The notes under the pieces are model-generated. The model had not been told where the DNA came from, searched no databases, and worked only from the letters and a program-made list of their open reading frames with translations. Both the position numbers and the translations under genes were made by a program. This document shows, one piece after another, positions 1 through 64,000 of a DNA stretch of 64,000 nucleotides. The DNA comes from Terrimonas sp. GTDB lineage: Bacteria; Bacteroidota; Bacteroidia; Chitinophagales; Chitinophagaceae. The number at the start of each line of letters is the position of its first letter. Within the stretch, counting starts at the first letter, position 1. The stretch is taken from NCBI GenBank assembly GCA_016125075.1, contig WGMO01000001.1:310001-374000 (forward strand), read 5' to 3'.

Positions 1-254
1 TGATGAAAAATGAAAAAAAATCAGACTTGCAGAACTTGTTGGAGTATCATGTTTCCATTGGTGTTTTTAAAGAAGATATGCTGCAGGATGGTCAAACCAT
101 TGGGCAAGCCAATAGCGAAAAGATCTTTATCAAAAAAACCCCGGATGGCAAGATAAAGATTAATGGTACTGCCAATATCATCGCCGCAATACCGGCGAGC
201 AATGGACTTATTTATGTGATTGATGAAGTATTACTGCCCCCGGTTAAAAATTAA
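1..254 (+). CDS. FAS1 (fasciclin) domain protein, C-terminal part, truncated by window start
   Basis: Frame opens at the window edge; ...LLEYHVSIGVFKEDM...IKINGTANIIAAIPASNGLIYVIDEVLLPP is typical of the FAS1 C-terminal half; the Met at 3 is probably internal. Confidence 0.75.
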   Translation, partial: MKNEKKSDLQNLLEYHVSIGVFKEDMLQDGQTIGQANSEKIFIKKTPDGKIKINGTANIIAAIPASNGLIYVIDEVLLPPVKN

Positions 255-314
255 TCGAAATGAATGTATGGGTGGAAGCCCTTTAGCGCAAAGCAGACAA
301 CATAAAGAAAAATC

Positions 315-1346
315 ATGAAGCATCCATTAAGTGTAACATCAAGAATTCTGGTAGCATTTGCCAGTGGGGCCCTGTTGGCAGTTTATTTCTTACCCGCCTG
401 GAGGATTGACCTTTTTGCGCCCCAATACCCCGAAGGGCTCTCCATGTTTATTTGGATCAATAAGATAACGGGCGATGTTGATATCATCAACGGGCTCAAC
501 CACTATATTGGTATGAAACATATTTCTGCGGACATGTTTCCGGAATTCAGGTTTTTACCTTATGTGGTGGGGTTTTTTATTGTACTGGGTATGCTGGCTT
601 CCATAACAGGGAACAGAAAACTGCTGGCGGCATATGTTCTCTTTACCGTTATTGGTGGTGTACTGGTTCCCTATGATCTATACCGCTGGGGGTATGCCTA
701 TGGTCATGAGCTGGATCCAAAAGCTGCCATACAGGTCCCGGGGCTTTCTTATCAACCACCGGTATTCGGGCATAAACGATTGCTCAATTTTGATGCTTAT
801 TCTTTCCCCGATGTTGCGGGTTGGATCGTATTCGGAGCAGGTTTATTGGCAGCATCAGTGCTCTTTTTTGAATGGTATAGGTCCCGGAAAGGTAGAGCAA
901 TCCCTGTAAAAACTATCCTGATCGCTTTTTGCATGCTTATTTTCCCGTTTACTTCCTGTACCGTAAAACCAGTTCCTTTTAACATCGGAAAAGATAATTG
1001 CACGATGTGCAAGATGGGAGTGGCTGACCTACGGTTTGGGGGGGAGATCATTACAAAAAAAGGAAAGATTTTCAAATTTGATGATGCCGGTTGCCTGTTG
1101 ACATATATAAAATCCGGTGAAATGGATACGACCCAAATCAAAGATATCCTTATCATGAATTTCTTACATCCCAACACCTTCATTACGACAAGTAAGAGCC
1201 AGTTCCTGGTCTCCTCATCGATCAAAAGCCCCATGAACAGCAGTATAGCCGGATTCGAAAACAGGGCCGTGGCAGAAAAAGTGAAAGGGGAAAATGAGGG
1301 AGAAATCATGAGCTGGCAAGAACTGCAAAACAGCACTGCACAATGA
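315..1346 (+). CDS. nosL: Multi-TM (DoxX-like) domain fused to NosL copper chaperone domain
   Basis: N-terminal hydrophobic segments, then lipobox-like LIFPFTSC and NosL motif DNCTMCKMGVADLRFGGEIITKKGKIFKFDDAGCLLTYI; upstream of nosD/F/Y. Confidence 0.8.
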   Translation: MKHPLSVTSRILVAFASGALLAVYFLPAWRIDLFAPQYPEGLSMFIWINKITGDVDIINGLNHYIGMKHISADMFPEFRFLPYVVGFFIVLGMLASITGNRKLLAAYVLFTVIGGVLVPYDLYRWGYAYGHELDPKAAIQVPGLSYQPPVFGHKRLLNFDAYSFPDVAGWIVFGAGLLAASVLFFEWYRSRKGRAIPVKTILIAFCMLIFPFTSCTVKPVPFNIGKDNCTMCKMGVADLRFGGEIITKKGKIFKFDDAGCLLTYIKSGEMDTTQIKDILIMNFLHPNTFITTSKSQFLVSSSIKSPMNSSIAGFENRAVAEKVKGENEGEIMSWQELQNSTAQ

Positions 1347-2578
1347 CACGCTTTTACCTGTTAATATTGAGCCTGGTTATTACGTCCCGTGTATTATCCA
1401 ATACGATAAGAGTTGGCAGCAATGAAAAATTGAAAACAATCAAACAGGCGTTGCTGCTGGCAAAAAGTGGCGATACGGTTCTTGTACAGTATGGGATCTA
1501 CCGCGAAGGTTCCCTCACCATAACAAAACCGCTAACCCTTCTCGGAATAGGCTTCCCGGTTCTGGACGGTGAAAACAAAGTTGAAAACCTTGTCATCAGC
1601 GGAAAAGATGTTACCATAAGGGGATTCCAATTCAGGGACTCCAGGCATTCCAGTTCAAATGATTATGCTGCCATCGACATTATCGATGCTACCAACATCC
1701 GCATTGACAACAATAAAATCATCAATGCCCATTTTGGCATCCACATTGCTAACTCTACCTATTGTACGGTTAGTAATAATTTCATCAAAGGGCAAGCCGT
1801 ATCGGAACAAAGTGCGGGAAATGGCATCCATATCTGGAAATCTGACCATGCCACTATTGAAAACAACCATATCCAGGGTCACAGGGATGGTATATATTTT
1901 GAATTTGTAACACAATCGGTCATTCGAAAAAACACCAGTGAAAACAATATCCGTTATGGCCTTCATTTCATGTTTTCCCACCAGGATCAATATATCGGTA
2001 ATATTTTCAGAAACAACGGCACCGGGGTTGCTGTTATGTACACCCGAAATGTAACCATGACGGGTAACCATTTTGAGAAAAACTGGGGTAATTCATCCTA
2101 TGGTATTCTCTTAAAGGATATTACTGACAGTGATCTTTCCGGCAATCAATTCACAAACAATACCATTGGAATATTCATGGAAGGTGGCAACCGAATTAAA
2201 GTCGAAAAAAATATTTTCAAAAACAATGGCTGGGCGATGAAAATTCAGGCCAATTGCTCCGATAACTTTATTAATTATAACAATTTTAGCAATAACACTT
2301 TTGATATTTCGACTAATGGGACGATGGTACTGAGTGATTTCAGCAGGAACTACTGGGATAAATATGAAGGATATGATATCAATAAAGATGGTTTTGGAGA
2401 TGTTCCTTACCATCCGGTAAGTCTATATGCCATGGTCATAGAACAAAATCCGAGTTCTGTAATTCTTTTACACAGTTTTATGGTAACCCTGCTGGATAAG
2501 GCTGAAAAGGCCATGCCGGTACTGACCCCGGAAAATCTTGTAGACAAACAACCTTTGATGAAACCCATACAGTTATGA
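1343..2578 (+). CDS. nosD: NosD, right-handed beta-helix protein for nitrous oxide reductase maturation
   Basis: Repeated beta-helix NNxI/NxF motifs, signal peptide, nos gene order. Confidence 0.9.
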   Translation: MTRFYLLILSLVITSRVLSNTIRVGSNEKLKTIKQALLLAKSGDTVLVQYGIYREGSLTITKPLTLLGIGFPVLDGENKVENLVISGKDVTIRGFQFRDSRHSSSNDYAAIDIIDATNIRIDNNKIINAHFGIHIANSTYCTVSNNFIKGQAVSEQSAGNGIHIWKSDHATIENNHIQGHRDGIYFEFVTQSVIRKNTSENNIRYGLHFMFSHQDQYIGNIFRNNGTGVAVMYTRNVTMTGNHFEKNWGNSSYGILLKDITDSDLSGNQFTNNTIGIFMEGGNRIKVEKNIFKNNGWAMKIQANCSDNFINYNNFSNNTFDISTNGTMVLSDFSRNYWDKYEGYDINKDGFGDVPYHPVSLYAMVIEQNPSSVILLHSFMVTLLDKAEKAMPVLTPENLVDKQPLMKPIQL

Positions 2579-3330
2579 TCAGGATTGAACATATTCAGAA
2601 AAGATTCAAAAAACTCCAGGTCCTCAATGATATATCGGCCGAATTTGAACGGGGCCAGGTCATCTCTTTGATCGGACCCAATGGATCGGGTAAAACCACC
2701 CTGATCAAATCCATCCTCGGGATGGTCAAGCCTGATAGCGGAAAGATTTTTTTCAGGAACGCCTATATCAATGGGAGTTTTGCATACCGGCAACATATTG
2801 GCTACATGCCCCAGATCGGACGCTACCCGGACCACATGAAAATGGGGCAGCTATTTGATATGCTCAAAAATATCCGGGGGGTTCCGGAAGAACAACTGGA
2901 CAACGAACTGATCAGGCAATTTGATCTTTTTACCATGTTTGAAAAACCCATGCGGACACTTTCGGGCGGAACAAGACAAAAAGTTAGCGCCGCCCTCGCT
3001 TTCCTGTTTAACCCGGAGGTATTGATTCTGGATGAGCCGACCGCAGGTCTTGACCCATTATCGTCTGAAATACTCAAGGAAAAAATCCTGAAGGAAAAAC
3101 AAAAGCATAAACTGATCCTGATCACATCCCATATCCTCAGCGACCTGGATGAATTGACAACACATGTAATGTATCTGCAGGAAGGGAACCTGCAGTTTTT
3201 TAAGGAAATCGGTAACCTGCGGGAAGAAACCGGGGAACAAAAACTGGGTAAAGCTATTGCCAGTATTCTGAAAAGTGAAAAAGAGGTCCAAACCGTGATC
3301 CGGGATTTATTATCTGCTGTAAAAAAATAA
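2575..3330 (+). CDS. nosF: ABC transporter ATPase NosF
   Basis: Walker A GPNGSGKTT, signature LSGGTRQK, Walker B VLILDEPTAGLDP; overlaps nosD stop. Confidence 0.9.
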   Translation: MIRIEHIQKRFKKLQVLNDISAEFERGQVISLIGPNGSGKTTLIKSILGMVKPDSGKIFFRNAYINGSFAYRQHIGYMPQIGRYPDHMKMGQLFDMLKNIRGVPEEQLDNELIRQFDLFTMFEKPMRTLSGGTRQKVSAALAFLFNPEVLILDEPTAGLDPLSSEILKEKILKEKQKHKLILITSHILSDLDELTTHVMYLQEGNLQFFKEIGNLREETGEQKLGKAIASILKSEKEVQTVIRDLLSAVKK

Positions 3331-3341
3331 AAAAGCCTACT

Positions 3342-4109
3342 ATGTTTAAAGTATCACGATATGTGTTTTATGATATCATCAAGAATAAGATCATTCTGGG
3401 TTACACTTTATTTCTCTTTGTGGTTTCTATGAGCATGTTCAGGATGGAAGACAGCAATAAAAAAGCAATTCTCAGCCTGTTAACAATTATTTTAATTGTT
3501 ATCCCATTAGTCAGTGTTGTATTTTCCACCATCCATTACTATAACTCATACGAGTTCATAGAACTATTATTATCACAGCCTTTAAGCAGAACCCGGATCC
3601 TTTTGAGTGAATATGCAGGCGTATGTATCTCCTTACTTTCTTCTTTTTTTATCGGTTTGGGTATTCCGGTGATGCTTTATGCTTTCAATCCCACCGGTCT
3701 CTCTTTTTTGTTCACAGGGAGCGCTTTAACAATGGTTTTTACATCACTGGCCTTTTGGGTATCCGTTAAAGCCAGGGATAAAGCCAGGGGCATTGGAACC
3801 GCCCTACTTTTATGGTTTTACTTTGCCCTGATCTATGACGGACTGGTTTTGCTGATCCTATTTAGCTTCAGCGATTATCCGCTGGAAAAGATTACACTCT
3901 TACTATCAGCCCTGAATCCTTTAGACCTGGGGCGCATTTTTATCATGCTAAAAATGGATGTAAGTGCCTTAATGGGATATACGGGGGCCCTTTATAAAGA
4001 TTTTTTTGGCAGTATGTCCGGGATGCTTTTCACTTCCGGTATTATGATCATCTGGATAATACTACCCCTCTGGCTATCGGTGAGGAAGTTTAAAAGAAAA
4101 GACCTATAG
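3342..4109 (+). CDS. nosY: ABC permease NosY
   Basis: Six hydrophobic segments, directly after nosF. Confidence 0.85.
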   Translation: MFKVSRYVFYDIIKNKIILGYTLFLFVVSMSMFRMEDSNKKAILSLLTIILIVIPLVSVVFSTIHYYNSYEFIELLLSQPLSRTRILLSEYAGVCISLLSSFFIGLGIPVMLYAFNPTGLSFLFTGSALTMVFTSLAFWVSVKARDKARGIGTALLLWFYFALIYDGLVLLILFSFSDYPLEKITLLLSALNPLDLGRIFIMLKMDVSALMGYTGALYKDFFGSMSGMLFTSGIMIIWIILPLWLSVRKFKRKDL

Positions 4110-4207
4110 GTATTCCGTTCATATGACATTGGTCATCCCCCCTGCTGAGTAAAGTCATTTCGAGGGATGGGGAGAGCCAATACTTTTGTTCCAAATAATA
4201 AAACTCA

Positions 4208-4223
4208 CCCATCGAAAGATGGG
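4208..4223. other. Short hairpin CCCATC-GAAA-GATGGG
   Basis: 6-bp perfect stem with GNRA-type loop in the nosY-trmD intergenic region. Confidence 0.5.
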
Positions 4224-4248
4224 CAATCGTTGGTTTTCGTTTCAATTG

Positions 4249-4277
4249 AAAGTCCCCCGGTTCCCCGGGGGACTTTT
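4249..4277 (+). terminator. Intrinsic terminator-like hairpin after the nos operon
   Basis: AAAGTCCCCCGG-TTCC-CCGGGGGACTTTT: 12-bp perfect stem and short T run. Confidence 0.7.
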
Positions 4278-4414
4278 CGTTGAGCTTTCCAATGACTGGT
4301 CCTCCCATTTCTATTTCCCGCTCAACCTTGATGACCAATAATGCCTGACGGGTGCTTTTGCATCCCGGTTTACGCCGGTGACCAGTTGAGCCGTTAAGAT
4401 TATATCTTTGCCCC

Positions 4415-5092
4415 ATGAGAATTGATATCATTTCTGTTCTGCCCGAGCTGCTGGAAAGCCCGCTGCAACACAGCATCATGAAAAGAGCCCAGGAAAAGGG
4501 CCTGCTGGCCGTTTACACCCATAGCCTGCGAAAATGGGCGGTGAATGAATACGGACAGGTAGATGACTACCAGTATGGGGGCGGTGCCGGCATGGTGATG
4601 ATGTGTGAACCCCTGGCCAATGCTGTCGAGTCCCTGCAGCAGGAAAGAAAATATGATGAAGTGATCTATATGACACCTGACGGCGTCACCCTGAACCAGC
4701 AGATGGCGAATACCTTGTCTCTGCAAGAAAACATCATCATCATATGTGGTCATTACAAGGGCATCGATGAAAGGATCAGGGAACATTTTATTACCCTTGA
4801 AATATCGATCGGGGATTATGTACTTAGTGGCGGGGAACTGGCCGCCGCCGTTTTGACCGATACTATCGGCAGACTATTACCAGGCGTGCTGAATGATGAG
4901 ACCTCTGCCTTATTCGACTCTTTCCAGGACAACCTGCTGGCACCGCCGGTTTATACCAGACCTGAAGATTTCAGGGGCTGGAAAGTGCCCGATATCCTGC
5001 TGGGTGGCAACCACAAACTTATTGATGAATGGCGCCTGGATCAATCCCTGGAAAGAACAAAAAAAAGGAGACCGGATATCCTGAAAGATTAG
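4415..5092 (+). CDS. trmD: tRNA (guanine-N1)-methyltransferase
   Basis: [16 protein letters not shown]..., [34 protein letters not shown]. Confidence 0.95.
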
Positions 5093-5553
5093 ACGAAATA
5101 TTTTACTGCATTGTTTACAAAAGACACCTATGGGGTAAAGGGATGCAACAGCCATCCACGGGCAGAATCGTCCATGCAGGCGGGCACATGATGATGCAAT
5201 TTTTCCAAGCAACTGCTCAGGCCATCATCATGATGAGCAAAAAGGAAACCAGGATAAATATTAGATTGATCGCAATGGTCTTTTTCATAAAATAGCTTTT
5301 ACCGGTTACGATATCTGTATTGAAAACAATGCCAGCCCCTGCATCCTGTTGATGAACTTTCCCCGCTAATACACTTTTTTTTACCGGCACAATACTGCTT
5401 TTTACAGGACGAGGAATAGTAGATTTTACCGTAATTACTCCATACACTGGCTTAACTAAATGGTTATCACGCCCATCGCTTCAACACTGCCATCATGAAC
5501 GAAAAGCAGATCATAAGCGTTAAAAACCTATCTTCACCGGATTAGCAACATCT

Positions 5554-6606
5554 ATGAAATCACTATCATTAATAACAGATCCAGTATATATCCAAAAAGA
5601 GCAATACAGTTCCTATGAAAAATTCTGGTTAAAGTTTATCAACGACAAAAGGGACCTTCCTTTTATTCATCTGCTGACGACGATTCACCTGCTGGTGATC
5701 CCCTATGCCATCCTTTTGTTCACCCCTCTTTTAAGCGGCTGGTACTGGTGGCTGGCAGCCATCCCCTACTTTTATATTTCACAATTCTATTTTAAAGGCC
5801 CCTTTGGATTAATGCTTCATTGCCATTGCCACAGGAAATGCTATAAAAAGCCTTACCAGTTCTTTTTCAAATATATGGTTTGGTTTATCTGCCCTTTTTT
5901 CGGGCATACCCCAGAATCTTATTTTGGCCACCATATGGGTATGCACCATGTTGAAAATAATATGCCGGATGATACGAGCAGCACGATGGGCTATCAACGC
6001 GACAGCGCCAGGGCCTTTATCAAATACTGGCTCGCGTTTTTGTTTTCGGGTGTTGCGGCCACATTTGTCTATCTTTTTAAAAGGAAGAGAAAGAAATTGT
6101 ATATCCCGTTTTCTGTGGGAGAAATATCTTTTTTCATTGTGTGCATTGCCCTCTGTTTTGTCAATTTCAAAGCCACCATGGTTATATTTTTCATCCCGTT
6201 GCTATTTGCCCGGCTGGTGATGATGCTGGGAAACTGGACACAACATGCTTTTATCGATGCAGAAGACCCGGAGAACCTGTATACCAGTTCCATCAACTGT
6301 ATCAATACGGTCTATAATCATAAGTGCTGGAATGATGGCTATCACGTGGTTCACCATACAAGACCGGGAGCCCATTACACCGAACATCCTTCCATTTTCC
6401 TTTCACAGCAGGAAGAAATGACCAAAAACAAAACCCTTGTTTTTGACGGGATCCACTACCTGCATGTTTTTGCCTACCTGCTCACCAAACGTTATGATAA
6501 GCTGGCCGAAAACCTGGTCAATATCAATAACATGTTTGCCAACAGTGAAGAGGCCATCACGCTGATGAAAGCAAGAACCAGGAAAATACCGGTCGCCCTG
6601 TCCTGA
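5554..6606 (+). CDS. Fatty acid desaturase family protein
   Basis: His boxes LHCHCHRKC, GHHMGMHHVENN, YHVVHHTRPGAHYTEHP among TM segments. Confidence 0.8.
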   Translation: MKSLSLITDPVYIQKEQYSSYEKFWLKFINDKRDLPFIHLLTTIHLLVIPYAILLFTPLLSGWYWWLAAIPYFYISQFYFKGPFGLMLHCHCHRKCYKKPYQFFFKYMVWFICPFFGHTPESYFGHHMGMHHVENNMPDDTSSTMGYQRDSARAFIKYWLAFLFSGVAATFVYLFKRKRKKLYIPFSVGEISFFIVCIALCFVNFKATMVIFFIPLLFARLVMMLGNWTQHAFIDAEDPENLYTSSINCINTVYNHKCWNDGYHVVHHTRPGAHYTEHPSIFLSQQEEMTKNKTLVFDGIHYLHVFAYLLTKRYDKLAENLVNINNMFANSEEAITLMKARTRKIPVALS

Positions 6607-6617
6607 ACGGAATCATT

Positions 6618-9600
6618 TTATTCCGCCTTCTCTTCCTTTACCCCAATAACGGGAAGCGCTTTTTCATGAATGAGCTGATTTAGCGCTGGCACATCTTTTT
6701 CCATGATCGTTTTTAGTTTCCCTATTTCAACATCACATTGCTTCGACAGATCGGCAAACACTTCCTGCACCTGACGGCTTGGCGCGAAATTTCCGCTGTT
6801 TGCAGCATCGAATACCCCTCCAAGTTTATCATTCAGGCGGATGGGATAGTTCAAAACATCCTGGCCACTTTTTGACTTGGTCTGATAAAGGGTTTCTTCA
6901 ATAGCTGTCATTTTTTTGTTCAGGCTATCTGCCATCTGTTTGATCTCCTTTGGAGTTTCTTTTCCCCAACGGGCTGTCAGACCATTGACCTGGCTGCGCA
7001 GGGCGCGGATATCTTTAATCGCTTTCTGCACTTCATCAAACTTATCCTTTACTTTCATCAGGAACGCAAACTGCGCATCATATTCTTCCTGGGAACATCG
7101 ATAGTTCGGATCTGCCACTACCGTAAAATTGATATCAGCAGAATCAGACCCGACCCTGATCCTGGCAAAATAATCCCCGGGTGGTGCTGTGATCGAACCC
7201 GGTGTTCCATTCCACAAGATCATACCCTCGGCCCGGTCTGCCCCGGGGTACTGCAGGTCCCAGACAAACCGGTTCATTCCTTTCGCAACCTCCAGTTTAT
7301 TGTCTTTGGCCGTGGTGGAAAATGTTTTGATCACCTGATGGGATCGATCCATGATCACAACGGATGCTTTGGTGGAATCGGTTATATCTTTTACATAATA
7401 ATTGATAACGGCCCCGGAAGGGGGATTCAGGCCGGCCTGTTGCGGGATGCCGAAATTAAAACGGAAACGTCCCCCTGAAACTATTCTCCAGGCCGGGTTT
7501 GTTTTGAAAACATATAAGTTATTATCTAAAAGAGGAGCTTGCATTTGCTGAAGAACACTCAGGTCATCCAGCACCCAAAAAGCCCGGCCCTGGGTAGCCA
7601 CTACCAGGTCATTTTCCTTGATCGTCAAATCTGTAATCGGAACCACGGGCATGTTTAACTGAAAATTTTTCCAGTTCTCTCCTCCGTCAAAGGAGATATA
7701 CATACCATATTCTGTTCCGGCATACAGGAGACCTGGTCTCCGGTGATCGGCCCGGACGACACGGGTAAAATGCATCGGACCGATGCCTTTTGTAATCAGT
7801 TTCCAGGTCTTACCATAGTCTTCTGTTTTATAGATGTATGGTGTAAAATCATCGCTTTTATACCGGGTTCCGGCAAAATAGGCAGTCCCTTTTTTAAAAG
7901 GATCCACTTCAACACTGTTCCACATCATCCCCGGTTCGTTGGCAGGCAGACATTGCGGACAATTTTTAGGGGTTACATTTTCCCAGTTTTTACCCCCGTC
8001 TTTACTGACAGAAATAACGCCGTCATCACTGCCGGTCCATAATAAATCTTTCTCCAATGCGCTTTCCGTTGCGGTAAAAATGGTACAATAATATTCAACC
8101 GAAGTATTGTCCTGCGTAATTGGTCCGCCACTGGATCTTTGTCTTTCTTTATTATTAGTGGTCAGGTCACCGGATAAAGCCGTCCAGCTGGCCCCTTCAT
8201 TTTCTGTGGAGAATAGAACATTCCCTGCACAATACAGTTTTTTGGGGTTATGGGGAGAAAAGAAAATCGGGAAATTCCACTGAAACCGGTATTTCTGCAC
8301 ATCCGCCCCGGCTCCCATGGGGTTATCCGGCCATACCGAGATGGCACGGTTCTCACCGGTCTTATGATCCAGCCTTGACAGGTAGCCACCATAATTGCCC
8401 CCGTACACGATATCGGGGTTCAGCGGGTCTGCCACTACATAACCACTTTCGGCACCAGCCGTTGGCTCCCAGTCATCATCGGTAATGGCAAAACCATAGG
8501 TCCTGCTCTTGATCCTGATGGTTGAATTATCCTGTTGTGCCCCCAGGATCCGATAAGGAAAAGAATTATCGGTAGAAACCCGGTAAATCTGGGACGTAGG
8601 CTGGTTATTATAGGTACTCCAGTTTTCTCCCCCGTTAAAACTCACCTGTGCGCCGCCATCATCGGCTACGATCATACGGTCACCGTCATTGGGATCAATC
8701 CACAGGTCATGGTGATCGCCATGGGGCGTACGGATTCCCTTGAAAGTCCTGCCTCCGTCATTACTGATCATGAAACCAACATTCGGACAGTACACTTTAT
8801 TTTCGTTTTTGGGGTCGACAAATATTTTGGAATAATACCATGCCCGTTGACGAATATTATTATCACTGCTGGTCAGCTGCCAGGAATTGCCTCCATCCGA
8901 ACTGGCAAACAGCCCCCCCTTTGCATTTTCGATCAGTGCATATATCTTATCCGGATTGGAAGGTGCCACCGCAACACCAACGATTCCCCAAACCCCTTTT
9001 GGCATCCCTTTTTTGGATGAAATGTTTTCCCAGGTTTCTCCCCCATCAATGCTTTTCCATAATCCACTGCCGGCTCCACCACTCTCCAGGCTGTAAGGGG
9101 TACGGATCAGGTGCCACATACCGGCATAAAATACATTGGGGTTGCCGGGTTCCATGACAAGGTCACTGCAACCGGTCTGTTCATTGACAAACAGAACCCT
9201 TTTCCAGGTCTTACCCCCATCGATGGTTTTATATACCCCCCTTTCGGCATTGGGCCCAAACAAATGACCCATAACCGCCACCCAAACAATATCGGGGTTC
9301 CTGGGGTGGACAAGGATCCGAATGATATGACGGCCATTGGCCAGACCGATATTCTTCCAGGTGCGGCCCGCATCCTCACTCTTCCACATCCCTTCCAGTC
9401 CTTCACTCACATTCCCCCGCATGGTATTCTCGCCTTCGCCGGCATACACGATATTTTCATCACTGGGTGCAACGGCCACGGCACCCATGGTGCCCCCAAA
9501 ATATTTATCCGAAATATTTTTCCAGTTACTGCCCCCATCGGTAGTTTTCCAGACACCCCCGCCGGTAGCTCCGAAATAAAATGTATTCCTGTCCTTATAG

Positions 9601-9782
9601 CTGCCCGTAACGGCACCGCTTCGTCCTCCCCGCCAGGGACCGATCAACCGGTATTGCAGGCCTGAAAAGAAAACAGAATCATTATTGGTGACGGGAAGCG
9701 TTTCTTTTTTAACACCCCGTCTTTGTGCATCGGAAAAAGAAAAAGACAATAACAATAGCGTGAAAGCGGTAAATTTTCTCAT
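6618..9782 (-). CDS. VPS10/sortilin-like BNR-repeat beta-propeller protein (often annotated glycosyl hydrolase)
   Basis: Repeated S.DGG.TW motifs (KTTDGGSNWKN, KTIDGGKTWKR, KSIDGGETWEN); signal peptide. Confidence 0.85.
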   Translation of the reverse strand: MRKFTAFTLLLLSFSFSDAQRRGVKKETLPVTNNDSVFFSGLQYRLIGPWRGGRSGAVTGSYKDRNTFYFGATGGGVWKTTDGGSNWKNISDKYFGGTMGAVAVAPSDENIVYAGEGENTMRGNVSEGLEGMWKSEDAGRTWKNIGLANGRHIIRILVHPRNPDIVWVAVMGHLFGPNAERGVYKTIDGGKTWKRVLFVNEQTGCSDLVMEPGNPNVFYAGMWHLIRTPYSLESGGAGSGLWKSIDGGETWENISSKKGMPKGVWGIVGVAVAPSNPDKIYALIENAKGGLFASSDGGNSWQLTSSDNNIRQRAWYYSKIFVDPKNENKVYCPNVGFMISNDGGRTFKGIRTPHGDHHDLWIDPNDGDRMIVADDGGAQVSFNGGENWSTYNNQPTSQIYRVSTDNSFPYRILGAQQDNSTIRIKSRTYGFAITDDDWEPTAGAESGYVVADPLNPDIVYGGNYGGYLSRLDHKTGENRAISVWPDNPMGAGADVQKYRFQWNFPIFFSPHNPKKLYCAGNVLFSTENEGASWTALSGDLTTNNKERQRSSGGPITQDNTSVEYYCTIFTATESALEKDLLWTGSDDGVISVSKDGGKNWENVTPKNCPQCLPANEPGMMWNSVEVDPFKKGTAYFAGTRYKSDDFTPYIYKTEDYGKTWKLITKGIGPMHFTRVVRADHRRPGLLYAGTEYGMYISFDGGENWKNFQLNMPVVPITDLTIKENDLVVATQGRAFWVLDDLSVLQQMQAPLLDNNLYVFKTNPAWRIVSGGRFRFNFGIPQQAGLNPPSGAVINYYVKDITDSTKASVVIMDRSHQVIKTFSTTAKDNKLEVAKGMNRFVWDLQYPGADRAEGMILWNGTPGSITAPPGDYFARIRVGSDSADINFTVVADPNYRCSQEEYDAQFAFLMKVKDKFDEVQKAIKDIRALRSQVNGLTARWGKETPKEIKQMADSLNKKMTAIEETLYQTKSKSGQDVLNYPIRLNDKLGGVFDAANSGNFAPSRQVQEVFADLSKQCDVEIGKLKTIMEKDVPALNQLIHEKALPVIGVKEEKAE

Positions 9783-9839
9783 ATCTAGGTGCTTTTGGAA
9801 TGTTGAATATACGAAATCAGCATTTTTTCTCCTGACAAG

Positions 9840-9862
9840 GAAGCCGGCAATATGCCGGCTTC
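9840..9862 (-). terminator. Hairpin between the two VPS10-like genes
   Basis: GAAGCCGGCA-ATA-TGCCGGCTTC perfect 10-bp stem just past the stop of the 9887..12949 gene; no clear T run on the minus strand. Confidence 0.55.
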
Positions 9863-9886
9863 AATAAAAATATATGTTGGTAAAGC

Positions 9887-12800
9887 CTAAAACGCTTTCT
9901 GCCCATATAAGCTTAACCCTTCCTTTTTCAATGCTTGCTCCGCCCTGACTTCATAGCGGCCCTCAATTGTTTTATGCTCTGCTTCATAATTCGTCAGTTC
10001 CTTTTTCAACGACTGGATCCTGTCCAGCTGGAGGTTACTGGGAGGTGCTTCCTGAGAACACAGGCTCACATAGACCTCTGAAATATATTCCCGGAGTCTT
10101 TTTACATCGGCAAACAAAGAAGTTTTTTCGGCAGGAATTAGTTTACCCCTCACCTGTTCCAGTTCATTGTAATATTGCTGCAGCAGGGCTTTTGTTTTCC
10201 CGTTCTTCGTTTTTTCCATCCTGTCTTTGAGTATCTTTTCTTTCAGGTCGAGCTGTTCTACAAGGTCAGCAAGCTCTTCATGCATCTTATACAATTCCAT
10301 AGATGACTGGTAATTCAGCTCCCGGTCCTTTAAGGTATAATTATCATCGGTTTCATCCTGTATCATTTTCAGGGTATCGATATACACCTTATCCCCAACC
10401 GTTAGTTTTATCAGGTAGTTACCGGGTAAAACCTGGGGTGCAATAAAGGTCGACTGGTCGAGTTTTTCGGCTTTCGCCACCTTGGGCGGGTTCATCCTTT
10501 GGTTCCAGTACACCTGGTTAAGCCCTTTTCTTTTGGTGGCTGGAAGGGTTTGAATGATTGCTCCCTTCATATCCGTAATGTCAATTTTTACCTGGCCTTT
10601 TGAAACCCGGTCCTTAAAATAATATTGAATGGGGGGGATGGCAGGAGGATTGGGCGCCACCCATCCACCGGTGCTCGGAGCCCCACCGTCGGCAAAATTC
10701 CCCATGGTAAGTTTTACAGGTGCCGGTTTAAAAACAAATACATCTTTTTCGGCGATGGCCCTGGTCATTTCCCGCATTGGAGTGATATCATCAACGATCA
10801 GGATACCCCTGCCATGGGTAGCAATGATCAGGTCATGGGTGCGCGGCTGGATCTGGATATCCCGGACCATGGCATACCAGGGGATATTGTTCTTCATCCT
10901 GAACCAGTCCTTACCCCCGTTGACGGTGGCGAACAAACCCATTTCTGTTCCAAAAAAAAGCAGGTCTTCATTGACACGGTCCTGCCTGATTTTTTGTGCA
11001 TACCCGGTAAATTCATCGCTTTGCATCCATGTCCATGTCTTGCCCATATCTGTAGATTTTCCCAGGTAGGTTTTCATATCACCATACATATGGTTATCAA
11101 AAGTCGCGAATACAACCTGCTTATCGAAGGGGGAAGGTTCGATGCTGCTGACCCAGGTATGCGGTGGAATCCCGGCTTTAGCATAATTATCAGCAACATT
11201 GTTCCAGGTTTTTCCTCCGTTCAGTGTGTATTGAAGGTTGCCATCATCCGTACCTACCCAGATCATATTTTCGTCCAGCGGGGATTCGGCTACCGTGAAA
11301 ATAGTGCAATGATTTTCTGCAGAAGTGTTGTCTGCACTCAGTCCCCCGCTTTCTTCCTGCTGTTGTTTCTTCTTATCATTGGTGGTGAGATCAGGTGAAA
11401 TCCTTGTCCAGTTTCTTCCTTCATCGGTGGACCTGAATAAATATTGCGCTCCCATATAGAGGTTATGTCCATTCGCCGCACCCGTTAGTAAAGGAGTATT
11501 CCAGTTCCATCGCAGTTCTTCCTCTTTGGAGGAGGCCTGTGGCTGTATCTTAACCGAGAGCCCGGTTTTCAGGTTGATCCTGCCCGCATTGCCGCCCTGG
11601 TACTCGGCATAAGCAATATTGGCGTTAAAGGGATCAGGACAGGCCCAGAAACCATCCCCAAAATAAATATCGCGCCAATCGCCGTTATCTACCCCTCCAT
11701 AGGACTGGGAGGGCGCCACCCAACTGCCATTATCCTGTAACCCGCCATAAATGTTATACGGTGTTTTATCATCATATTGAACATGATAGAACTGTCCCAC
11801 CGGCAAATTGCCGAAGAACCGCCAGGTAGCACCTTTATCAAGGCTGCTGTAAACACCACCATCTGTTCCCAGGTACAGTTCGTTGGTATTTTTGGGATTG
11901 ATCCATAACGCATGATGATCGCTGTGCACCCATCCCCCCGCATCACTGGCATCGGCAAATGAATAGCCTCCATCATTGGAATAAGAGAAAGTAAACCCGG
12001 GACGATATACCCTTTTGGGGTCTTTAGGATCAATTTCCAGTGAAGCAAAATAAAATGGCCTGGATACCACATTCATCGTAGCACTTTGCTGTTTCCAGTT
12101 TTCACCTCCATCAGCAGAAATATACAAACCGGTTTCTTTTGATTCTACAATCGCGACCAGGTTATCCGGCGCCGAAGGGGCAAGAGCCAATGCTACCCTG
12201 CCAAAAGGTTTGGGAGGAAGCCCGTTGGATAGCTCTTTCCAGGTCTTTCCGGCATCAGTAGATTTAAAAATGCCGCTACCCGGTCCGCCGGAATTGAATG
12301 AATAGGGCAACCTGCGAAATTCCCATGTGGTCGCATAAATGATATCCGGATTTTTCGGATCGACGGCTACATCTGCACAACCCGCCTTTTCGCTGATGTA
12401 TAATATCTTTTCCCAGGTCTCTCCACCATCCGTTGATTTATACAATCCCCGGTGCTTGCTGTCGCACCAGAGAGGGCCCGGTGCAGCAACATAAATGATA
12501 TTCGTATTGATAGGGTTGATAGCGATTTTGGCGATATGTTCGGTACTGTCCAGCCCCACCAGTTTCCAGTTGTCGCCCCCATCCCTGGTTTTATAGATTC
12601 CGTTGCCCACCGATACTGTATTCCGCATATTGCTTTCACCGGTTCCGGCAAAAACGATTTTTGGATTTTTTGGATCGATGGCCAGGGCACCGATACTCTG
12701 GCAATACTTATCAAAAACCGATTTGAAGGATGCCCCGGAATTTGTCGTTTTCCAGACGCCCCCTCCGGCTGTCCCCACATAAATAGTAGATGGGTCGGAA

Positions 12801-12949
12801 TCCGCCCCTTTAATGGCAGTAATCCTGCCACTCATGGTACCCGGGCCCATTTGCCGGGCTTCCATGACCCCGAAGGTGGAGGCATTGATCTGGGCACCCA
12901 AATTCAATGCAATGATAAACGCCGGGATAATAATGAATAACCTTTTCAT
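9887..12949 (-). CDS. VPS10/sortilin-like BNR-repeat protein, tandem paralog
   Basis: KTTNSGASFKS, KTRDGGDNWKL, KSTDGGETWEK, KSTDAGKTWKE repeats; same architecture as neighbour. Confidence 0.85.
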   Translation of the reverse strand: MKRLFIIIPAFIIALNLGAQINASTFGVMEARQMGPGTMSGRITAIKGADSDPSTIYVGTAGGGVWKTTNSGASFKSVFDKYCQSIGALAIDPKNPKIVFAGTGESNMRNTVSVGNGIYKTRDGGDNWKLVGLDSTEHIAKIAINPINTNIIYVAAPGPLWCDSKHRGLYKSTDGGETWEKILYISEKAGCADVAVDPKNPDIIYATTWEFRRLPYSFNSGGPGSGIFKSTDAGKTWKELSNGLPPKPFGRVALALAPSAPDNLVAIVESKETGLYISADGGENWKQQSATMNVVSRPFYFASLEIDPKDPKRVYRPGFTFSYSNDGGYSFADASDAGGWVHSDHHALWINPKNTNELYLGTDGGVYSSLDKGATWRFFGNLPVGQFYHVQYDDKTPYNIYGGLQDNGSWVAPSQSYGGVDNGDWRDIYFGDGFWACPDPFNANIAYAEYQGGNAGRINLKTGLSVKIQPQASSKEEELRWNWNTPLLTGAANGHNLYMGAQYLFRSTDEGRNWTRISPDLTTNDKKKQQQEESGGLSADNTSAENHCTIFTVAESPLDENMIWVGTDDGNLQYTLNGGKTWNNVADNYAKAGIPPHTWVSSIEPSPFDKQVVFATFDNHMYGDMKTYLGKSTDMGKTWTWMQSDEFTGYAQKIRQDRVNEDLLFFGTEMGLFATVNGGKDWFRMKNNIPWYAMVRDIQIQPRTHDLIIATHGRGILIVDDITPMREMTRAIAEKDVFVFKPAPVKLTMGNFADGGAPSTGGWVAPNPPAIPPIQYYFKDRVSKGQVKIDITDMKGAIIQTLPATKRKGLNQVYWNQRMNPPKVAKAEKLDQSTFIAPQVLPGNYLIKLTVGDKVYIDTLKMIQDETDDNYTLKDRELNYQSSMELYKMHEELADLVEQLDLKEKILKDRMEKTKNGKTKALLQQYYNELEQVRGKLIPAEKTSLFADVKRLREYISEVYVSLCSQEAPPSNLQLDRIQSLKKELTNYEAEHKTIEGRYEVRAEQALKKEGLSLYGQKAF

Positions 12950-12966
12950 ATGCTTGCGGGTTAAGA

Positions 12967-12997
12967 AATAAAAACCCCGATATTTCCAATCGGGGTT
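12967..12997 (-). terminator. Terminator hairpin of the LolA-like gene
   Basis: AACCCCGAT-N7-ATCGGGGTT followed on minus strand by TTTATTTC. Confidence 0.65.
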
Positions 12998-13017
12998 ATA
13001 AAAAAATGATATGCTGA

Positions 13018-13734
13018 TTAATCAGGTTTTTTAAATGTTGATTCATCCACATTTCCGTTCACGACCACGGAAGTAATGTTCAATTCTCCAAAAGGCAGTG
13101 TAATGGTTTTAGGCATTACGATACCTTCGGGTAATTTCTCATAATTACTGAGGTCAGTTTGCTGCTCCACTTCCTGTCCGTTCACTTTTTGTTTTACAAC
13201 GGTCCTGATCACCATATAACTGGAAGGGTCGATAAAAAAGGTTTCCACTTTTCCTCCTTTCATTTCTGCTTTCAGTTTATAGGCTTCAGTACCCTCCACA
13301 TCTTCCTTGCCCAGGTATTCTATCTTATGCCCTTTTGCTTTGTAATTGATAAAGGGACCTTCGGGATCCATATCATCCTGGTCCTGCGCCAATTCATCTG
13401 GGGTGATCGCTTCGGGAGCCATTTGACCGTTAAAGGGCATATAACTCCAGCCTTCGGTGGGTGTAATGATCCTGTAGCCTGTCATACCCGCACTGGAAAG
13501 GGTAATATCCTGCCGGGTACCTTTTCCTTTCATGATCGTCAAAACGATATCCACATCTGTGCCCTGCACCTGCAGGCTTCCTTCCTGTTTGATGGAGTTG
13601 ATCTTGCTCCAGGCATCCGCACCACCGATGGCTTCAATATGTTTACTGATGATTTCATCGGCGGTTTGGGAAAATCCAGCCAGCGCAAATCCAAGGATAA
13701 ATAAGGCGGAAAGGTTTAAGAATTTAAGTTTCAT
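13018..13734 (-). CDS. LolA/outer-membrane lipoprotein-sorting-like secreted protein
   Basis: Signal peptide plus IISKHIEAIGGADAWSKINSIKQEGSLQVQGTDVDI...YMVIRTVVKQKVNGQEVE. Confidence 0.6.
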   Translation of the reverse strand: MKLKFLNLSALFILGFALAGFSQTADEIISKHIEAIGGADAWSKINSIKQEGSLQVQGTDVDIVLTIMKGKGTRQDITLSSAGMTGYRIITPTEGWSYMPFNGQMAPEAITPDELAQDQDDMDPEGPFINYKAKGHKIEYLGKEDVEGTEAYKLKAEMKGGKVETFFIDPSSYMVIRTVVKQKVNGQEVEQQTDLSNYEKLPEGIVMPKTITLPFGELNITSVVVNGNVDESTFKKPD

Positions 13735-13859
13735 TTGATTTTGTTTATGATTTGATTAAAGATGAATGACCATTTTGAAAAAGCAAATGTATTGCCTGGA
13801 AGTGAAAGAATTTTTCCATTTATGTAAAAGATACCGGTTTTTTATAATTTAGTCGCTAT

Positions 13860-15515
13860 ATGACGCAAAAAATTACAGGGAAGGTTGCAGATATCAGCAA
13901 TAAAAGATTTGTAGCTGCAGAAATTACCGTTTCCGGCGCTGTCATTACCGGCATCCGGGAAATCTTGCCCGGCCCCGATTGCCCGGATCAATTTATCATA
14001 CCTGGTTTTATCGACAGCCATGTTCATATAGAAAGTTCTATGCTGGTTCCCTCGGAATTTGCGAGGCTGGCCGTTGTGCAGGGCACCGTGGCCACGGTGA
14101 GCGATCCCCACGAAATCGCCAATGTTTGCGGCAGGGAAGGTGTGGAATTCATGATCGCAAACGGCAAAACGGTTCCCTTTAAATTTTTTTTTGGTGCCCC
14201 CAGTTGTGTGCCGGCCACCCGGTTTGAAACGGCCGGTGCAGCACTTGATGCCCGGGAAATAGAACAATTATTATCGCGGGATGAAATAAAATACCTGAGT
14301 GAGATGATGAATTTCCCCGGGGTGCTACAACAGGATGAAACCGTGATGAAAAAGATTGCTGCGGCAAAAAAACACGGAAAACCCGTAGATGGCCATGCCC
14401 CGGGCATGCGGGGAGAGGATGTGATAAACTATACTGCCGCCGGCATTTCCACCGACCATGAATGTTTTTCCCGGGAAGAGGCACTGGATAAACTACAGGC
14501 TGGTATGAAGATCCTTATCAGGGAAGGGAGCGCCGCCAAAAATTTCGAGGCTTTGATCGGACTTTTGCAGGATTATCCCGACCAGATCATGTTTTGCAGT
14601 GATGACAAGCATCCTGATAGCCTTTTGACCGGGCATATTAACCAGTTATGTGCAAGGGCAGTAAAAAAAGGGATCGATATCTTTAAAATTTTACAGGCGG
14701 CCTGTATCAACCCTGTTCAGCATTATCAATTGGAAGTGGGGCAGTTGCAACCCGGCGACCCCGCCGATTTCATCGTGGTCAAAGACCTCGTGAATTTCGA
14801 AGTACTGCAGACCTATATCAATGGCGAGATGGTGGCGCATCATGGACAGACCAAAATCACTTCCCAAAAAATAAAGCCGATCAATAATTTCTCCATACAA
14901 CAGCGAACTGTAAGTGATTTTTCCTACTCCATCAATAAATGGGGGGAGGAAGAAAATATCGAACAGGTTTATGTGATCGAGGCACTGGAAGGGCAGCTGA
15001 TCACCCATAAACTGGTATTACCGGTGACCGATCTCATCACAGATGAAAAATATTTATACAGCAATCCTGAAAAAGATATTGTCAAGATCGTTGTTGTTAA
15101 CCGTTATCATGATGCCCCCATCGCCAAATCTTTTATCCGCAATTTTGGTATTCAAAAAGGGGCGATTGCCTCATCGGTGGCGCACGACAGTCATAATATT
15201 GTTGCCATTGGTGTTGACGACGAAAGTATTTGCAAAGCGGTGAACCTCATTATTGCCAAAAAAGGGGGGATCAGTGCTGTTGGCGGGGATCAGGAAATGG
15301 TTTTGGGTTTACCCGTGGCCGGATTGATGAGCGATCAGGACGGTTATTCCGTGGCGGATGCTTATACCGCCATTGACAGGATGGTAAAGGCAAAGTTGGG
15401 ATCCACCCTCGCTGCTCCCTTCATGACCTTGTCTTTTATGGCTTTGCTGGTGATTCCTCATTTGAAGTTAAGTGATATGGGATTATTTGACGGCGACCAT
15501 TTTAAGCTGATCTGA
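13860..15515 (+). CDS. ade: Adenine deaminase
   Basis: [59 protein letters not shown]. Confidence 0.93.
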
Positions 15516-15526
15516 GGATAGGTATT

Positions 15527-17080
15527 TCACCTGTTCTGCCATCCGCATTCCCCCCTCAACACTTTCAGGGTTTCGTCATAAAAAAACCTTGCCCGCTCCG
15601 GCGAATCACCAATACAGACCAGTCCCAGCTTTCCATATTGCGACAAAGCGCCAATCAGGTGAAACATCACCCCCTCTTCCTTGGTACTGTTGAAATGCAG
15701 ACCGTGCAGCATGGCAATGTCCATGAGATCATGGGGGGTTAACCCCTTAAAACAATCTTCCTGGAAATTATCGGTTGCCATATAAAACCGTTCATCCCCC
15801 CCGGCCGTAAAATATTTTCCTGATTCAGCATCATAATCTCCTTCCGTCAGAAATTGAAGCATGATATAAGGATGGGTGGTCCCACCCTTCCTGAGGTTGA
15901 TCTCAATGGCATAATGTATCCAGGTATCGTTTTCCCTGACCGACAGAAAATCCAGTCCAAACCTGCCCAGTACGCCCCGTTTTCTTAATGCAGCTGCCAC
16001 CTTTCTGCCCATGTGGCCAACCGTACGGCTATAGGCTGTATGGGCCGGGAAAGTTGCGCCGAGGAAAACCTGGTCAGATTCTCCCCCGATGATCTGGTCG
16101 TGGGTGGAAATAATATCGACCTTGCCCAGGGGATTGATCCGGCATTGCACTGAGGGCGATGCAATTTCTTTTCCTTCAATAAAGGCTTCCACAATGCCAC
16201 CCATCTGTTCAAATTTCTTTATAAAAGTCTTATAGGATAAATCTTTGGCCACTATTTTCAAACGCTGTGGCAAGGCCTGTCTTAATTCATTTTCCGTAAC
16301 AGCGGCATCGAAATCTTCGTAAGAAAAAACAGCATTCCCTTCCCCGCTGAAACCATCATTCATCTTTATCACCGCCCTTTTGAGTGCAGGGTTTTCTTTT
16401 TTGAGCCTGGCCAGGGAAACGATAATATCGTTTTCGTTTTCAAGGTTCTCAAATCCAGGTGGCATATCCAGTCCGCATTCCCTGAAAATTTCGCGGCTGC
16501 CGGATTTAGTCCCCCAGAAAAAGAGATCAGGATCACAACCATAAATAGGTAAGCCTAGGGTGACCGCTAACTTTCTTTCATGTTCCGTTACATTAAAACA
16601 GGATAAATGTGCAATATTATCGGCGGGGATAGCATTCTTGATTCGACGCATCAGCCGTGGTCTTGCCAGGATTTTTTCTGTCAGCGAAATGGGGGAAGCA
16701 TCATAACAACTCAGCAGGTGCAGCCGTTGTATGGCGTGATGACCGGTGATACCGGGTAAAAGGTGCAGGTAATAATCGATGATCACCGGATCGATGGGCG
16801 TACTGGTTACATATACAATATGCGTACGCGGCATCCTCAGTAACAACAAAAGGCAGAGCAGGCGTTCTTCATACAGCACAATACCATCGATCTTGCACAG
16901 TATTTCCTGGTCAAGCGTAAGGCTGGGGATCACCACAATTGTCTTGGGCGCCAGCCGATTGGGGAAAACCGCTTCATACTGAGCAGCAAAATGATGTTGC
17001 AGTTGCTGAAATATTTTTTTTTCAGCAAGGATATGTTGATCCGTTTCCGGTATAGGCGGTTCTTTGACCCCGGCGTCCAT
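15527..17080 (-). CDS. ATP-grasp-like protein (peptide ligase PGM1-related)
   Basis: Start reassigned to MDAGVKEPPIP; AVIKMNDGFSGEGNAVF, WIHYAIEINLRKGGTTHPYIMLQFLT. Confidence 0.65.
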   Translation of the reverse strand: MDAGVKEPPIPETDQHILAEKKIFQQLQHHFAAQYEAVFPNRLAPKTIVVIPSLTLDQEILCKIDGIVLYEERLLCLLLLLRMPRTHIVYVTSTPIDPVIIDYYLHLLPGITGHHAIQRLHLLSCYDASPISLTEKILARPRLMRRIKNAIPADNIAHLSCFNVTEHERKLAVTLGLPIYGCDPDLFFWGTKSGSREIFRECGLDMPPGFENLENENDIIVSLARLKKENPALKRAVIKMNDGFSGEGNAVFSYEDFDAAVTENELRQALPQRLKIVAKDLSYKTFIKKFEQMGGIVEAFIEGKEIASPSVQCRINPLGKVDIISTHDQIIGGESDQVFLGATFPAHTAYSRTVGHMGRKVAAALRKRGVLGRFGLDFLSVRENDTWIHYAIEINLRKGGTTHPYIMLQFLTEGDYDAESGKYFTAGGDERFYMATDNFQEDCFKGLTPHDLMDIAMLHGLHFNSTKEEGVMFHLIGALSQYGKLGLVCIGDSPERARFFYDETLKVLRGECGWQNR

Positions 17081-17156
17081 TGTCCTGGTTTGCCCAAAAC
17101 TATTTTTTAGCAAAAGCAAAAACCATGAGGAACACAAGGATAAACTATGACAATCA

Positions 17157-18257
17157 TCAGGCTTCCTGGCCGTTCCAAAGTGCCCCGCCAATACTGGCCC
17201 TGGTAGCCCCTGTTACTGAAGGTATTACCGTATATTCTTCCCGCCAGCGCAGGACCCCGATAAATGCCATGATCAGGGCTTCCTTAAAATTAATCAGTTC
17301 ATCTGGGGGTTTCACAACTGTAATACCCAGGTCAGTTAAAAGGGTTGTCAGTTGCTGAATAAGAAAAGTATTGAATGCCCCGCCACCGGTAACCAGCAGG
17401 CTGGCGGGTGAGGGTTTGGCAGCATCCCCGGTTGACAGGCTTTTGATGACTGCTTTCCTTACCTGATGGCCAATATGTACTGCATAGGTATTTAATGCAT
17501 CTTCTGTGGAAAGATGTTCTTCCCTGATCAAAGGGTAGATGATGTCGGTTCCAAAATTATTGGACAGTGATTTCGGAAACGGTCTTTCATAATATTCCAG
17601 GGCATTGAGTTTTTCCAATAAGACCGGGTTCAACCGGCCCGCGGCAGCCATGGCACCATCCTTATCAAATGGCTTTCCCAGATCACTGGCCAGTAAATTA
17701 AGCACCCTGTTGGCAGGACAAATATCAAAAGCGATATAAGGATCCCTGTTTACTGAAATATTGGCAATACCTCCCAGGTTCAGAAAAAAATCATAGTCTT
17801 TCATCAACAACAATTCACCAATGGGAACGATCGGGGCGCCCTGTCCTCCGAAAGACACATCCATGGAACGTAAATCTGAGATCACGGGTAGTCCGGTTTC
17901 TGCGGCAATGGCAGATCCGTCGCCGAGCTGGGCTGTCATCTGCGGTGGCTGATGAAAAGAAGTATGACCATGCGAAACGATCAGGGCCACCTGGAACTGC
18001 AGTTCATGTTCCTCAATAAAACGGTTGACCTCCTGCCCCAGATAATGACCATAGGCGCGATCCAGCAGCAAATATTCCAATGCGGGTAAACCGGTGGATC
18101 CTGATAATTTGTTTTTCCATGTTTCCGAATAGGGATAACAGGCGGTATTTTTTATTTCAAACTGCCATTTCCCCCCGTTTTCATGAAATTCGGCAAAAAC
18201 AATATCAAGACCGTCAAGACTGCTGCCACTCATTAAGCCGATTGCCCTGTAGACCAT
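17157..18257 (-). CDS. anmK: Anhydro-N-acetylmuramic acid kinase
   Basis: RAIGLMSGSSLDGLD, SHGHTSFHQPP, NLGGIANIS, FDICPANRVLNLLA, VTGGGAFN. Confidence 0.92.
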   Translation of the reverse strand: MVYRAIGLMSGSSLDGLDIVFAEFHENGGKWQFEIKNTACYPYSETWKNKLSGSTGLPALEYLLLDRAYGHYLGQEVNRFIEEHELQFQVALIVSHGHTSFHQPPQMTAQLGDGSAIAAETGLPVISDLRSMDVSFGGQGAPIVPIGELLLMKDYDFFLNLGGIANISVNRDPYIAFDICPANRVLNLLASDLGKPFDKDGAMAAAGRLNPVLLEKLNALEYYERPFPKSLSNNFGTDIIYPLIREEHLSTEDALNTYAVHIGHQVRKAVIKSLSTGDAAKPSPASLLVTGGGAFNTFLIQQLTTLLTDLGITVVKPPDELINFKEALIMAFIGVLRWREEYTVIPSVTGATRASIGGALWNGQEA

Positions 18258-18310
18258 TTATTTTTACGATTTTAACCTTTAGATTTGCCAAAAGTAAAAT
18301 AATCAGTGTA

Positions 18311-18961
18311 ATGGTCATCAACCTAAGTGAGAAACATTCCCTGATCAGCAACTGGATCGCTGAAATCAGGGATATTGAAGTACAGACCGACCGTTTCCGT
18401 TTTCGCAAAAACCTTGAACGGATTGGAGAAGTTGCTGCATATGAAATCAGTCAGTCATTCCCGTTTATTGAAAAAGAGATTCAAACCCCATTGGGTACGG
18501 CTACCTGTAAGGTATTGAAAGAACAGCCGGTGCTGGCTACCATTCTCCGTGCAGGATTACCCCTGCATAACGGGTTACTGAATTATTTCGACAAAGCCGA
18601 TAATGCATACGTGGCCGCCTATAGAAAACATGAAAAAGACGGATCTTTTGAAATCAGCCTTGAATATATTTCCAGTCCGGACCTGGAAGACAGGATCCTC
18701 ATCATATCAGACCCGATGCTGGCAACGGGTTCTTCCCTCGTAAAAACCATACACCTGATCAGGGATGAAGGCATCCCCAAAGAAATCCATATTGTTTGTG
18801 CCATAGCCTGCACCGTTGGTATTGAGTATGTTAGACGAGAAGCGCCCGGTGTAAAAATCTGGTGTGGCGATATCGATGATGAATTGACCGCCAAAGGATA
18901 TATAGTACCCGGACTGGGTGATGCCGGCGACCTTGCATTTGGTGTTAAAGTTCAGATGTAA
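18311..18961 (+). CDS. upp: Uracil phosphoribosyltransferase
   Basis: Start at MVINLSEKHSLISNWIAEIRD; PVLATILRAGLPLHNG, ILIISDPMLATGSSLVKTI. Confidence 0.92.
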   Translation: MVINLSEKHSLISNWIAEIRDIEVQTDRFRFRKNLERIGEVAAYEISQSFPFIEKEIQTPLGTATCKVLKEQPVLATILRAGLPLHNGLLNYFDKADNAYVAAYRKHEKDGSFEISLEYISSPDLEDRILIISDPMLATGSSLVKTIHLIRDEGIPKEIHIVCAIACTVGIEYVRREAPGVKIWCGDIDDELTAKGYIVPGLGDAGDLAFGVKVQM

Positions 18962-19026
18962 AGCAGCTTTCTTTTTTTTCCTTTAGTCTATCATTTTTTG
19001 TATTTTTCAGATTCTTATCTTCTGTA

Positions 19027-20040
19027 ATGAAAAAAGTTTATTTAACCGTAACCGTTTTGATGCTAATGCTTTGGGATACTAAAGCCCAGGATCCGAACTT
19101 TTCCCAGTTTTTCGCATCACCGCTTACCTTAAATCCTGCCATGACCGGCAAGTTTGATGGTATCCTGCGGGTGGCCGGTAATTACAGGAACCAATGGCCT
19201 ACCATCAATAATGCTTTTACCACCGGAACCGTATCTGCAGATTTCCATGTGCTCAGTAACCGTTTGCAGGATATTGATCGCTGGGGTGTGGGCATCCTTG
19301 GTTTTACAGATAAGAACGGGAACGGGGCCCTTCAAAATAATTATATCGCTGTTTCCACTGCATTCCATAAAGGCCTGGATGAAAATGGCTATCACCAGAT
19401 CGGTGTGGGTTTCCAGGGAACCTTTGCCAACAAAAGGCTGGATCCTAACCAGGTCAAGTTTGAAGACCAGCTGACCGCCCTGGGTTTTACCGGTGTTACC
19501 AGTGAGATCTTCAATCAAAAGGATCTCAGTGTGAGTTATTTTGACCTGAATGCCGGCGTCCTGTATAATGGCACCACCAACGGATATAATAATTTCTATG
19601 CCGGTGCTTCCATGTATCATATCAACCGCCCCAAAGAAACATTCCAGGGAGGCCAGTATTACCTCAGTACCCGACTGACCCTGCAGGCAGGTGGCAGAAT
19701 ACCGGTTGGTCAGTACAATGCTTTTCATTTCAGTGCCAATCACAGTATGCAGGCCAATGCCCGTAACACGATGATCGGTGGTGCTTATGCCTTAAACCTG
19801 AATAATATGGAAGACCATCCCACGAATGTTTACCTCGGAACCTGGTTCCGTTTCGGGGATGCTATCATCCCTTATGTAGGGCTGGAATTCAATGATTTTC
19901 ATCTTGGGTTTACGTATGATGTGAATACATCCGGGCTGAAACCAGCTTCCAATGTAAAGGGAGGTGCAGAGATTTCCCTGATCTATATCAAACAACCCGT
20001 CGACAGAACACTGAAAAAACTGAACTGTCCCAAATTCTGA
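19027..20040 (+). CDS. PorP/SprF family type IX secretion system membrane protein
   Basis: AQDPNFSQFFASPLTLNPAMTGKFDGILRVAGNYRNQWPTI signature. Confidence 0.92.
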   Translation: MKKVYLTVTVLMLMLWDTKAQDPNFSQFFASPLTLNPAMTGKFDGILRVAGNYRNQWPTINNAFTTGTVSADFHVLSNRLQDIDRWGVGILGFTDKNGNGALQNNYIAVSTAFHKGLDENGYHQIGVGFQGTFANKRLDPNQVKFEDQLTALGFTGVTSEIFNQKDLSVSYFDLNAGVLYNGTTNGYNNFYAGASMYHINRPKETFQGGQYYLSTRLTLQAGGRIPVGQYNAFHFSANHSMQANARNTMIGGAYALNLNNMEDHPTNVYLGTWFRFGDAIIPYVGLEFNDFHLGFTYDVNTSGLKPASNVKGGAEISLIYIKQPVDRTLKKLNCPKF

Positions 20041-20059
20041 AACCAAAATTTAGATATAT

Positions 20060-20091
20060 AAAAACGCTGTGTGCCCCGCAGCGTTTTTTTT
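20060..20091 (+). terminator. Intrinsic terminator after the PorP/SprF gene
   Basis: AAAAACGCTG-N-CAGCGTTTTTTTT. Confidence 0.8.
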
Positions 20092-20123
20092 ATCTTTCGA
20101 TTTTCTCAAAAAAGAATCTGTAA

Positions 20124-20663
20124 ATGAAATATCTGATCGTATGCTTTTGTATCCTTTTTGCCCCGGTCACCAGGGCCCAGGATACCGGTTATACAAGTTT
20201 TGATACCGGTGCAGAACTATTGGGATACCCTGCCGGTATCATTACAGGGTTTCATATAGCCTATAATTTCAGGGTACACCATAGTATACTGGCCGGTATT
20301 GCCCATAATAAAGCCAACAGGAAGGATTTTGGGGAGCACGATGATGAGCGTGGCGGAGGATGGGGAGGACATATCGGTTACCGCTATTATTTCCGGTATA
20401 AACCCTATGGGTTTTTTGTGGGGGAAAGAAATGATGTTTGGGGATTAACGATCCACTGGAAGCAGGGCACAGCAACCGGTACCTCAACCATCACCGTTCT
20501 GCAACCCACGCTGGAACTGGGATATACTTTCCTGATCCATGACCAGTTATTCATCACCCCTGTTCTGGCAAATGGTGCAGAATTCAACCTTAAAACACGG
20601 GGTGAAAAAGTCGGGCAGGGTTTCATCACCTTACTGGGCCTAAGTGCCGGATACAGGTTCTGA
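20124..20663 (+). CDS. Outer-membrane beta-barrel hypothetical protein
   Basis: Signal peptide; alternating aromatic strands ending LSAGYRF. Confidence 0.5.
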   Translation: MKYLIVCFCILFAPVTRAQDTGYTSFDTGAELLGYPAGIITGFHIAYNFRVHHSILAGIAHNKANRKDFGEHDDERGGGWGGHIGYRYYFRYKPYGFFVGERNDVWGLTIHWKQGTATGTSTITVLQPTLELGYTFLIHDQLFITPVLANGAEFNLKTRGEKVGQGFITLLGLSAGYRF

Positions 20664-20666
20664 ACA

Positions 20667-22121
20667 TTATTTGATGCCCAGGATCAGGGGCAGCAGGTAC
20701 CAGCTGAACAGCGTGATCAGAACCACGGCAATGATATTCATCACAAAACCCGCCCGGGTCATCTTACTCAATTTGATATAACCGCTCGAAAAAACAATAG
20801 CGTTGGGAGGAGTCGCCATCGGAAACATCCCCGCACAACTCGCCGCCAGGGTCATCGGTATGCCCAGGGTAAGCGGGTTGATCTTCAGGGCATCCGCAAG
20901 GCCGCAAACCACCGGCGCGAATACGATCACCTGGGCGATATTACTCATCAGTTCCCCGAGAAAAAGGGACACCAGTGTAATGACAAATACAAGCAGGAGA
21001 CCACCTCCTGCAAAACCGGCCATCCATTCACCCAATGCATTGATTAACCCTGCATTTTCCAGGGCGCCTGCCAGGGATATACCACCACCAAACAATATCA
21101 AAATACCCCAGGCCATCTTTTGGGTATCGCCCCATTCAAGGATATTTCTTGACAAAGGGTTGTTCCGCGAAGCGGGGCAAATAAAAAGTGCCAGCGCACC
21201 GATCATGGCAATGATCGTGTCATCCAACTGGATAAGACCTGTTGTATTGATCAGGTCCTTTGTGATCCATAAGAGAGCCGTTGCGATGAATATGATCAAT
21301 ACCCTTTTCTCTTCGGGCGAAATGGGGCCAAGCTTTACCAGTTCATCATGGATGAGTTGCCGTGTAGCCACACTGGACCGGATCCTGTTGGGAAACAATA
21401 ATCTTGTCATCACCCAGTATAAGATGGCGAGTAAAAGGATAGCAATAGGTGCGGCGATCTTGACCCAGTTCAGAAAGCCGATATTATAATCGTATGTTTT
21501 TTCGATATACCCCACGAAAGCGACATTGGGGGGAGTGCCGATAATGGTAGCGATACCGCCAAGATTAGCCGCATAGGCGATCACCAGCATCAGCACCAAT
21601 GAAAAATTTTCAAAATTCCCTTCCCCGTTATGTCTTTCCTTCATCACATGGATGACCGAAACTGCGATGGGAAACATCATCATCGTGGTGGCAGTATTAC
21701 TCAGCCACATGCTGAGCAAACCTGTTGAGATGATAAAACCCAGGATGATCCTGTTGCCACTGGTACCCGTTAAACGAACGATGTTCAGTGCAATCCTTCT
21801 GTGCAGGTTCCATTTCTCAATGGCCAGCCCGATCATGAAACCACCCATGAATAAAAAGATGATGGGATTTGCATAAGGAGCTGCAGTTTCTTTCGGTGTT
21901 GCAATATCCAATACCGGGAACAGGATCAGGGGCAACAGGGCCGTCACCGGCAAAGGCAATGCTTCCGAGATCCACCAGATGATCATCAATACCGCCACGG
22001 CGAGGGTAGCCGGTGCTTTTCCGGAAAGATGAAAGGGATTGATAAAGTAAAAAGCCAGTGCCACCGCAAGTCCAGTCAACAAGGCAATCAGCTGAATTTT
22101 TGAAACACTAATTTTTTTCAA
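20667..22121 (-). CDS. SLC13/DASS family sodium:dicarboxylate-type symporter
   Basis: MWLSNTATTMMMFPIA, GGIATIIGTPPNVAF, MFPMATPPNAIVFSSGYI. Confidence 0.9.
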   Translation of the reverse strand: MKKISVSKIQLIALLTGLAVALAFYFINPFHLSGKAPATLAVAVLMIIWWISEALPLPVTALLPLILFPVLDIATPKETAAPYANPIIFLFMGGFMIGLAIEKWNLHRRIALNIVRLTGTSGNRIILGFIISTGLLSMWLSNTATTMMMFPIAVSVIHVMKERHNGEGNFENFSLVLMLVIAYAANLGGIATIIGTPPNVAFVGYIEKTYDYNIGFLNWVKIAAPIAILLLAILYWVMTRLLFPNRIRSSVATRQLIHDELVKLGPISPEEKRVLIIFIATALLWITKDLINTTGLIQLDDTIIAMIGALALFICPASRNNPLSRNILEWGDTQKMAWGILILFGGGISLAGALENAGLINALGEWMAGFAGGGLLLVFVITLVSLFLGELMSNIAQVIVFAPVVCGLADALKINPLTLGIPMTLAASCAGMFPMATPPNAIVFSSGYIKLSKMTRAGFVMNIIAVVLITLFSWYLLPLILGIK

Positions 22122-22156
22122 TTTCCTGCATTTAATATCAAATCAATAAATCTATA

Positions 22157-22768
22157 TCATTTATTTGGTTTACCGCTCACAAAAGGATGGCCCTTCACAT
22201 AAAACCGGTAAGGCAGACGGGCGTCTTCCCCCGCATAATCCACCCCGATACGCGGGGAGCGCGCAATTTCGTTTTCTGCATACCGAAATCCATCATCCAA
22301 TATATGCATCGTATCCCCGAGTAAGGAGAGTCCGCTATGCCGCACCTGAATGCCCATTGCCTTTGACAGGTTGCCGGGTCCTTTTGTCAGGGTATGTGCT
22401 GCTGCTTTTTTACCGGATCTTTTCATCATGGCATCCTGTCCACTTAGCGGTTCAAGCGCCCGGATCAATATGGCATGAGGAATATCCTGCTGATTTGTGA
22501 CAACATTAAACAGATAGTGTATGCCATAACACAGATACACATAGGCCTTCCCCCCGGTGGCATACATGATTTCCGTACGGGCTGTTCTTCTGCCACCGGC
22601 GGCATGAGAAGCCCTGTCATCCACTCCGCGATACGCTTCACATTCCACGATCCTGCCAGCCGTAACGATGCCATCGATATGGGTGTAAAGGATCTTACCC
22701 ATTAAAGCTGCCGCCACAGACAATACATCCTCCTGTGTATAAAAAGAGAGAGGCAGTTTACGGGACAT
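22157..22768 (-). CDS. DNA-3-methyladenine glycosylase (AAG/MPG family)
   Basis: RIVECEAYRGVDDRASHA, MYATGGKAYVYLCYGIHYLFNVVT, ILIRALEPL, GPGNLSKAMGI. Confidence 0.93.
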   Translation of the reverse strand: MSRKLPLSFYTQEDVLSVAAALMGKILYTHIDGIVTAGRIVECEAYRGVDDRASHAAGGRRTARTEIMYATGGKAYVYLCYGIHYLFNVVTNQQDIPHAILIRALEPLSGQDAMMKRSGKKAAAHTLTKGPGNLSKAMGIQVRHSGLSLLGDTMHILDDGFRYAENEIARSPRIGVDYAGEDARLPYRFYVKGHPFVSGKPNK

Positions 22769-22819
22769 GCTGTTCGTTTTTAATCATCGTTCTTTTCTAT
22801 ATTTACCCAAATTTAAGTT

Positions 22820-23566
22820 TTGCTCAAGGAAATCGTCATCGCTATCCAGTCATATAATGATGCCAGGCAGTTTATCAAAGCGCATAAACTGTGGAAGTGG
22901 ATCATCATCCCCGGATTGATCTATACCCTGCTTTTCCTGACGGGAATGTATTTTTTTTCACAATCCGCTACGGGTGTGATCGATTACCTGACCATGGTGA
23001 CCGGGGTGAGCGAATGGATACAGCAACTGGCCAGCAGCTGGGTAGGTTTTCTTTTTGCCCTGGCGGGCGTCATCTTATGGCTGTTGCTGCTGTTATTTTA
23101 TTTCTCCCTTTTCAAATATGCCTGGCTGATCATCGGGGCACCGATCTTCACCTACCTGAGTGAACGCACGCAGGCCATCATGGAAGAGAAGGAATTTTCT
23201 TTTAACAGCCGGCAGTTATTCAGGGATATTACGCCCGCCCTCAGGGTCGCGGGCAGCAATTGCTTACGCCAGGTAGGATATTTCATCCTGCTGATCCTGT
23301 TATCGGTGGTGCCCCTGATTGGCATGATCGCACCGGTCATCGCTTTGTTCATGGAATGTTATTATTATGGCTATTCGATGATCAGTTACAGTCTTGACAG
23401 GAAAAGCATATCAAGGGAACAAAGCAGCCTGTATATCAAAGAACACAAAGGGCTGGCTGTTGGCAACGGCCTGGTATTTTATATCATGCACCTGGTGATC
23501 TTCCTGGCACCGGCCTATGCCATCATTGCCTCCACCTTAAGTGTTTATAAAGTGAAACCCGAATGA
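22820..23566 (+). CDS. EI24-domain (CysZ-like) membrane protein
   Basis: Four-TM arrangement with MECYYYGYSMISYSLDRK...; TTG start. Confidence 0.65.
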   Translation: MLKEIVIAIQSYNDARQFIKAHKLWKWIIIPGLIYTLLFLTGMYFFSQSATGVIDYLTMVTGVSEWIQQLASSWVGFLFALAGVILWLLLLLFYFSLFKYAWLIIGAPIFTYLSERTQAIMEEKEFSFNSRQLFRDITPALRVAGSNCLRQVGYFILLILLSVVPLIGMIAPVIALFMECYYYGYSMISYSLDRKSISREQSSLYIKEHKGLAVGNGLVFYIMHLVIFLAPAYAIIASTLSVYKVKPE

Positions 23567-23567
23567 A

Positions 23568-24272
23568 ATGAACAAAGAGGCTGTTGTATACCTGATCCCC
23601 GCTCCGCTTTCCGACGATGGTTTACAGGCCATTCATCCCTATTGCCTGGAAGCAATCCGGCAATGCAGCGATTTCTTCGTGGAAAATGAAAGGACCACGC
23701 GCCGGTATTTCAAACAGCTATGGAAAGAAATGATCATTGATGATTATGGCTGGTATACGATCCATAAGACTGAAACAGATTGTGTGACAATATTCAGGGA
23801 CATGATGAGGGCGGGGAAAACAGTGGGGATCGTCAGCGAAGCGGGTTGCCCGGGTATCGCCGACCCTGGCCAGTTACTGGTGGCAGCAGCCCAGGACATG
23901 AAGGCGGTGATCAAACCCCTCGTAGGGCCCAACTCCATCTTACTGGCATTGATGGCCAGCGGTTTTAACGGCCAGCGGTTTAATTTCAGGGGATACCTGC
24001 CCATCGATAACCAGGAAAAGATCAGGCAGCTGAAAGCCTTTGAGTCGGAATCGGTAAAAAGGGAAACCACCCAGATCTTCATTGAAACTCCCTACCGCAA
24101 CAACCAGCTTATCGACGCATTATTACAAAACTGCCAGCCTGATACGCGGTTATGCATTGCTGTTGACCTTACGGGTGAAAAGGAATGGATACGGACCCTG
24201 CCCCTGAAAGAGTGGAAACTTCAAAAACCGGATATCCACAAGATTCCGGCTATTTTTCTGTTAATGGCCTGA
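23568..24272 (+). CDS. SAM-dependent methyltransferase, RsmI-like tetrapyrrole methylase fold
   Basis: VYLIPAPLSDDG, VGIVSEAGCPGIADPG, LVGPNSILLALMASGFNGQRFNFRGYLP. Confidence 0.85.
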   Translation: MNKEAVVYLIPAPLSDDGLQAIHPYCLEAIRQCSDFFVENERTTRRYFKQLWKEMIIDDYGWYTIHKTETDCVTIFRDMMRAGKTVGIVSEAGCPGIADPGQLLVAAAQDMKAVIKPLVGPNSILLALMASGFNGQRFNFRGYLPIDNQEKIRQLKAFESESVKRETTQIFIETPYRNNQLIDALLQNCQPDTRLCIAVDLTGEKEWIRTLPLKEWKLQKPDIHKIPAIFLLMA

Positions 24273-24704
24273 AACCGCGTCGGGCACCGGTCTAACGCCG
24301 GTCACAATATATTTACTATCGCCCCGCCAGGGAACTGTTTTCCGGTATTGCTTGTAAGTCATTTGCACACATTCATCCTGCAGGTTTTTGAGCACGTTGG
24401 CAAGGCTGTCGTTGGTAATGGAGAAATAGAATTTTTCTGAATTGACCAGTTGCCGGCAGCTTAACCACATTTCTCCTTCATCGGTTTTAAAGAGATTTCC
24501 CTTGTGGGTGATCTTAATCAGCGTACCCTTTCGCTCTCCCTCACTATACACATTAAAATAGAACCAATAAACGGCAGCGGCTCCAATGATGATCAGTAAA
24601 AAGAAAAACCGCAACAGGAAACGCCTGAAACCCCTGCCCCTGGCAGGTTTTACCAGCGCTTCGTTTTCCTGTGGATGGATATCGTCAAAATGGGTGTCTG
24701 GCAT
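24261..24704 (-). CDS. Small membrane-anchored hypothetical protein
   Basis: Single TM (RFLLRFFFLLIIIGAAAVYWFYF) plus soluble domain; convergent 12-nt overlap with upstream gene. Confidence 0.55.
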   Translation of the reverse strand: MPDTHFDDIHPQENEALVKPARGRGFRRFLLRFFFLLIIIGAAAVYWFYFNVYSEGERKGTLIKITHKGNLFKTDEGEMWLSCRQLVNSEKFYFSITNDSLANVLKNLQDECVQMTYKQYRKTVPWRGDSKYIVTGVRPVPDAVSGH

Positions 24705-24820
24705 GCTAACGGTTATTAGTTTATCCGGCCGGTAAGTATTTTCAGAAAACCTGGCTGCTGTTTTCGGTGATCCAGTGGCAGGGTTAACAAAAAATTTTAA
24801 ATAAAGGTAAAATTATTATA

Positions 24821-24828
24821 TACATTTG
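24821..24828 (+). promoter_or_regulatory. Bacteroidota -7 promoter element of the arg operon
   Basis: TACATTTG matches TAnnTTTG, placing a start site just before the leader ORF. Confidence 0.6.
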
Positions 24829-24850
24829 TTGCCTTAATCTGATCAAAGAA

Positions 24851-24961
24851 GTGAATATATTCTATTCAAATACTGGAATCAATTCCGAAGTGGCTTACAC
24901 CAACAGCGTTTGCCTGCCATTTCTTACTACTTCTTTACCACGACGCCGACCTGTATTCTGA
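24851..24961 (+). CDS. Putative arginine leader peptide, 36 aa (MNIFYSNTGINSEVAYTNSVCLPFLTTSLPRRRPVF)
   Basis: GTG-start ORF read by hand; consecutive CGA CGC CGA codons at 24941-24949, stop TGA at 24959-24961; precedes arg genes. Not in the supplied ORF track. Confidence 0.6.
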   Translation: MNIFYSNTGINSEVAYTNSVCLPFLTTSLPRRRPVF

Positions 24962-24993
24962 CAGGACGAGCCTCTAACCACGGCCCCTGTCAG
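24950..24993 (+). promoter_or_regulatory. Mutually exclusive hairpins in the arg leader
   Basis: CCTGT(24950-54)/ACAGG(24961-65) versus CTGACAGG(24958-65)/CCTGTCAG(24986-93). Confidence 0.5.
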
Positions 24994-25054
24994 TGGACAC
25001 CTTCCAAAATTTTTCTTCCGGACTGGTTATCCTTTATTTTTAAACACTCACAGC

Positions 25055-25759
25055 GTGGAAAATCAAATAATTATTGTCAGGATTGCAAATGCAGATGACT
25101 ATCATTATGCCGAAACCATCACAAAAGAAATGGAATCTTCCGCCATGGCCCGGGGCACCGGTATTGCCAAAAGAAGCCCTGAATACATCCAGCAGAAAAT
25201 GGAAGAAGGAAAGGCCGTTATAGCCGTCACCAATCAAAATGAATGGGTCGGATTTTGTTATATAGAAACCTGGAGTCATGGAGAATATGTGGCGAATTCA
25301 GGACTGATCGTGGCGCCTTCCTTCAGAAAGACAGGAGTAGCCAAAGCCATCAAAAAACGAATATTTGATCTGTCGAGGGAAAAATACCCCAGTTCCAAAA
25401 TATTTGGTCTCACGACCGGTCTCGCGGTGATGAAGATCAACAGTGATCTTGGATATGAGCCGGTCACCTATTCTGAACTGACCCAGGATGAAGCCTTCTG
25501 GGCGGGTTGTAAAAACTGTGTGAACTACGATATCCTGATGAGCAAGGAAAGAAAAAACTGCTTCTGCACTGCCATGCTCTATGATCCGGCCGATCATTAC
25601 AAACCCGAAGAGACCAAACAGTTTTTCGAAGAAAATAAAAAGGGATTTGAGCGCCTGCTGCGTATCAAAAAATGGCGCCTGCTGAAACCTTTCTTAAAAA
25701 AAGAAAATAACGGCAACGGGAAACCCAAGTCGTTCCTGCATTATTTTTTTAACTTATAG
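25055..25759 (+). CDS. GNAT family N-acyltransferase, first gene of arg operon (candidate N-acylglutamate synthase)
   Basis: GNAT motif LIVAPSFRKTGVAKAIKKRIFD; operon position; GTG start. Confidence 0.75.
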   Translation: MENQIIIVRIANADDYHYAETITKEMESSAMARGTGIAKRSPEYIQQKMEEGKAVIAVTNQNEWVGFCYIETWSHGEYVANSGLIVAPSFRKTGVAKAIKKRIFDLSREKYPSSKIFGLTTGLAVMKINSDLGYEPVTYSELTQDEAFWAGCKNCVNYDILMSKERKNCFCTAMLYDPADHYKPEETKQFFEENKKGFERLLRIKKWRLLKPFLKKENNGNGKPKSFLHYFFNL

Positions 25760-25776
25760 TTGAAACAGAATTTAAA

Positions 25777-26982
25777 ATGAGCAAAAAAATCGTACTGGGA
25801 TTCAGTGGTGGCCTGGATACCTCCTACTGTGTTAAATACCTCAGCGAGGATAAGGGTTATGAAGTACACAGTATTATTGTCAATACCGGCGGTTTTAGTG
25901 AAGCTGAACTCAGGAATATTGAGGCCCATGCCTATGCATTGGGGGTAAAAACCCATACCACTGTTGATGCGGTCAAAACCTATTATGACCGTATCATCCG
26001 TTACCTGGTATACGGAAATGTTTTAAAAAACAATACCTATCCTTTAAGTGTAAGTGCAGAAAGGCTGAGCCAGGCCCTTCATATCGCGGATCATGCAAAA
26101 TTACTCCACGCCGATGCCGTAGCCCATGGCAGTACCGGCGCCGGCAATGACCAGGTCCGGTTCGACATGATCTTCCACATCATGATACCCGGGGTAGAGA
26201 TCATTACCCCTATCCGGGATCTGCAACTCAGCCGTGAAGCGGAAATCGCCTACCTGAAAACAAAGGGGGTGGAGATGAATTTTGAAAAAGCACTGTATTC
26301 GATCAATAAGGGGTTATGGGGCACCAGTGTAGGCGGACTTGAAACCCTTTCTTCGAAAGGATGGCTTCCCGAATCTGCCTGGCCAACCCCCTGTATCCGG
26401 AACGATACCGAACCGGTCAGGCTGGGGTTTACCAAAGGAGAACTAACGTCTATCAATGATCGTAATTTCTCCCACCCTACCGCTGCCATTCAATATTTAC
26501 AGACCCTTGCCGGGCCTTTTGCCATTGGCAGGGATATTCATGTGGGCGATACCATCATCGGTATCAAGGGCCGCGTCGGTTTTGAGGCTGCTGCCCCCAT
26601 GGTGATTATTAAAGCCCACCATGCATTGGAAAAACATGTATTGACCAAATGGCAGCTGCAATGGAAAGACCAGCTGGCACAGTTTTATGGCAACTGGCTT
26701 CATGAAGGTCAGATCCTCGACCCCGTGATGAGAGATATGGAAGCCTTCCTGGAAAACAGCCAGCAAACGGTTACCGGCGATGTATTTGTAGAACTTATGC
26801 CCTACCGTTTCCAGGTGACCGGTATCGAAAGCCCTTACGACCTGATGAGCAGTAAATTTGGCAAGTATGGTGAAATGAATTCGGGTTTTACCGGCAATGA
26901 TGTCAGGGGCTTTAGTAAAATTTTTGGCAACCAAACCTCTATTTTTTACCAGGTTAAAAAAGAAACGGATGGAGAAAATTAA
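25777..26982 (+). CDS. argG: Argininosuccinate synthase
   Basis: KKIVLGFSGGLDTSYCVKYL, AHGSTGAGNDQVRFD. Confidence 0.95.
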   Translation: MSKKIVLGFSGGLDTSYCVKYLSEDKGYEVHSIIVNTGGFSEAELRNIEAHAYALGVKTHTTVDAVKTYYDRIIRYLVYGNVLKNNTYPLSVSAERLSQALHIADHAKLLHADAVAHGSTGAGNDQVRFDMIFHIMIPGVEIITPIRDLQLSREAEIAYLKTKGVEMNFEKALYSINKGLWGTSVGGLETLSSKGWLPESAWPTPCIRNDTEPVRLGFTKGELTSINDRNFSHPTAAIQYLQTLAGPFAIGRDIHVGDTIIGIKGRVGFEAAAPMVIIKAHHALEKHVLTKWQLQWKDQLAQFYGNWLHEGQILDPVMRDMEAFLENSQQTVTGDVFVELMPYRFQVTGIESPYDLMSSKFGKYGEMNSGFTGNDVRGFSKIFGNQTSIFYQVKKETDGEN

Positions 26983-27955
26983 GGTCGGCATCATCGGTGG
27001 TGCCGGGTATACCGGCGGAGAATTGATAAGGCTGCTGTTACGGCATCCACAGGTGTCCCTCACCTTTGTTCACAGCCGCAGCCACGCCGGGCAACCGGTG
27101 TACAGCATTCACCAGGACCTGGCAGACGATACCGATCTCTGTTTTGCAGCAACCTGGGAACAGAAGATCGATATATTGTTTCTCTGCCTGGGCCATGGGG
27201 AATCCAAAAAATTTTTATCAGAAAATAAGATCGCCTCCTCAATCAGGATCATTGACCTGGCAAATGATTTCCGTTTGGCAAATGATGCCGGTTTCGGCGA
27301 CCGCTCCTTTGTCTATGGCTTACCGGAACTGAACCGGGAAGCCATCCAGCAAGCCTCCAATATCGCCAACCCGGGTTGTTTTGCAACAGCCATACAACTG
27401 GGTCTCCTGCCATTGGCCAGGGCTGGTATTTTAAAGGAAGCCTTTACCACCGGTATCACCGGGTCTACCGGGGCCGGGCAGTCATTGTCGCCCACCTCTC
27501 ATTTTAGCTGGAGGGCGAATAATATCCAGGCATATAAGACATTGACGCATCAGCACCTGGGAGAGATCATGGAATCCCTTTCAAAACTCAATACCGGCAA
27601 CCAGCAACCGCCCATTGTCAATTTTGTTCCCTGGCGGGGTGATTTTACCCGGGGTATCTTTATCAGCTCACAGATCAGCTGCGACCAATCATTAGCAGAC
27701 CTGAATGCCTTATACAGTGATTTTTATTCGGGGCACCCTTTTACGGTCCTATCCAACCAGCCCTTATTTTTAAAACAAGTGGTGAATACCAATAAGTGCA
27801 TGATACAATTGGAAAAGGTGGGCAGGACCCTGGTGGTTCATTCGGTCATTGATAACCTGTTGAAAGGTGCCAGCGGACAGGCTGTTCAGAATATGAACCT
27901 GGTTTGCGGACTGGAGGAACAAACCGGTCTGCAACTCAAAGCCAACTATTTTTAA
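26969..27955 (+). CDS. argC: N-acetyl-gamma-glutamyl-phosphate reductase
   Basis: KVGIIGGAGYTGGELIRLLLRHP, IANPGCFATAIQLGLLPL, NLLKGASGQAVQNMNL; start overlaps argG end. Confidence 0.95.
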   Translation: MEKIKVGIIGGAGYTGGELIRLLLRHPQVSLTFVHSRSHAGQPVYSIHQDLADDTDLCFAATWEQKIDILFLCLGHGESKKFLSENKIASSIRIIDLANDFRLANDAGFGDRSFVYGLPELNREAIQQASNIANPGCFATAIQLGLLPLARAGILKEAFTTGITGSTGAGQSLSPTSHFSWRANNIQAYKTLTHQHLGEIMESLSKLNTGNQQPPIVNFVPWRGDFTRGIFISSQISCDQSLADLNALYSDFYSGHPFTVLSNQPLFLKQVVNTNKCMIQLEKVGRTLVVHSVIDNLLKGASGQAVQNMNLVCGLEEQTGLQLKANYF

Positions 27956-27993
27956 CCGCTTTCTGCAACTGCAAAAAGCATCATTGATAACTT

Positions 27994-29145
27994 ATGAATT
28001 TATTTGACGTCTATCCCCTGAATGATATCACCATCGTAAAGGCAAAAGGATCTTATGTTTGGGATGATAAGGGAGAACAGTATCTTGACCTCTACGGTGG
28101 TCACGCAGTGATCAGTATCGGTCATACCCATCCCCATTGGGTGAAAAGAGTTGAAGAACAGCTGGAAAAAATCGCTTTCTATTCCAACTCGGTCAGGATT
28201 CCCCTGCAGCAGCAACTCGCTGATATGCTGGGAAGGGTGTCGGGAAAAGAAGATTACCAGCTTTTTCTTTGCAACAGCGGGGCGGAAGCCAATGAAAATG
28301 CCTTAAAGCTGGCCTCTTTTTACAATGGCCGGAAAAAAGTGATCGCTTTCAGTAAAGCCTTTCACGGCCGTACATCACTGGCGGTTGCCACTACTGATAA
28401 TCCCAATATTGTGGCTCCTGTCAATGAAACCGGTAACGTGATCTTTCTCCCTTTTAATGATGAAGAAGCCCTGGAGAAATGTTTTGCTGAACAAGGCGGA
28501 GCAATATCTTCCGTCATCATTGAAGGCATCCAGGGTGTGGGTGGGATCAATGTGGCCGATGACTCTTTTTTAAGAAAGATCCGTTCCCTCTGTGATGAGC
28601 ATGGTGCTGTTTATATTGCAGACAGTGTTCAGTGCGGGTATGGAAGAAGCGGAAAATTTTTCAGTCATGATTTTGCCGGCGTATCAGCCGATATCTATAG
28701 TATGGCCAAGGGTATGGGGAATGGTTTCCCGGTGGGGGGCATTCTGATTGCACCAAAATTCAAGGCCAGGCATGGTATGCTGGGCACCACATTTGGGGGT
28801 AATCACCTGGCCTGTGCTGCGGCACTGGCGGTGCTCGAAGTGATTGAATCGGAAAAACTAATGGGCAATGCCGTGATGATCGGAAAATACCTCCGGGAAG
28901 AACTGGAAAATATTCCCGGTATCCAAAATATAAGAGGGAGGGGCCTGATGATTGGTTTTGATGTGCCGGAAGCTATGAAAGGCTTGAGAAAAAATCTACT
29001 GGGGAACCAGAAGATCTTTACCGGTGAATCTAAACCCAATGTGATCCGTTTACTTCCATCGCTGGCTCTGAAGAAGAGGGATGCAGAAGATTTCATTGAA
29101 GCCATGAAAGAGGAAGTTGGTCTGATGCAAAACGCTAATGCCTAA
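27994..29145 (+). CDS. argD: Acetylornithine (acylornithine) aminotransferase
   Basis: YLDLYGGHAVISIGHTHPHW, FLCNSGAEANENALKLA, GGNHLACAAALAVLE. Confidence 0.93.
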   Translation: MNLFDVYPLNDITIVKAKGSYVWDDKGEQYLDLYGGHAVISIGHTHPHWVKRVEEQLEKIAFYSNSVRIPLQQQLADMLGRVSGKEDYQLFLCNSGAEANENALKLASFYNGRKKVIAFSKAFHGRTSLAVATTDNPNIVAPVNETGNVIFLPFNDEEALEKCFAEQGGAISSVIIEGIQGVGGINVADDSFLRKIRSLCDEHGAVYIADSVQCGYGRSGKFFSHDFAGVSADIYSMAKGMGNGFPVGGILIAPKFKARHGMLGTTFGGNHLACAAALAVLEVIESEKLMGNAVMIGKYLREELENIPGIQNIRGRGLMIGFDVPEAMKGLRKNLLGNQKIFTGESKPNVIRLLPSLALKKRDAEDFIEAMKEEVGLMQNANA

Positions 29146-29149
29146 ATAA

Positions 29150-30112
29150 ATGAAACAATTCATTTCCGTTCAGGATGTAAAAAGTATTGATGCCCTTGTC
29201 AAAAAAGCGCTGGCATATAAGGCCAGCCCCTGGGTCGATAAAAAACTGGGTATGAACAAAAGGATCGGCTGCCTGTTCCTGAATCCAAGCATGCGGACAC
29301 GGCTCAGCACGCAGATTGCTGCCCAGAACCTCGGCATGGAGCCCATTATTTTTAATGTCGGGAACGAAGGATGGATGCTGGAATTTGAAGAAGAAGCCAT
29401 CATGAGCGGTACCACGGTGGAACACGTTAAGGATGCAGCACCCATCTTCGGTAAATATTTTGACATCCTCGCCATCCGGACCTTCCCCTCCCTGAAGAAT
29501 AAAGAAGATGATTACAGTGAATTATACATCAAACAATTTATCCGGTACGCCGGTATCCCGGTCATCAGCCTGGAAAGTTCAACCCTCCACCCCCTGCAAA
29601 GCCTGACAGATATCATTACGATCTCGGAGGAAATGAAAAAATGGAAGAAAAAAAAGAAACCAAAGATTGTTCTCACCTGGGCGCCGCATATCAAGCCCCT
29701 GCCCCAGTGTGTGGCCAATAGTTTTGCCCAGTGGATCAATGACTGGGGAAAGGCCGAATTTGTGATCACGCATCCCGAAGATTATGAGCTGGACACCCGG
29801 TTCACCCAGGGCGCCCATATCACGCACCAGCAGGACGAGGCCTTAAAGGACGCAGATTTTGTATACGTGAAAAACTGGAGCACCTACACTGATTATGGAA
29901 AAATCTTTTGCAATGACCCGGAGTGGATGCTCACCGACGAAAAAATGAAAATCACCCGCAAAGCAAAAATCATGCATTGCCTTCCGGTCCGGAGAAATGT
30001 AGAACTGAGTGATGAGATCCTGGATGGGGCCAATAGCCTGGTTACGCAGCAGGCGGGTAACAGGGTCTGGGCAGCCCAGGCCGTACTCAGTGAAATATTA
30101 AAATCAAAATAA
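29150..30112 (+). CDS. argF': N-acyl-L-ornithine carbamoyltransferase (acetyl- or succinyl-)
   Basis: LFLNPSMRTRLSTQIAAQNLG, MHCLPVRRNVELSDEILDG; NPSMRTR rather than STRTR type. Confidence 0.88.
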   Translation: MKQFISVQDVKSIDALVKKALAYKASPWVDKKLGMNKRIGCLFLNPSMRTRLSTQIAAQNLGMEPIIFNVGNEGWMLEFEEEAIMSGTTVEHVKDAAPIFGKYFDILAIRTFPSLKNKEDDYSELYIKQFIRYAGIPVISLESSTLHPLQSLTDIITISEEMKKWKKKKKPKIVLTWAPHIKPLPQCVANSFAQWINDWGKAEFVITHPEDYELDTRFTQGAHITHQQDEALKDADFVYVKNWSTYTDYGKIFCNDPEWMLTDEKMKITRKAKIMHCLPVRRNVELSDEILDGANSLVTQQAGNRVWAAQAVLSEILKSK

Positions 30113-30124
30113 GATCAGCAGGCT

Positions 30125-30910
30125 ATGGAACCGCTACTGGTAATAAAGATTGGAGGGAATATCATTGATGATGATGAAAAATTATCGTCCTTCCTGCAGG
30201 ATTATGCGGCCCTGGAAGGAAAAAAGATCCTGGTCCATGGCGGCGGAAAACTGGCAACGCGGCTGGCAGGACTGATGGGCATTGAACAAAAACTGATTGA
30301 CGGAAGAAGGATCACAAACGCTGAAACGCTGAAGATCGTAACCATGGTTTATGCGGGTTATGTAAACAAGCAAATCGTAGCCAAACTCCAGTCCCTGAAC
30401 TGCAATGCCATGGGTCTATGTGGTGCCGACGGCGATACCATACTGGCACATAAAAGAAACCACCCGGTGATCGACTATGGATTTGTAGGCGATGTGGATG
30501 AGATCAATACCGAACTGATCAGAAACCTGCTCCAACAGAACCTGGACCTTGTTTTTGCACCCATCACCCATGACCAGCAAGGGCAATTATTGAATACCAA
30601 TGCCGATACGATTGCCCAGGAAATTGCCAAGAGCCTGAGTGGTTTTTTTGAAGTGAGCCTCATTTATTCTTTCGAGAAGCCCGGTGTACTGCTTGATGCA
30701 GAAGATGATAACACCGTTATACCCGCCATCGGGCCGGCTTACTATAAAACGCTGAAATCAAAACAAAAAATATTTGCGGGCATGATCCCGAAACTGGATA
30801 ATGCCTTTGCCGCATTGAACAGTGGCGTTAAAAAAGTGGTCATCGGCCAGGCCGAGGATATCAGGAACCTGGTGGCCGGCAACTCGGGTACAACTATCAA
30901 CAATGACTAA
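30125..30910 (+). CDS. argB: Acetylglutamate kinase
   Basis: LLVIKIGGNIIDD, KILVHGGGKLATRL, GLCGADGDTI. Confidence 0.92.
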   Translation: MEPLLVIKIGGNIIDDDEKLSSFLQDYAALEGKKILVHGGGKLATRLAGLMGIEQKLIDGRRITNAETLKIVTMVYAGYVNKQIVAKLQSLNCNAMGLCGADGDTILAHKRNHPVIDYGFVGDVDEINTELIRNLLQQNLDLVFAPITHDQQGQLLNTNADTIAQEIAKSLSGFFEVSLIYSFEKPGVLLDAEDDNTVIPAIGPAYYKTLKSKQKIFAGMIPKLDNAFAALNSGVKKVVIGQAEDIRNLVAGNSGTTINND

Positions 30911-31973
30911 AGACATTCACATATTGCAGGAGGAGGCTGTCGGTTTATTAAAAGAACTCATCGCCACACCCTCCTATAGCCGGGAAGAAGACCAGACCGC
31001 GGGTATCCTTTGCCGTTTCCTGGGGGAAAGAGGTATTGCCCATACCCGGGTCGGCAATAATGTATACGCCTTCAACAAGCATTATGACCCTAACAAACCC
31101 GGTCTCCTGCTCAATTCACATCACGATACGGTAAAACCGAACAAGGGGTATACCCTTGATCCTTTCACCCCCCTTGAAAAAGAAGGAAAGCTATTCGGGT
31201 TGGGGAGTAATGATGCCGGGGGTTGTCTTGTTGCACTGATCGCCACCTTCCTTTATTATTACGAGCAGGAAAACCTGCAACAGAATATTGTATTTGCCGC
31301 GAGTGCGGAAGAAGAAATCAGTGGTGTAAACGGTATTGAATTGGTACTGCCTTACCTGGGAAAGATCAATTACGGTATTGTCGGGGAGCCCACAAAACTG
31401 GAAATGGCCGTGGCAGAACGGGGACTGATGGTCATTGATTGTACGGCGGAAGGCCGCTCCGGGCATGCAGCCAGGAATGAAGGCGAGAATGCCCTCTATA
31501 AAGCAGTGGAAGATATCAACTGGATCCGGCAGCACCAGTTTGAAAAACGGAGCGACCTGCTGGGTGAAACCCGGATGACGGTCACCGTGATCCACACTGA
31601 AAATATGCAGCACAATGTGATCCCTTCGCAATGCAGTTTTGTGATTGATGTACGGGTTAACGAATTATACCGTTTTGAGGAAATCCTGGCAACCCTGCAA
31701 GAGCATCTTCACAGTAAATTCATGCCCCGTACCACCCGGATGAAATCCACCCATATCCCCCTGGACCATCCCCTGGTGCAGGCCGGTATTAAGTTGGGAA
31801 GAGGATATTATGGTTCACCGACAACCTCCGACAAAGCTTTGATGCCATTCCCCACATTAAAAATGGGACCGGGCGACAGTGCGAGAAGTCATACGGCAGA
31901 TGAGTATATTTACATTGCTGAAATCAAAGAAGGTATTGACACCTATATCCAATTGATAAAAGATGTATTATGA
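30903..31973 (+). CDS. argE: Acylornithine deacetylase, M20 family
   Basis: LLNSHHDTVKPNKGYTLDPF, GLGSNDAGGCLVALIA, AASAEEEISGVNGIE, GEPTKLEMAVAERG. Confidence 0.9.
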   Translation: MTKDIHILQEEAVGLLKELIATPSYSREEDQTAGILCRFLGERGIAHTRVGNNVYAFNKHYDPNKPGLLLNSHHDTVKPNKGYTLDPFTPLEKEGKLFGLGSNDAGGCLVALIATFLYYYEQENLQQNIVFAASAEEEISGVNGIELVLPYLGKINYGIVGEPTKLEMAVAERGLMVIDCTAEGRSGHAARNEGENALYKAVEDINWIRQHQFEKRSDLLGETRMTVTVIHTENMQHNVIPSQCSFVIDVRVNELYRFEEILATLQEHLHSKFMPRTTRMKSTHIPLDHPLVQAGIKLGRGYYGSPTTSDKALMPFPTLKMGPGDSARSHTADEYIYIAEIKEGIDTYIQLIKDVL

Positions 31974-33301
31974 AGTTGTGGCAAAAAGATAAAACCTCCT
32001 TAGAGGAAGTAGAAAAATTCACCGTGGGCAAAGACCGGGAGTTTGATATCCTGCTTGCACCTTTTGATGTCCTGGGTTCCATTGCCCACGTCACCATGCT
32101 GGCTGCCACAGGTTTACTCGATAACAAAGAAAAGGAAGAACTGGTCGCTGCACTCAGGGCCATTTATGAAAATACCCGGAAGGATAATTTTATTATTCAT
32201 CCCGATGTTGAAGATGTGCACTCCCAGGTAGAACTGATGCTCACGGAAAAGCTGGGGGATGCCGGGAAAAAAATACACAGTGCCAGGAGCCGGAATGACC
32301 AGGTACTGGTAGATATCCGGTTATACCTGCGCCATGAACTTGAAAGCCTGGTGGAGGCGATCGAACCGCTTTTTGTCCTGCTCCAGGCACAAAGTGAACA
32401 ATACAAAGATCACCTGTTACCCGGTTATACGCACCTGCAACTTGCCATGCCCTCTTCTTTTGGTCTATGGTTTGGCGCTTATGCGGAAAGCCTGGTGGAT
32501 GACCTCCTCACGGTAAGGTCGGCCTATGATATTGTGAACAAGAACCCCCTGGGTTCAGCGGCCGGTTACGGGTCCTCCTTTCCGATCAGCAGGAAGATGA
32601 CAACCGAGTTATTGGGTTTTGCCGATCTTAATTACAATGTCGTATATGCGCAGATGGGAAGGGGCAAGGCCGAAAGAATTGTGGCACAGTCGCTGGCCAA
32701 TGTGGCCGACACGATCGGCCGTTTGAGTATGGATGCATGTTTATATGTCAACCAGAATTTCGGATTTATCAGTTTCCCGCCCGAACTGACAACAGGTAGC
32801 AGTATCATGCCGCATAAGAAGAACCCCGATGTATTTGAACTGATTCGCAGCCATTGTAACCGCATCAAGGCCCTGCCCAATGAGATCATGATGATGACGA
32901 CGAACCTGCCATCGGGTTACCACCGCGACCTGCAATTGCTGAAAGAACACCTGTTTCCGGCTATTGAAACGCTAAAAGACTGTATAGCGATGACGGGGCT
33001 AATGCTTAGCCATATCGAAATCAGGAAAGATATCCTGGAAGAGGAAACCTACCAATACCTGTTTAGTGTAGAGGAAGTGAACAAACTGGTGAACAAGGGC
33101 ATGCCTTTCCGGGATGCCTATAAAAAAGTTGGCCTGGACATTGAAGCGGGGAAATTCACGTATTCGACTTCGCTCCACCACACCCACGAGGGGAGTATGG
33201 GCAACCTTTGTACGGAAGACATCAAAAAACAGATGCAAACCGTCAGGAATTCATTCCCATTTGCAGTTGTCCATGCCGCCATCGCAAAACTGCTGCAATA
33301 A
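31970..33301 (+). CDS. argH: Argininosuccinate lyase
   Basis: SARSRNDQVLVDIRLYLR, GYTHLQLAMPSSFG, TGSSIMPHKKNPDVFELIR. Confidence 0.95.
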   Translation: MKLWQKDKTSLEEVEKFTVGKDREFDILLAPFDVLGSIAHVTMLAATGLLDNKEKEELVAALRAIYENTRKDNFIIHPDVEDVHSQVELMLTEKLGDAGKKIHSARSRNDQVLVDIRLYLRHELESLVEAIEPLFVLLQAQSEQYKDHLLPGYTHLQLAMPSSFGLWFGAYAESLVDDLLTVRSAYDIVNKNPLGSAAGYGSSFPISRKMTTELLGFADLNYNVVYAQMGRGKAERIVAQSLANVADTIGRLSMDACLYVNQNFGFISFPPELTTGSSIMPHKKNPDVFELIRSHCNRIKALPNEIMMMTTNLPSGYHRDLQLLKEHLFPAIETLKDCIAMTGLMLSHIEIRKDILEEETYQYLFSVEEVNKLVNKGMPFRDAYKKVGLDIEAGKFTYSTSLHHTHEGSMGNLCTEDIKKQMQTVRNSFPFAVVHAAIAKLLQ

Positions 33302-33306
33302 TATCG

Positions 33307-34689
33307 CTAATTGTTTCCGGTAGCGGGTGGAATGCCGTATTTACTCACCAGCCAGGCAATACTGGTCATGCCGATCGCTCCCAGTTCGAGTTCCCGTTTA
33401 TCCACGGCTTCAAAAACATCATTGGGTGCGTGATGATGATTGAAATATAACTGGCTTTCGGGGTTCACACTGCTCATCATGGTTCCCATGCTGCGAAGCG
33501 GGCCGATATCGGCGCCACCCCCACCATCGGGCATTTTATAAACACCGAAACTGCTGAAAAGCGGTAACCACTTCCTCACATAGGCTTCCTGTTCGGGTGT
33601 ACCGTTGATGCCCAGTGTTTTGATACCAAAGCCTCCTTCATCACTTTCGCAGGCAAAGATCTGTTGTTCATTATTCTTTTTAGCAGCCGCTGCATAAGCC
33701 CTGCCGCCTCCCAGCCCGTTCTCTTCATTCATAAACATCACAGCGCGAATGGTCCTTTTGGGTTGCAAACCCAATGCTTTTAAAGTCCTGATTACTTCAA
33801 TCGCCTGCATACAACCCGTACCGTCATCATGAGCCCCTTCTGCAAGGTCCCAACTGTCCAGGTGGCCGCCCACCGTAATGATCTCTTCGGGTTGCTCCGA
33901 ACCCCTGATCTCCCCGATCACGTTAAAACTGTGTGCATCGGGTAATAGCTGGCAATTCATTTTCATATACAATTGAACGCCTTTCTCTTTTTGTAATAAT
34001 TGATGAAGCCATTCAGCATCGAGCGTGCTGCAGGCAATGGCTGGGATTTTCTTAACGGAACTGTCATACTGTGTAGCGCCTGTATGGGGGTTATTGTCCA
34101 GTGCATGGGTCACACTACGGATCATGATCGCAACTGCGCCCAGTTTGGCTGCTTCCACGGGACCCCGGCCGCGATAAACCACAGCGTCCCGGTAGCCGCC
34201 ACTGATCAGCTCGGGCCGCATGGGATAATTAAAAAATACGATCTTCCCTTTTACCTTCTCAGCCCCCAGGGCATAGAGTTCTTCAAAATTCCTTACTTCT
34301 ATGATGCCTGCCCTGATACCGGAGGCAGGTGTACCCACACTCATTCCCAAAGCACAGACATGCAGTGCTTTTTTTTGTGTGCCCCATTGAATAACACCCT
34401 GTTCTTTTTCACCCCTGACCCAATGAGTCACCATACAGGGCTGCAGATAAACCGTATCAGCACCTGCTTCTTTCAGCATCCTGGCTGTTTCCCGGACTGC
34501 TTTTGCCGCCTGGGGAGAACCGCTGAGCCGCGCACCCACTTTTTTACAAAGAAAACGCAGGTTTTCATAAGCCTGTCCATGGATCAATATTTCATCTGAT
34601 ATTTTTTTTATGATGGCCGAATCCGATTGCTGCCCTATGCTGATGAAAGGGATGAGGATGAAAATGAAAATAGCCCTTGTTCTTCTCAT
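33307..34689 (-). CDS. M28 family metallopeptidase, secreted
   Basis: Signal peptide; TVGGHLDSWDLAEGAHDDGTGCMQAIEV, FMNEENGLGG, YFNHHHAPNDVFE. Confidence 0.88.
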   Translation of the reverse strand: MRRTRAIFIFILIPFISIGQQSDSAIIKKISDEILIHGQAYENLRFLCKKVGARLSGSPQAAKAVRETARMLKEAGADTVYLQPCMVTHWVRGEKEQGVIQWGTQKKALHVCALGMSVGTPASGIRAGIIEVRNFEELYALGAEKVKGKIVFFNYPMRPELISGGYRDAVVYRGRGPVEAAKLGAVAIMIRSVTHALDNNPHTGATQYDSSVKKIPAIACSTLDAEWLHQLLQKEKGVQLYMKMNCQLLPDAHSFNVIGEIRGSEQPEEIITVGGHLDSWDLAEGAHDDGTGCMQAIEVIRTLKALGLQPKRTIRAVMFMNEENGLGGGRAYAAAAKKNNEQQIFACESDEGGFGIKTLGINGTPEQEAYVRKWLPLFSSFGVYKMPDGGGGADIGPLRSMGTMMSSVNPESQLYFNHHHAPNDVFEAVDKRELELGAIGMTSIAWLVSKYGIPPATGNN

Positions 34690-34810
34690 GTATGTTTATT
34701 TTCGCTAAAACTAAAGAATAGCAGGTTTTGTAACAAATATTTGATAAGGACGGCAAACTTATCAACTAAATAAGTGTTTAACTTAGCGAACCTTAAATTC
34801 ATACATCACC

Positions 34811-35929
34811 ATGAGAATAGGCATTGTTTGTTATCCCACGTTTGGCGGATCCGGTGTTTTGGCGACAGAGTTGGGAAAGGCCCTGGCAGAAAAAGACCAC
34901 CAGGTACATTTTATCACATACCAGCAACCTGTTCGATTGGGGGCCTTCACCCCTAATTTATTTTATCATGAGGTGCAGGTACCCACCTACCCGCTTTTTG
35001 ATTATCCCCCTTATGAAACGGCATTGGCCAGTACCATGGTAGATGTGATCAAAAACAATAATCTTGACCTGCTGCATGTGCATTATGCCATCCCGCATGC
35101 ATCCGCCGCCTATATGGCCAAACAGATCCTGAAGAAAGAAGGAAAAGATATTCCCGTGATCACCACCCTGCACGGCACCGATATCACGTTGGTAGGACGA
35201 GATAAGACCTATGCACCTGTGGTCACTTTTTCGATCAATGAAAGTGACGCCATCACGGCTGTATCGAATAACCTGCGTGACGAAACCTTCAAGCATTTTA
35301 AGATCACAAAAGAGATCGAGGTCATTTATAATTTTGTTGACGTGCAGCGGTTTCGCAAAAAACCCTTTGATGCTTTCCGGAAAGTGATTGCCCCCAACGG
35401 GGAACGGATATTACTCCATGCCTCGAATTTCAGGAAATTGAAAAGGGTGCAGGACGTAGTGAAGATTTTTGCCAATGTGATCAAAACGATCCCCTCGAAA
35501 CTGCTTTTTGTGGGAGATGGCCCCGAAAGGGCCACGGCAGAGGCCTTGTGCAGGGAACTGAGCCTCTGCGACCATATCCAGTTTGTCGGCAAGCAGGAAC
35601 AGATGGAAGATATCCTTGCCATCGCCGATCTTTTTCTGCTGACATCGGAATATGAAAGTTTTGGTCTGGCCGCACTGGAAGCCATGGCTGCGGGTGTGCC
35701 TGTGATCTCAACCAATGCAGGTGGTCTGCCTGAAATCAATATTGAAGGGAATACCGGCTATATGGGTAATGTGGGAGATGTGGAAGAGATGAGCAGCAAG
35801 GCGCTCAAGATCATCAGTGACCATGAAACCCTGCTGGGCTTCAAAAAAAGAGCGGCAGATCATGCAAAGCAATTTGATATCCACAATATCGTCCCGGAGT
35901 ATGAAAAATTATACGAAAGATTCTTATAA
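34811..35929 (+). CDS. bshA: N-acetyl-alpha-D-glucosaminyl L-malate synthase (bacillithiol biosynthesis)
   Basis: MRIGIVCYPTFGGSGVLATELGKALAEKDHQVHFITY...; GT4 motif SEYESFGLAALEAMAAGVPVISTNAGGLPE. Confidence 0.92.
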   Translation: MRIGIVCYPTFGGSGVLATELGKALAEKDHQVHFITYQQPVRLGAFTPNLFYHEVQVPTYPLFDYPPYETALASTMVDVIKNNNLDLLHVHYAIPHASAAYMAKQILKKEGKDIPVITTLHGTDITLVGRDKTYAPVVTFSINESDAITAVSNNLRDETFKHFKITKEIEVIYNFVDVQRFRKKPFDAFRKVIAPNGERILLHASNFRKLKRVQDVVKIFANVIKTIPSKLLFVGDGPERATAEALCRELSLCDHIQFVGKQEQMEDILAIADLFLLTSEYESFGLAALEAMAAGVPVISTNAGGLPEINIEGNTGYMGNVGDVEEMSSKALKIISDHETLLGFKKRAADHAKQFDIHNIVPEYEKLYERFL

Positions 35930-35966
35930 TCAAAAAAGGTTCCGATAACGGAACCTTTTTTGATTA
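35927..35966. terminator. Bidirectional terminator between convergent bshA and envC-like gene
   Basis: TAATCAAAAAAGGTTCCG-ATAA-CGGAACCTTTTTTGATTA: perfect 18-bp stem beginning within the bshA stop codon. Confidence 0.9.
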
Positions 35967-35979
35967 AGTCTATTACGTG

Positions 35980-37260
35980 TCATTTATGCAGCCAGGTTTC
36001 CGGGTTATCGTTTTTACTTTCAATCATCAGCATAAAATCAATCTTTCCTCCCGTGCCATCATCATCGATCCCGGCCTTTCCAATCACCTGTCCTTCCTGC
36101 ACGATCTGTCCTTTTGTAACGGAGGCAGAAGTCATGTTGCTGTAGGCCGTAAAATATTTTCCATGCCGGATCACCACCACAATTTCATCGGCCAGCCGGG
36201 TGACACTCGCCACCTCACCCTTAAATATACTTTTCACGGCAGCACCCGCAGGGGTTGCAATAGTGATACCCGGGTTATAATCGATGAGTGGTTTCGTGTT
36301 TTCCGATAAATAATATTCATACCGGCCAAACCTCACCTTGATGGAACCCTTATCCACCGGCCAGGGTAACCTTCCCTTGTTTTTTTCAAAATCATCGTTC
36401 AGGGCTATATCGGTAGCGTTCAGGTCAAGATAGCTTTCTGTTTTGGCAGCAGGCGCCGTGACCACTGGACCCGAATTGGTGGTATTGTTCTTTTTTTCTT
36501 CCGCCACTTTCTTATCCGCATTATCTTTGGCCATTTTGATTTCCCTTTTTACAATTGCTTCAATCTGGTTCTGCAGGTCCTTGAATCTTTTTCTTTTAGC
36601 CGCCAGCTGTTTCTCGATATCTTTTTGCTGCGACTTGAGCTTGGTCACCACCTGGCTTTGTTCATTCTTGGTATCGGCCAGTTTTTTTACCTGATCCGAC
36701 TGGTTGGCCAGGGCATCGTTCTTCTCGTTCTTTTTGGCGATCATTTCTTCTTTTCGCTGTTCGATCTTTCTTTTTGTTTCAAGGATATTGGCCACCTGCT
36801 GCTCCCGGTAAGCCCGGTAATTACGCAGGTAGGCGATCCGCTTTAAGGCATCATTAAACCCATTGGCCGAGAAAATAAAATTCAGGAAATTAAAAGTTCC
36901 CCTGTTTTTGTAGGTGTAAACAACACTTTTGGCGTACTGTTCTTTCAGGGTATCCAGCTGTTTTTCCAGCCGGTATATTTCGATATTACTCAGGTAAAGG
37001 TCATCATTGATGAACCTGATTTCCTTGCTGATATTGCTGAGAAACTTATTCTGGAGATCGAGTTTCCTTTTGATGAGGCTGAGCTGGTTGATCGACTGAC
37101 GGGTTTCGCCTTTGACCTTGCTGTACATCCCTTCAATTTGTTTGATCTCCTGTTGCAGTTCTTCCCGTTCTTTTTCAATTTTTTCCTTGTCCACCTGGGC
37201 CGACGCCACCAGGGAAGTTAAAAACAGGCATACCAACAGCGATAAGATTGATTTTTGCAT
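35980..37260 (-). CDS. EnvC-like murein hydrolase activator (coiled coil + M23 domain)
   Basis: Long coiled coil EREELQQEIKQIEGMYSKVKGE..., then PWPVDKGSIKVRFG...VVIRHGKYFTAYSNMTSASVTKGQIVQEGQVIG. Confidence 0.88.
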   Translation of the reverse strand: MQKSILSLLVCLFLTSLVASAQVDKEKIEKEREELQQEIKQIEGMYSKVKGETRQSINQLSLIKRKLDLQNKFLSNISKEIRFINDDLYLSNIEIYRLEKQLDTLKEQYAKSVVYTYKNRGTFNFLNFIFSANGFNDALKRIAYLRNYRAYREQQVANILETKRKIEQRKEEMIAKKNEKNDALANQSDQVKKLADTKNEQSQVVTKLKSQQKDIEKQLAAKRKRFKDLQNQIEAIVKREIKMAKDNADKKVAEEKKNNTTNSGPVVTAPAAKTESYLDLNATDIALNDDFEKNKGRLPWPVDKGSIKVRFGRYEYYLSENTKPLIDYNPGITIATPAGAAVKSIFKGEVASVTRLADEIVVVIRHGKYFTAYSNMTSASVTKGQIVQEGQVIGKAGIDDDGTGGKIDFMLMIESKNDNPETWLHK

Positions 37261-37328
37261 GATCAGGATTATTTTAATAATACAGTTACCGGATTGATTA
37301 TAACGTTATATTATCAGAGAAATTTTAA

Positions 37329-38150
37329 TCAGTGTATTCTTTTGTAGTTTTTAGGTATGTTGAAAGGGAAACTTAACGTTTCATTAAATGCGTATTGCTT
37401 AAAGTTAAGCTTTATGTCCAATTTTGTCTTCTCTGTCACTGAAATTGTCCTGTTCGTGGAAAAATTAACACCCCGTTTATCCTCATATTCCGAATAGCTG
37501 AGATAAGCCGTCCTGTTGCGCAATACATCCACATCATCCAGTTTGCTGTTCAGGATCAGGTGATCATTTTCATTGATCGTAATGAGATGCTTAAACCATT
37601 CCCCGTAGCTAAGCATGGAAATATTATTATTGTTGATGGAATAGGATACAAAATTGCTGTCCAGGAATACAGGATTCCCGATAATGAGGTCCTGAATCGA
37701 AGAAAGGTCAAAGGGCAGGGATATGATCTCCTGGAGGTATTCCATCGACCTGGCCTGGTATTCCTTATCGAGTTTGTTCAGGATCTTGATACTGTCTTTG
37801 CTGATCAGCACCCGCATCCCTTCGATACCCAGGGCTCCATTGACAGAAAACCAGATCAGGCTGTCTTTTTCCATCCGTACAAAAACGTTCACATCATATT
37901 TTTTACCGTCGCCGCCCAGGTAATCTACATTTACCTTGGCAGAAAAACTGGTGAAATCGATCCTGTTGTTCAGGAGTTGTTCATAGGCCCTGTCGATGAA
38001 TTTGGCGGTATCTTCCTTATCCTCGTTGACAAGCACCACAACGGCTGTTGAATCTTTTTTGGCAATGGCCGTTTGGATCTGTTTGGTTGACCTGCAGGAA
38101 AACAGGAGGACCATGGCAGCGAGGACCGGTAGAATGATTAGTTGCTTCAT
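37329..38150 (-). CDS. DUF4292-type lipoprotein
   Basis: Start reassigned to MKQLIILPVLAAMVLLFSCRSTKQ (lipobox); body resembles DUF4292. Confidence 0.7.
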   Translation of the reverse strand: MKQLIILPVLAAMVLLFSCRSTKQIQTAIAKKDSTAVVVLVNEDKEDTAKFIDRAYEQLLNNRIDFTSFSAKVNVDYLGGDGKKYDVNVFVRMEKDSLIWFSVNGALGIEGMRVLISKDSIKILNKLDKEYQARSMEYLQEIISLPFDLSSIQDLIIGNPVFLDSNFVSYSINNNNISMLSYGEWFKHLITINENDHLILNSKLDDVDVLRNRTAYLSYSEYEDKRGVNFSTNRTISVTEKTKLDIKLNFKQYAFNETLSFPFNIPKNYKRIH

Positions 38151-38157
38151 GTTTACT

Positions 38158-38601
38158 TTATTTACCTGTATGCCCGAAACCTCCTTCATTCCTGGCGGTT
38201 TCCCTGAGCGTTTCTGCAGGTATCCAATTTACTTTTTCAACTGACTGGACGACCATCTGTGCAATCCGGTCTCCCGAAAGAATGACCTGGTCCTCTGCCG
38301 AAAGGTTGATTAAGATAATCTTAATTTCTCCGCGATAATCAGCATCGATGGTTCCCGGCGTATTGAGACAGGTGATGCCCTGTTTGATTGCCAGCCCGCT
38401 TCTTGGCCTGATCTGTGCTTCGTGCCCTTCGGGCAATTCAATAAACAAGCCGGTAGGCACCAGGACCCGCTCCAGGGGCTTGATCACCAGTGGCTGTTCG
38501 AGATCGGCACGGAGATCCATACCCGAAGCACCTTCGGTGGCATAGGCCGGAAAAGCGTTTTTTGAATTATTGATGATCCTTACTTCAATGGCTGGCCTCA
38601 T
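38158..38601 (-). CDS. dut: dUTP diphosphatase
   Basis: [56 protein letters not shown]. Confidence 0.95.
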
Positions 38602-38651
38602 AAAACAAAGATAGTTGCCGGCTGGTGCCGGTCATGAATAAAATTAGATGA

Positions 38652-39134
38652 TTAGTCATCCTTTTTCAATAAAACGCTGGCATAGGCCATCAGGCCTTCT
38701 TCCCTTCCGGCAAAACCCAATTTTTCAGTGGTCGTCGCTTTTACAGAAATATCGTTTACGGATATGTTGACAATATCCGCGATTGTTTCGCGCATTTGGA
38801 TCACAAAGGGTTTTATCTTGGGTTCCTCGAGGCATAAGGTACTGTCGATATTGACAATGCCATACCCTTTGTCCCTGATCAGCTGGTAGGTCCTTGCCAA
38901 TAAGATCTTACTGTCAATACCCTTAAACTCCGCTGCTGTATTGGGAAAATGCAAACCGATATCACCAAGACTTAATGCCCCCAGCATGGCATCACAGATG
39001 GCATGTAACAGTACATCTGCATCACTGTGCCCTACCGCCCCTTTATGATGCGGCACCAGCACCCCCCCGATCCACAGGTCCCGGCCTTCCTCCAATTTGT
39101 GAAAATCTACCCCTGAACCAATCCGGTAAGACAT
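38652..39134 (-). CDS. ispF: 2-C-methyl-D-erythritol 2,4-cyclodiphosphate synthase
   Basis: YRIGSGVDFHKLEEGRDLWIGGV, HKGAVGHSDADVLLHAICDAMLGALSLGDIGLHFP. Confidence 0.95.
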   Translation of the reverse strand: MSYRIGSGVDFHKLEEGRDLWIGGVLVPHHKGAVGHSDADVLLHAICDAMLGALSLGDIGLHFPNTAAEFKGIDSKILLARTYQLIRDKGYGIVNIDSTLCLEEPKIKPFVIQMRETIADIVNISVNDISVKATTTEKLGFAGREEGLMAYASVLLKKDD

Positions 39135-39152
39135 AATTAAAGTTTCGCAAAG

Positions 39153-39186
39153 TTAAAAAAAAGACGCCCCGGAAATTCGGGGCGTC
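39153..39186 (-). terminator. Terminator of the porU-porV unit
   Basis: GACGCCCCG-N6-CGGGGCGTC followed on minus strand by TTTTTTTT. Confidence 0.85.
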
Positions 39187-39206
39187 ATCACTATTTTATC
39201 ATTTGA

Positions 39207-40364
39207 TTATTGCTGTCCGCCATCAATATCAAAATGCAGGGAGAAACGTAATGTATTTGATAAGGGGTTCCTGTCCACACCGCTACCGGAAGGAAGCAGG
39301 TAAGAGAAATTCAAACCGAAGTTGGAATAATTAACACCAACACCCATTGAGAAATATCTCCTGTTACCCTTTGTCTTGTCCTCATGGAAATAACCTGCAC
39401 GCAGGGAGAACTGGTCGTTATACGTGTATTCAGCTCCAATGGAAGCCTGAAATTCCTTGATCTCTTCACTGAAACCACCGGGTGCATCACCAAATGAACT
39501 GAACCAGCTGCCCACAACACCCTTGCTGTAGTAATCATCAATTTGTTGCTGACTGGCAGGGCTTTCCGGAGGAGTAGGTACCAGCAGTTTGTTGATGTCA
39601 ACACCAAAGGTCAGTTTATTGCTTTCGTTGAAAACCTTGGTATAAGTGGTTCCCAATCCCAGGTTGGCCGGTATGAAATCTTTCTGGTCTGCATTATCGG
39701 TATAAGATATTTTAGAACCAAGATTGCTTAGTACAGCACCGAAGGCCCAGCCTTGTCCTAATTCATTATGACCATTGGTATAAAAAGCGATATCACCCGC
39801 AACGGCATTACCTGCTTTATAAGTATTGCCTGCAGCAGCGCCACCGGCAAGGTTTGAATAGATATATTTCAATCCCACACCGATACCGGACTTAGCCGAT
39901 AATTTCCTGGAATATCCAAAGTCGATCCCGAACTCACGGGGACGGAATGTATTGAGGTCATTACCCTGGTTATCGGTAAACTGGATATTACCGAGGTTAA
40001 AATAACGGAGGGAAGCCGAAAGGGCCTGGTCATCATCTAATTTATAGTACCCGGACAGCGCTGCCAGGTATACATCATTCAGGATTTGCTTCAACCAGGG
40101 CGTATAGGAAGCAGAGATACCACCTTTCTTTTCATTGAAAGGAACTTTTGCCAGGTTCCAGAATGCTGAATTGGCATCCGGTGAAGTGGCAATTGCCAGG
40201 TCTCCCATTCCCGCAGCACGGGCATCGGGGGCAATCCTTAAAAATGGAACAGCGGTGGTAACGACATTGAGTTTTTCTACTTGTTGAGCCATCGAAGTGA
40301 ATGGCATCAAAATGGACATAATAAGGGCTACAGCAGTTAGTTTAATAGCAGTTGGTCTCATCAT
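39207..40364 (-). CDS. porV: Type IX secretion outer membrane protein PorV
   Basis: AVPFLRIAPDARAAGMGDLAIATSPDANSAFWN..., adjacent to porU. Confidence 0.92.
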   Translation of the reverse strand: MMRPTAIKLTAVALIMSILMPFTSMAQQVEKLNVVTTAVPFLRIAPDARAAGMGDLAIATSPDANSAFWNLAKVPFNEKKGGISASYTPWLKQILNDVYLAALSGYYKLDDDQALSASLRYFNLGNIQFTDNQGNDLNTFRPREFGIDFGYSRKLSAKSGIGVGLKYIYSNLAGGAAAGNTYKAGNAVAGDIAFYTNGHNELGQGWAFGAVLSNLGSKISYTDNADQKDFIPANLGLGTTYTKVFNESNKLTFGVDINKLLVPTPPESPASQQQIDDYYSKGVVGSWFSSFGDAPGGFSEEIKEFQASIGAEYTYNDQFSLRAGYFHEDKTKGNRRYFSMGVGVNYSNFGLNFSYLLPSGSGVDRNPLSNTLRFSLHFDIDGGQQ

Positions 40365-40444
40365 TAAGAGTTTAAAATTATTGGTGTGTAAATATATACT
40401 AAATTGAAATTTCCCATTCGAAAAAAAATATTTTCTTCTGGAAA

Positions 40445-43400
40445 TCAAAAAACTACAAGCTTTTCAACGGTTGTTTTGGATTTTTTCCCGGGGGCTGAAA
40501 CTTTCAATGAATAGATATAGACTCCCCTTCCGATTCTGGCACCAAAGTCATCACGACCATCCCATTCCACCTCACATGAACGGTATCCTTCAGTATTTAT
40601 TGTTTTGTTAATACGTTTTATTATTTTTCCTGAAACAGTAAAGATCTGAACATCAACCCTTAAATCTTCTCCGGGCCGGTTATGCTCAAACCAGAACTGG
40701 GTATGGGTGGTAAAGGGATTGGGATAGTTAAGTACATGACTGATAATCAACTCTTCATCATTCACAACCTGGAAATCAAGCGTGATGGATGAGGAATTAT
40801 TGAAAACATCCCAGGCCTTGATCTGCAGGCTGTGGGCACCCGGTTCAAATACCGGCAACTGAAACCGCACCGTGCCTTTTTGATAATTATCCTGTTCGCC
40901 CTCAAAAAAATCATTCAAAGTATAGAATTCATCATTATTGTTGTCAATCGTTACCGAAATATCATGACCAATGGCCGTTCCAAGGGTATTGATACCGGAG
41001 GAATCGGACAAATGCAGGATCAGCACAGGGTGACTATTGCTGATACTGCCGTTCACAAACTTCTCATCATTCAGCCAGGCCTTTATTTCAGGGCCTTCTT
41101 TGTCATTTTCCTGCGAAAACAGGCTGCCGCCCGCTATGAAATTATTGAAATAACCGGCCCCCTCCTTTTCCCCGTTCTCGGCATAAAAACTCATCTTCCC
41201 CTTGCCATACTGGTAATTCAGGTCTTTGGGTACCCTGAATTCCACGGTAAACTTCCCGTCCTGAACAGTCGACCTTCCTCTGTAGATAATATTATTCTGC
41301 ACCTGGAACCCGGTTACCAGGCTGCCGGGGTCATTGCCCAGGGTATTGACGGTTTGCGGCTTATCAAAGACGGTTGTGGTAGCGGTTCCATTAAACCCGG
41401 TCAGAATATTTCCGGCCGGGTCTGTCACAACAGCCTCAATCATAACCTTTTCTGTTGCCTGCAGGGTATCTGCCTGTGTTGTATCCCGCCCGTTTATTTT
41501 TACGGCCCTGATATTAAATACAGGAAAACCAAGGGTTAGTGCCGGGTCGCCCAGTAAAGTGAATTTCCGGTTATTCGCTATATCGGCCGAGTTTTGATAG
41601 GTGAAATTCTTGGCCGCCCGTACAGCATCACCAAGGCTTTTATACTGGCCCTGCGGATTGGGCTGGAGGGCCGTATTCAGGTAATTTTCATTCATCACCT
41701 TATTACTGAAGGCGAAAACCAGCCGGGTGGTTGTCATCAGGGCAATGGCCCCTTTTCCCGGGCGCAGCAGGAGGTCCTCTCCAAGCGAATAAGCCAGGGG
41801 GTTATCGTAAGGAGCAAAATCGCAGGTTGCCGTGATGAACAGGGGCAGCCGGTTCCTGTTATCCCATTCATTGAGCAGGCTTTCATCCAGCAGCACTTCT
41901 TCGGCCAGTCGCCGGCTGCTGCCATGTCCGTTATAATTCCAGATCAGGGTTCCGTTGACCACCCTGTTCTTCACCAGTTCATTGACTTCGGGATACCGCT
42001 CCCCTCCCGATACGGTTTGCTGATGGTAAGCATCGAGGTATATTTTTTGGATATCAAATAAAGGGTTGACCTGCGAAGCGGCCTGGGTGATCGCTTCGGC
42101 ATCATTCAAATGAAGGTTCTGGTCTTCATCGTCGGCAATGAACGTCAGGTTATTTCTCCAGGCACCAAAACTTTGTTGCTGGTGGTAGCCGATTACTTTA
42201 TCGACATAGTCTTTCGCCTGTGCAGCGGTTTTCACCGGTATCCTGCCGATACCCAGGTCGAGCAGGTTGGTCACCGATGCGGAATTAATATCCTCATTAT
42301 CATCCAGGAAACCAAAAAAATCGTCACTGGTATAGGTGCTCAGGGGATCGAGCGAAAAATTATTTTCATAAGCCGGCACAAAATTGGTATTGCCCATGAT
42401 CCTGTCTTTATAGTCAAAAGAGGCATCCCCAAACAGGGCAAGATAACGCGGGCCAGCCGTGCCGTTTTGCAGTGCCCTGTCGTACAGCATTTTTACATAA
42501 TCGCGGATCGCCACCGGGTCGCAGGCCCCGGATGAGAATTCATTATAGATTTCCCGGACCGTGACTATTTTCACCGCCAGGTTACTGTTTTGTTCATGAA
42601 AAGCCGCCAGTCTTGCCGCCTCATTTTTCAGCAGATCGGTGGTTACAATGATATAATCGGCCGGGGTGGAAAGATGGAGATCCTGGTTGATGACCCTTCC
42701 GGCCGCAACAGGGGTGAGAAAACTATTAAAGGCAATATATTCATGCAGCTGCAGGGCCTCATTCTTAAAATTGAAACTGTTACCGGTTAATACACCGAGC
42801 CGGTTCACCGGGTGGAGGGGGTCCGTCACATCCCACACTTTGAGGTCCGGGCCGGCCCCCGCAATGCTGAACTGGGCTGTATTGCTGCCCACACTGTTCC
42901 GGTCGCGAAAATCCAGTTGCTGACTGGCGGCAACCTGAAGGGGTTTTCTCCATTGTATTTCCAACCAGTTCAGCCAGGCCTGGGAATTAAAGCTACCCGG
43001 GGTATATTTCAGTTGCAGGAGCAGGTCCTGTGTATTGGCCGTAAAAACCAGGTCCTGTTCCAGTTCTTTTGCAAAAGGGTCATAGGCTCCGGATCCCGTG
43101 GCAGGTATACTGTATTGCAATAAAGGCTGGCCATCGACGATGATATCAAATTTCCCGGGTGCATTGATGGACCGGGCCGCCGTGGCAACAGAAACCATGG
43201 CGCTATTGCCGGGGTTCAGCAAACCGGGTAATGAAAAATCTCTGGTAAGGGTCCTGCCGGGCATATCAGAGAACTCTTCCCCATACCATTCCTTTCCGCT
43301 CGAAAGAAAGTTGACCGAATCCAATTCATGGAAGTACCGGGCATTGTAGGAAACAACCAAAACACCGGCACTCCCCGTATTATTTTGATCGGGGATCCGC

Positions 43401-43891
43401 AGACCGGTTCCCCCGATGCTGAGGAAATAAAAGGCGCTGTCAGAATAAATGTTCTTTTTATGCCGGAACCGGTTATTGCCGGGATCATCGATCCATTGAT
43501 CCGGCCCGCCGGCATAGAAAAGGATATAATCGGTGCCGTTCAGTACCCCATCGCCGCCATCATTCACATAAATGGCGTTTTCCACGAGGTCATCCGGCGG
43601 GTGGCTGGCATTGGATTCGGAAAGTATGCTGCCGCCATTGCCATACAACCTGATGGCCGAAGAAACCAGATTGGAGGTGTTAAGCCCCATATTATTCAAA
43701 AAGGGAATATCAATCTTATAAACCCCCGGTTCAGTGATGGCCAGCTTAAACCAGGTGCCGGAAGCCAGGACAGAATGGGGTGCATAGGTTCTTTGCGCTT
43801 CCAACCTGCCGGATAAGCAGGATAACAGGGCGGAGAGAAACAAAACTCGCTGAAAAGCCATTTTCACCTTTACCAATGGGGAAATCACCAT
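40445..43891 (-). CDS. porU: Type IX secretion system sortase PorU
   Basis: C25-like domain (LIWNYNGHGSSRRLAEEVLL, PLFITATCDFAPYDNP), C-terminal NYPNPFTTHTQFWFEHNRPG...GRGVYIYSLKV. Confidence 0.92.
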   Translation of the reverse strand: MVISPLVKVKMAFQRVLFLSALLSCLSGRLEAQRTYAPHSVLASGTWFKLAITEPGVYKIDIPFLNNMGLNTSNLVSSAIRLYGNGGSILSESNASHPPDDLVENAIYVNDGGDGVLNGTDYILFYAGGPDQWIDDPGNNRFRHKKNIYSDSAFYFLSIGGTGLRIPDQNNTGSAGVLVVSYNARYFHELDSVNFLSSGKEWYGEEFSDMPGRTLTRDFSLPGLLNPGNSAMVSVATAARSINAPGKFDIIVDGQPLLQYSIPATGSGAYDPFAKELEQDLVFTANTQDLLLQLKYTPGSFNSQAWLNWLEIQWRKPLQVAASQQLDFRDRNSVGSNTAQFSIAGAGPDLKVWDVTDPLHPVNRLGVLTGNSFNFKNEALQLHEYIAFNSFLTPVAAGRVINQDLHLSTPADYIIVTTDLLKNEAARLAAFHEQNSNLAVKIVTVREIYNEFSSGACDPVAIRDYVKMLYDRALQNGTAGPRYLALFGDASFDYKDRIMGNTNFVPAYENNFSLDPLSTYTSDDFFGFLDDNEDINSASVTNLLDLGIGRIPVKTAAQAKDYVDKVIGYHQQQSFGAWRNNLTFIADDEDQNLHLNDAEAITQAASQVNPLFDIQKIYLDAYHQQTVSGGERYPEVNELVKNRVVNGTLIWNYNGHGSSRRLAEEVLLDESLLNEWDNRNRLPLFITATCDFAPYDNPLAYSLGEDLLLRPGKGAIALMTTTRLVFAFSNKVMNENYLNTALQPNPQGQYKSLGDAVRAAKNFTYQNSADIANNRKFTLLGDPALTLGFPVFNIRAVKINGRDTTQADTLQATEKVMIEAVVTDPAGNILTGFNGTATTTVFDKPQTVNTLGNDPGSLVTGFQVQNNIIYRGRSTVQDGKFTVEFRVPKDLNYQYGKGKMSFYAENGEKEGAGYFNNFIAGGSLFSQENDKEGPEIKAWLNDEKFVNGSISNSHPVLILHLSDSSGINTLGTAIGHDISVTIDNNNDEFYTLNDFFEGEQDNYQKGTVRFQLPVFEPGAHSLQIKAWDVFNNSSSITLDFQVVNDEELIISHVLNYPNPFTTHTQFWFEHNRPGEDLRVDVQIFTVSGKIIKRINKTINTEGYRSCEVEWDGRDDFGARIGRGVYIYSLKVSAPGKKSKTTVEKLVVF

Positions 43892-44104
43892 ATCAAAAAA
43901 AGTAATTCTGCTTACGATTGTATATCGAAAGTAGCTAAATTCGCAGAGCCTTTATCGTATAAATTTTGTATTGTAATACAATATTTTAGTCTCGCTGACC
44001 GTTAAAACTGTTCCAAGAACCCAGATTAACGCAAAAACTGTCAAAAAGGGTCATAAAGCCCCGGTTCGAAGCGGACTGATCTTGAAAAATCAAATATTGA
44101 TCTC

Positions 44105-45670
44105 ATGAAAGTGAAAAGTCTATTAATCCTATTATCCTCAGCCTTAGTGCTGGTTTCCTGTAAAGGAAAAGGTCTTTTTGGTAAAAAGAAGCATGACAAA
44201 TCCGAAGTCACCGGCTGGAACTACAATGATAAGAATATGGGTGGTTACCAGGTGGCTAAGTCCCGTGAACAGGGTTTAGGCCCCGGACTGGTTTTTGTAC
44301 CGGGTGGTACATTCACCATGGGACAAACAGAGGAAGATGTGATGTCTGATTACAATAATATCCCCCGTAGGGTTACGGTGACCTCCTTCTATATCGACAG
44401 GACCGAGGTGGCCAACGTACACTACCGCGAATATATCCATTGGCTGAACAGGGTATTTGACCCCCAGGCCGATCCTGCCTACCAGGAGATTGTAGACAAT
44501 GCCCTTCCGGATACCCTGGTTTGGAGAAGCGAATTAAGTTATAATGAACCCCTTGTTGAATATTATTTCCGTCACCCGAGTTTTAATGAATACCCGGTGG
44601 TGGGTGTTTCCTGGAGACAGGCCTATGATTTCTGCTTATGGCGGAGTGACAGGGTGAATGAAGCCAAGCTGATGGAAAAAGGATACCTGAGTGATAAGAC
44701 CATCCAGGCACAACAGGGACAGGACAACTTTACTACAAAATCTTACCTGCTGGGTCTTTATACCAATGTTCAGCCAGGTAAAGTGGCTAAAAAAGACAAA
44801 TTGCAGTCACCGATGGGTACACCCCGTACGAATGTGACTTTTGAAGATGGTATCCTGCTGCCGGATTACCGCCTGCCTTTCGAAGCAGAATGGGAATATG
44901 CAGCGTATGGATATGTTGGTCAAAACCCCCGCCCCAGCCCCAAAGAAGGGAAAAGAGGTGAGGAATTGATCATGAATAAACAGATCTATCCCTGGAGCCA
45001 GAATGTAAACGGCCTGCGTGATACCCGCCGTGGTACCTGGCAGGGCGCTTTCCTCGCCAACTTTAAAAGAGGGAATGGTGACTATGCCGGTGTTGCCGGT
45101 GGCCTGAATGATGATGCCATCTATACTGCACCCGTAAAGGCTTTCTATCCTAATAATTTCGGTTTATATAATATGGCTGGTAATGTGAGCGAATGGGTAA
45201 TGGACGTATACAGGCCTTTATCATGGGATTATGATGATGTGGCTTCTTTCCGGGGTAATAAATTCCAGAAATTATACGTAGCCGATTCAACATCCACAGA
45301 TCCTTCTACCCGGTATGAACTGGATAGCCTGGGTCGAGTTAAGAAAACATTTGTTACCGATGCAGAAAGCAGGAACAGGAGAAACTACCAGCGCGGGGAT
45401 GTGATCGACTTCCTCGATGGTGACTCTTTATCACAGGCTTCCTACGGATATGGACAAACGACATTGATCAGCGACAAATCCAGGGTCTACAAAGGTGGTA
45501 GCTGGAACGACATGCCGTACTGGTTAAGCCCCGGCACCCGTCGCTTCATGGAAGAAGACCAGTCCAGTTCAACAGTTGGTTTCCGTTGTGCAATGGATCG
45601 TATGGGCAGCACCGAGGGTAACGGAAGAAAGACCGGCCAGTGGTGGAAAACCCGGAGACAAAAACGCTAA
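44105..45670 (+). CDS. gldJ: Gliding motility/T9SS lipoprotein GldJ (FGE-sulfatase-like fold)
   Basis: Lipobox LVLVSCKGKG; FVPGGTFTMGQTEEDV, NNFGLYNMAGNVSEWVMDVY, RVYKGGSWND; between porU and murF. Confidence 0.9.
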   Translation: MKVKSLLILLSSALVLVSCKGKGLFGKKKHDKSEVTGWNYNDKNMGGYQVAKSREQGLGPGLVFVPGGTFTMGQTEEDVMSDYNNIPRRVTVTSFYIDRTEVANVHYREYIHWLNRVFDPQADPAYQEIVDNALPDTLVWRSELSYNEPLVEYYFRHPSFNEYPVVGVSWRQAYDFCLWRSDRVNEAKLMEKGYLSDKTIQAQQGQDNFTTKSYLLGLYTNVQPGKVAKKDKLQSPMGTPRTNVTFEDGILLPDYRLPFEAEWEYAAYGYVGQNPRPSPKEGKRGEELIMNKQIYPWSQNVNGLRDTRRGTWQGAFLANFKRGNGDYAGVAGGLNDDAIYTAPVKAFYPNNFGLYNMAGNVSEWVMDVYRPLSWDYDDVASFRGNKFQKLYVADSTSTDPSTRYELDSLGRVKKTFVTDAESRNRRNYQRGDVIDFLDGDSLSQASYGYGQTTLISDKSRVYKGGSWNDMPYWLSPGTRRFMEEDQSSSTVGFRCAMDRMGSTEGNGRKTGQWWKTRRQKR

Positions 45671-45697
45671 AAATTTCACTTTCATAAATTGCAAAGG

Positions 45698-45726
45698 CCC
45701 CGGTATACATTACCGGGGTTTTTTAT
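45698..45726 (+). terminator. Intrinsic terminator of gldJ
   Basis: CCCCGGTA-TACAT-TACCGGGGTTTTTT. Confidence 0.85.
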
Positions 45727-45752
45727 TTTCATCCAGGTAGTACATTTGTCAA

Positions 45753-47036
45753 ATGGATATCGCTAAGCTTTATGAGATCTACAGGAAATTCCCTTCCGTG
45801 CAGACAGATACCCGGCTGCTCCAGCCCAGTGACCTGTTTTTTGCCCTGAAAGGCGAAAATTTCAATGGCAACCACTTTGCCGCCATGGCCATCGAAAAAG
45901 GAGCCGCCTATGCTGTGATTGATGAGAAAGCCTATGCCATACCGGGAAAGACCATCCTGGTGGAGCAGGTACTGCCGGCCTTACAGGCATTGGCGAAGTA
46001 TCACAGAAACCAGTTTACCATTCCCTTTATCGCCATCACCGGGAGCAATGGCAAGACCTCTACCAAGGAACTGGTGCATGCGGTTATTTCCACCACCTAT
46101 AAAACCTATACCACGGCAGGCAATCTCAATAACCATATCGGCATCCCCCTCACTTTACTAAAAATAAAACAGGATGCAGCCATGGCCATTGTTGAAATGG
46201 GTGCCAACCACCAAAAAGAGATTGCCGGTTATTGCACTTATACCTTACCCACACATGGCCTGATCACGAACTGTGGCAAAGCACACCTGGAAGGTTTTGG
46301 GGGGGTGGAAGGAGTAAGAAAAGGAAAAGGTGAATTATATGACTTCCTCAGGGAACACGGGGGAACCGCATTTATGATGTCGGATTATGATTATCTCGAA
46401 CAAATGGGCCGGGGCATTCAGCATATCATCCGGTATGGTGCCCACTCAGGCGATTTTCAGGGGGAGGTAATTGCCAGTGACCCCTTTATCCAGGTCAGGA
46501 TGACAAAGGGAGCCGATACCGGCCTGATCAAAACACAGATTGTAGGCGATTATAACCTGCCCAATATCCTTGCTGCTGTGACCATTGGCAAGTATTTCAA
46601 AGTGCCCGACGACAAGATCAGGACCGCAATTGAAAGTTATATCCCTTCCAATAGCCGGTCGCAATTGCTGGAAACGGGCAGTAATAAGATCATCCTGGAT
46701 GCTTATAACGCCAACCCCAGCAGTATGCAGCTGGCGATTGAAAATTTTGCCAAAACACAGGCAGAGAACAAGATCCTGATCCTGGGCGCCATGGCCGAAC
46801 TGGGCGATGAAAGCCTGGCAGAACATCAGAAGATGGTGAACCTGATCGGGCAATATCAATGGAAACATGTATTGCTGGTGGGGGGTGATTTCTTAAAGAT
46901 CCAACACCCTTATCTAAGTTTCAGCAATGCTGAAGAAGCCAGGCAATGGATGCAAAAAACCCGGCCTGAACATGCTTATATGCTCGTAAAAGGCAGCCGC
47001 TCCATGAAAATGGAGGATGTATTAAAGGATAATTGA
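45753..47036 (+). CDS. murF: UDP-N-acetylmuramoyl-tripeptide--D-alanyl-D-alanine ligase
   Basis: QTDTRLLQPSDLFFALKGENFNGNHFA, ITGSNGKTSTKELVHAV, DAYNANPSSMQLAI. Confidence 0.93.
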   Translation: MDIAKLYEIYRKFPSVQTDTRLLQPSDLFFALKGENFNGNHFAAMAIEKGAAYAVIDEKAYAIPGKTILVEQVLPALQALAKYHRNQFTIPFIAITGSNGKTSTKELVHAVISTTYKTYTTAGNLNNHIGIPLTLLKIKQDAAMAIVEMGANHQKEIAGYCTYTLPTHGLITNCGKAHLEGFGGVEGVRKGKGELYDFLREHGGTAFMMSDYDYLEQMGRGIQHIIRYGAHSGDFQGEVIASDPFIQVRMTKGADTGLIKTQIVGDYNLPNILAAVTIGKYFKVPDDKIRTAIESYIPSNSRSQLLETGSNKIILDAYNANPSSMQLAIENFAKTQAENKILILGAMAELGDESLAEHQKMVNLIGQYQWKHVLLVGGDFLKIQHPYLSFSNAEEARQWMQKTRPEHAYMLVKGSRSMKMEDVLKDN

Positions 47037-47106
47037 GCTCAGTGGCCCGGAAAGCAGGAAATAACAGTAATTTTAATTTCCTGAAAACTGAAAAGGCTGT
47101 TTATTG

Positions 47107-50100
47107 ATGTTTGATTGTAAAAAAAGACCATTCCTTCTCCTGTTCGCATTTTGCTGTACACTCCTGGTAAAAGCACAGATTTCCATTCATCCGAATGCCG
47201 ACCCCGCAACCCTGGCCCGCATCATGACCGGATATGGCGTTCAGGTATTCAATGCTTCTTTCACAGGCGGAAAATTTGCCGCAGGCAGTTTTCAAAACAG
47301 TGGTAATAATCTTTTATTAGACAGCGGGATCGTACTCACCAACGGATTTGCCAAATCACAGGCCCCCGGTATCGGTGCCGACGGCTTTTCCACGCAAACG
47401 GCCTCCAACGACCTATCCCTGCCGGGGGATGCTACCCTAGAAGGCCTGATCAATAACCTGGCGAGGACACATGATGCCGCCGTGCTGGAATTTGATTTTA
47501 TCCCGGCCGGCGATACCGTTGATTTCAAATTTGTTTTCGGTTCGGAAGAATACCCCCAGTATAACTGTACGGCCTTTAGTGACCTTTTTGGTTTTATCAT
47601 TGGCGGGCCGGGTTATCCCCGCGGTAAAAATATTGCCCTGGTACCGGGTACAGATGTGCCGGTAGCCATCAACAGTATCAATAATGGCACCCCGGGCCCG
47701 GGTGGAAACATCAGTTACTGCCAGTTGCTGGGGCCGGGTTCTCCTTTCCGGGGTTATTATGTGGACAATTCCAATGCGGCGATCGTGTATAACGGTATGA
47801 CCAAAACGCTGACAGCCGGTGCCCATGTAACGCCCTGCAGTACCTACCACCTGAAGCTGGCTATCGCCGACCTCTCAGACGGTCTGTTTGACTCGGGTGT
47901 GTTTATTAAAGCCAGTAGCTTTAATTCCACCTATGCCCGATTTGAATATACGGGCAACAGGGATGTCAACAACCGGCCCTTCCTGGTGGAAGGCTGTAAT
48001 AACGGTTCCCTGCTGAAAGTACTGTATTCAAAAAAGGTACAGACCCCCACCGAGGTAAGACTGACTTTTGCCGGTACCGCTGACAATAATACTGACCTTG
48101 TTAACCCGCTTCCTGTATTTGTTGATTTCCCCCTCAATGATTCCGTGCTGTCCTTCCCCCTGTCGGCAATCCAGGATAATATCCCGGAGGGGCTGGAAAC
48201 CCTGAAGATCTATGTGGCCCCGCTGATCTGCGGCAATGGTTTCAACACCGACAGTATTGAGATTGATATTAAAGATTTCTGGCCCCTCACGATCCAGCCG
48301 GCTGCCCCTACCGTGTGCCCGGGTGGAAATATCCAGTTCAGCGTAGTGGAACCGGGGCTGAATAATTTTAACTGGTCACCCCGTTATTACTTAAACAGTT
48401 TTACGGTCTCCAACCCAATTTGTACACCAGCCGATACCATTACATATACGGCCGTAGCGGAATACAGTCCGGGTTGCCGGGCCCAGGGTAATGTTTTTGT
48501 GGCCCTGAAAGACTCGGCTTCGATCCGGGTGACAAAAAAAGATATCGGATGCATTAACAATAGCGGCCAGATCATCGTATCCCCCGGGGGTAGCTGGCTT
48601 CAACCCCAGTTTTCGATCAATGGTTCGCCCTATATACCGGATAGTGTTTTCAATAACCTGACCGCGGGCACCTATATCATCACGGTGCAGGATGCCGGGG
48701 GCTGCACGGCCCGTACCACCGTAACACTGGTACAATTACCGGCTTTGCGCTTACAGGCTTCCGTTATAGCATCGGCCAATTGTAACGGGCAGGACGGGCA
48801 AATAAAAATTACCGGGAATGGGGGTGTTCCCCCCTATGCTTTCTCAACAGATGGTATCAATTACCAGCCCGGGAACATTTTCACGGTCCCTGCCGGTAAT
48901 TATACCGTTTATGTAAAAGACAATATTGACTGTTCGGTCTCACAGGCCATATCGGTTACCCCCGACCCCCCGATCACCCTGGTGATCGGTCTCACGGCAG
49001 ATTCCTGCCGGGGCCTTCCGGACGGCAGCATCACGATACAGGCATCGGGCGGCACTGGCGTCTATACCTATTCGTTAGATGGCGCCCCCGGACAGGCTGC
49101 AAATGTTTTCAATGTCGTGGCCGGGAACCATAGTATTACCACGGAAGATGACAGGGGCTGCCGGCATGCACAAACCGTTACGGTTCCCCTCGTCAACAAC
49201 TTAACCGTCAATGCCGGGAATGATACGACTATCTGCGAAGGCAGCAGTTTTGCGGTAAGGGCTTCGAGCAATGCCAGCATTTTCAACTGGACGCCTGCCA
49301 GTGGATTAAACGACCCTACGCTCCTGAACCCTGTTGCCAGCCCGGTTATGGCTACCACCTATACCTTGCAGGCCAGCAGCGGTTTGTGTTCGGTACAGGA
49401 TGATATATTGGTAGATATTATTGCTTCCCCTGTTGCCAATGCAGGCCCCGATGCCGTAGTCTGTAAGGACCAGCAGGCCTTCCTGCATGGCGAGGCCAAT
49501 GGATTAATGACCTGGCACCCCGTTAACCTCTTTTCAAACCCCTCCCTTCCTGACCAAACCGTGTGGCCGGCTGTTACAACCACCTATTGGCTGGAGGCGG
49601 TGAACGAATTCGGTTGTGTTTCACTGTTACCCGATTCGGTAAGGGTGACTGTTTTACCGGATATTCATGCCTTTGCAGGTAATGATACCGTTGTCGCCTT
49701 TGGCCAGCCCCTGCAACTGGTGGCAGGCGGTAACGGCAACACGTATTACTGGTCCCCGTCTACCGGGCTGGATGACCCATTCAGTGCCACACCGGTCGCC
49801 ATCCTGTATAGCGACATGACCTATTCCCTTCGGGTGACGAATGCCGCCGGCTGTACAGACTACGACAGCATCCATATCAAAGCCTACCAGGGACCGGAAA
49901 TTTATGTACCCTCGGCCTTTACCCCGGATCATAATGGCAGGAACGACCTGTTAAGGGCCATCCCCGCGGGCTTGAAAACATTTAACTATTTTAAAATCTT
50001 TAACCGCTGGGGGCAACTGGTGTTCTCCACCAACAATGCCTCGGTGGGCTGGGATGGAAAAATTAATAATATTGCAGCACCAACAGGTACCTTTGTGTGG

Positions 50101-50169
50101 ATAGCGGCCGGAATAGATTATTCAGGCAAAAGCATTTTCCGAAAGGGAACGGTTACCCTGATCCGTTAG
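47107..50169 (+). CDS. Choice-of-anchor L domain protein with gliding-motility-associated C-terminal domain (T9SS substrate)
   Basis: N-terminal GVQVFNASFTGG...DSGIVLTNG, EFDFIPAGDTVDFKFVFGSEEYPQY; C-terminal YVPSAFTPDHNGRNDLLRAIPAGLKTFNYFKIFNRWGQLVFST. Confidence 0.88.
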   Translation: MFDCKKRPFLLLFAFCCTLLVKAQISIHPNADPATLARIMTGYGVQVFNASFTGGKFAAGSFQNSGNNLLLDSGIVLTNGFAKSQAPGIGADGFSTQTASNDLSLPGDATLEGLINNLARTHDAAVLEFDFIPAGDTVDFKFVFGSEEYPQYNCTAFSDLFGFIIGGPGYPRGKNIALVPGTDVPVAINSINNGTPGPGGNISYCQLLGPGSPFRGYYVDNSNAAIVYNGMTKTLTAGAHVTPCSTYHLKLAIADLSDGLFDSGVFIKASSFNSTYARFEYTGNRDVNNRPFLVEGCNNGSLLKVLYSKKVQTPTEVRLTFAGTADNNTDLVNPLPVFVDFPLNDSVLSFPLSAIQDNIPEGLETLKIYVAPLICGNGFNTDSIEIDIKDFWPLTIQPAAPTVCPGGNIQFSVVEPGLNNFNWSPRYYLNSFTVSNPICTPADTITYTAVAEYSPGCRAQGNVFVALKDSASIRVTKKDIGCINNSGQIIVSPGGSWLQPQFSINGSPYIPDSVFNNLTAGTYIITVQDAGGCTARTTVTLVQLPALRLQASVIASANCNGQDGQIKITGNGGVPPYAFSTDGINYQPGNIFTVPAGNYTVYVKDNIDCSVSQAISVTPDPPITLVIGLTADSCRGLPDGSITIQASGGTGVYTYSLDGAPGQAANVFNVVAGNHSITTEDDRGCRHAQTVTVPLVNNLTVNAGNDTTICEGSSFAVRASSNASIFNWTPASGLNDPTLLNPVASPVMATTYTLQASSGLCSVQDDILVDIIASPVANAGPDAVVCKDQQAFLHGEANGLMTWHPVNLFSNPSLPDQTVWPAVTTTYWLEAVNEFGCVSLLPDSVRVTVLPDIHAFAGNDTVVAFGQPLQLVAGGNGNTYYWSPSTGLDDPFSATPVAILYSDMTYSLRVTNAAGCTDYDSIHIKAYQGPEIYVPSAFTPDHNGRNDLLRAIPAGLKTFNYFKIFNRWGQLVFSTNNASVGWDGKINNIAAPTGTFVWIAAGIDYSGKSIFRKGTVTLIR

Positions 50170-50206
50170 CCCCTGTTTCATCAATCATCAAACCCAATCA
50201 TTACAT

Positions 50207-50824
50207 ATGAACTGGAAGGAGCATTTTAAATCATTTGAACCTGAATTGGTCGACACGATCGAAAAACAAGCCGTTGAAAAAACATTTAATGCCGGTGAAG
50301 TGATCATCAGGACCGGCCAGTATATTAAATCCACGGTGCTGGTTTTGAGCGGAAGGATCAAGATCTACCGCGAGAATGAAGAAGGGGGTGAATTCCTGAT
50401 GTATTACCTGGGACCGGGCGAAGCCTGTGCCGTGTCCATGATCTGTGCCCTGCAATCACAAACCAGTGAGATCATGGCGATGGCCGAGGAAGAAACGGAT
50501 GTGCTGATGATCCCCATCCAATTGATGGACGACCTGATGAACAAGTATAAGAGTTGGTACCAGTTCGTGATCCAGACCTACCGGGCCCGTTTCGATGAAC
50601 TGCTGACGGTGATTGATAATATCGCCTTCCGGAACATGGATGAAAGACTTGAATTTTATTTAAAACGCCATCAGGACAAGACCGGGAAGAAAATGATCGA
50701 GCTTTCCCACCAGCAAATTGCCGATGACCTGGCCACTTCGCGGGAAGTGGTGTCCCGCCTGCTGAAAAAAATGGAACAAAGAAACATGGTGAAACTGCAT
50801 AGAAATATGGTGGAAATGGTTTAA
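50207..50824 (+). CDS. Crp/Fnr family transcriptional regulator
   Basis: cNMP-fold N-terminus; HTH ELSHQQIADDLATSREVVSRLLKKMEQ; two Cys only (C74, C80). Confidence 0.92.
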   Translation: MNWKEHFKSFEPELVDTIEKQAVEKTFNAGEVIIRTGQYIKSTVLVLSGRIKIYRENEEGGEFLMYYLGPGEACAVSMICALQSQTSEIMAMAEEETDVLMIPIQLMDDLMNKYKSWYQFVIQTYRARFDELLTVIDNIAFRNMDERLEFYLKRHQDKTGKKMIELSHQQIADDLATSREVVSRLLKKMEQRNMVKLHRNMVEMV

Positions 50825-50835
50825 GCGGCCCTCAT

Positions 50836-50849
50836 GTGATATCTATCAC
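50836..50849 (+). promoter_or_regulatory. Crp/Fnr-type operator A (GTGAT-ATCT-ATCAC)
   Basis: Perfect arms; centre 29.5 nt before CATTTTTG (50872-50879); upstream of TauE gene. Confidence 0.75.
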
Positions 50850-50891
50850 TCAATAACCGGCGTATTCTGGACATTTTTGCAAAAAATATTT

Positions 50892-51689
50892 ATGGAAATA
50901 CTTGGATACATAGCGTCGGTAATTATCGGTATATCGCTCGGATTAATCGGTGGCGGCGGTTCTATTTTAACCGTGCCAGTTTTGGTTTATCTTTTTGGCA
51001 TCAATCCCGTCCTGGCCACGGCCTATTCCCTTTTTATAGTGGGTTCTACCAGTCTTGTTGGGGCCATTCCAAAATACAGGCATGGGCTTGTTAACCTGAA
51101 AACAGCATTTATTTTCGGCCTCCCGGCCATTGCGGCGGTATTTGCCACAAGAAACTGGATCATCCCGGCCATTCCGAAAGAAGTGTTCACAGTAGGCGAT
51201 TTTGTTGTCACCAAGGGGATACTCATGATGATCCTGTTTGCCGTGCTGATGGTCTTTGCTTCCATATCTATGATCCGGGATAAAAAGAAACCGGAGGAAA
51301 ACACAAATGGTGAACAGAAATTTAATTACCCGCTGATCCTGTTAGAAGGGGTGGTTGTGGGCCTGTTGACAGGACTGGTCGGCGCCGGTGGTGGCTTCTT
51401 AATCATCCCCGCATTGGTGCTGCTGAGTAAACTGCCCATGAAACAGGCTGTCGGCACTTCCTTATTGATCATCGCCGCCAAATCACTGATCGGATTTACC
51501 GGAGACCTATCGCATTTTGAAATGGACTGGAAACTGCTTTTAATCGTGACAGGGTTGGCCATTGCAGGGATCTTTGTAGGCAACTGGATGAGCCACAAAG
51601 TTTCTGGCGATAAGTTAAAAAAAGGATTCGGATGGTTTGTGCTGGTGATGGGGATATATATTATTGTTAAAGAACTTTTTTTGAAATAA
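50892..51689 (+). CDS. TauE/SafE family sulfite/organosulfonate exporter-like permease
   Basis: ISLGLIGGGGSILTVPVLVYLFGINPVLATAYSLFIVG, GLLTGLVGAGGGFLIIPALVLL. Confidence 0.9.
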   Translation: MEILGYIASVIIGISLGLIGGGGSILTVPVLVYLFGINPVLATAYSLFIVGSTSLVGAIPKYRHGLVNLKTAFIFGLPAIAAVFATRNWIIPAIPKEVFTVGDFVVTKGILMMILFAVLMVFASISMIRDKKKPEENTNGEQKFNYPLILLEGVVVGLLTGLVGAGGGFLIIPALVLLSKLPMKQAVGTSLLIIAAKSLIGFTGDLSHFEMDWKLLLIVTGLAIAGIFVGNWMSHKVSGDKLKKGFGWFVLVMGIYIIVKELFLK

Positions 51690-51704
51690 AATGTATACCA
51701 ATCG

Positions 51705-51718
51705 GTGACATTTGTCAT
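51705..51718 (+). promoter_or_regulatory. Crp/Fnr-type operator B (GTGAC-ATTT-GTCAT)
   Basis: Centre 29.5 nt before GATTTTTG (51741-51748); upstream of MBL-rhodanese gene. Confidence 0.75.
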
Positions 51719-51774
51719 AGTCAGGATATGGTGTTTGCATGATTTTTGCCTCACAAAAAAAGAAAAAAATAATT

Positions 51775-53190
51775 ATGAAGATTGAACAAATTTATACCGG
51801 TTGCCTGGCCCAGGGGGCTTACTACATTGAAAGTAATGGTGAAGCTGTTGTGATTGACCCCCTGCGCGAAGTGGGTCCGTATTTATTAAAAGCCGAAAGA
51901 AACAATGCTAAGATCAAATACGTATTTGAAACCCATTTTCACGCCGACTTTGTTTCCGGGCACCTTGACCTGTCAAAAAAATCAGGCGCACCGATCGTAT
52001 ATGGTCCTACAGCCAATCCCGGGTTTGACACCATCATCGCAAAAGACGGGGAAGAGTTCAAAGTGGGAAAGGTGACCTTTAAAGTATTGCATACACCCGG
52101 TCATACGATGGAATCGACCTGTTACCTGTTGAAAGACGAGAACGGGAAAGACGTTGCCCTCTTCAGCGGCGATACCTTATTCATCGGAGATGTAGGCCGC
52201 CCCGACCTTGCGCAGAAAGCTGCTGACATGACCCAGGAAGAACTGGCGGGCACGTTGTTTGATTCACTGAGAAATAAGATCATGCCCCTGTCCGATGATA
52301 TCATCGTATACCCGGCCCATGGTGCGGGCAGTGCCTGTGGTAAAAACATGAGCAAGGAAACCTCTGATACACTGGGACACCAGAAAGCCACCAATTATGC
52401 TTTACGGGCCAATATGACACGCGAAGAATTTATCAAAGAGGTCACCAACGGACTGATGCCGCCTCCTGCCTATTTCCCTCTCAACGTCATGTTGAACAAA
52501 CAAGGTTATGAAAGCCTGGATATCGTAATGGAAAGGGGCATGAAAGGGATGTCGCCTGAGGCATTCGAAACCGCTGCCAATGAAACTGGCGCGGTAGTGC
52601 TTGACACCCGTGAGCCATTGGCCTTTGCAAAAGCCTTTGTTCCCAACTCTATCAATATTGGTATCGACGGACAGTTTGCCCCCTGGGTGGGTGCCCTGAT
52701 ACCGGATATCAAGCAGGAGATATTACTGGTTTGTGAACCCGGACGGGAAGAAGAAGTGGTGACCCGTTTAAGCCGTGTAGGCTATGACAACACCATTGGT
52801 TTCCTGGATGGGGGAATGGATAACTGGAAAAAAGCAGGAAAAGAAGTGGACAGTATCCCCACGATCAGTGCGGATCAGTTTGCAGAAATCAATGCTTCAA
52901 AAGAACTGCATATCCTCGACGTGCGTAAAAAAAGTGAATATTTCAGCGAGCATGTTCTGAATGCTGAAAACACCCCGCTTGATTTTATCAATGAAAGCAT
53001 GTTGCATATCGATAAGAATAAAAAATATTATATCCATTGTGCCGGCGGATACAGGAGCATGATTTTCGCATCTATCCTGAAAGCAAGGGGATATGATAAC
53101 CTGGTCGATATCAAAGGCGGGTTCAAGGCGATCAAAGAAACCAACAAGGTGAAAGTGTCTGATTATGTTTGCCCTTCAACAATGCTCTGA
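51775..53190 (+). CDS. MBL-fold persulfide-dioxygenase-like protein fused to two rhodanese domains
   Basis: THFHADFVSGHLDL, HTPGHTMEST, SGDTLFIGDVGRPDL; rhodanese loops CEPGREEE and CAGGYRSM. Confidence 0.9.
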   Translation: MKIEQIYTGCLAQGAYYIESNGEAVVIDPLREVGPYLLKAERNNAKIKYVFETHFHADFVSGHLDLSKKSGAPIVYGPTANPGFDTIIAKDGEEFKVGKVTFKVLHTPGHTMESTCYLLKDENGKDVALFSGDTLFIGDVGRPDLAQKAADMTQEELAGTLFDSLRNKIMPLSDDIIVYPAHGAGSACGKNMSKETSDTLGHQKATNYALRANMTREEFIKEVTNGLMPPPAYFPLNVMLNKQGYESLDIVMERGMKGMSPEAFETAANETGAVVLDTREPLAFAKAFVPNSINIGIDGQFAPWVGALIPDIKQEILLVCEPGREEEVVTRLSRVGYDNTIGFLDGGMDNWKKAGKEVDSIPTISADQFAEINASKELHILDVRKKSEYFSEHVLNAENTPLDFINESMLHIDKNKKYYIHCAGGYRSMIFASILKARGYDNLVDIKGGFKAIKETNKVKVSDYVCPSTML

Positions 53191-53218
53191 TTGATTTGTT
53201 ATACTTAAAACAATCGTT

Positions 53219-53695
53219 ATGGAAAAAACAAATAGAATCGGATTAGATGTAAAAAAAAGTAGTGAACTCGCAAAAAGCCTGAATGATCTACTGGCCAACT
53301 ATTCGGTGTTTTACCAGAATACAAGGGGCTATCACTGGAATATCAAGGGCGATAAGTTTTTTGAACTGCATATTAAGTTCCAGGAATTATACAATAACCT
53401 GCTGGTGAAGATCGATGATGTGGCAGAAAGGATACTCACGCTCGGGCATACCCCGGAACACAAGTATACCCATTATGTACAGGTTGCTGCGATCCCGGAA
53501 AGCAAGCAGGTATCGGACGGGGTGAAAGCGGTTGCAGAAATCCTGGAAGCCTTCAGGGTGCTGATCGCCAAACAAAGGAAAATATTGAGCCTTTCCGCCG
53601 ATATCGAAGACGAAGGGACCAATGCATTGATGAGTGATTATATCCGGGAACAGGAGAAACTGGTGTGGATGTATTCCGCGTATCTCAGTAACTAA
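53219..53695 (+). CDS. Dps family ferritin-like protein
   Basis: LNDLLANYSVFYQNTRGYHWNIKGDKFFELHIKFQELYN, IDDVAERILTLG. Confidence 0.92.
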   Translation: MEKTNRIGLDVKKSSELAKSLNDLLANYSVFYQNTRGYHWNIKGDKFFELHIKFQELYNNLLVKIDDVAERILTLGHTPEHKYTHYVQVAAIPESKQVSDGVKAVAEILEAFRVLIAKQRKILSLSADIEDEGTNALMSDYIREQEKLVWMYSAYLSN

Positions 53696-53717
53696 GAAAA
53701 AAAAATGAAATACTACA

Positions 53718-53748
53718 ATGCCTGTCTGTAATAGGGCAGGTATTTTTT
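53718..53748 (+). terminator. Terminator after dps
   Basis: GCCTGTCT-N-GGGCAGGTATTTTTTT (stem with G-U pairs). Confidence 0.65.
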
Positions 53749-53768
53749 TACGCTAACGGCCTTGTGTC

Positions 53769-55160
53769 ATGAAGATCAAAGAATCCATACTGATGGTAAC
53801 CCTTTTGCTGGTGAGCGGGCAAGGGCTCTTCGCCCAAACGGTTCCCGGTAATGAAAAAGATACCAGTACCCTTAAGGAATTCTTTTCCAGGGGAAAATTC
53901 AGCGCCCAGGTGCGTACCGTTTTCATGAATACAGTCAATAAAGGCGCGCTCCGGGATTACAGTGCGCTGGCTTTTGGCGCAGGACTGGGTTATGAAACCG
54001 CCAGTTTCAAGGGGTTCCAGCTGGGATTCAGCGGGTTCTTTGTCTTTAATATCGCTTCCAATAACCTGTCTGTACCCGATCCCCGTACCAACCAGTTCAG
54101 CCGCTATGAACTCGGCCTGTTTGATCTGACCGACCCGCATAATAAAACAAACCTCGATAGGCTGGAAGAATTATATATCAAATACCGCTACCGGCAAACC
54201 CAACTCACGGTCGGGCGCCAGGTGCTGAAGACCCCCTTCATCAATCCACAGGATGGCCGTATGCGCCCCACCCTGGAAGAAGCCGTCTGGCTGCAAACAA
54301 AAGAAATACCCCATCTTACCATACAGGGCGGCTGGATCAACAGGATATCACCGCGGTCAACGGTTGACTGGTATAATATCGGTAAATCAATCGGTGTCTA
54401 TTCGCCCGGTGTGGATGAATATGGCAAACCTTCCGCCTATGCCAACAATACGCAAAGCCGGGGCATCGCCCTGATGGGAGCAGATTATGCCCGCCAGGAA
54501 ACGAAGCTGATGGCCTGGAATACTTTTGTGGAGAATGTGATGAATACCGTGTTCCTGCAGGCCGAACAGGGATTCGTGTTAAAAAACAAGTCAAAACTCC
54601 TGGCCGGTATCCAAATGATCACACAATATAAAATTAAAGAGGGCGGCAACCCCGATACCGTAAAACAATATTATCCTGCCGGCAACAGGGCTGTTGTGAT
54701 CAGCACACGCATTGGATATACCGCCAATAAATGGCGGCTCAATATCAATTACACCCGGATCACAAAAGATGGCCGGTACCTGATGCCGCGGGAATGGGGC
54801 AATGACCCTTTTTATACCTTTATGCCAAGGGAAAGAAATGAAGGCTATGGTGATGTGCAGGCCATCAATACCAATTTTGTGTACTTACCGAAGAATGAAA
54901 ACTGGGAATTGCGAATGGGCTATGGCCATTTCTACCTGCCGGATACCCGCGACTTCCAGTTCAATAAATACGGTATGCCCGCTTATAACCAGTTAAATTT
55001 GCAGGCGGTCCATCATTTTACCGGATTTTTTAACGGACTGGAATTGAACCTGCTCATCGTCTATAAAGGAAAACTGGGTAAGGATTATGACAATCCCCGG
55101 TATATCGACAATAAAGTGGACCTCATACATTCGACCCTTGTATTCAATTATCATTTCTGA
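53769..55160 (+). CDS. OprD-like outer membrane porin
   Basis: Signal peptide; FSRGKFSAQVRTVFMNTVNKGALRDYSALAFGAGLGYET, LEELYIKYRYRQTQLTVGRQ, terminal FNYHF. Confidence 0.75.
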   Translation: MKIKESILMVTLLLVSGQGLFAQTVPGNEKDTSTLKEFFSRGKFSAQVRTVFMNTVNKGALRDYSALAFGAGLGYETASFKGFQLGFSGFFVFNIASNNLSVPDPRTNQFSRYELGLFDLTDPHNKTNLDRLEELYIKYRYRQTQLTVGRQVLKTPFINPQDGRMRPTLEEAVWLQTKEIPHLTIQGGWINRISPRSTVDWYNIGKSIGVYSPGVDEYGKPSAYANNTQSRGIALMGADYARQETKLMAWNTFVENVMNTVFLQAEQGFVLKNKSKLLAGIQMITQYKIKEGGNPDTVKQYYPAGNRAVVISTRIGYTANKWRLNINYTRITKDGRYLMPREWGNDPFYTFMPRERNEGYGDVQAINTNFVYLPKNENWELRMGYGHFYLPDTRDFQFNKYGMPAYNQLNLQAVHHFTGFFNGLELNLLIVYKGKLGKDYDNPRYIDNKVDLIHSTLVFNYHF

Positions 55161-55164
55161 CCCT

Positions 55165-55178
55165 GTGACCTTTATCAC
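55165..55178 (+). promoter_or_regulatory. Crp/Fnr-type operator C (GTGAC-CTTT-ATCAC)
   Basis: Centre 29.5 nt before CATATTTG (55201-55208); upstream of yeeE-yeeE-cyt-soxB. Confidence 0.75.
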
Positions 55179-55234
55179 TGATCAGGTACTGATGAAAAAT
55201 CATATTTGTAAACACTAAAATAAAAATCTCCTTT

Positions 55235-55804
55235 ATGAGCTTTCTGGATTGGATACGTCAACCCTGGCCCTGGTATGTTGCCGGCCCCCTGATCGGGCTC
55301 ACCGTACCGGTATTACTGATCATCGGCAATAAGACCTTCGGGGTTTCTTCCTCCCTGCGGCATATTTGTGCGGCCTGTATACCTGCCAATATTCCTTTTT
55401 TCAAATACGACTGGAAAAAGGAAATATGGAACCTCTTTTTTGTAGCCGGTATTGTTGTAGGTGCCTTCATCGCTTTTAACCTGTTGAATAATCCCGATAC
55501 GGTGCAGGTACATCCCAACCTGGCAAAAGAAATGCAGGGTTACGGTGTCACCGATTACAGGGGTCTTGTACCCTCCGAACTTTTCAACTGGTCGTCCCTG
55601 TTTACGGTGAAAGGATTTATCCTGATGGTAGTCGGCGGTTTACTGGTGGGCTTTGGCACCCGTTATGCCGGTGGCTGTACCAGCGGGCATGCCATCATGG
55701 GTTTATCCAGCTTACAGTTCCCCTCGCTGGTGGCCACGCTCAGCTTTATGGCAGGTGGTTTTATTGTCGCCAATCTCATCTTACCCATCATCTTAAAACT
55801 CTGA
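55235..55804 (+). CDS. YeeE/YedE family protein, half 1 (sulfur transport)
   Basis: [28 protein letters not shown] signature. Confidence 0.88.
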
Positions 55805-55813
55805 TCATCGAAT

Positions 55814-56350
55814 ATGGAAAATAAAATCATACCCGAAACAGAACAGCAGCACCATGCCTTTCTTGCGGAGAACACCGATTTCGAAGTGCGCTCCCTGGAT
55901 GCCGTCTGCTTCAATGAATCAGAGCTGAAACACCCCTGGTGGTATAATTTCAAATATGCGATCACCGGCATCCTCTTTGGTGTGATCCTGATCAAGGCGG
56001 AAGTGATCTCCTGGTTCCGTATCCAGGAAATGTTCCGTTTACAAAGTTTTCACATGTTCGGGGTGATCGGGTCGGCCGTGGTGACGGGTATCATCAGTGT
56101 GTGGCTGATCCGGAAATTCAAGGTCAAGACCATCTATGGCGAACCGATTGAAATACCCAAAAAGAAATTCAGCCAGGGACAGATCTATGGAGGACTGATG
56201 TTTGGTTTCGGCTGGGCCTTGACGGGAGCCTGCCCCGGACCGCTTTTTGCACAGATCGGGACCGGCGCCACGGTCATCGTCATTACGCTCTTTAGCGCCA
56301 TAGCCGGCACCTGGCTCTATGGCCGGCTGAGAGAACAACTTCCTCACTAA
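55814..56350 (+). CDS. YeeE/YedE family protein, half 2
   Basis: GLMFGFGWALTGACPGPLFAQIGTGA signature; 9-nt gap after half 1. Confidence 0.88.
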   Translation: MENKIIPETEQQHHAFLAENTDFEVRSLDAVCFNESELKHPWWYNFKYAITGILFGVILIKAEVISWFRIQEMFRLQSFHMFGVIGSAVVTGIISVWLIRKFKVKTIYGEPIEIPKKKFSQGQIYGGLMFGFGWALTGACPGPLFAQIGTGATVIVITLFSAIAGTWLYGRLREQLPH

Positions 56351-56365
56351 GAAAATCATGATGCT

Positions 56366-57352
56366 TTGAAATCGATAAAACCGATATTGTTCCCCCTCCT
56401 GCTGTTCCTGTTCTTTTCCGTCGCTGTTATTTTCCAGCTGACTAAAAAAGGACCGGAATCCCCTCATGCCGACCCGGTAAAGGATACTTCTGCATGGGTA
56501 GGCCCCGGTAAATACCAGGTTCCCTATGAAACGGAAGAAGGGAAACTGATCGGGTATGGCCGGGAACTGATCGCCAATACGGCTGTTTATCTCGGCCCCC
56601 ATGGGTCCGTATTACAGATTTCAAACGGAATGAACTGCCAGAACTGCCATCTCGATGCGGGCACCAAACCCTGGGGGAATAATTACAGCGCGGTGTACTC
56701 CACCTACCCCAAGATCAGGTCGCGGAGCGGGCAGATGGAAGGCATCTATAAAAGGGTGAATGATTGTTTTGAAAGAAGCCTGAATGGTTCGGCCCTTGAT
56801 TCCAACAGCCGTGAAATGCAGGCCATCTATGCCTATATGAAATGGCTGGGACAGGGCATCGCGAAAGGGGAAAAACCCGAAGGGGCCGGCATCATGAACC
56901 TCCCCTACCTGGACCGGGCAGCATCGCCCGACAGCGGGAGCATCGTCTTTGCGGCCAAATGCCAGTCCTGTCACGGCGCGGACGGACAGGGACAACTGAA
57001 CCCCGAAGGTAACGCCTATGTGTACCCGCCACTTTGGGGGCCGCACAGTTATAACAATGGCGCCGGCCTGTTCCGCCTGTCGAGGTTTGCCGGTTATGTG
57101 AAAAACAATATGCCGCTGGGCACCACTTATCACGGGCCCCAGCTCACCAATGCCGAAGCCTGGGATGTGGCTGCCTTTGTGAATTCAAGGCCCCGCCCCG
57201 AGGGCGATATGCGCTATGACTGGCCGGATATCAGTAAAAAGCCCGTTGACCATCCCTTTGGACCTTACGCTGATCAATTCACCGAAGCACAACATAAATA
57301 CGGGCCCTTTCAACCCATTGAAGCTGCCCGAAAAAACAAACAGGGTAAATAA
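56366..57352 (+). CDS. Diheme cytochrome c, thiosulfate dehydrogenase TsdA-like
   Basis: Two CxxCH motifs (CQNCH, CQSCH); YSTYPKIRSRSGQMEGIYKRVNDCFERSLNG; N-terminal TM anchor; TTG start. Confidence 0.8.
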   Translation: MKSIKPILFPLLLFLFFSVAVIFQLTKKGPESPHADPVKDTSAWVGPGKYQVPYETEEGKLIGYGRELIANTAVYLGPHGSVLQISNGMNCQNCHLDAGTKPWGNNYSAVYSTYPKIRSRSGQMEGIYKRVNDCFERSLNGSALDSNSREMQAIYAYMKWLGQGIAKGEKPEGAGIMNLPYLDRAASPDSGSIVFAAKCQSCHGADGQGQLNPEGNAYVYPPLWGPHSYNNGAGLFRLSRFAGYVKNNMPLGTTYHGPQLTNAEAWDVAAFVNSRPRPEGDMRYDWPDISKKPVDHPFGPYADQFTEAQHKYGPFQPIEAARKNKQGK

Positions 57353-57385
57353 GCATCCTGTTGCATTGAAAAAATAATTGCTGCC

Positions 57386-59197
57386 ATGTCAAAAAATCAT
57401 TTGCATCACTGCAGTTGCAGTTCCTGCACGCACCAGCATATCACAAAAGCTGAGAAAGCATTACATCTTGAACTGTCTGAAAACAGCCGCCGCGAATTCC
57501 TGAAAAAAGCGGGAAGCCTGGGTTTGGGACTGGGCATTGGGGGCGGGCTCATCACTCCCGTTGCCGCCGCCGCGCTCCATAACGAAGATGCTTCGTATAA
57601 GGCCCGGCAAATGGCGGGCAACAAGGCTGTTCAGAAAGGCAAGGCGGAAATAATCACCTTACTTCATACCGCCGATATCCATTCCCAACTGGATATCCAT
57701 GATGAATTTTTTATCGAGAACGGCCAACCCGTCTATAAGAAAAGGGGCGGTTTCGGTAACCTGAAAACGATGATCAACCATTACCGGAAAAAAAATCCCG
57801 CCAATACACTGGTGATCGATGGCGGCGATTGTTTCCAGGGCGGCGGACTCGCAGCCTTAACGGAAGGCAAGGCGCTGATCCCCCTCATCAACAATATCGG
57901 GTATGATATTATGCTGCCGGGTAACTGGGAGGTAGTGTATGGAAAGGAAATGATGATGCGCGATATGTTTGGTTATAACGGGGTAAAGGTTTGTGCGAAT
58001 ATGTTTCATGACAGCAGTGATGACATGAACGGCGACCTGATCTTTCCTCCCTATTATATCAAACATATTGCCGGTATAAAAATCGGGTTCATCGGTTTCA
58101 ATGACCCGCTTACCCCCAAACGCCAGTCGCCGGATTACAGCAAGGGCATCCAGTTCACATTTCCCGAAAAAAATGTGGCCAAATATGTGAAGATCCTGAA
58201 GGAATATGAAAAATGCGAAATGGTATTCCTGCTCACGCATATGGGACTGGCCCAGCAGGTCGGTCTTTCCAATATGGAAGCGATCAAAGGTGTTGACTAT
58301 ATCCTGGGGGCCGATACCCATGAACGGGTAAGGCAACCCATTGAAGGGAAATATGCAAAAGTGACCGAGCCGGGTTCCTTTGCCTCCTTTATTGCCAAAC
58401 TCGATATCGTGGTGGAAAATGGAGCGGTGAAAGACCATAGTTACCAGTTGCTGGATGTGGACCCGGAGCAATACAAGGCCGACCCGGAGATGAATGCATT
58501 GCTCGAAAAAACAAGGGCCCCCTATCAGAAAGAACTGGACCGGGTCATCGGAAAAACAAGCGTCCCGCTGGTCAGGTATTATGTGATCGAAACACCCATG
58601 GACAATTTTATCACAGATGCCATCATGTGGAAATTCAAAACAGATATTGCGCTGAGTAATGGTTTTCGGTTTTGCCCCCCACTGGTACCCGATCCCAAAA
58701 CGGGCGAGGCCCCCATCACCATGGATTTTCTTTGGAGCATGCTGCCGGTCGACAGTGAAGCCAAGGCGGGAATCGCCACGGGGCAACAGATCTGGGACTG
58801 GATGGAAAAAGAATTAGAAAATGCCTTTGCCAAAAACCCCGAAGACCGGTTTGGCGGATGGGTGGTTCGGTTCAAGGGTATGGAAGTGAATTTCACTATC
58901 AACAGGGAACCGGGAAAACGGGTCAACTGGATAAAAGTGGCGGGCCTGCCGATACGCATGGATAAGGACTATAGTTTTGTGGCCTGCGAGAGAGAGGGCG
59001 ATCCCGATACCACGCTTTGCCGTATGCCGGGTGTTGATGAACCCAAAAAACTCGGCGCCACCATGCATACAGTGATCCAGGAATACCTCGCCGAATTTTC
59101 TCCCATTGCGCCAAAAATAGAAGGCCGGTGTACGGTAACCGATGCCCCCCAGGACTTATTGACCCAGTTAATGGGAATTGGCTATGAATTCAGGTAA
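57386..59197 (+). CDS. soxB: SoxB-type thiosulfohydrolase (5'-nucleotidase superfamily), Tat signal
   Basis: SRREFLKKAG Tat motif; LLHTADIHSQLDIHDEFF, VIDGGDCFQGGG, GNWEVVYGKEM (Trp where 5'-nucleotidases have His), FRFCPPLVP. Confidence 0.82.
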   Translation: MSKNHLHHCSCSSCTHQHITKAEKALHLELSENSRREFLKKAGSLGLGLGIGGGLITPVAAAALHNEDASYKARQMAGNKAVQKGKAEIITLLHTADIHSQLDIHDEFFIENGQPVYKKRGGFGNLKTMINHYRKKNPANTLVIDGGDCFQGGGLAALTEGKALIPLINNIGYDIMLPGNWEVVYGKEMMMRDMFGYNGVKVCANMFHDSSDDMNGDLIFPPYYIKHIAGIKIGFIGFNDPLTPKRQSPDYSKGIQFTFPEKNVAKYVKILKEYEKCEMVFLLTHMGLAQQVGLSNMEAIKGVDYILGADTHERVRQPIEGKYAKVTEPGSFASFIAKLDIVVENGAVKDHSYQLLDVDPEQYKADPEMNALLEKTRAPYQKELDRVIGKTSVPLVRYYVIETPMDNFITDAIMWKFKTDIALSNGFRFCPPLVPDPKTGEAPITMDFLWSMLPVDSEAKAGIATGQQIWDWMEKELENAFAKNPEDRFGGWVVRFKGMEVNFTINREPGKRVNWIKVAGLPIRMDKDYSFVACEREGDPDTTLCRMPGVDEPKKLGATMHTVIQEYLAEFSPIAPKIEGRCTVTDAPQDLLTQLMGIGYEFR

Positions 59198-59216
59198 GCT
59201 AAATGCTATCGAAATA

Positions 59217-59813
59217 TCATAAATGCTGGCCCAGTAACCTTAACACTGAAGCTTCGCCCTGGTGATAACTGCCTTCCTGCAGGTACAGGTTTTTCTGCTG
59301 GCAGTTCAGGATATGGAGAAAGGGAAAATCGCTGCAGAGACCGGGAGCATCATAGAGTAAGGCAGCATCCCGGGGGCCACCGCTTTCCAGTTTTATCTGT
59401 TCTTTTGCAAATGCCTCCAGCACGAGGAAGCCTCCTGTTTTTAATGATTGGTAAATTTCCTGGTGGAATTTTTTCCGGGCTGCTTCGGGGAGATGCACAT
59501 AGATCAGCCCGATGGCATCATATTTTTTAGTGGCCCTGAAATCGGCCATATCCATGACCGAATAATGAATGGACAGATTTTCCTTTGCTGCAAAGGCCAG
59601 TGCTTTTTTCCTGGCCACCTCACTAAAATCAAAAGCGTCGACCGCCCACCCTTTTTTGGCGGCGTATATGGCATTCCGGCCCTCGCCTTCGGCGGGCAAC
59701 AAGAGTGTACCCGGCCGGTGCGTATCAATAAACTGTTTGAAAAAATCATTGGGCTGCAGACCGTAAACCGGTTCGCTTTCTGCATACCGCTGGTCCCAGA
59801 ATTGTTTTATCAT
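59217..59813 (-). CDS. Class I SAM-dependent methyltransferase
   Basis: FWDQRYAESEPVYGLQPNDFF, LLPAEGEGRNAIYAAKKGWAVDAFDFS. Confidence 0.85.
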   Translation of the reverse strand: MIKQFWDQRYAESEPVYGLQPNDFFKQFIDTHRPGTLLLPAEGEGRNAIYAAKKGWAVDAFDFSEVARKKALAFAAKENLSIHYSVMDMADFRATKKYDAIGLIYVHLPEAARKKFHQEIYQSLKTGGFLVLEAFAKEQIKLESGGPRDAALLYDAPGLCSDFPFLHILNCQQKNLYLQEGSYHQGEASVLRLLGQHL

Positions 59814-59828
59814 ATGCGTCTGAGCAAA

Positions 59829-60206
59829 TTATTCAGCTGCTTTTGCAGTTGCTACCAGTAATCGTTCTTCGATCACCTGCTTAAATACCTTTTTGGGAAG
59901 GGCCCCCGGTTGCATCATCGGCTGGCCGTTTACAGGGATAAAAAGGAAGGTAGGGATGCTCTGGATACCAAATACCGCCGACAGCTCCATCTCTTTTTCC
60001 GTATCCACTTTATAGATCACCAGTTCGTTGGCATATTCCTTACCCAGTTCCTCCAGGACGGGCGCCACCATCTTGCAGGGACCGCACCAGTCAGCGTAGA
60101 AATCAATAATCACCGGGAGCGACCCTTTGAATTTCCACTCTTTCTCCTTGTCATAGTCAAACACTTTTTCCTTAAAGTCCTGCGTCGTAAGTTGTATTGT
60201 AGCCAT
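59829..60206 (-). CDS. Thioredoxin
   Basis: VIIDFYADWCGPCKMVAPVLEELGKEY. Confidence 0.93.
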   Translation of the reverse strand: MATIQLTTQDFKEKVFDYDKEKEWKFKGSLPVIIDFYADWCGPCKMVAPVLEELGKEYANELVIYKVDTEKEMELSAVFGIQSIPTFLFIPVNGQPMMQPGALPKKVFKQVIEERLLVATAKAAE

Positions 60207-60253
60207 ATTGTAAAGTTAAAGGGCAAAAGTAAAAAATAGTGGTTTTTCCCGGA

Positions 60254-60267
60254 GTGATATATATCAC
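60254..60267 (-). promoter_or_regulatory. Crp/Fnr-type operator D (GTGAT-ATAT-ATCAC)
   Basis: Perfect palindrome; centre 29.5 nt before minus-strand TACTTTTG (60231-60224); upstream of thioredoxin gene. Confidence 0.8.
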
Positions 60268-60277
60268 TATCCCGGGT

Positions 60278-60308
60278 AAAAAAAACCGGCCCCAGGGGGC
60301 CGGCCCAA
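60278..60308 (-). terminator. Terminator of MBL-rhodanese paralog
   Basis: GGGCCGGCCCCCTGGGGCCGGTTTTTTTTACC on minus strand. Confidence 0.8.
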
Positions 60309-60327
60309 AAAGAAAAACAACAATCAA

Positions 60328-61749
60328 CTATAATTCCGTATTCTGTTTTTTAAACTGTGTGCGTTCCAGCGGGGTAGCGCTCAGGGCCTTGTAGCCGCCT
60401 TTGATATTGACCAGGTTGTGAAAACCCCTCGCCTTGAGAATGGAACCGGCAATAACCGACCGGTAACCACCGGCACAATGCAGGTAGTATTTTTTTTGCG
60501 GATCGATCATCGCCATGTTCTGGTTAATGAAATCGAGCGGGAAGTTCTCCGCCCCTGCAATATGTTCCGTATCGTATTCGCTCCTGCGGCGGACATCAAG
60601 CAGGTTGATCATTTTTTTCTCCTGCTGATATTTCTCTGCAAAATCTTCTGCTGAAATTTCAACGATGATATCGGTTGGTTCTCCGGCTTCTTTCCAGGCC
60701 GCCATCCCGCCTTTCAGGTAGCCCTGGGTGTTATCATACCCCACCCTTGACAGGCGGATGATCGCTTCTTCTTCTTTTCCTTCCTCGGTGATGAGTAAGA
60801 TGGGTTGTTGCAGGTCAGTGATGAGGGTGCCCACCCAGGGTGCAAACATATCATCCAGGCCAATAAAAATGGAGCCCGGGATATGGCATTTGGTGAAGGC
60901 ATCCTTGTTGCGGGTGTCGAGTACGAGGGCATCCATGCTTTCCCACACCGCCTGGAATGCTTTGACCGTGAGCGGCCTGTTTCCTTTACCGATCACTTTA
61001 TCGATACTTTCATATCCTTTAATATTCATCAGTACATTTTGCGGAAAATATTGGGGAGGTTCTACCAGTCCTTCGGTAACCGCCTTGATAAACTCTTGTT
61101 TTTTCATATCGGCACGGAGTGCATAATTGGTGGCTTTCTGGTGACCAAGCGTATCGACCGTTTCTTTACTCATGCTTTTGCCACAGGCACTACCCGCCCC
61201 ATGCCCGGGGTAAACAATCACCTCATCGGCGAGGGGCATTATTTTATTCCGCAGGGAATCGTATAAATATCCGGCCAGTATTTCGGGGGTAATCTCGGCT
61301 TTCACTTTCTGCACCAGGTCTGGGCGGCCAACGTCGCCGATAAATAAGGTATCGCCGGTGAAGATGGCATGGTCTTTCCCGTTTTCATCAACCAATAAGT
61401 AAGTCGTTGATTCCATGGTATGGCCCGGGGTATGCAGTACTTTAATATAAACATCGCCCAGTTTCAGCACTTCCCCGTCTTTGGCAATATGGGCTTCATA
61501 GGCCGGGGCGGCCGTAGGTCCGAATACAATGGTACCGCCGGATTTCTGTGCAAGGTCAATATGGCCGGAAACAAAATCTGCATGAAAATGGGTTTCTAAT
61601 ATATACCTGATCTTAGCGCCATTCCTTTCGGCTTTATCGAGGTAAGGTTTGGGGTCGCGAAGGGGGTCGATCACGGCAGCTTCGCCGTTACTTTCAATAT
61701 AGTAGGCAGCTTCTGCCAGGCAGCCGGTATAGATTTGTTCAACCTTCAT
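60328..61749 (-). CDS. MBL-fold persulfide-dioxygenase-like protein with two rhodanese domains, paralog
   Basis: THFHADFVSGHIDL, TGDTLFIGDVGRPDL; second rhodanese HCAGGYRSV; first loop TEEGKEEE lacks Cys. Confidence 0.9.
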   Translation of the reverse strand: MKVEQIYTGCLAEAAYYIESNGEAAVIDPLRDPKPYLDKAERNGAKIRYILETHFHADFVSGHIDLAQKSGGTIVFGPTAAPAYEAHIAKDGEVLKLGDVYIKVLHTPGHTMESTTYLLVDENGKDHAIFTGDTLFIGDVGRPDLVQKVKAEITPEILAGYLYDSLRNKIMPLADEVIVYPGHGAGSACGKSMSKETVDTLGHQKATNYALRADMKKQEFIKAVTEGLVEPPQYFPQNVLMNIKGYESIDKVIGKGNRPLTVKAFQAVWESMDALVLDTRNKDAFTKCHIPGSIFIGLDDMFAPWVGTLITDLQQPILLITEEGKEEEAIIRLSRVGYDNTQGYLKGGMAAWKEAGEPTDIIVEISAEDFAEKYQQEKKMINLLDVRRRSEYDTEHIAGAENFPLDFINQNMAMIDPQKKYYLHCAGGYRSVIAGSILKARGFHNLVNIKGGYKALSATPLERTQFKKQNTEL

Positions 61750-61828
61750 ATGCGTTTGCTTTTAAGTTTTTGAATAAAAGGGATCTCCCGATTGCATTCA
61801 AATTTCCAGTATCCCTCCCGCTGCTTTT

Positions 61829-61842
61829 GTGCCTGGAGTTAC
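61829..61842 (-). promoter_or_regulatory. Degenerate Crp/Fnr-type operator G (minus: GTAAC-TCCA-GGCAC)
   Basis: One mismatch per arm to GTGAY-N4-RTCAC; centre exactly 29.5 nt before minus-strand GAAATTTG (61806-61799). Confidence 0.5.
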
Positions 61843-61908
61843 AAAAACACATGATCTTAATCAGGTTCCGGGTGTTGTTCCCTGGTTTTATTGTATAAAA
61901 TGGGAGCA

Positions 61909-61945
61909 TAAAAAAGGGTGGGCGACGGTCGCCCACCCTTTTTTA
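61909..61945 (-). terminator. Terminator of the Tat/DsrE-like gene
   Basis: AAAAAAGGGTGGGCGA-CGG-TCGCCCACCCTTTTTT. Confidence 0.85.
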
Positions 61946-61958
61946 TTGAACAGTTCAT

Positions 61959-62675
61959 TTAGCCTGCATAGATATAGGCACATTTCTTTTCCTGTGCACG
62001 GCCCAGTGCCCATACACCGGAGGGTACCGCCTGGATACCGGGCAATATACCATCCACCCATTCTTTTTTCACTTCGGCGGCCGACTTGCCGGCACCGCTG
62101 GCCAGGGCTGCGCTGTACACGGTCATGGCCGCATCGCAAACACAGAACATAACCCCGCTTGCCTGGAGCTCATTGATACCGATACTGACCGTGCCAAAAC
62201 CGGGGATCTTGAAAGCCCCTTCTTTGGGTTTCCAGAACGGGTTGCGCAGCGAAGGTTTACCGGTTTCAGGGTCGTCGGCCTTGAAGACCTCTCCAAACTT
62301 ATATTTCGCCCACAAACTGTCTTCCATGGCATATGGAATGGCATCATGCCTTAATACCACCACCACACCGCAATCTTTTTCCGTACTGCCTGTGGCCATA
62401 TTGGTCAGTAAGAAAACACGGGGCCAGGCAAAAGGCATTATTTCGTGTGGACGGGGAGCATCAAATACCACCCTGTGTTTACCACTCACTTTATTGAACC
62501 ACTCATCGGGGTCCATATTGGTATTGCTTTCAAAATTGGGTAAGGGAATATCCCCTGCTTTCAGGCTGAGGGGAGAAGCGATGGTGGAGAGGCCCAATAC
62601 GGCTGCACCGGTGGCCAATGATCCCAGGAAACCCCTGCGACCATTATCTTTTTCGTTTTTACCAGGAGTTGTCAT
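61959..62675 (-). CDS. Tat-exported DsrE-like protein
   Basis: NGRRGFLGSLATGAAVLG signal; VVVVLRHDAIPYAM...INELQASGVMFCVCDAAM...AVPSGVWALGRAQEKKCAYIYAG aligns by eye with the two DsrE-like proteins to its right. Confidence 0.7.
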   Translation of the reverse strand: MTTPGKNEKDNGRRGFLGSLATGAAVLGLSTIASPLSLKAGDIPLPNFESNTNMDPDEWFNKVSGKHRVVFDAPRPHEIMPFAWPRVFLLTNMATGSTEKDCGVVVVLRHDAIPYAMEDSLWAKYKFGEVFKADDPETGKPSLRNPFWKPKEGAFKIPGFGTVSIGINELQASGVMFCVCDAAMTVYSAALASGAGKSAAEVKKEWVDGILPGIQAVPSGVWALGRAQEKKCAYIYAG

Positions 62676-62726
62676 ATACGTTTGTTTTCGTTAAAAAAAT
62701 AAAAGATGAAAAGATTTTGTTGAAAC

Positions 62727-62747
62727 AATAGCTAAAAGTTAGCTATT
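62727..62747. promoter_or_regulatory. Dyad AATAGCTAA-AAG-TTAGCTATT in divergent intergenic region
   Basis: 9-bp perfect inverted repeat between divergent DsrE-like genes. Confidence 0.5.
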
Positions 62748-62801
62748 TTTTATTAAACAAAATTTTTCCGGATTTGCTACCTTACTGTCAAAACCAGCAA
62801 T

Positions 62802-63218
62802 ATGAAATGTAAAATGCTCGTCCTGGCCCTCCTGCTTTTTGCCGGCCCCAGGCTCTTTTCGCAGGCAGTACCCTATAATGTGGTATTTGACCTGACCACG
62901 GATGATACCACTGTACATCAGAGAGTTATACGTTGGATCACCATGATCGAAAAATCAAATCCCGACGCAAAACTGGAAGTGGTTTTTTATGGAAAATCCC
63001 TGGCCATGGCAGAGCAGGAAAAATCGACCGTAGCCGATGCCATCAAAAAACTGTCGGCCAACAAAAATGTGGCTTTCCGGGTTTGTGAGGTTGCCATGAA
63101 AGCCCATAAAGTGGAAAAAAGCCAGCTGATTGCAGGCGTCGGTACCGTTCCCGACGGATTGTACGAGATCATCAGCAAACAGGCCCAGGGCTATGGATAT
63201 ATCAAGGTAGTGCAATAG
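62802..63218 (+). CDS. Secreted DsrE-family-like protein
   Basis: Signal peptide; YNVVFDLTTDD..., LEVVFYGKSLAMA, VAFRVCEVAM. Confidence 0.78.
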   Translation: MKCKMLVLALLLFAGPRLFSQAVPYNVVFDLTTDDTTVHQRVIRWITMIEKSNPDAKLEVVFYGKSLAMAEQEKSTVADAIKKLSANKNVAFRVCEVAMKAHKVEKSQLIAGVGTVPDGLYEIISKQAQGYGYIKVVQ

Positions 63219-63244
63219 GAAAATTTCCACGGTTATGCCTCACG

Positions 63245-63258
63245 GTGATCAAAGTCAC
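63245..63258 (+). promoter_or_regulatory. Crp/Fnr-type operator E (GTGAT-CAAA-GTCAC)
   Basis: Centre 29.5 nt before TAATTCTG (63281-63288, one mismatch to TAnnTTTG). Confidence 0.7.
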
Positions 63259-63362
63259 CGGGTGCATCTGTCAATACCTGTAATTCTGTATTATATTGGT
63301 TGAACAATCTGGCAGGACATCCTCCTGCCAAAAACAGCTATTTACATTTTAAAAACAGATGC

Positions 63363-63773
63363 ATGAAAAAATTATTGATCGTATTCTTTACCCTCTTTAG
63401 CATTTCCGGTTTCGGACAGGTCAAACCCTACAAGATCGTATTTGACCTGGCCAGCAAAGACACGGCTGATTTCAGTGGTGTTTTACGCCAGTTCAATAAT
63501 ATCCTGAAAGTTGCGCCCGATGCGGAACTCGAGGTGGTCTGCCATGGGCCCGCTATCATCATGCTGGTCAAAGACAAGACCCTGGTGGAAGAAAAAATGA
63601 TGGAAGTGAAAAACAGGGCCCATGTTTCCTTTAAGGCCTGTGCCAATTCCATGAAAAGAATGCATATTGACCAGGCCGACCTGGTATCGCTGGCCGAAGT
63701 GGTGCCCGTTGCCATGCTGGAACTGGCCGACCGGCAGATGGAGGGATGGAGTTATATCAGGGCCGGCCAATGA
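63363..63773 (+). CDS. Secreted DsrE-family-like protein, paralog
   Basis: Signal peptide MKKLLIVFFTLFSISGFGQ; YKIVFDLASKD, LEVVCHGPAI, VSFKACANSM. Confidence 0.78.
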   Translation: MKKLLIVFFTLFSISGFGQVKPYKIVFDLASKDTADFSGVLRQFNNILKVAPDAELEVVCHGPAIIMLVKDKTLVEEKMMEVKNRAHVSFKACANSMKRMHIDQADLVSLAEVVPVAMLELADRQMEGWSYIRAGQ

Positions 63774-63814
63774 TTTACAGCTGATCGTCTTTTATAGCTC
63801 CCTTAACGGATCGT

Positions 63815-63828
63815 GTAACATAAATCAC
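63815..63828 (+). promoter_or_regulatory. Crp/Fnr-type operator F (GTAAC-ATAA-ATCAC)
   Basis: One mismatch; centre 29.5 nt before GAAATTTG (63851-63858); upstream of rhodanese gene. Confidence 0.6.
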
Positions 63829-63872
63829 CCAGTTTACGGATTAGCCGGTTGAAATTTGCAGAAAAGAAAAAT

Positions 63873-64000
63873 ATGCAAATCAAAGAGATCGTAAAGAACA
63901 AATTAGGCACCATCATCGATGTGCGGAATGCCGGTGAACTGGTCGAAGGCGTTATCCCCGGTGCCATCAATATCCCTGTTTCCGAAATCCCTTTCCGGGT
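63873..64000 (+). CDS. Rhodanese-like domain protein, truncated by window end
   Basis: MQIKEIVKNKLGTIIDVRNAGELVEGVIPGAINIPVSEIPFRV. Confidence 0.85.
   Translation, partial: MQIKEIVKNKLGTIIDVRNAGELVEGVIPGAINIPVSEIPFR

Follow-up and report, generated by a model that had tools for sequence, protein, structure and literature searches.

A Crp/Fnr-type operator at a fixed distance from the Bacteroidota -7 box probably defines a sulfur regulon in Terrimonas sp.

The sulfur genes gathered in a 13-kb part of the 64,000-nucleotide stretch of Terrimonas sp. DNA analyzed here (the window) raise the question of whether they answer to a single regulator and, if so, to which one and in which direction. Their upstream regions carry GTGAY-N4-RTCAC dyads followed by Bacteroidota -7 boxes. 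The original prediction had described six such pairs and a degenerate seventh, all with the same spacing; all seven were read back from the sequence at the coordinates claimed, and the distance from dyad centre to box start is 29.5 nt at each of them.

The first dyad, GTGATatctATCAC (50836..50849, + strand; box CATTTTTG, 50872-50879), is found upstream of tauE, which encodes a predicted TauE/SafE family sulfite/sulfur-compound exporter (50892..51689, +; Pfam TauE 1.8e-46). The second, GTGACatttGTCAT (51705..51718, +; box GATTTTTG, 51741-51748), has one mismatch and precedes mblA (51775..53190, +), whose product, an MBL-fold protein with two rhodanese stretches (Pfam; PDB 3tp9 7.7e-73 and 3r2u 1.9e-60), is a candidate CstB-like persulfide dioxygenase/sulfurtransferase. 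The third, GTGACctttATCAC (55165..55178, +; box CATATTTG, 55201-55208), precedes yeeE1-yeeE2-cytC-soxB, namely two half-length YeeE/YedE (Sulf_transp) transporter genes (55235-55804 and 55814-56350, +; Pfam PF04143, weak NCBIfam TsuA), a c-type cytochrome gene with a SoxA/TsdA-like domain (56366..57352, +; Pfam PF21342 and PF00034), and a gene for a SoxB-like protein (57386..59197, +; NCBIfam TIGR04486 2.4e-76, at 257 bits under its 550 cut-off).

On the minus strand, GTGATatatATCAC (60254..60267; box TACTTTTG, 60231-60224) is located upstream of a thioredoxin gene (59829..60206, -; Pfam 3.3e-24), and the degenerate dyad GTAACtccaGGCAC (61829..61842; box GAAATTTG, 61806-61799), with two mismatches, upstream of mblB, which encodes the second MBL-rhodanese protein (60328..61749, -; Pfam). 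Back on the plus strand, GTGATcaaaGTCAC (63245..63258; box TAATTCTG, 63281-63288) precedes a gene for a DsrE-family protein with an apparent signal peptide (63363..63773, +; Pfam DsrE 4e-08). The last dyad, GTAACataaATCAC (63815..63828, +; one mismatch; box GAAATTTG, 63851-63858), is upstream of a single-domain rhodanese gene, a DUF2892-like gene and a thioredoxin gene, which according to the L047 open reading frames extend beyond the window end; the window holds the 5' part of the rhodanese gene (63874..64000, +; L047:15874-16155, Pfam Rhodanese 7.1e-13), which ends 154 bases further on.

Short degenerate motifs are common, and a pattern picked by eye may be due to chance. The composite GTGAYN4RTCAC-N22-NANNTTTG was searched throughout the 3.92-Mb genome, where it occurs three times without mismatch, always within the 13-kb cluster, and five times with one mismatch, three of them in the cluster. 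Six of the eight composites with at most one mismatch fall in this stretch, the opposite of the similar density upstream of unrelated genes that had been named as a refuting outcome. With three mismatches, the whole-genome counts (151/160) are similar to those of the reversed control (128/151), so only strong matches are informative. Furthermore, a position weight matrix (PWM) built from 182 sites, all from other genomes, ranks the seven sites as the top seven of the window, with scores of 26.0, 24.9, 26.4, 25.0, 17.3, 19.6 and 23.6 in the order given above and 13.2 for the next position. The weak site at 61829, seventh in this ranking, has a score that falls among those of real sites, and the mblB orthologues of L084, L086, L137 and L140 have sites as well. 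The regulon is larger than the seven promoters: it includes an unlinked site, C13:128870, which is one of the two one-mismatch composites outside the cluster and lies upstream of a DUF2892-like gene, as well as the rhodanese-DUF2892 genes beyond the window end.

What refutes chance is the spacing out of sample. At 60 loci from about 50 relatives, dyads with at most one mismatch are followed by NANNTTTG at 29.5 nt 56 times, against 3 and 4 times at the offsets of +/-1 and a mean of 0.49 at other offsets; with reversed or permuted dyads the count is 0 to 1. Together with the genome-wide enrichment and the PWM ranking, this makes the probability of a chance pattern negligible, and the predicted sulfur regulon, with its fixed spacing, class II geometry and weak seventh site, stands in these out-of-sample tests. 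The peak is seen in Flavobacteriales (42 boxes at 29.5, mean of 0.23 at other offsets), Sphingobacteriales (9) and Cytophagales (11), and the genes downstream of the sites in relatives are mostly tauE and mblA. The operator and its spacing rule, computed directly like the association with sulfur genes, are common to four Bacteroidota orders. Housekeeping MBL-rhodanese paralogues (52-55% identical), considered as alternative targets, have no such site in 20 loci. A FNR/DNR-type TTGAY operator was likewise rejected, as TTGAY dyads give no peak at 29.5 at the relatives' loci. A second geometry, -63.5, is found in three C10 promoters; as only 8 genomes in 100 show it, compared with 2 for the control, it is not a general rule of the family.

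As the -7 box occupies positions -12..-5 in mapped Flavobacterium promoters (PMC9723704), the 29.5-nt spacing places the dyad centre at -41.5, the geometry of class II Crp-dependent promoters that had been proposed, with the start position taken from Flavobacterium. The spacer shows no -33 element, and only 27% of the 182 sites have a -7 box that begins with T, which agrees with the earlier suggestion of activator-dependent boxes. Exact phasing, the missing -33 element and the rare first T are marks of activator-dependent promoters. Could the regulator instead be a repressor, de-repressed by sulfide in the manner of SqrR/BigR or CstR? The sulfide sensors SqrR and BigR are indeed repressors (PMC9774590), but repression would need no exact phasing, and here the dyad is phased with single-nucleotide precision at promoters with weak -7 boxes and no visible -33 element; we consider a repressor improbable.

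The candidate activator is encoded next to the first site, at 50207..50824 (+). This 205-residue protein belongs to the Crp/Fnr superfamily (Pfam cNMP_binding PF00027 and HTH_Crp_2 PF13545, both above cut-off, and Crp), and its AF2 model (pLDDT 88) has PDB fold matches to CRP. Its recognition helix reads R179-E180-V-V-S-R184, a R-E-x-x-x-R motif matching the GTGA half-site. No other Crp/Fnr protein detected in the genome has such a helix; the other three full members have TATESLIR or SARQTVTT, in a search that relied on one Pfam HTH model and that a very divergent paralogue could therefore escape. The exact composite occurs in 63 of 150 family genomes (reversed control, 7), and its distribution follows the regulator: 45 of 60 genomes with a close orthologue have it, against 18 of 90 others (p 1.7e-11).

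The regulator's identity, which the original prediction had marked as inference, gains independent support from the covariation of operator and helix, also computed directly. Of 66 loci with the helix Glu, 61 carry G at base 3 of the right half-site, but only 1 of 48 loci without it does; Glu loss in relatives accompanies loss of the third-base G (GTGAC to GTAAC). This is what the structure of CRP would lead one to expect, in which Glu181 and Arg185 read precisely that G:C pair (PMC11253593). Only about three independent changes of the helix residue underlie this covariation, and it is not without exceptions: GTAAC/GTTAC sites occur together with Glu in L224, L234 and L237, L259 and L260 have no right-half G, and in L171 the sites are GTGAC although the residue is Ala. 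Binding by another Crp/Fnr protein, responsive to cAMP, oxygen or NO, with the neighbouring gene incidental, would fit the fact that CRP shares the GTGA-N6-TCAC core motif and that some relatives' composites lie upstream of non-sulfur genes, e.g. TolC-like efflux; it is nonetheless quite improbable given that operators covary with the linked regulator's helix and that the three other full proteins have no R-E-x-x-x-R. The neighbouring protein is probably the regulator of these sites, an assignment well supported by sequence comparison. We infer, with high confidence, one regulon handling sulfide, persulfide and thiosulfate, in which the 50207-50824 dimer would bind GTGAY-N4-RTCAC at -41.5, stand in for the missing -33 element and activate RNA polymerase at weak -7 boxes by class II activation, rather than repress.

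The signal is a separate matter, held with much less confidence. The regulator has only two cysteines, C74, in the effector pocket, and C80. All 132 relatives compared retain C74, which suggests, at the level of sequence, reactive-sulfur sensing; C80 is replaced by Gly in 43 of them and by Gly, Ser or Ala in 47, so a C74-C80 switch is not a general mechanism. The phosphate-binding Arg/Ser of the cAMP pocket are missing (the CRP R82-S83 region reads T86-S87, aligned by eye), the NCBIfam CRP model gives 46.9 bits, far under its 266 cut-off, and the N-terminal [4Fe-4S] cysteine set of FNR is absent. The leading candidates for the signal are reactive sulfur species, which may act on Cys74, with Cys80 contributing in this subgroup, a proposal that we put at slightly below an even chance. 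That the same regulator and sites serve a wider redox programme, with oxygen, NO or a small metabolite as signal, is a substantial possibility: O2, NO or haem is the signal of many Crp/Fnr proteins, in G023 a cytochrome bd-like gene pair also has GTAAC-type sites upstream, and the Cys74/Cys80 spacing recurs in Eubacterium Crp/Fnr 3dv8. Against it, the targets are overwhelmingly sulfur-handling genes and the regulator has no FNR-type N-terminal cysteine cluster. Returning to sulfur as the signal, an activator widespread in Bacteroidota that combines direct sensing through an invariant cyclic-nucleotide-pocket cysteine with natural GTGAC/GTAAC rewiring by helix Glu gain or loss is a tentative view, held at somewhat under even odds.

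A limited literature search, in open-licence papers only, found no description of a sulfur regulon of the Crp/Fnr type in this phylum; those regulators of sulfide and persulfide that a review names are members of the ArsR and Fis families. If correct, our reading adds a Crp/Fnr activator to a major phylum for which few descriptions of sulfide control exist. The precise operator rule predicts regulon members from sequence alone, and pointed here to the unlinked DUF2892-like gene. SqrR/BigR (ArsR), FisR (a sigma54 activator) and CstR (CsoR family) likewise control persulfide dioxygenase, rhodanese and TauE-type genes with Cys-based sensing, as proposed here, but are from unrelated protein families. 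FNR/DNR/HcpR-type regulators share the superfamily and the activator position; they differ by the N-terminal 4-Cys cluster, the TTGAY rather than GTGAY operator, and targets in anaerobic respiration or hcp instead of sulfur genes. The best PDB match, by sequence (9.1e-21) and fold search, is Eubacterium rectale 3dv8, from a different phylum and with unassigned target and signal, which has Cys at both the C74 and C80 positions. Finally, the regulator resembles E. coli CRP at class II promoters in fold, dimeric GTGA-N6-TCAC operator, R-E-x-x-x-R helix and centre at -41.5, and differs by the lack of the cAMP-binding Arg82, a pocket holding the invariant Cys74, promoters with the Bacteroidota -7 box TAnnTTTG and no -33 element, and a local sulfur regulon; its Glu/Val helix switch, with the matching operator change, would be a natural version of the classic CRP specificity question.

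In the window sequence, a -7-like box, read as TAATTCTG at one site, lies downstream of, and begins 29.5 nt from, the centre of all seven GTGAY-N4-RTCAC dyads of the sulfur cluster (window positions 50836, 51705, 55165, 60254 (minus), 61829 (minus), 63245 and 63815), as the original prediction had stated. Two sites carry one dyad mismatch and the seventh, the degenerate 61829 site before the MBL-rhodanese gene mblB, carries two. A matrix built from 182 sites, all from other genomes, gives these seven the highest scores in the window, from 26.4 down to 17.3, against 13.2 for the eighth-ranked position. In the 3.92-Mb genome, GTGAY-N4-RTCAC-N22-NANNTTTG has three occurrences with zero mismatch, all in the sulfur cluster, and another five that differ at one position, of which the cluster holds three; looser matches are about as common as those of a reversed control, and the rest of the test was therefore run on other genomes. 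The cluster also holds a Dps/ferritin-like gene and an OprD-like porin gene (53219-55160), neither with its own site, and a divergent spacer (62676-62801) between genes for a TAT-signal-like protein (61959-62675) and the first DsrE protein (62802-63218), in which no composite site was found.

The spacing rule was examined out of sample in 60 loci around orthologues of both MBL-rhodanese genes from about 50 Chitinophagaceae relatives; many of these loci also have the cluster regulator-tauE-mblA-yeeE1-yeeE2. There, NANNTTTG lies exactly 29.5 nt from dyads with at most one mismatch in 56 cases, with three at 28.5, four at 30.5 and a mean of 0.49 at other offsets, and this peak, which bears out the predicted rule, is absent with reversed, permuted or TTGAY dyads. 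Most sites in the relatives' loci precede mblA (41) or tauE (27), and a few precede yeeE1, mblB, thioredoxins, rhodanese, cytochrome, soxB or the regulator gene itself; 20 loci of MBL-rhodanese paralogues (52-55% identical) gave none. Scanning for the composite likewise favoured the prediction, with exact matches in 63 of 150 family genomes and in 7 for the reversed control. From the first 70 residues of the products, read without a profile search, about 20 of 33 sites in 30 composite-bearing family loci precede sulfur genes (TauE, MBL-rhodanese, rhodanese, YeeE, thioredoxin, DUF2892, SQR-like flavoprotein). In several relatives (L310, L311), GTGATATATGTCAC sites with TAnTTTTG boxes lie upstream of TolC-like outer-membrane genes; they may extend the regulon to efflux or may belong to a different regulator.

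Beyond the family, 80 named loci around regulator relatives gave a peak as sharp as in the family in each of three groups: 42 cases at 29.5 nt in Flavobacteriales (mean 0.23 elsewhere), 9 at 29.5 and 5 at 30.5 nt in Sphingobacteriales, and 11 at 29.5 nt in Dyadobacter (Cytophagales).

Within the genome, a site at C13:128870-128913 (locus L052; matrix score 20.7) precedes a 70-aa DUF2892-like gene and is probably an eighth, unlinked member of the regulon; DUF2892-like genes with composite-type sites also occur in two relatives' loci (L299, L388). A divergent pair of TTGAT/TTGAC dyads at C22:306960 and C22:307012, close to the window on its upstream side, also show the 29.5-nt spacing and are possibly operators of a response-regulator-Crp fusion with a TATESLIR helix encoded 4 kb away (C22:303002). 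On another contig, a stretch of 8 kb contains three perfect GTGAT-N4-ATCAC dyads (C10:146487, 147921 and 154607; L049 ~6488, 7922 and 14608), near genes for YceI, U32 peptidase, MMPL and a DmsB-like ferredoxin. Each is paired with a -7-like box exactly 51.5 nt away (-63.5), and an additional TCAT half-site occupies the -41.5 register. They possibly constitute a distinct respiration regulon whose geometry is class I-like; a site of this type is also present in a same-genus genome (G022), and the -63.5 geometry was rejected as a family-wide rule, not being general in the family.

The protein adjoining the sites (50207..50824, plus strand, 205 aa) has Crp/Fnr domains and a CRP-like AlphaFold model (mean pLDDT 88), whose best fold matches are 3dv8, Thermus CAP and CRP. 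Its recognition helix carries R179, E180 and R184; in CRP, Arg180 contacts G2 of TGTGA, and Glu181 and Arg185 the G4:C4 pair (PMC11253593). In the three further full Crp/Fnr proteins recovered from the genome with PF13545, this helix reads TATESLIR or SARQTVTT. Among 133 distinct family regulators, base 3 of the right half-site is G in 61 of 66 loci with Glu versus 1 of 48 with Val, Ala or Ser, whose sites are mostly GTAAC-N4-GTWAC or GTAAC-N4-GTAGC. Parsimony gives about three changes of the helix residue, few independent events; a small Glu clade beside one Val group has GTCAC in 3/3 (L278, L279, L282), and another inside the other Val group in 3/6. The exact composite occurs in 45 of 60 genomes with a close regulator orthologue versus 18 of 90 others. 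In one relative (G023, L106 11553-11634), GTAAC-type sites also occupy the region that separates tauE from a divergently oriented cytochrome bd-like cydAB pair, and sulfide-resistant respiration may be part of the Val-type regulon.

In Flavobacterium psychrophilum, where transcription starts have been mapped, the TAnnTTTG box spans -12 to -5 (PMC9723704). With the box beginning at -12, the dyad centre would fall at -41.5, the predicted class II position. Because the spacer has no conserved -33 element and T is the first box base in only 27% of sites (182-site matrix), activation appears more likely than repression at the seven sites. The original observation is right and, as far as computation reaches, its interpretation is too.

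As to the signal, the cyclic-nucleotide Arg, judged by an alignment made by eye, is not conserved in the regulator, which also lacks the FNR cysteine set. C74 lies in the effector pocket, immediately ahead of a short helix; it is invariant (132/132 relatives), and position 80 is Cys in 85/132. MblA is CstB-like, with PDB matches 3tp9 and 3r2u, the latter being CstB. Taken with the nature of the targets, among them CstB-like mblA, TauE, rhodanese and thioredoxin, the invariance of C74 suggests that C74 could be modified by persulfide or polysulfide. Reactive-sulfur regulators in a review comprise the ArsR-type SqrR/BigR and FisR (PMC9774590). The superfamily and the activation geometry described here are known; the regulon and the regulator lineage are new.
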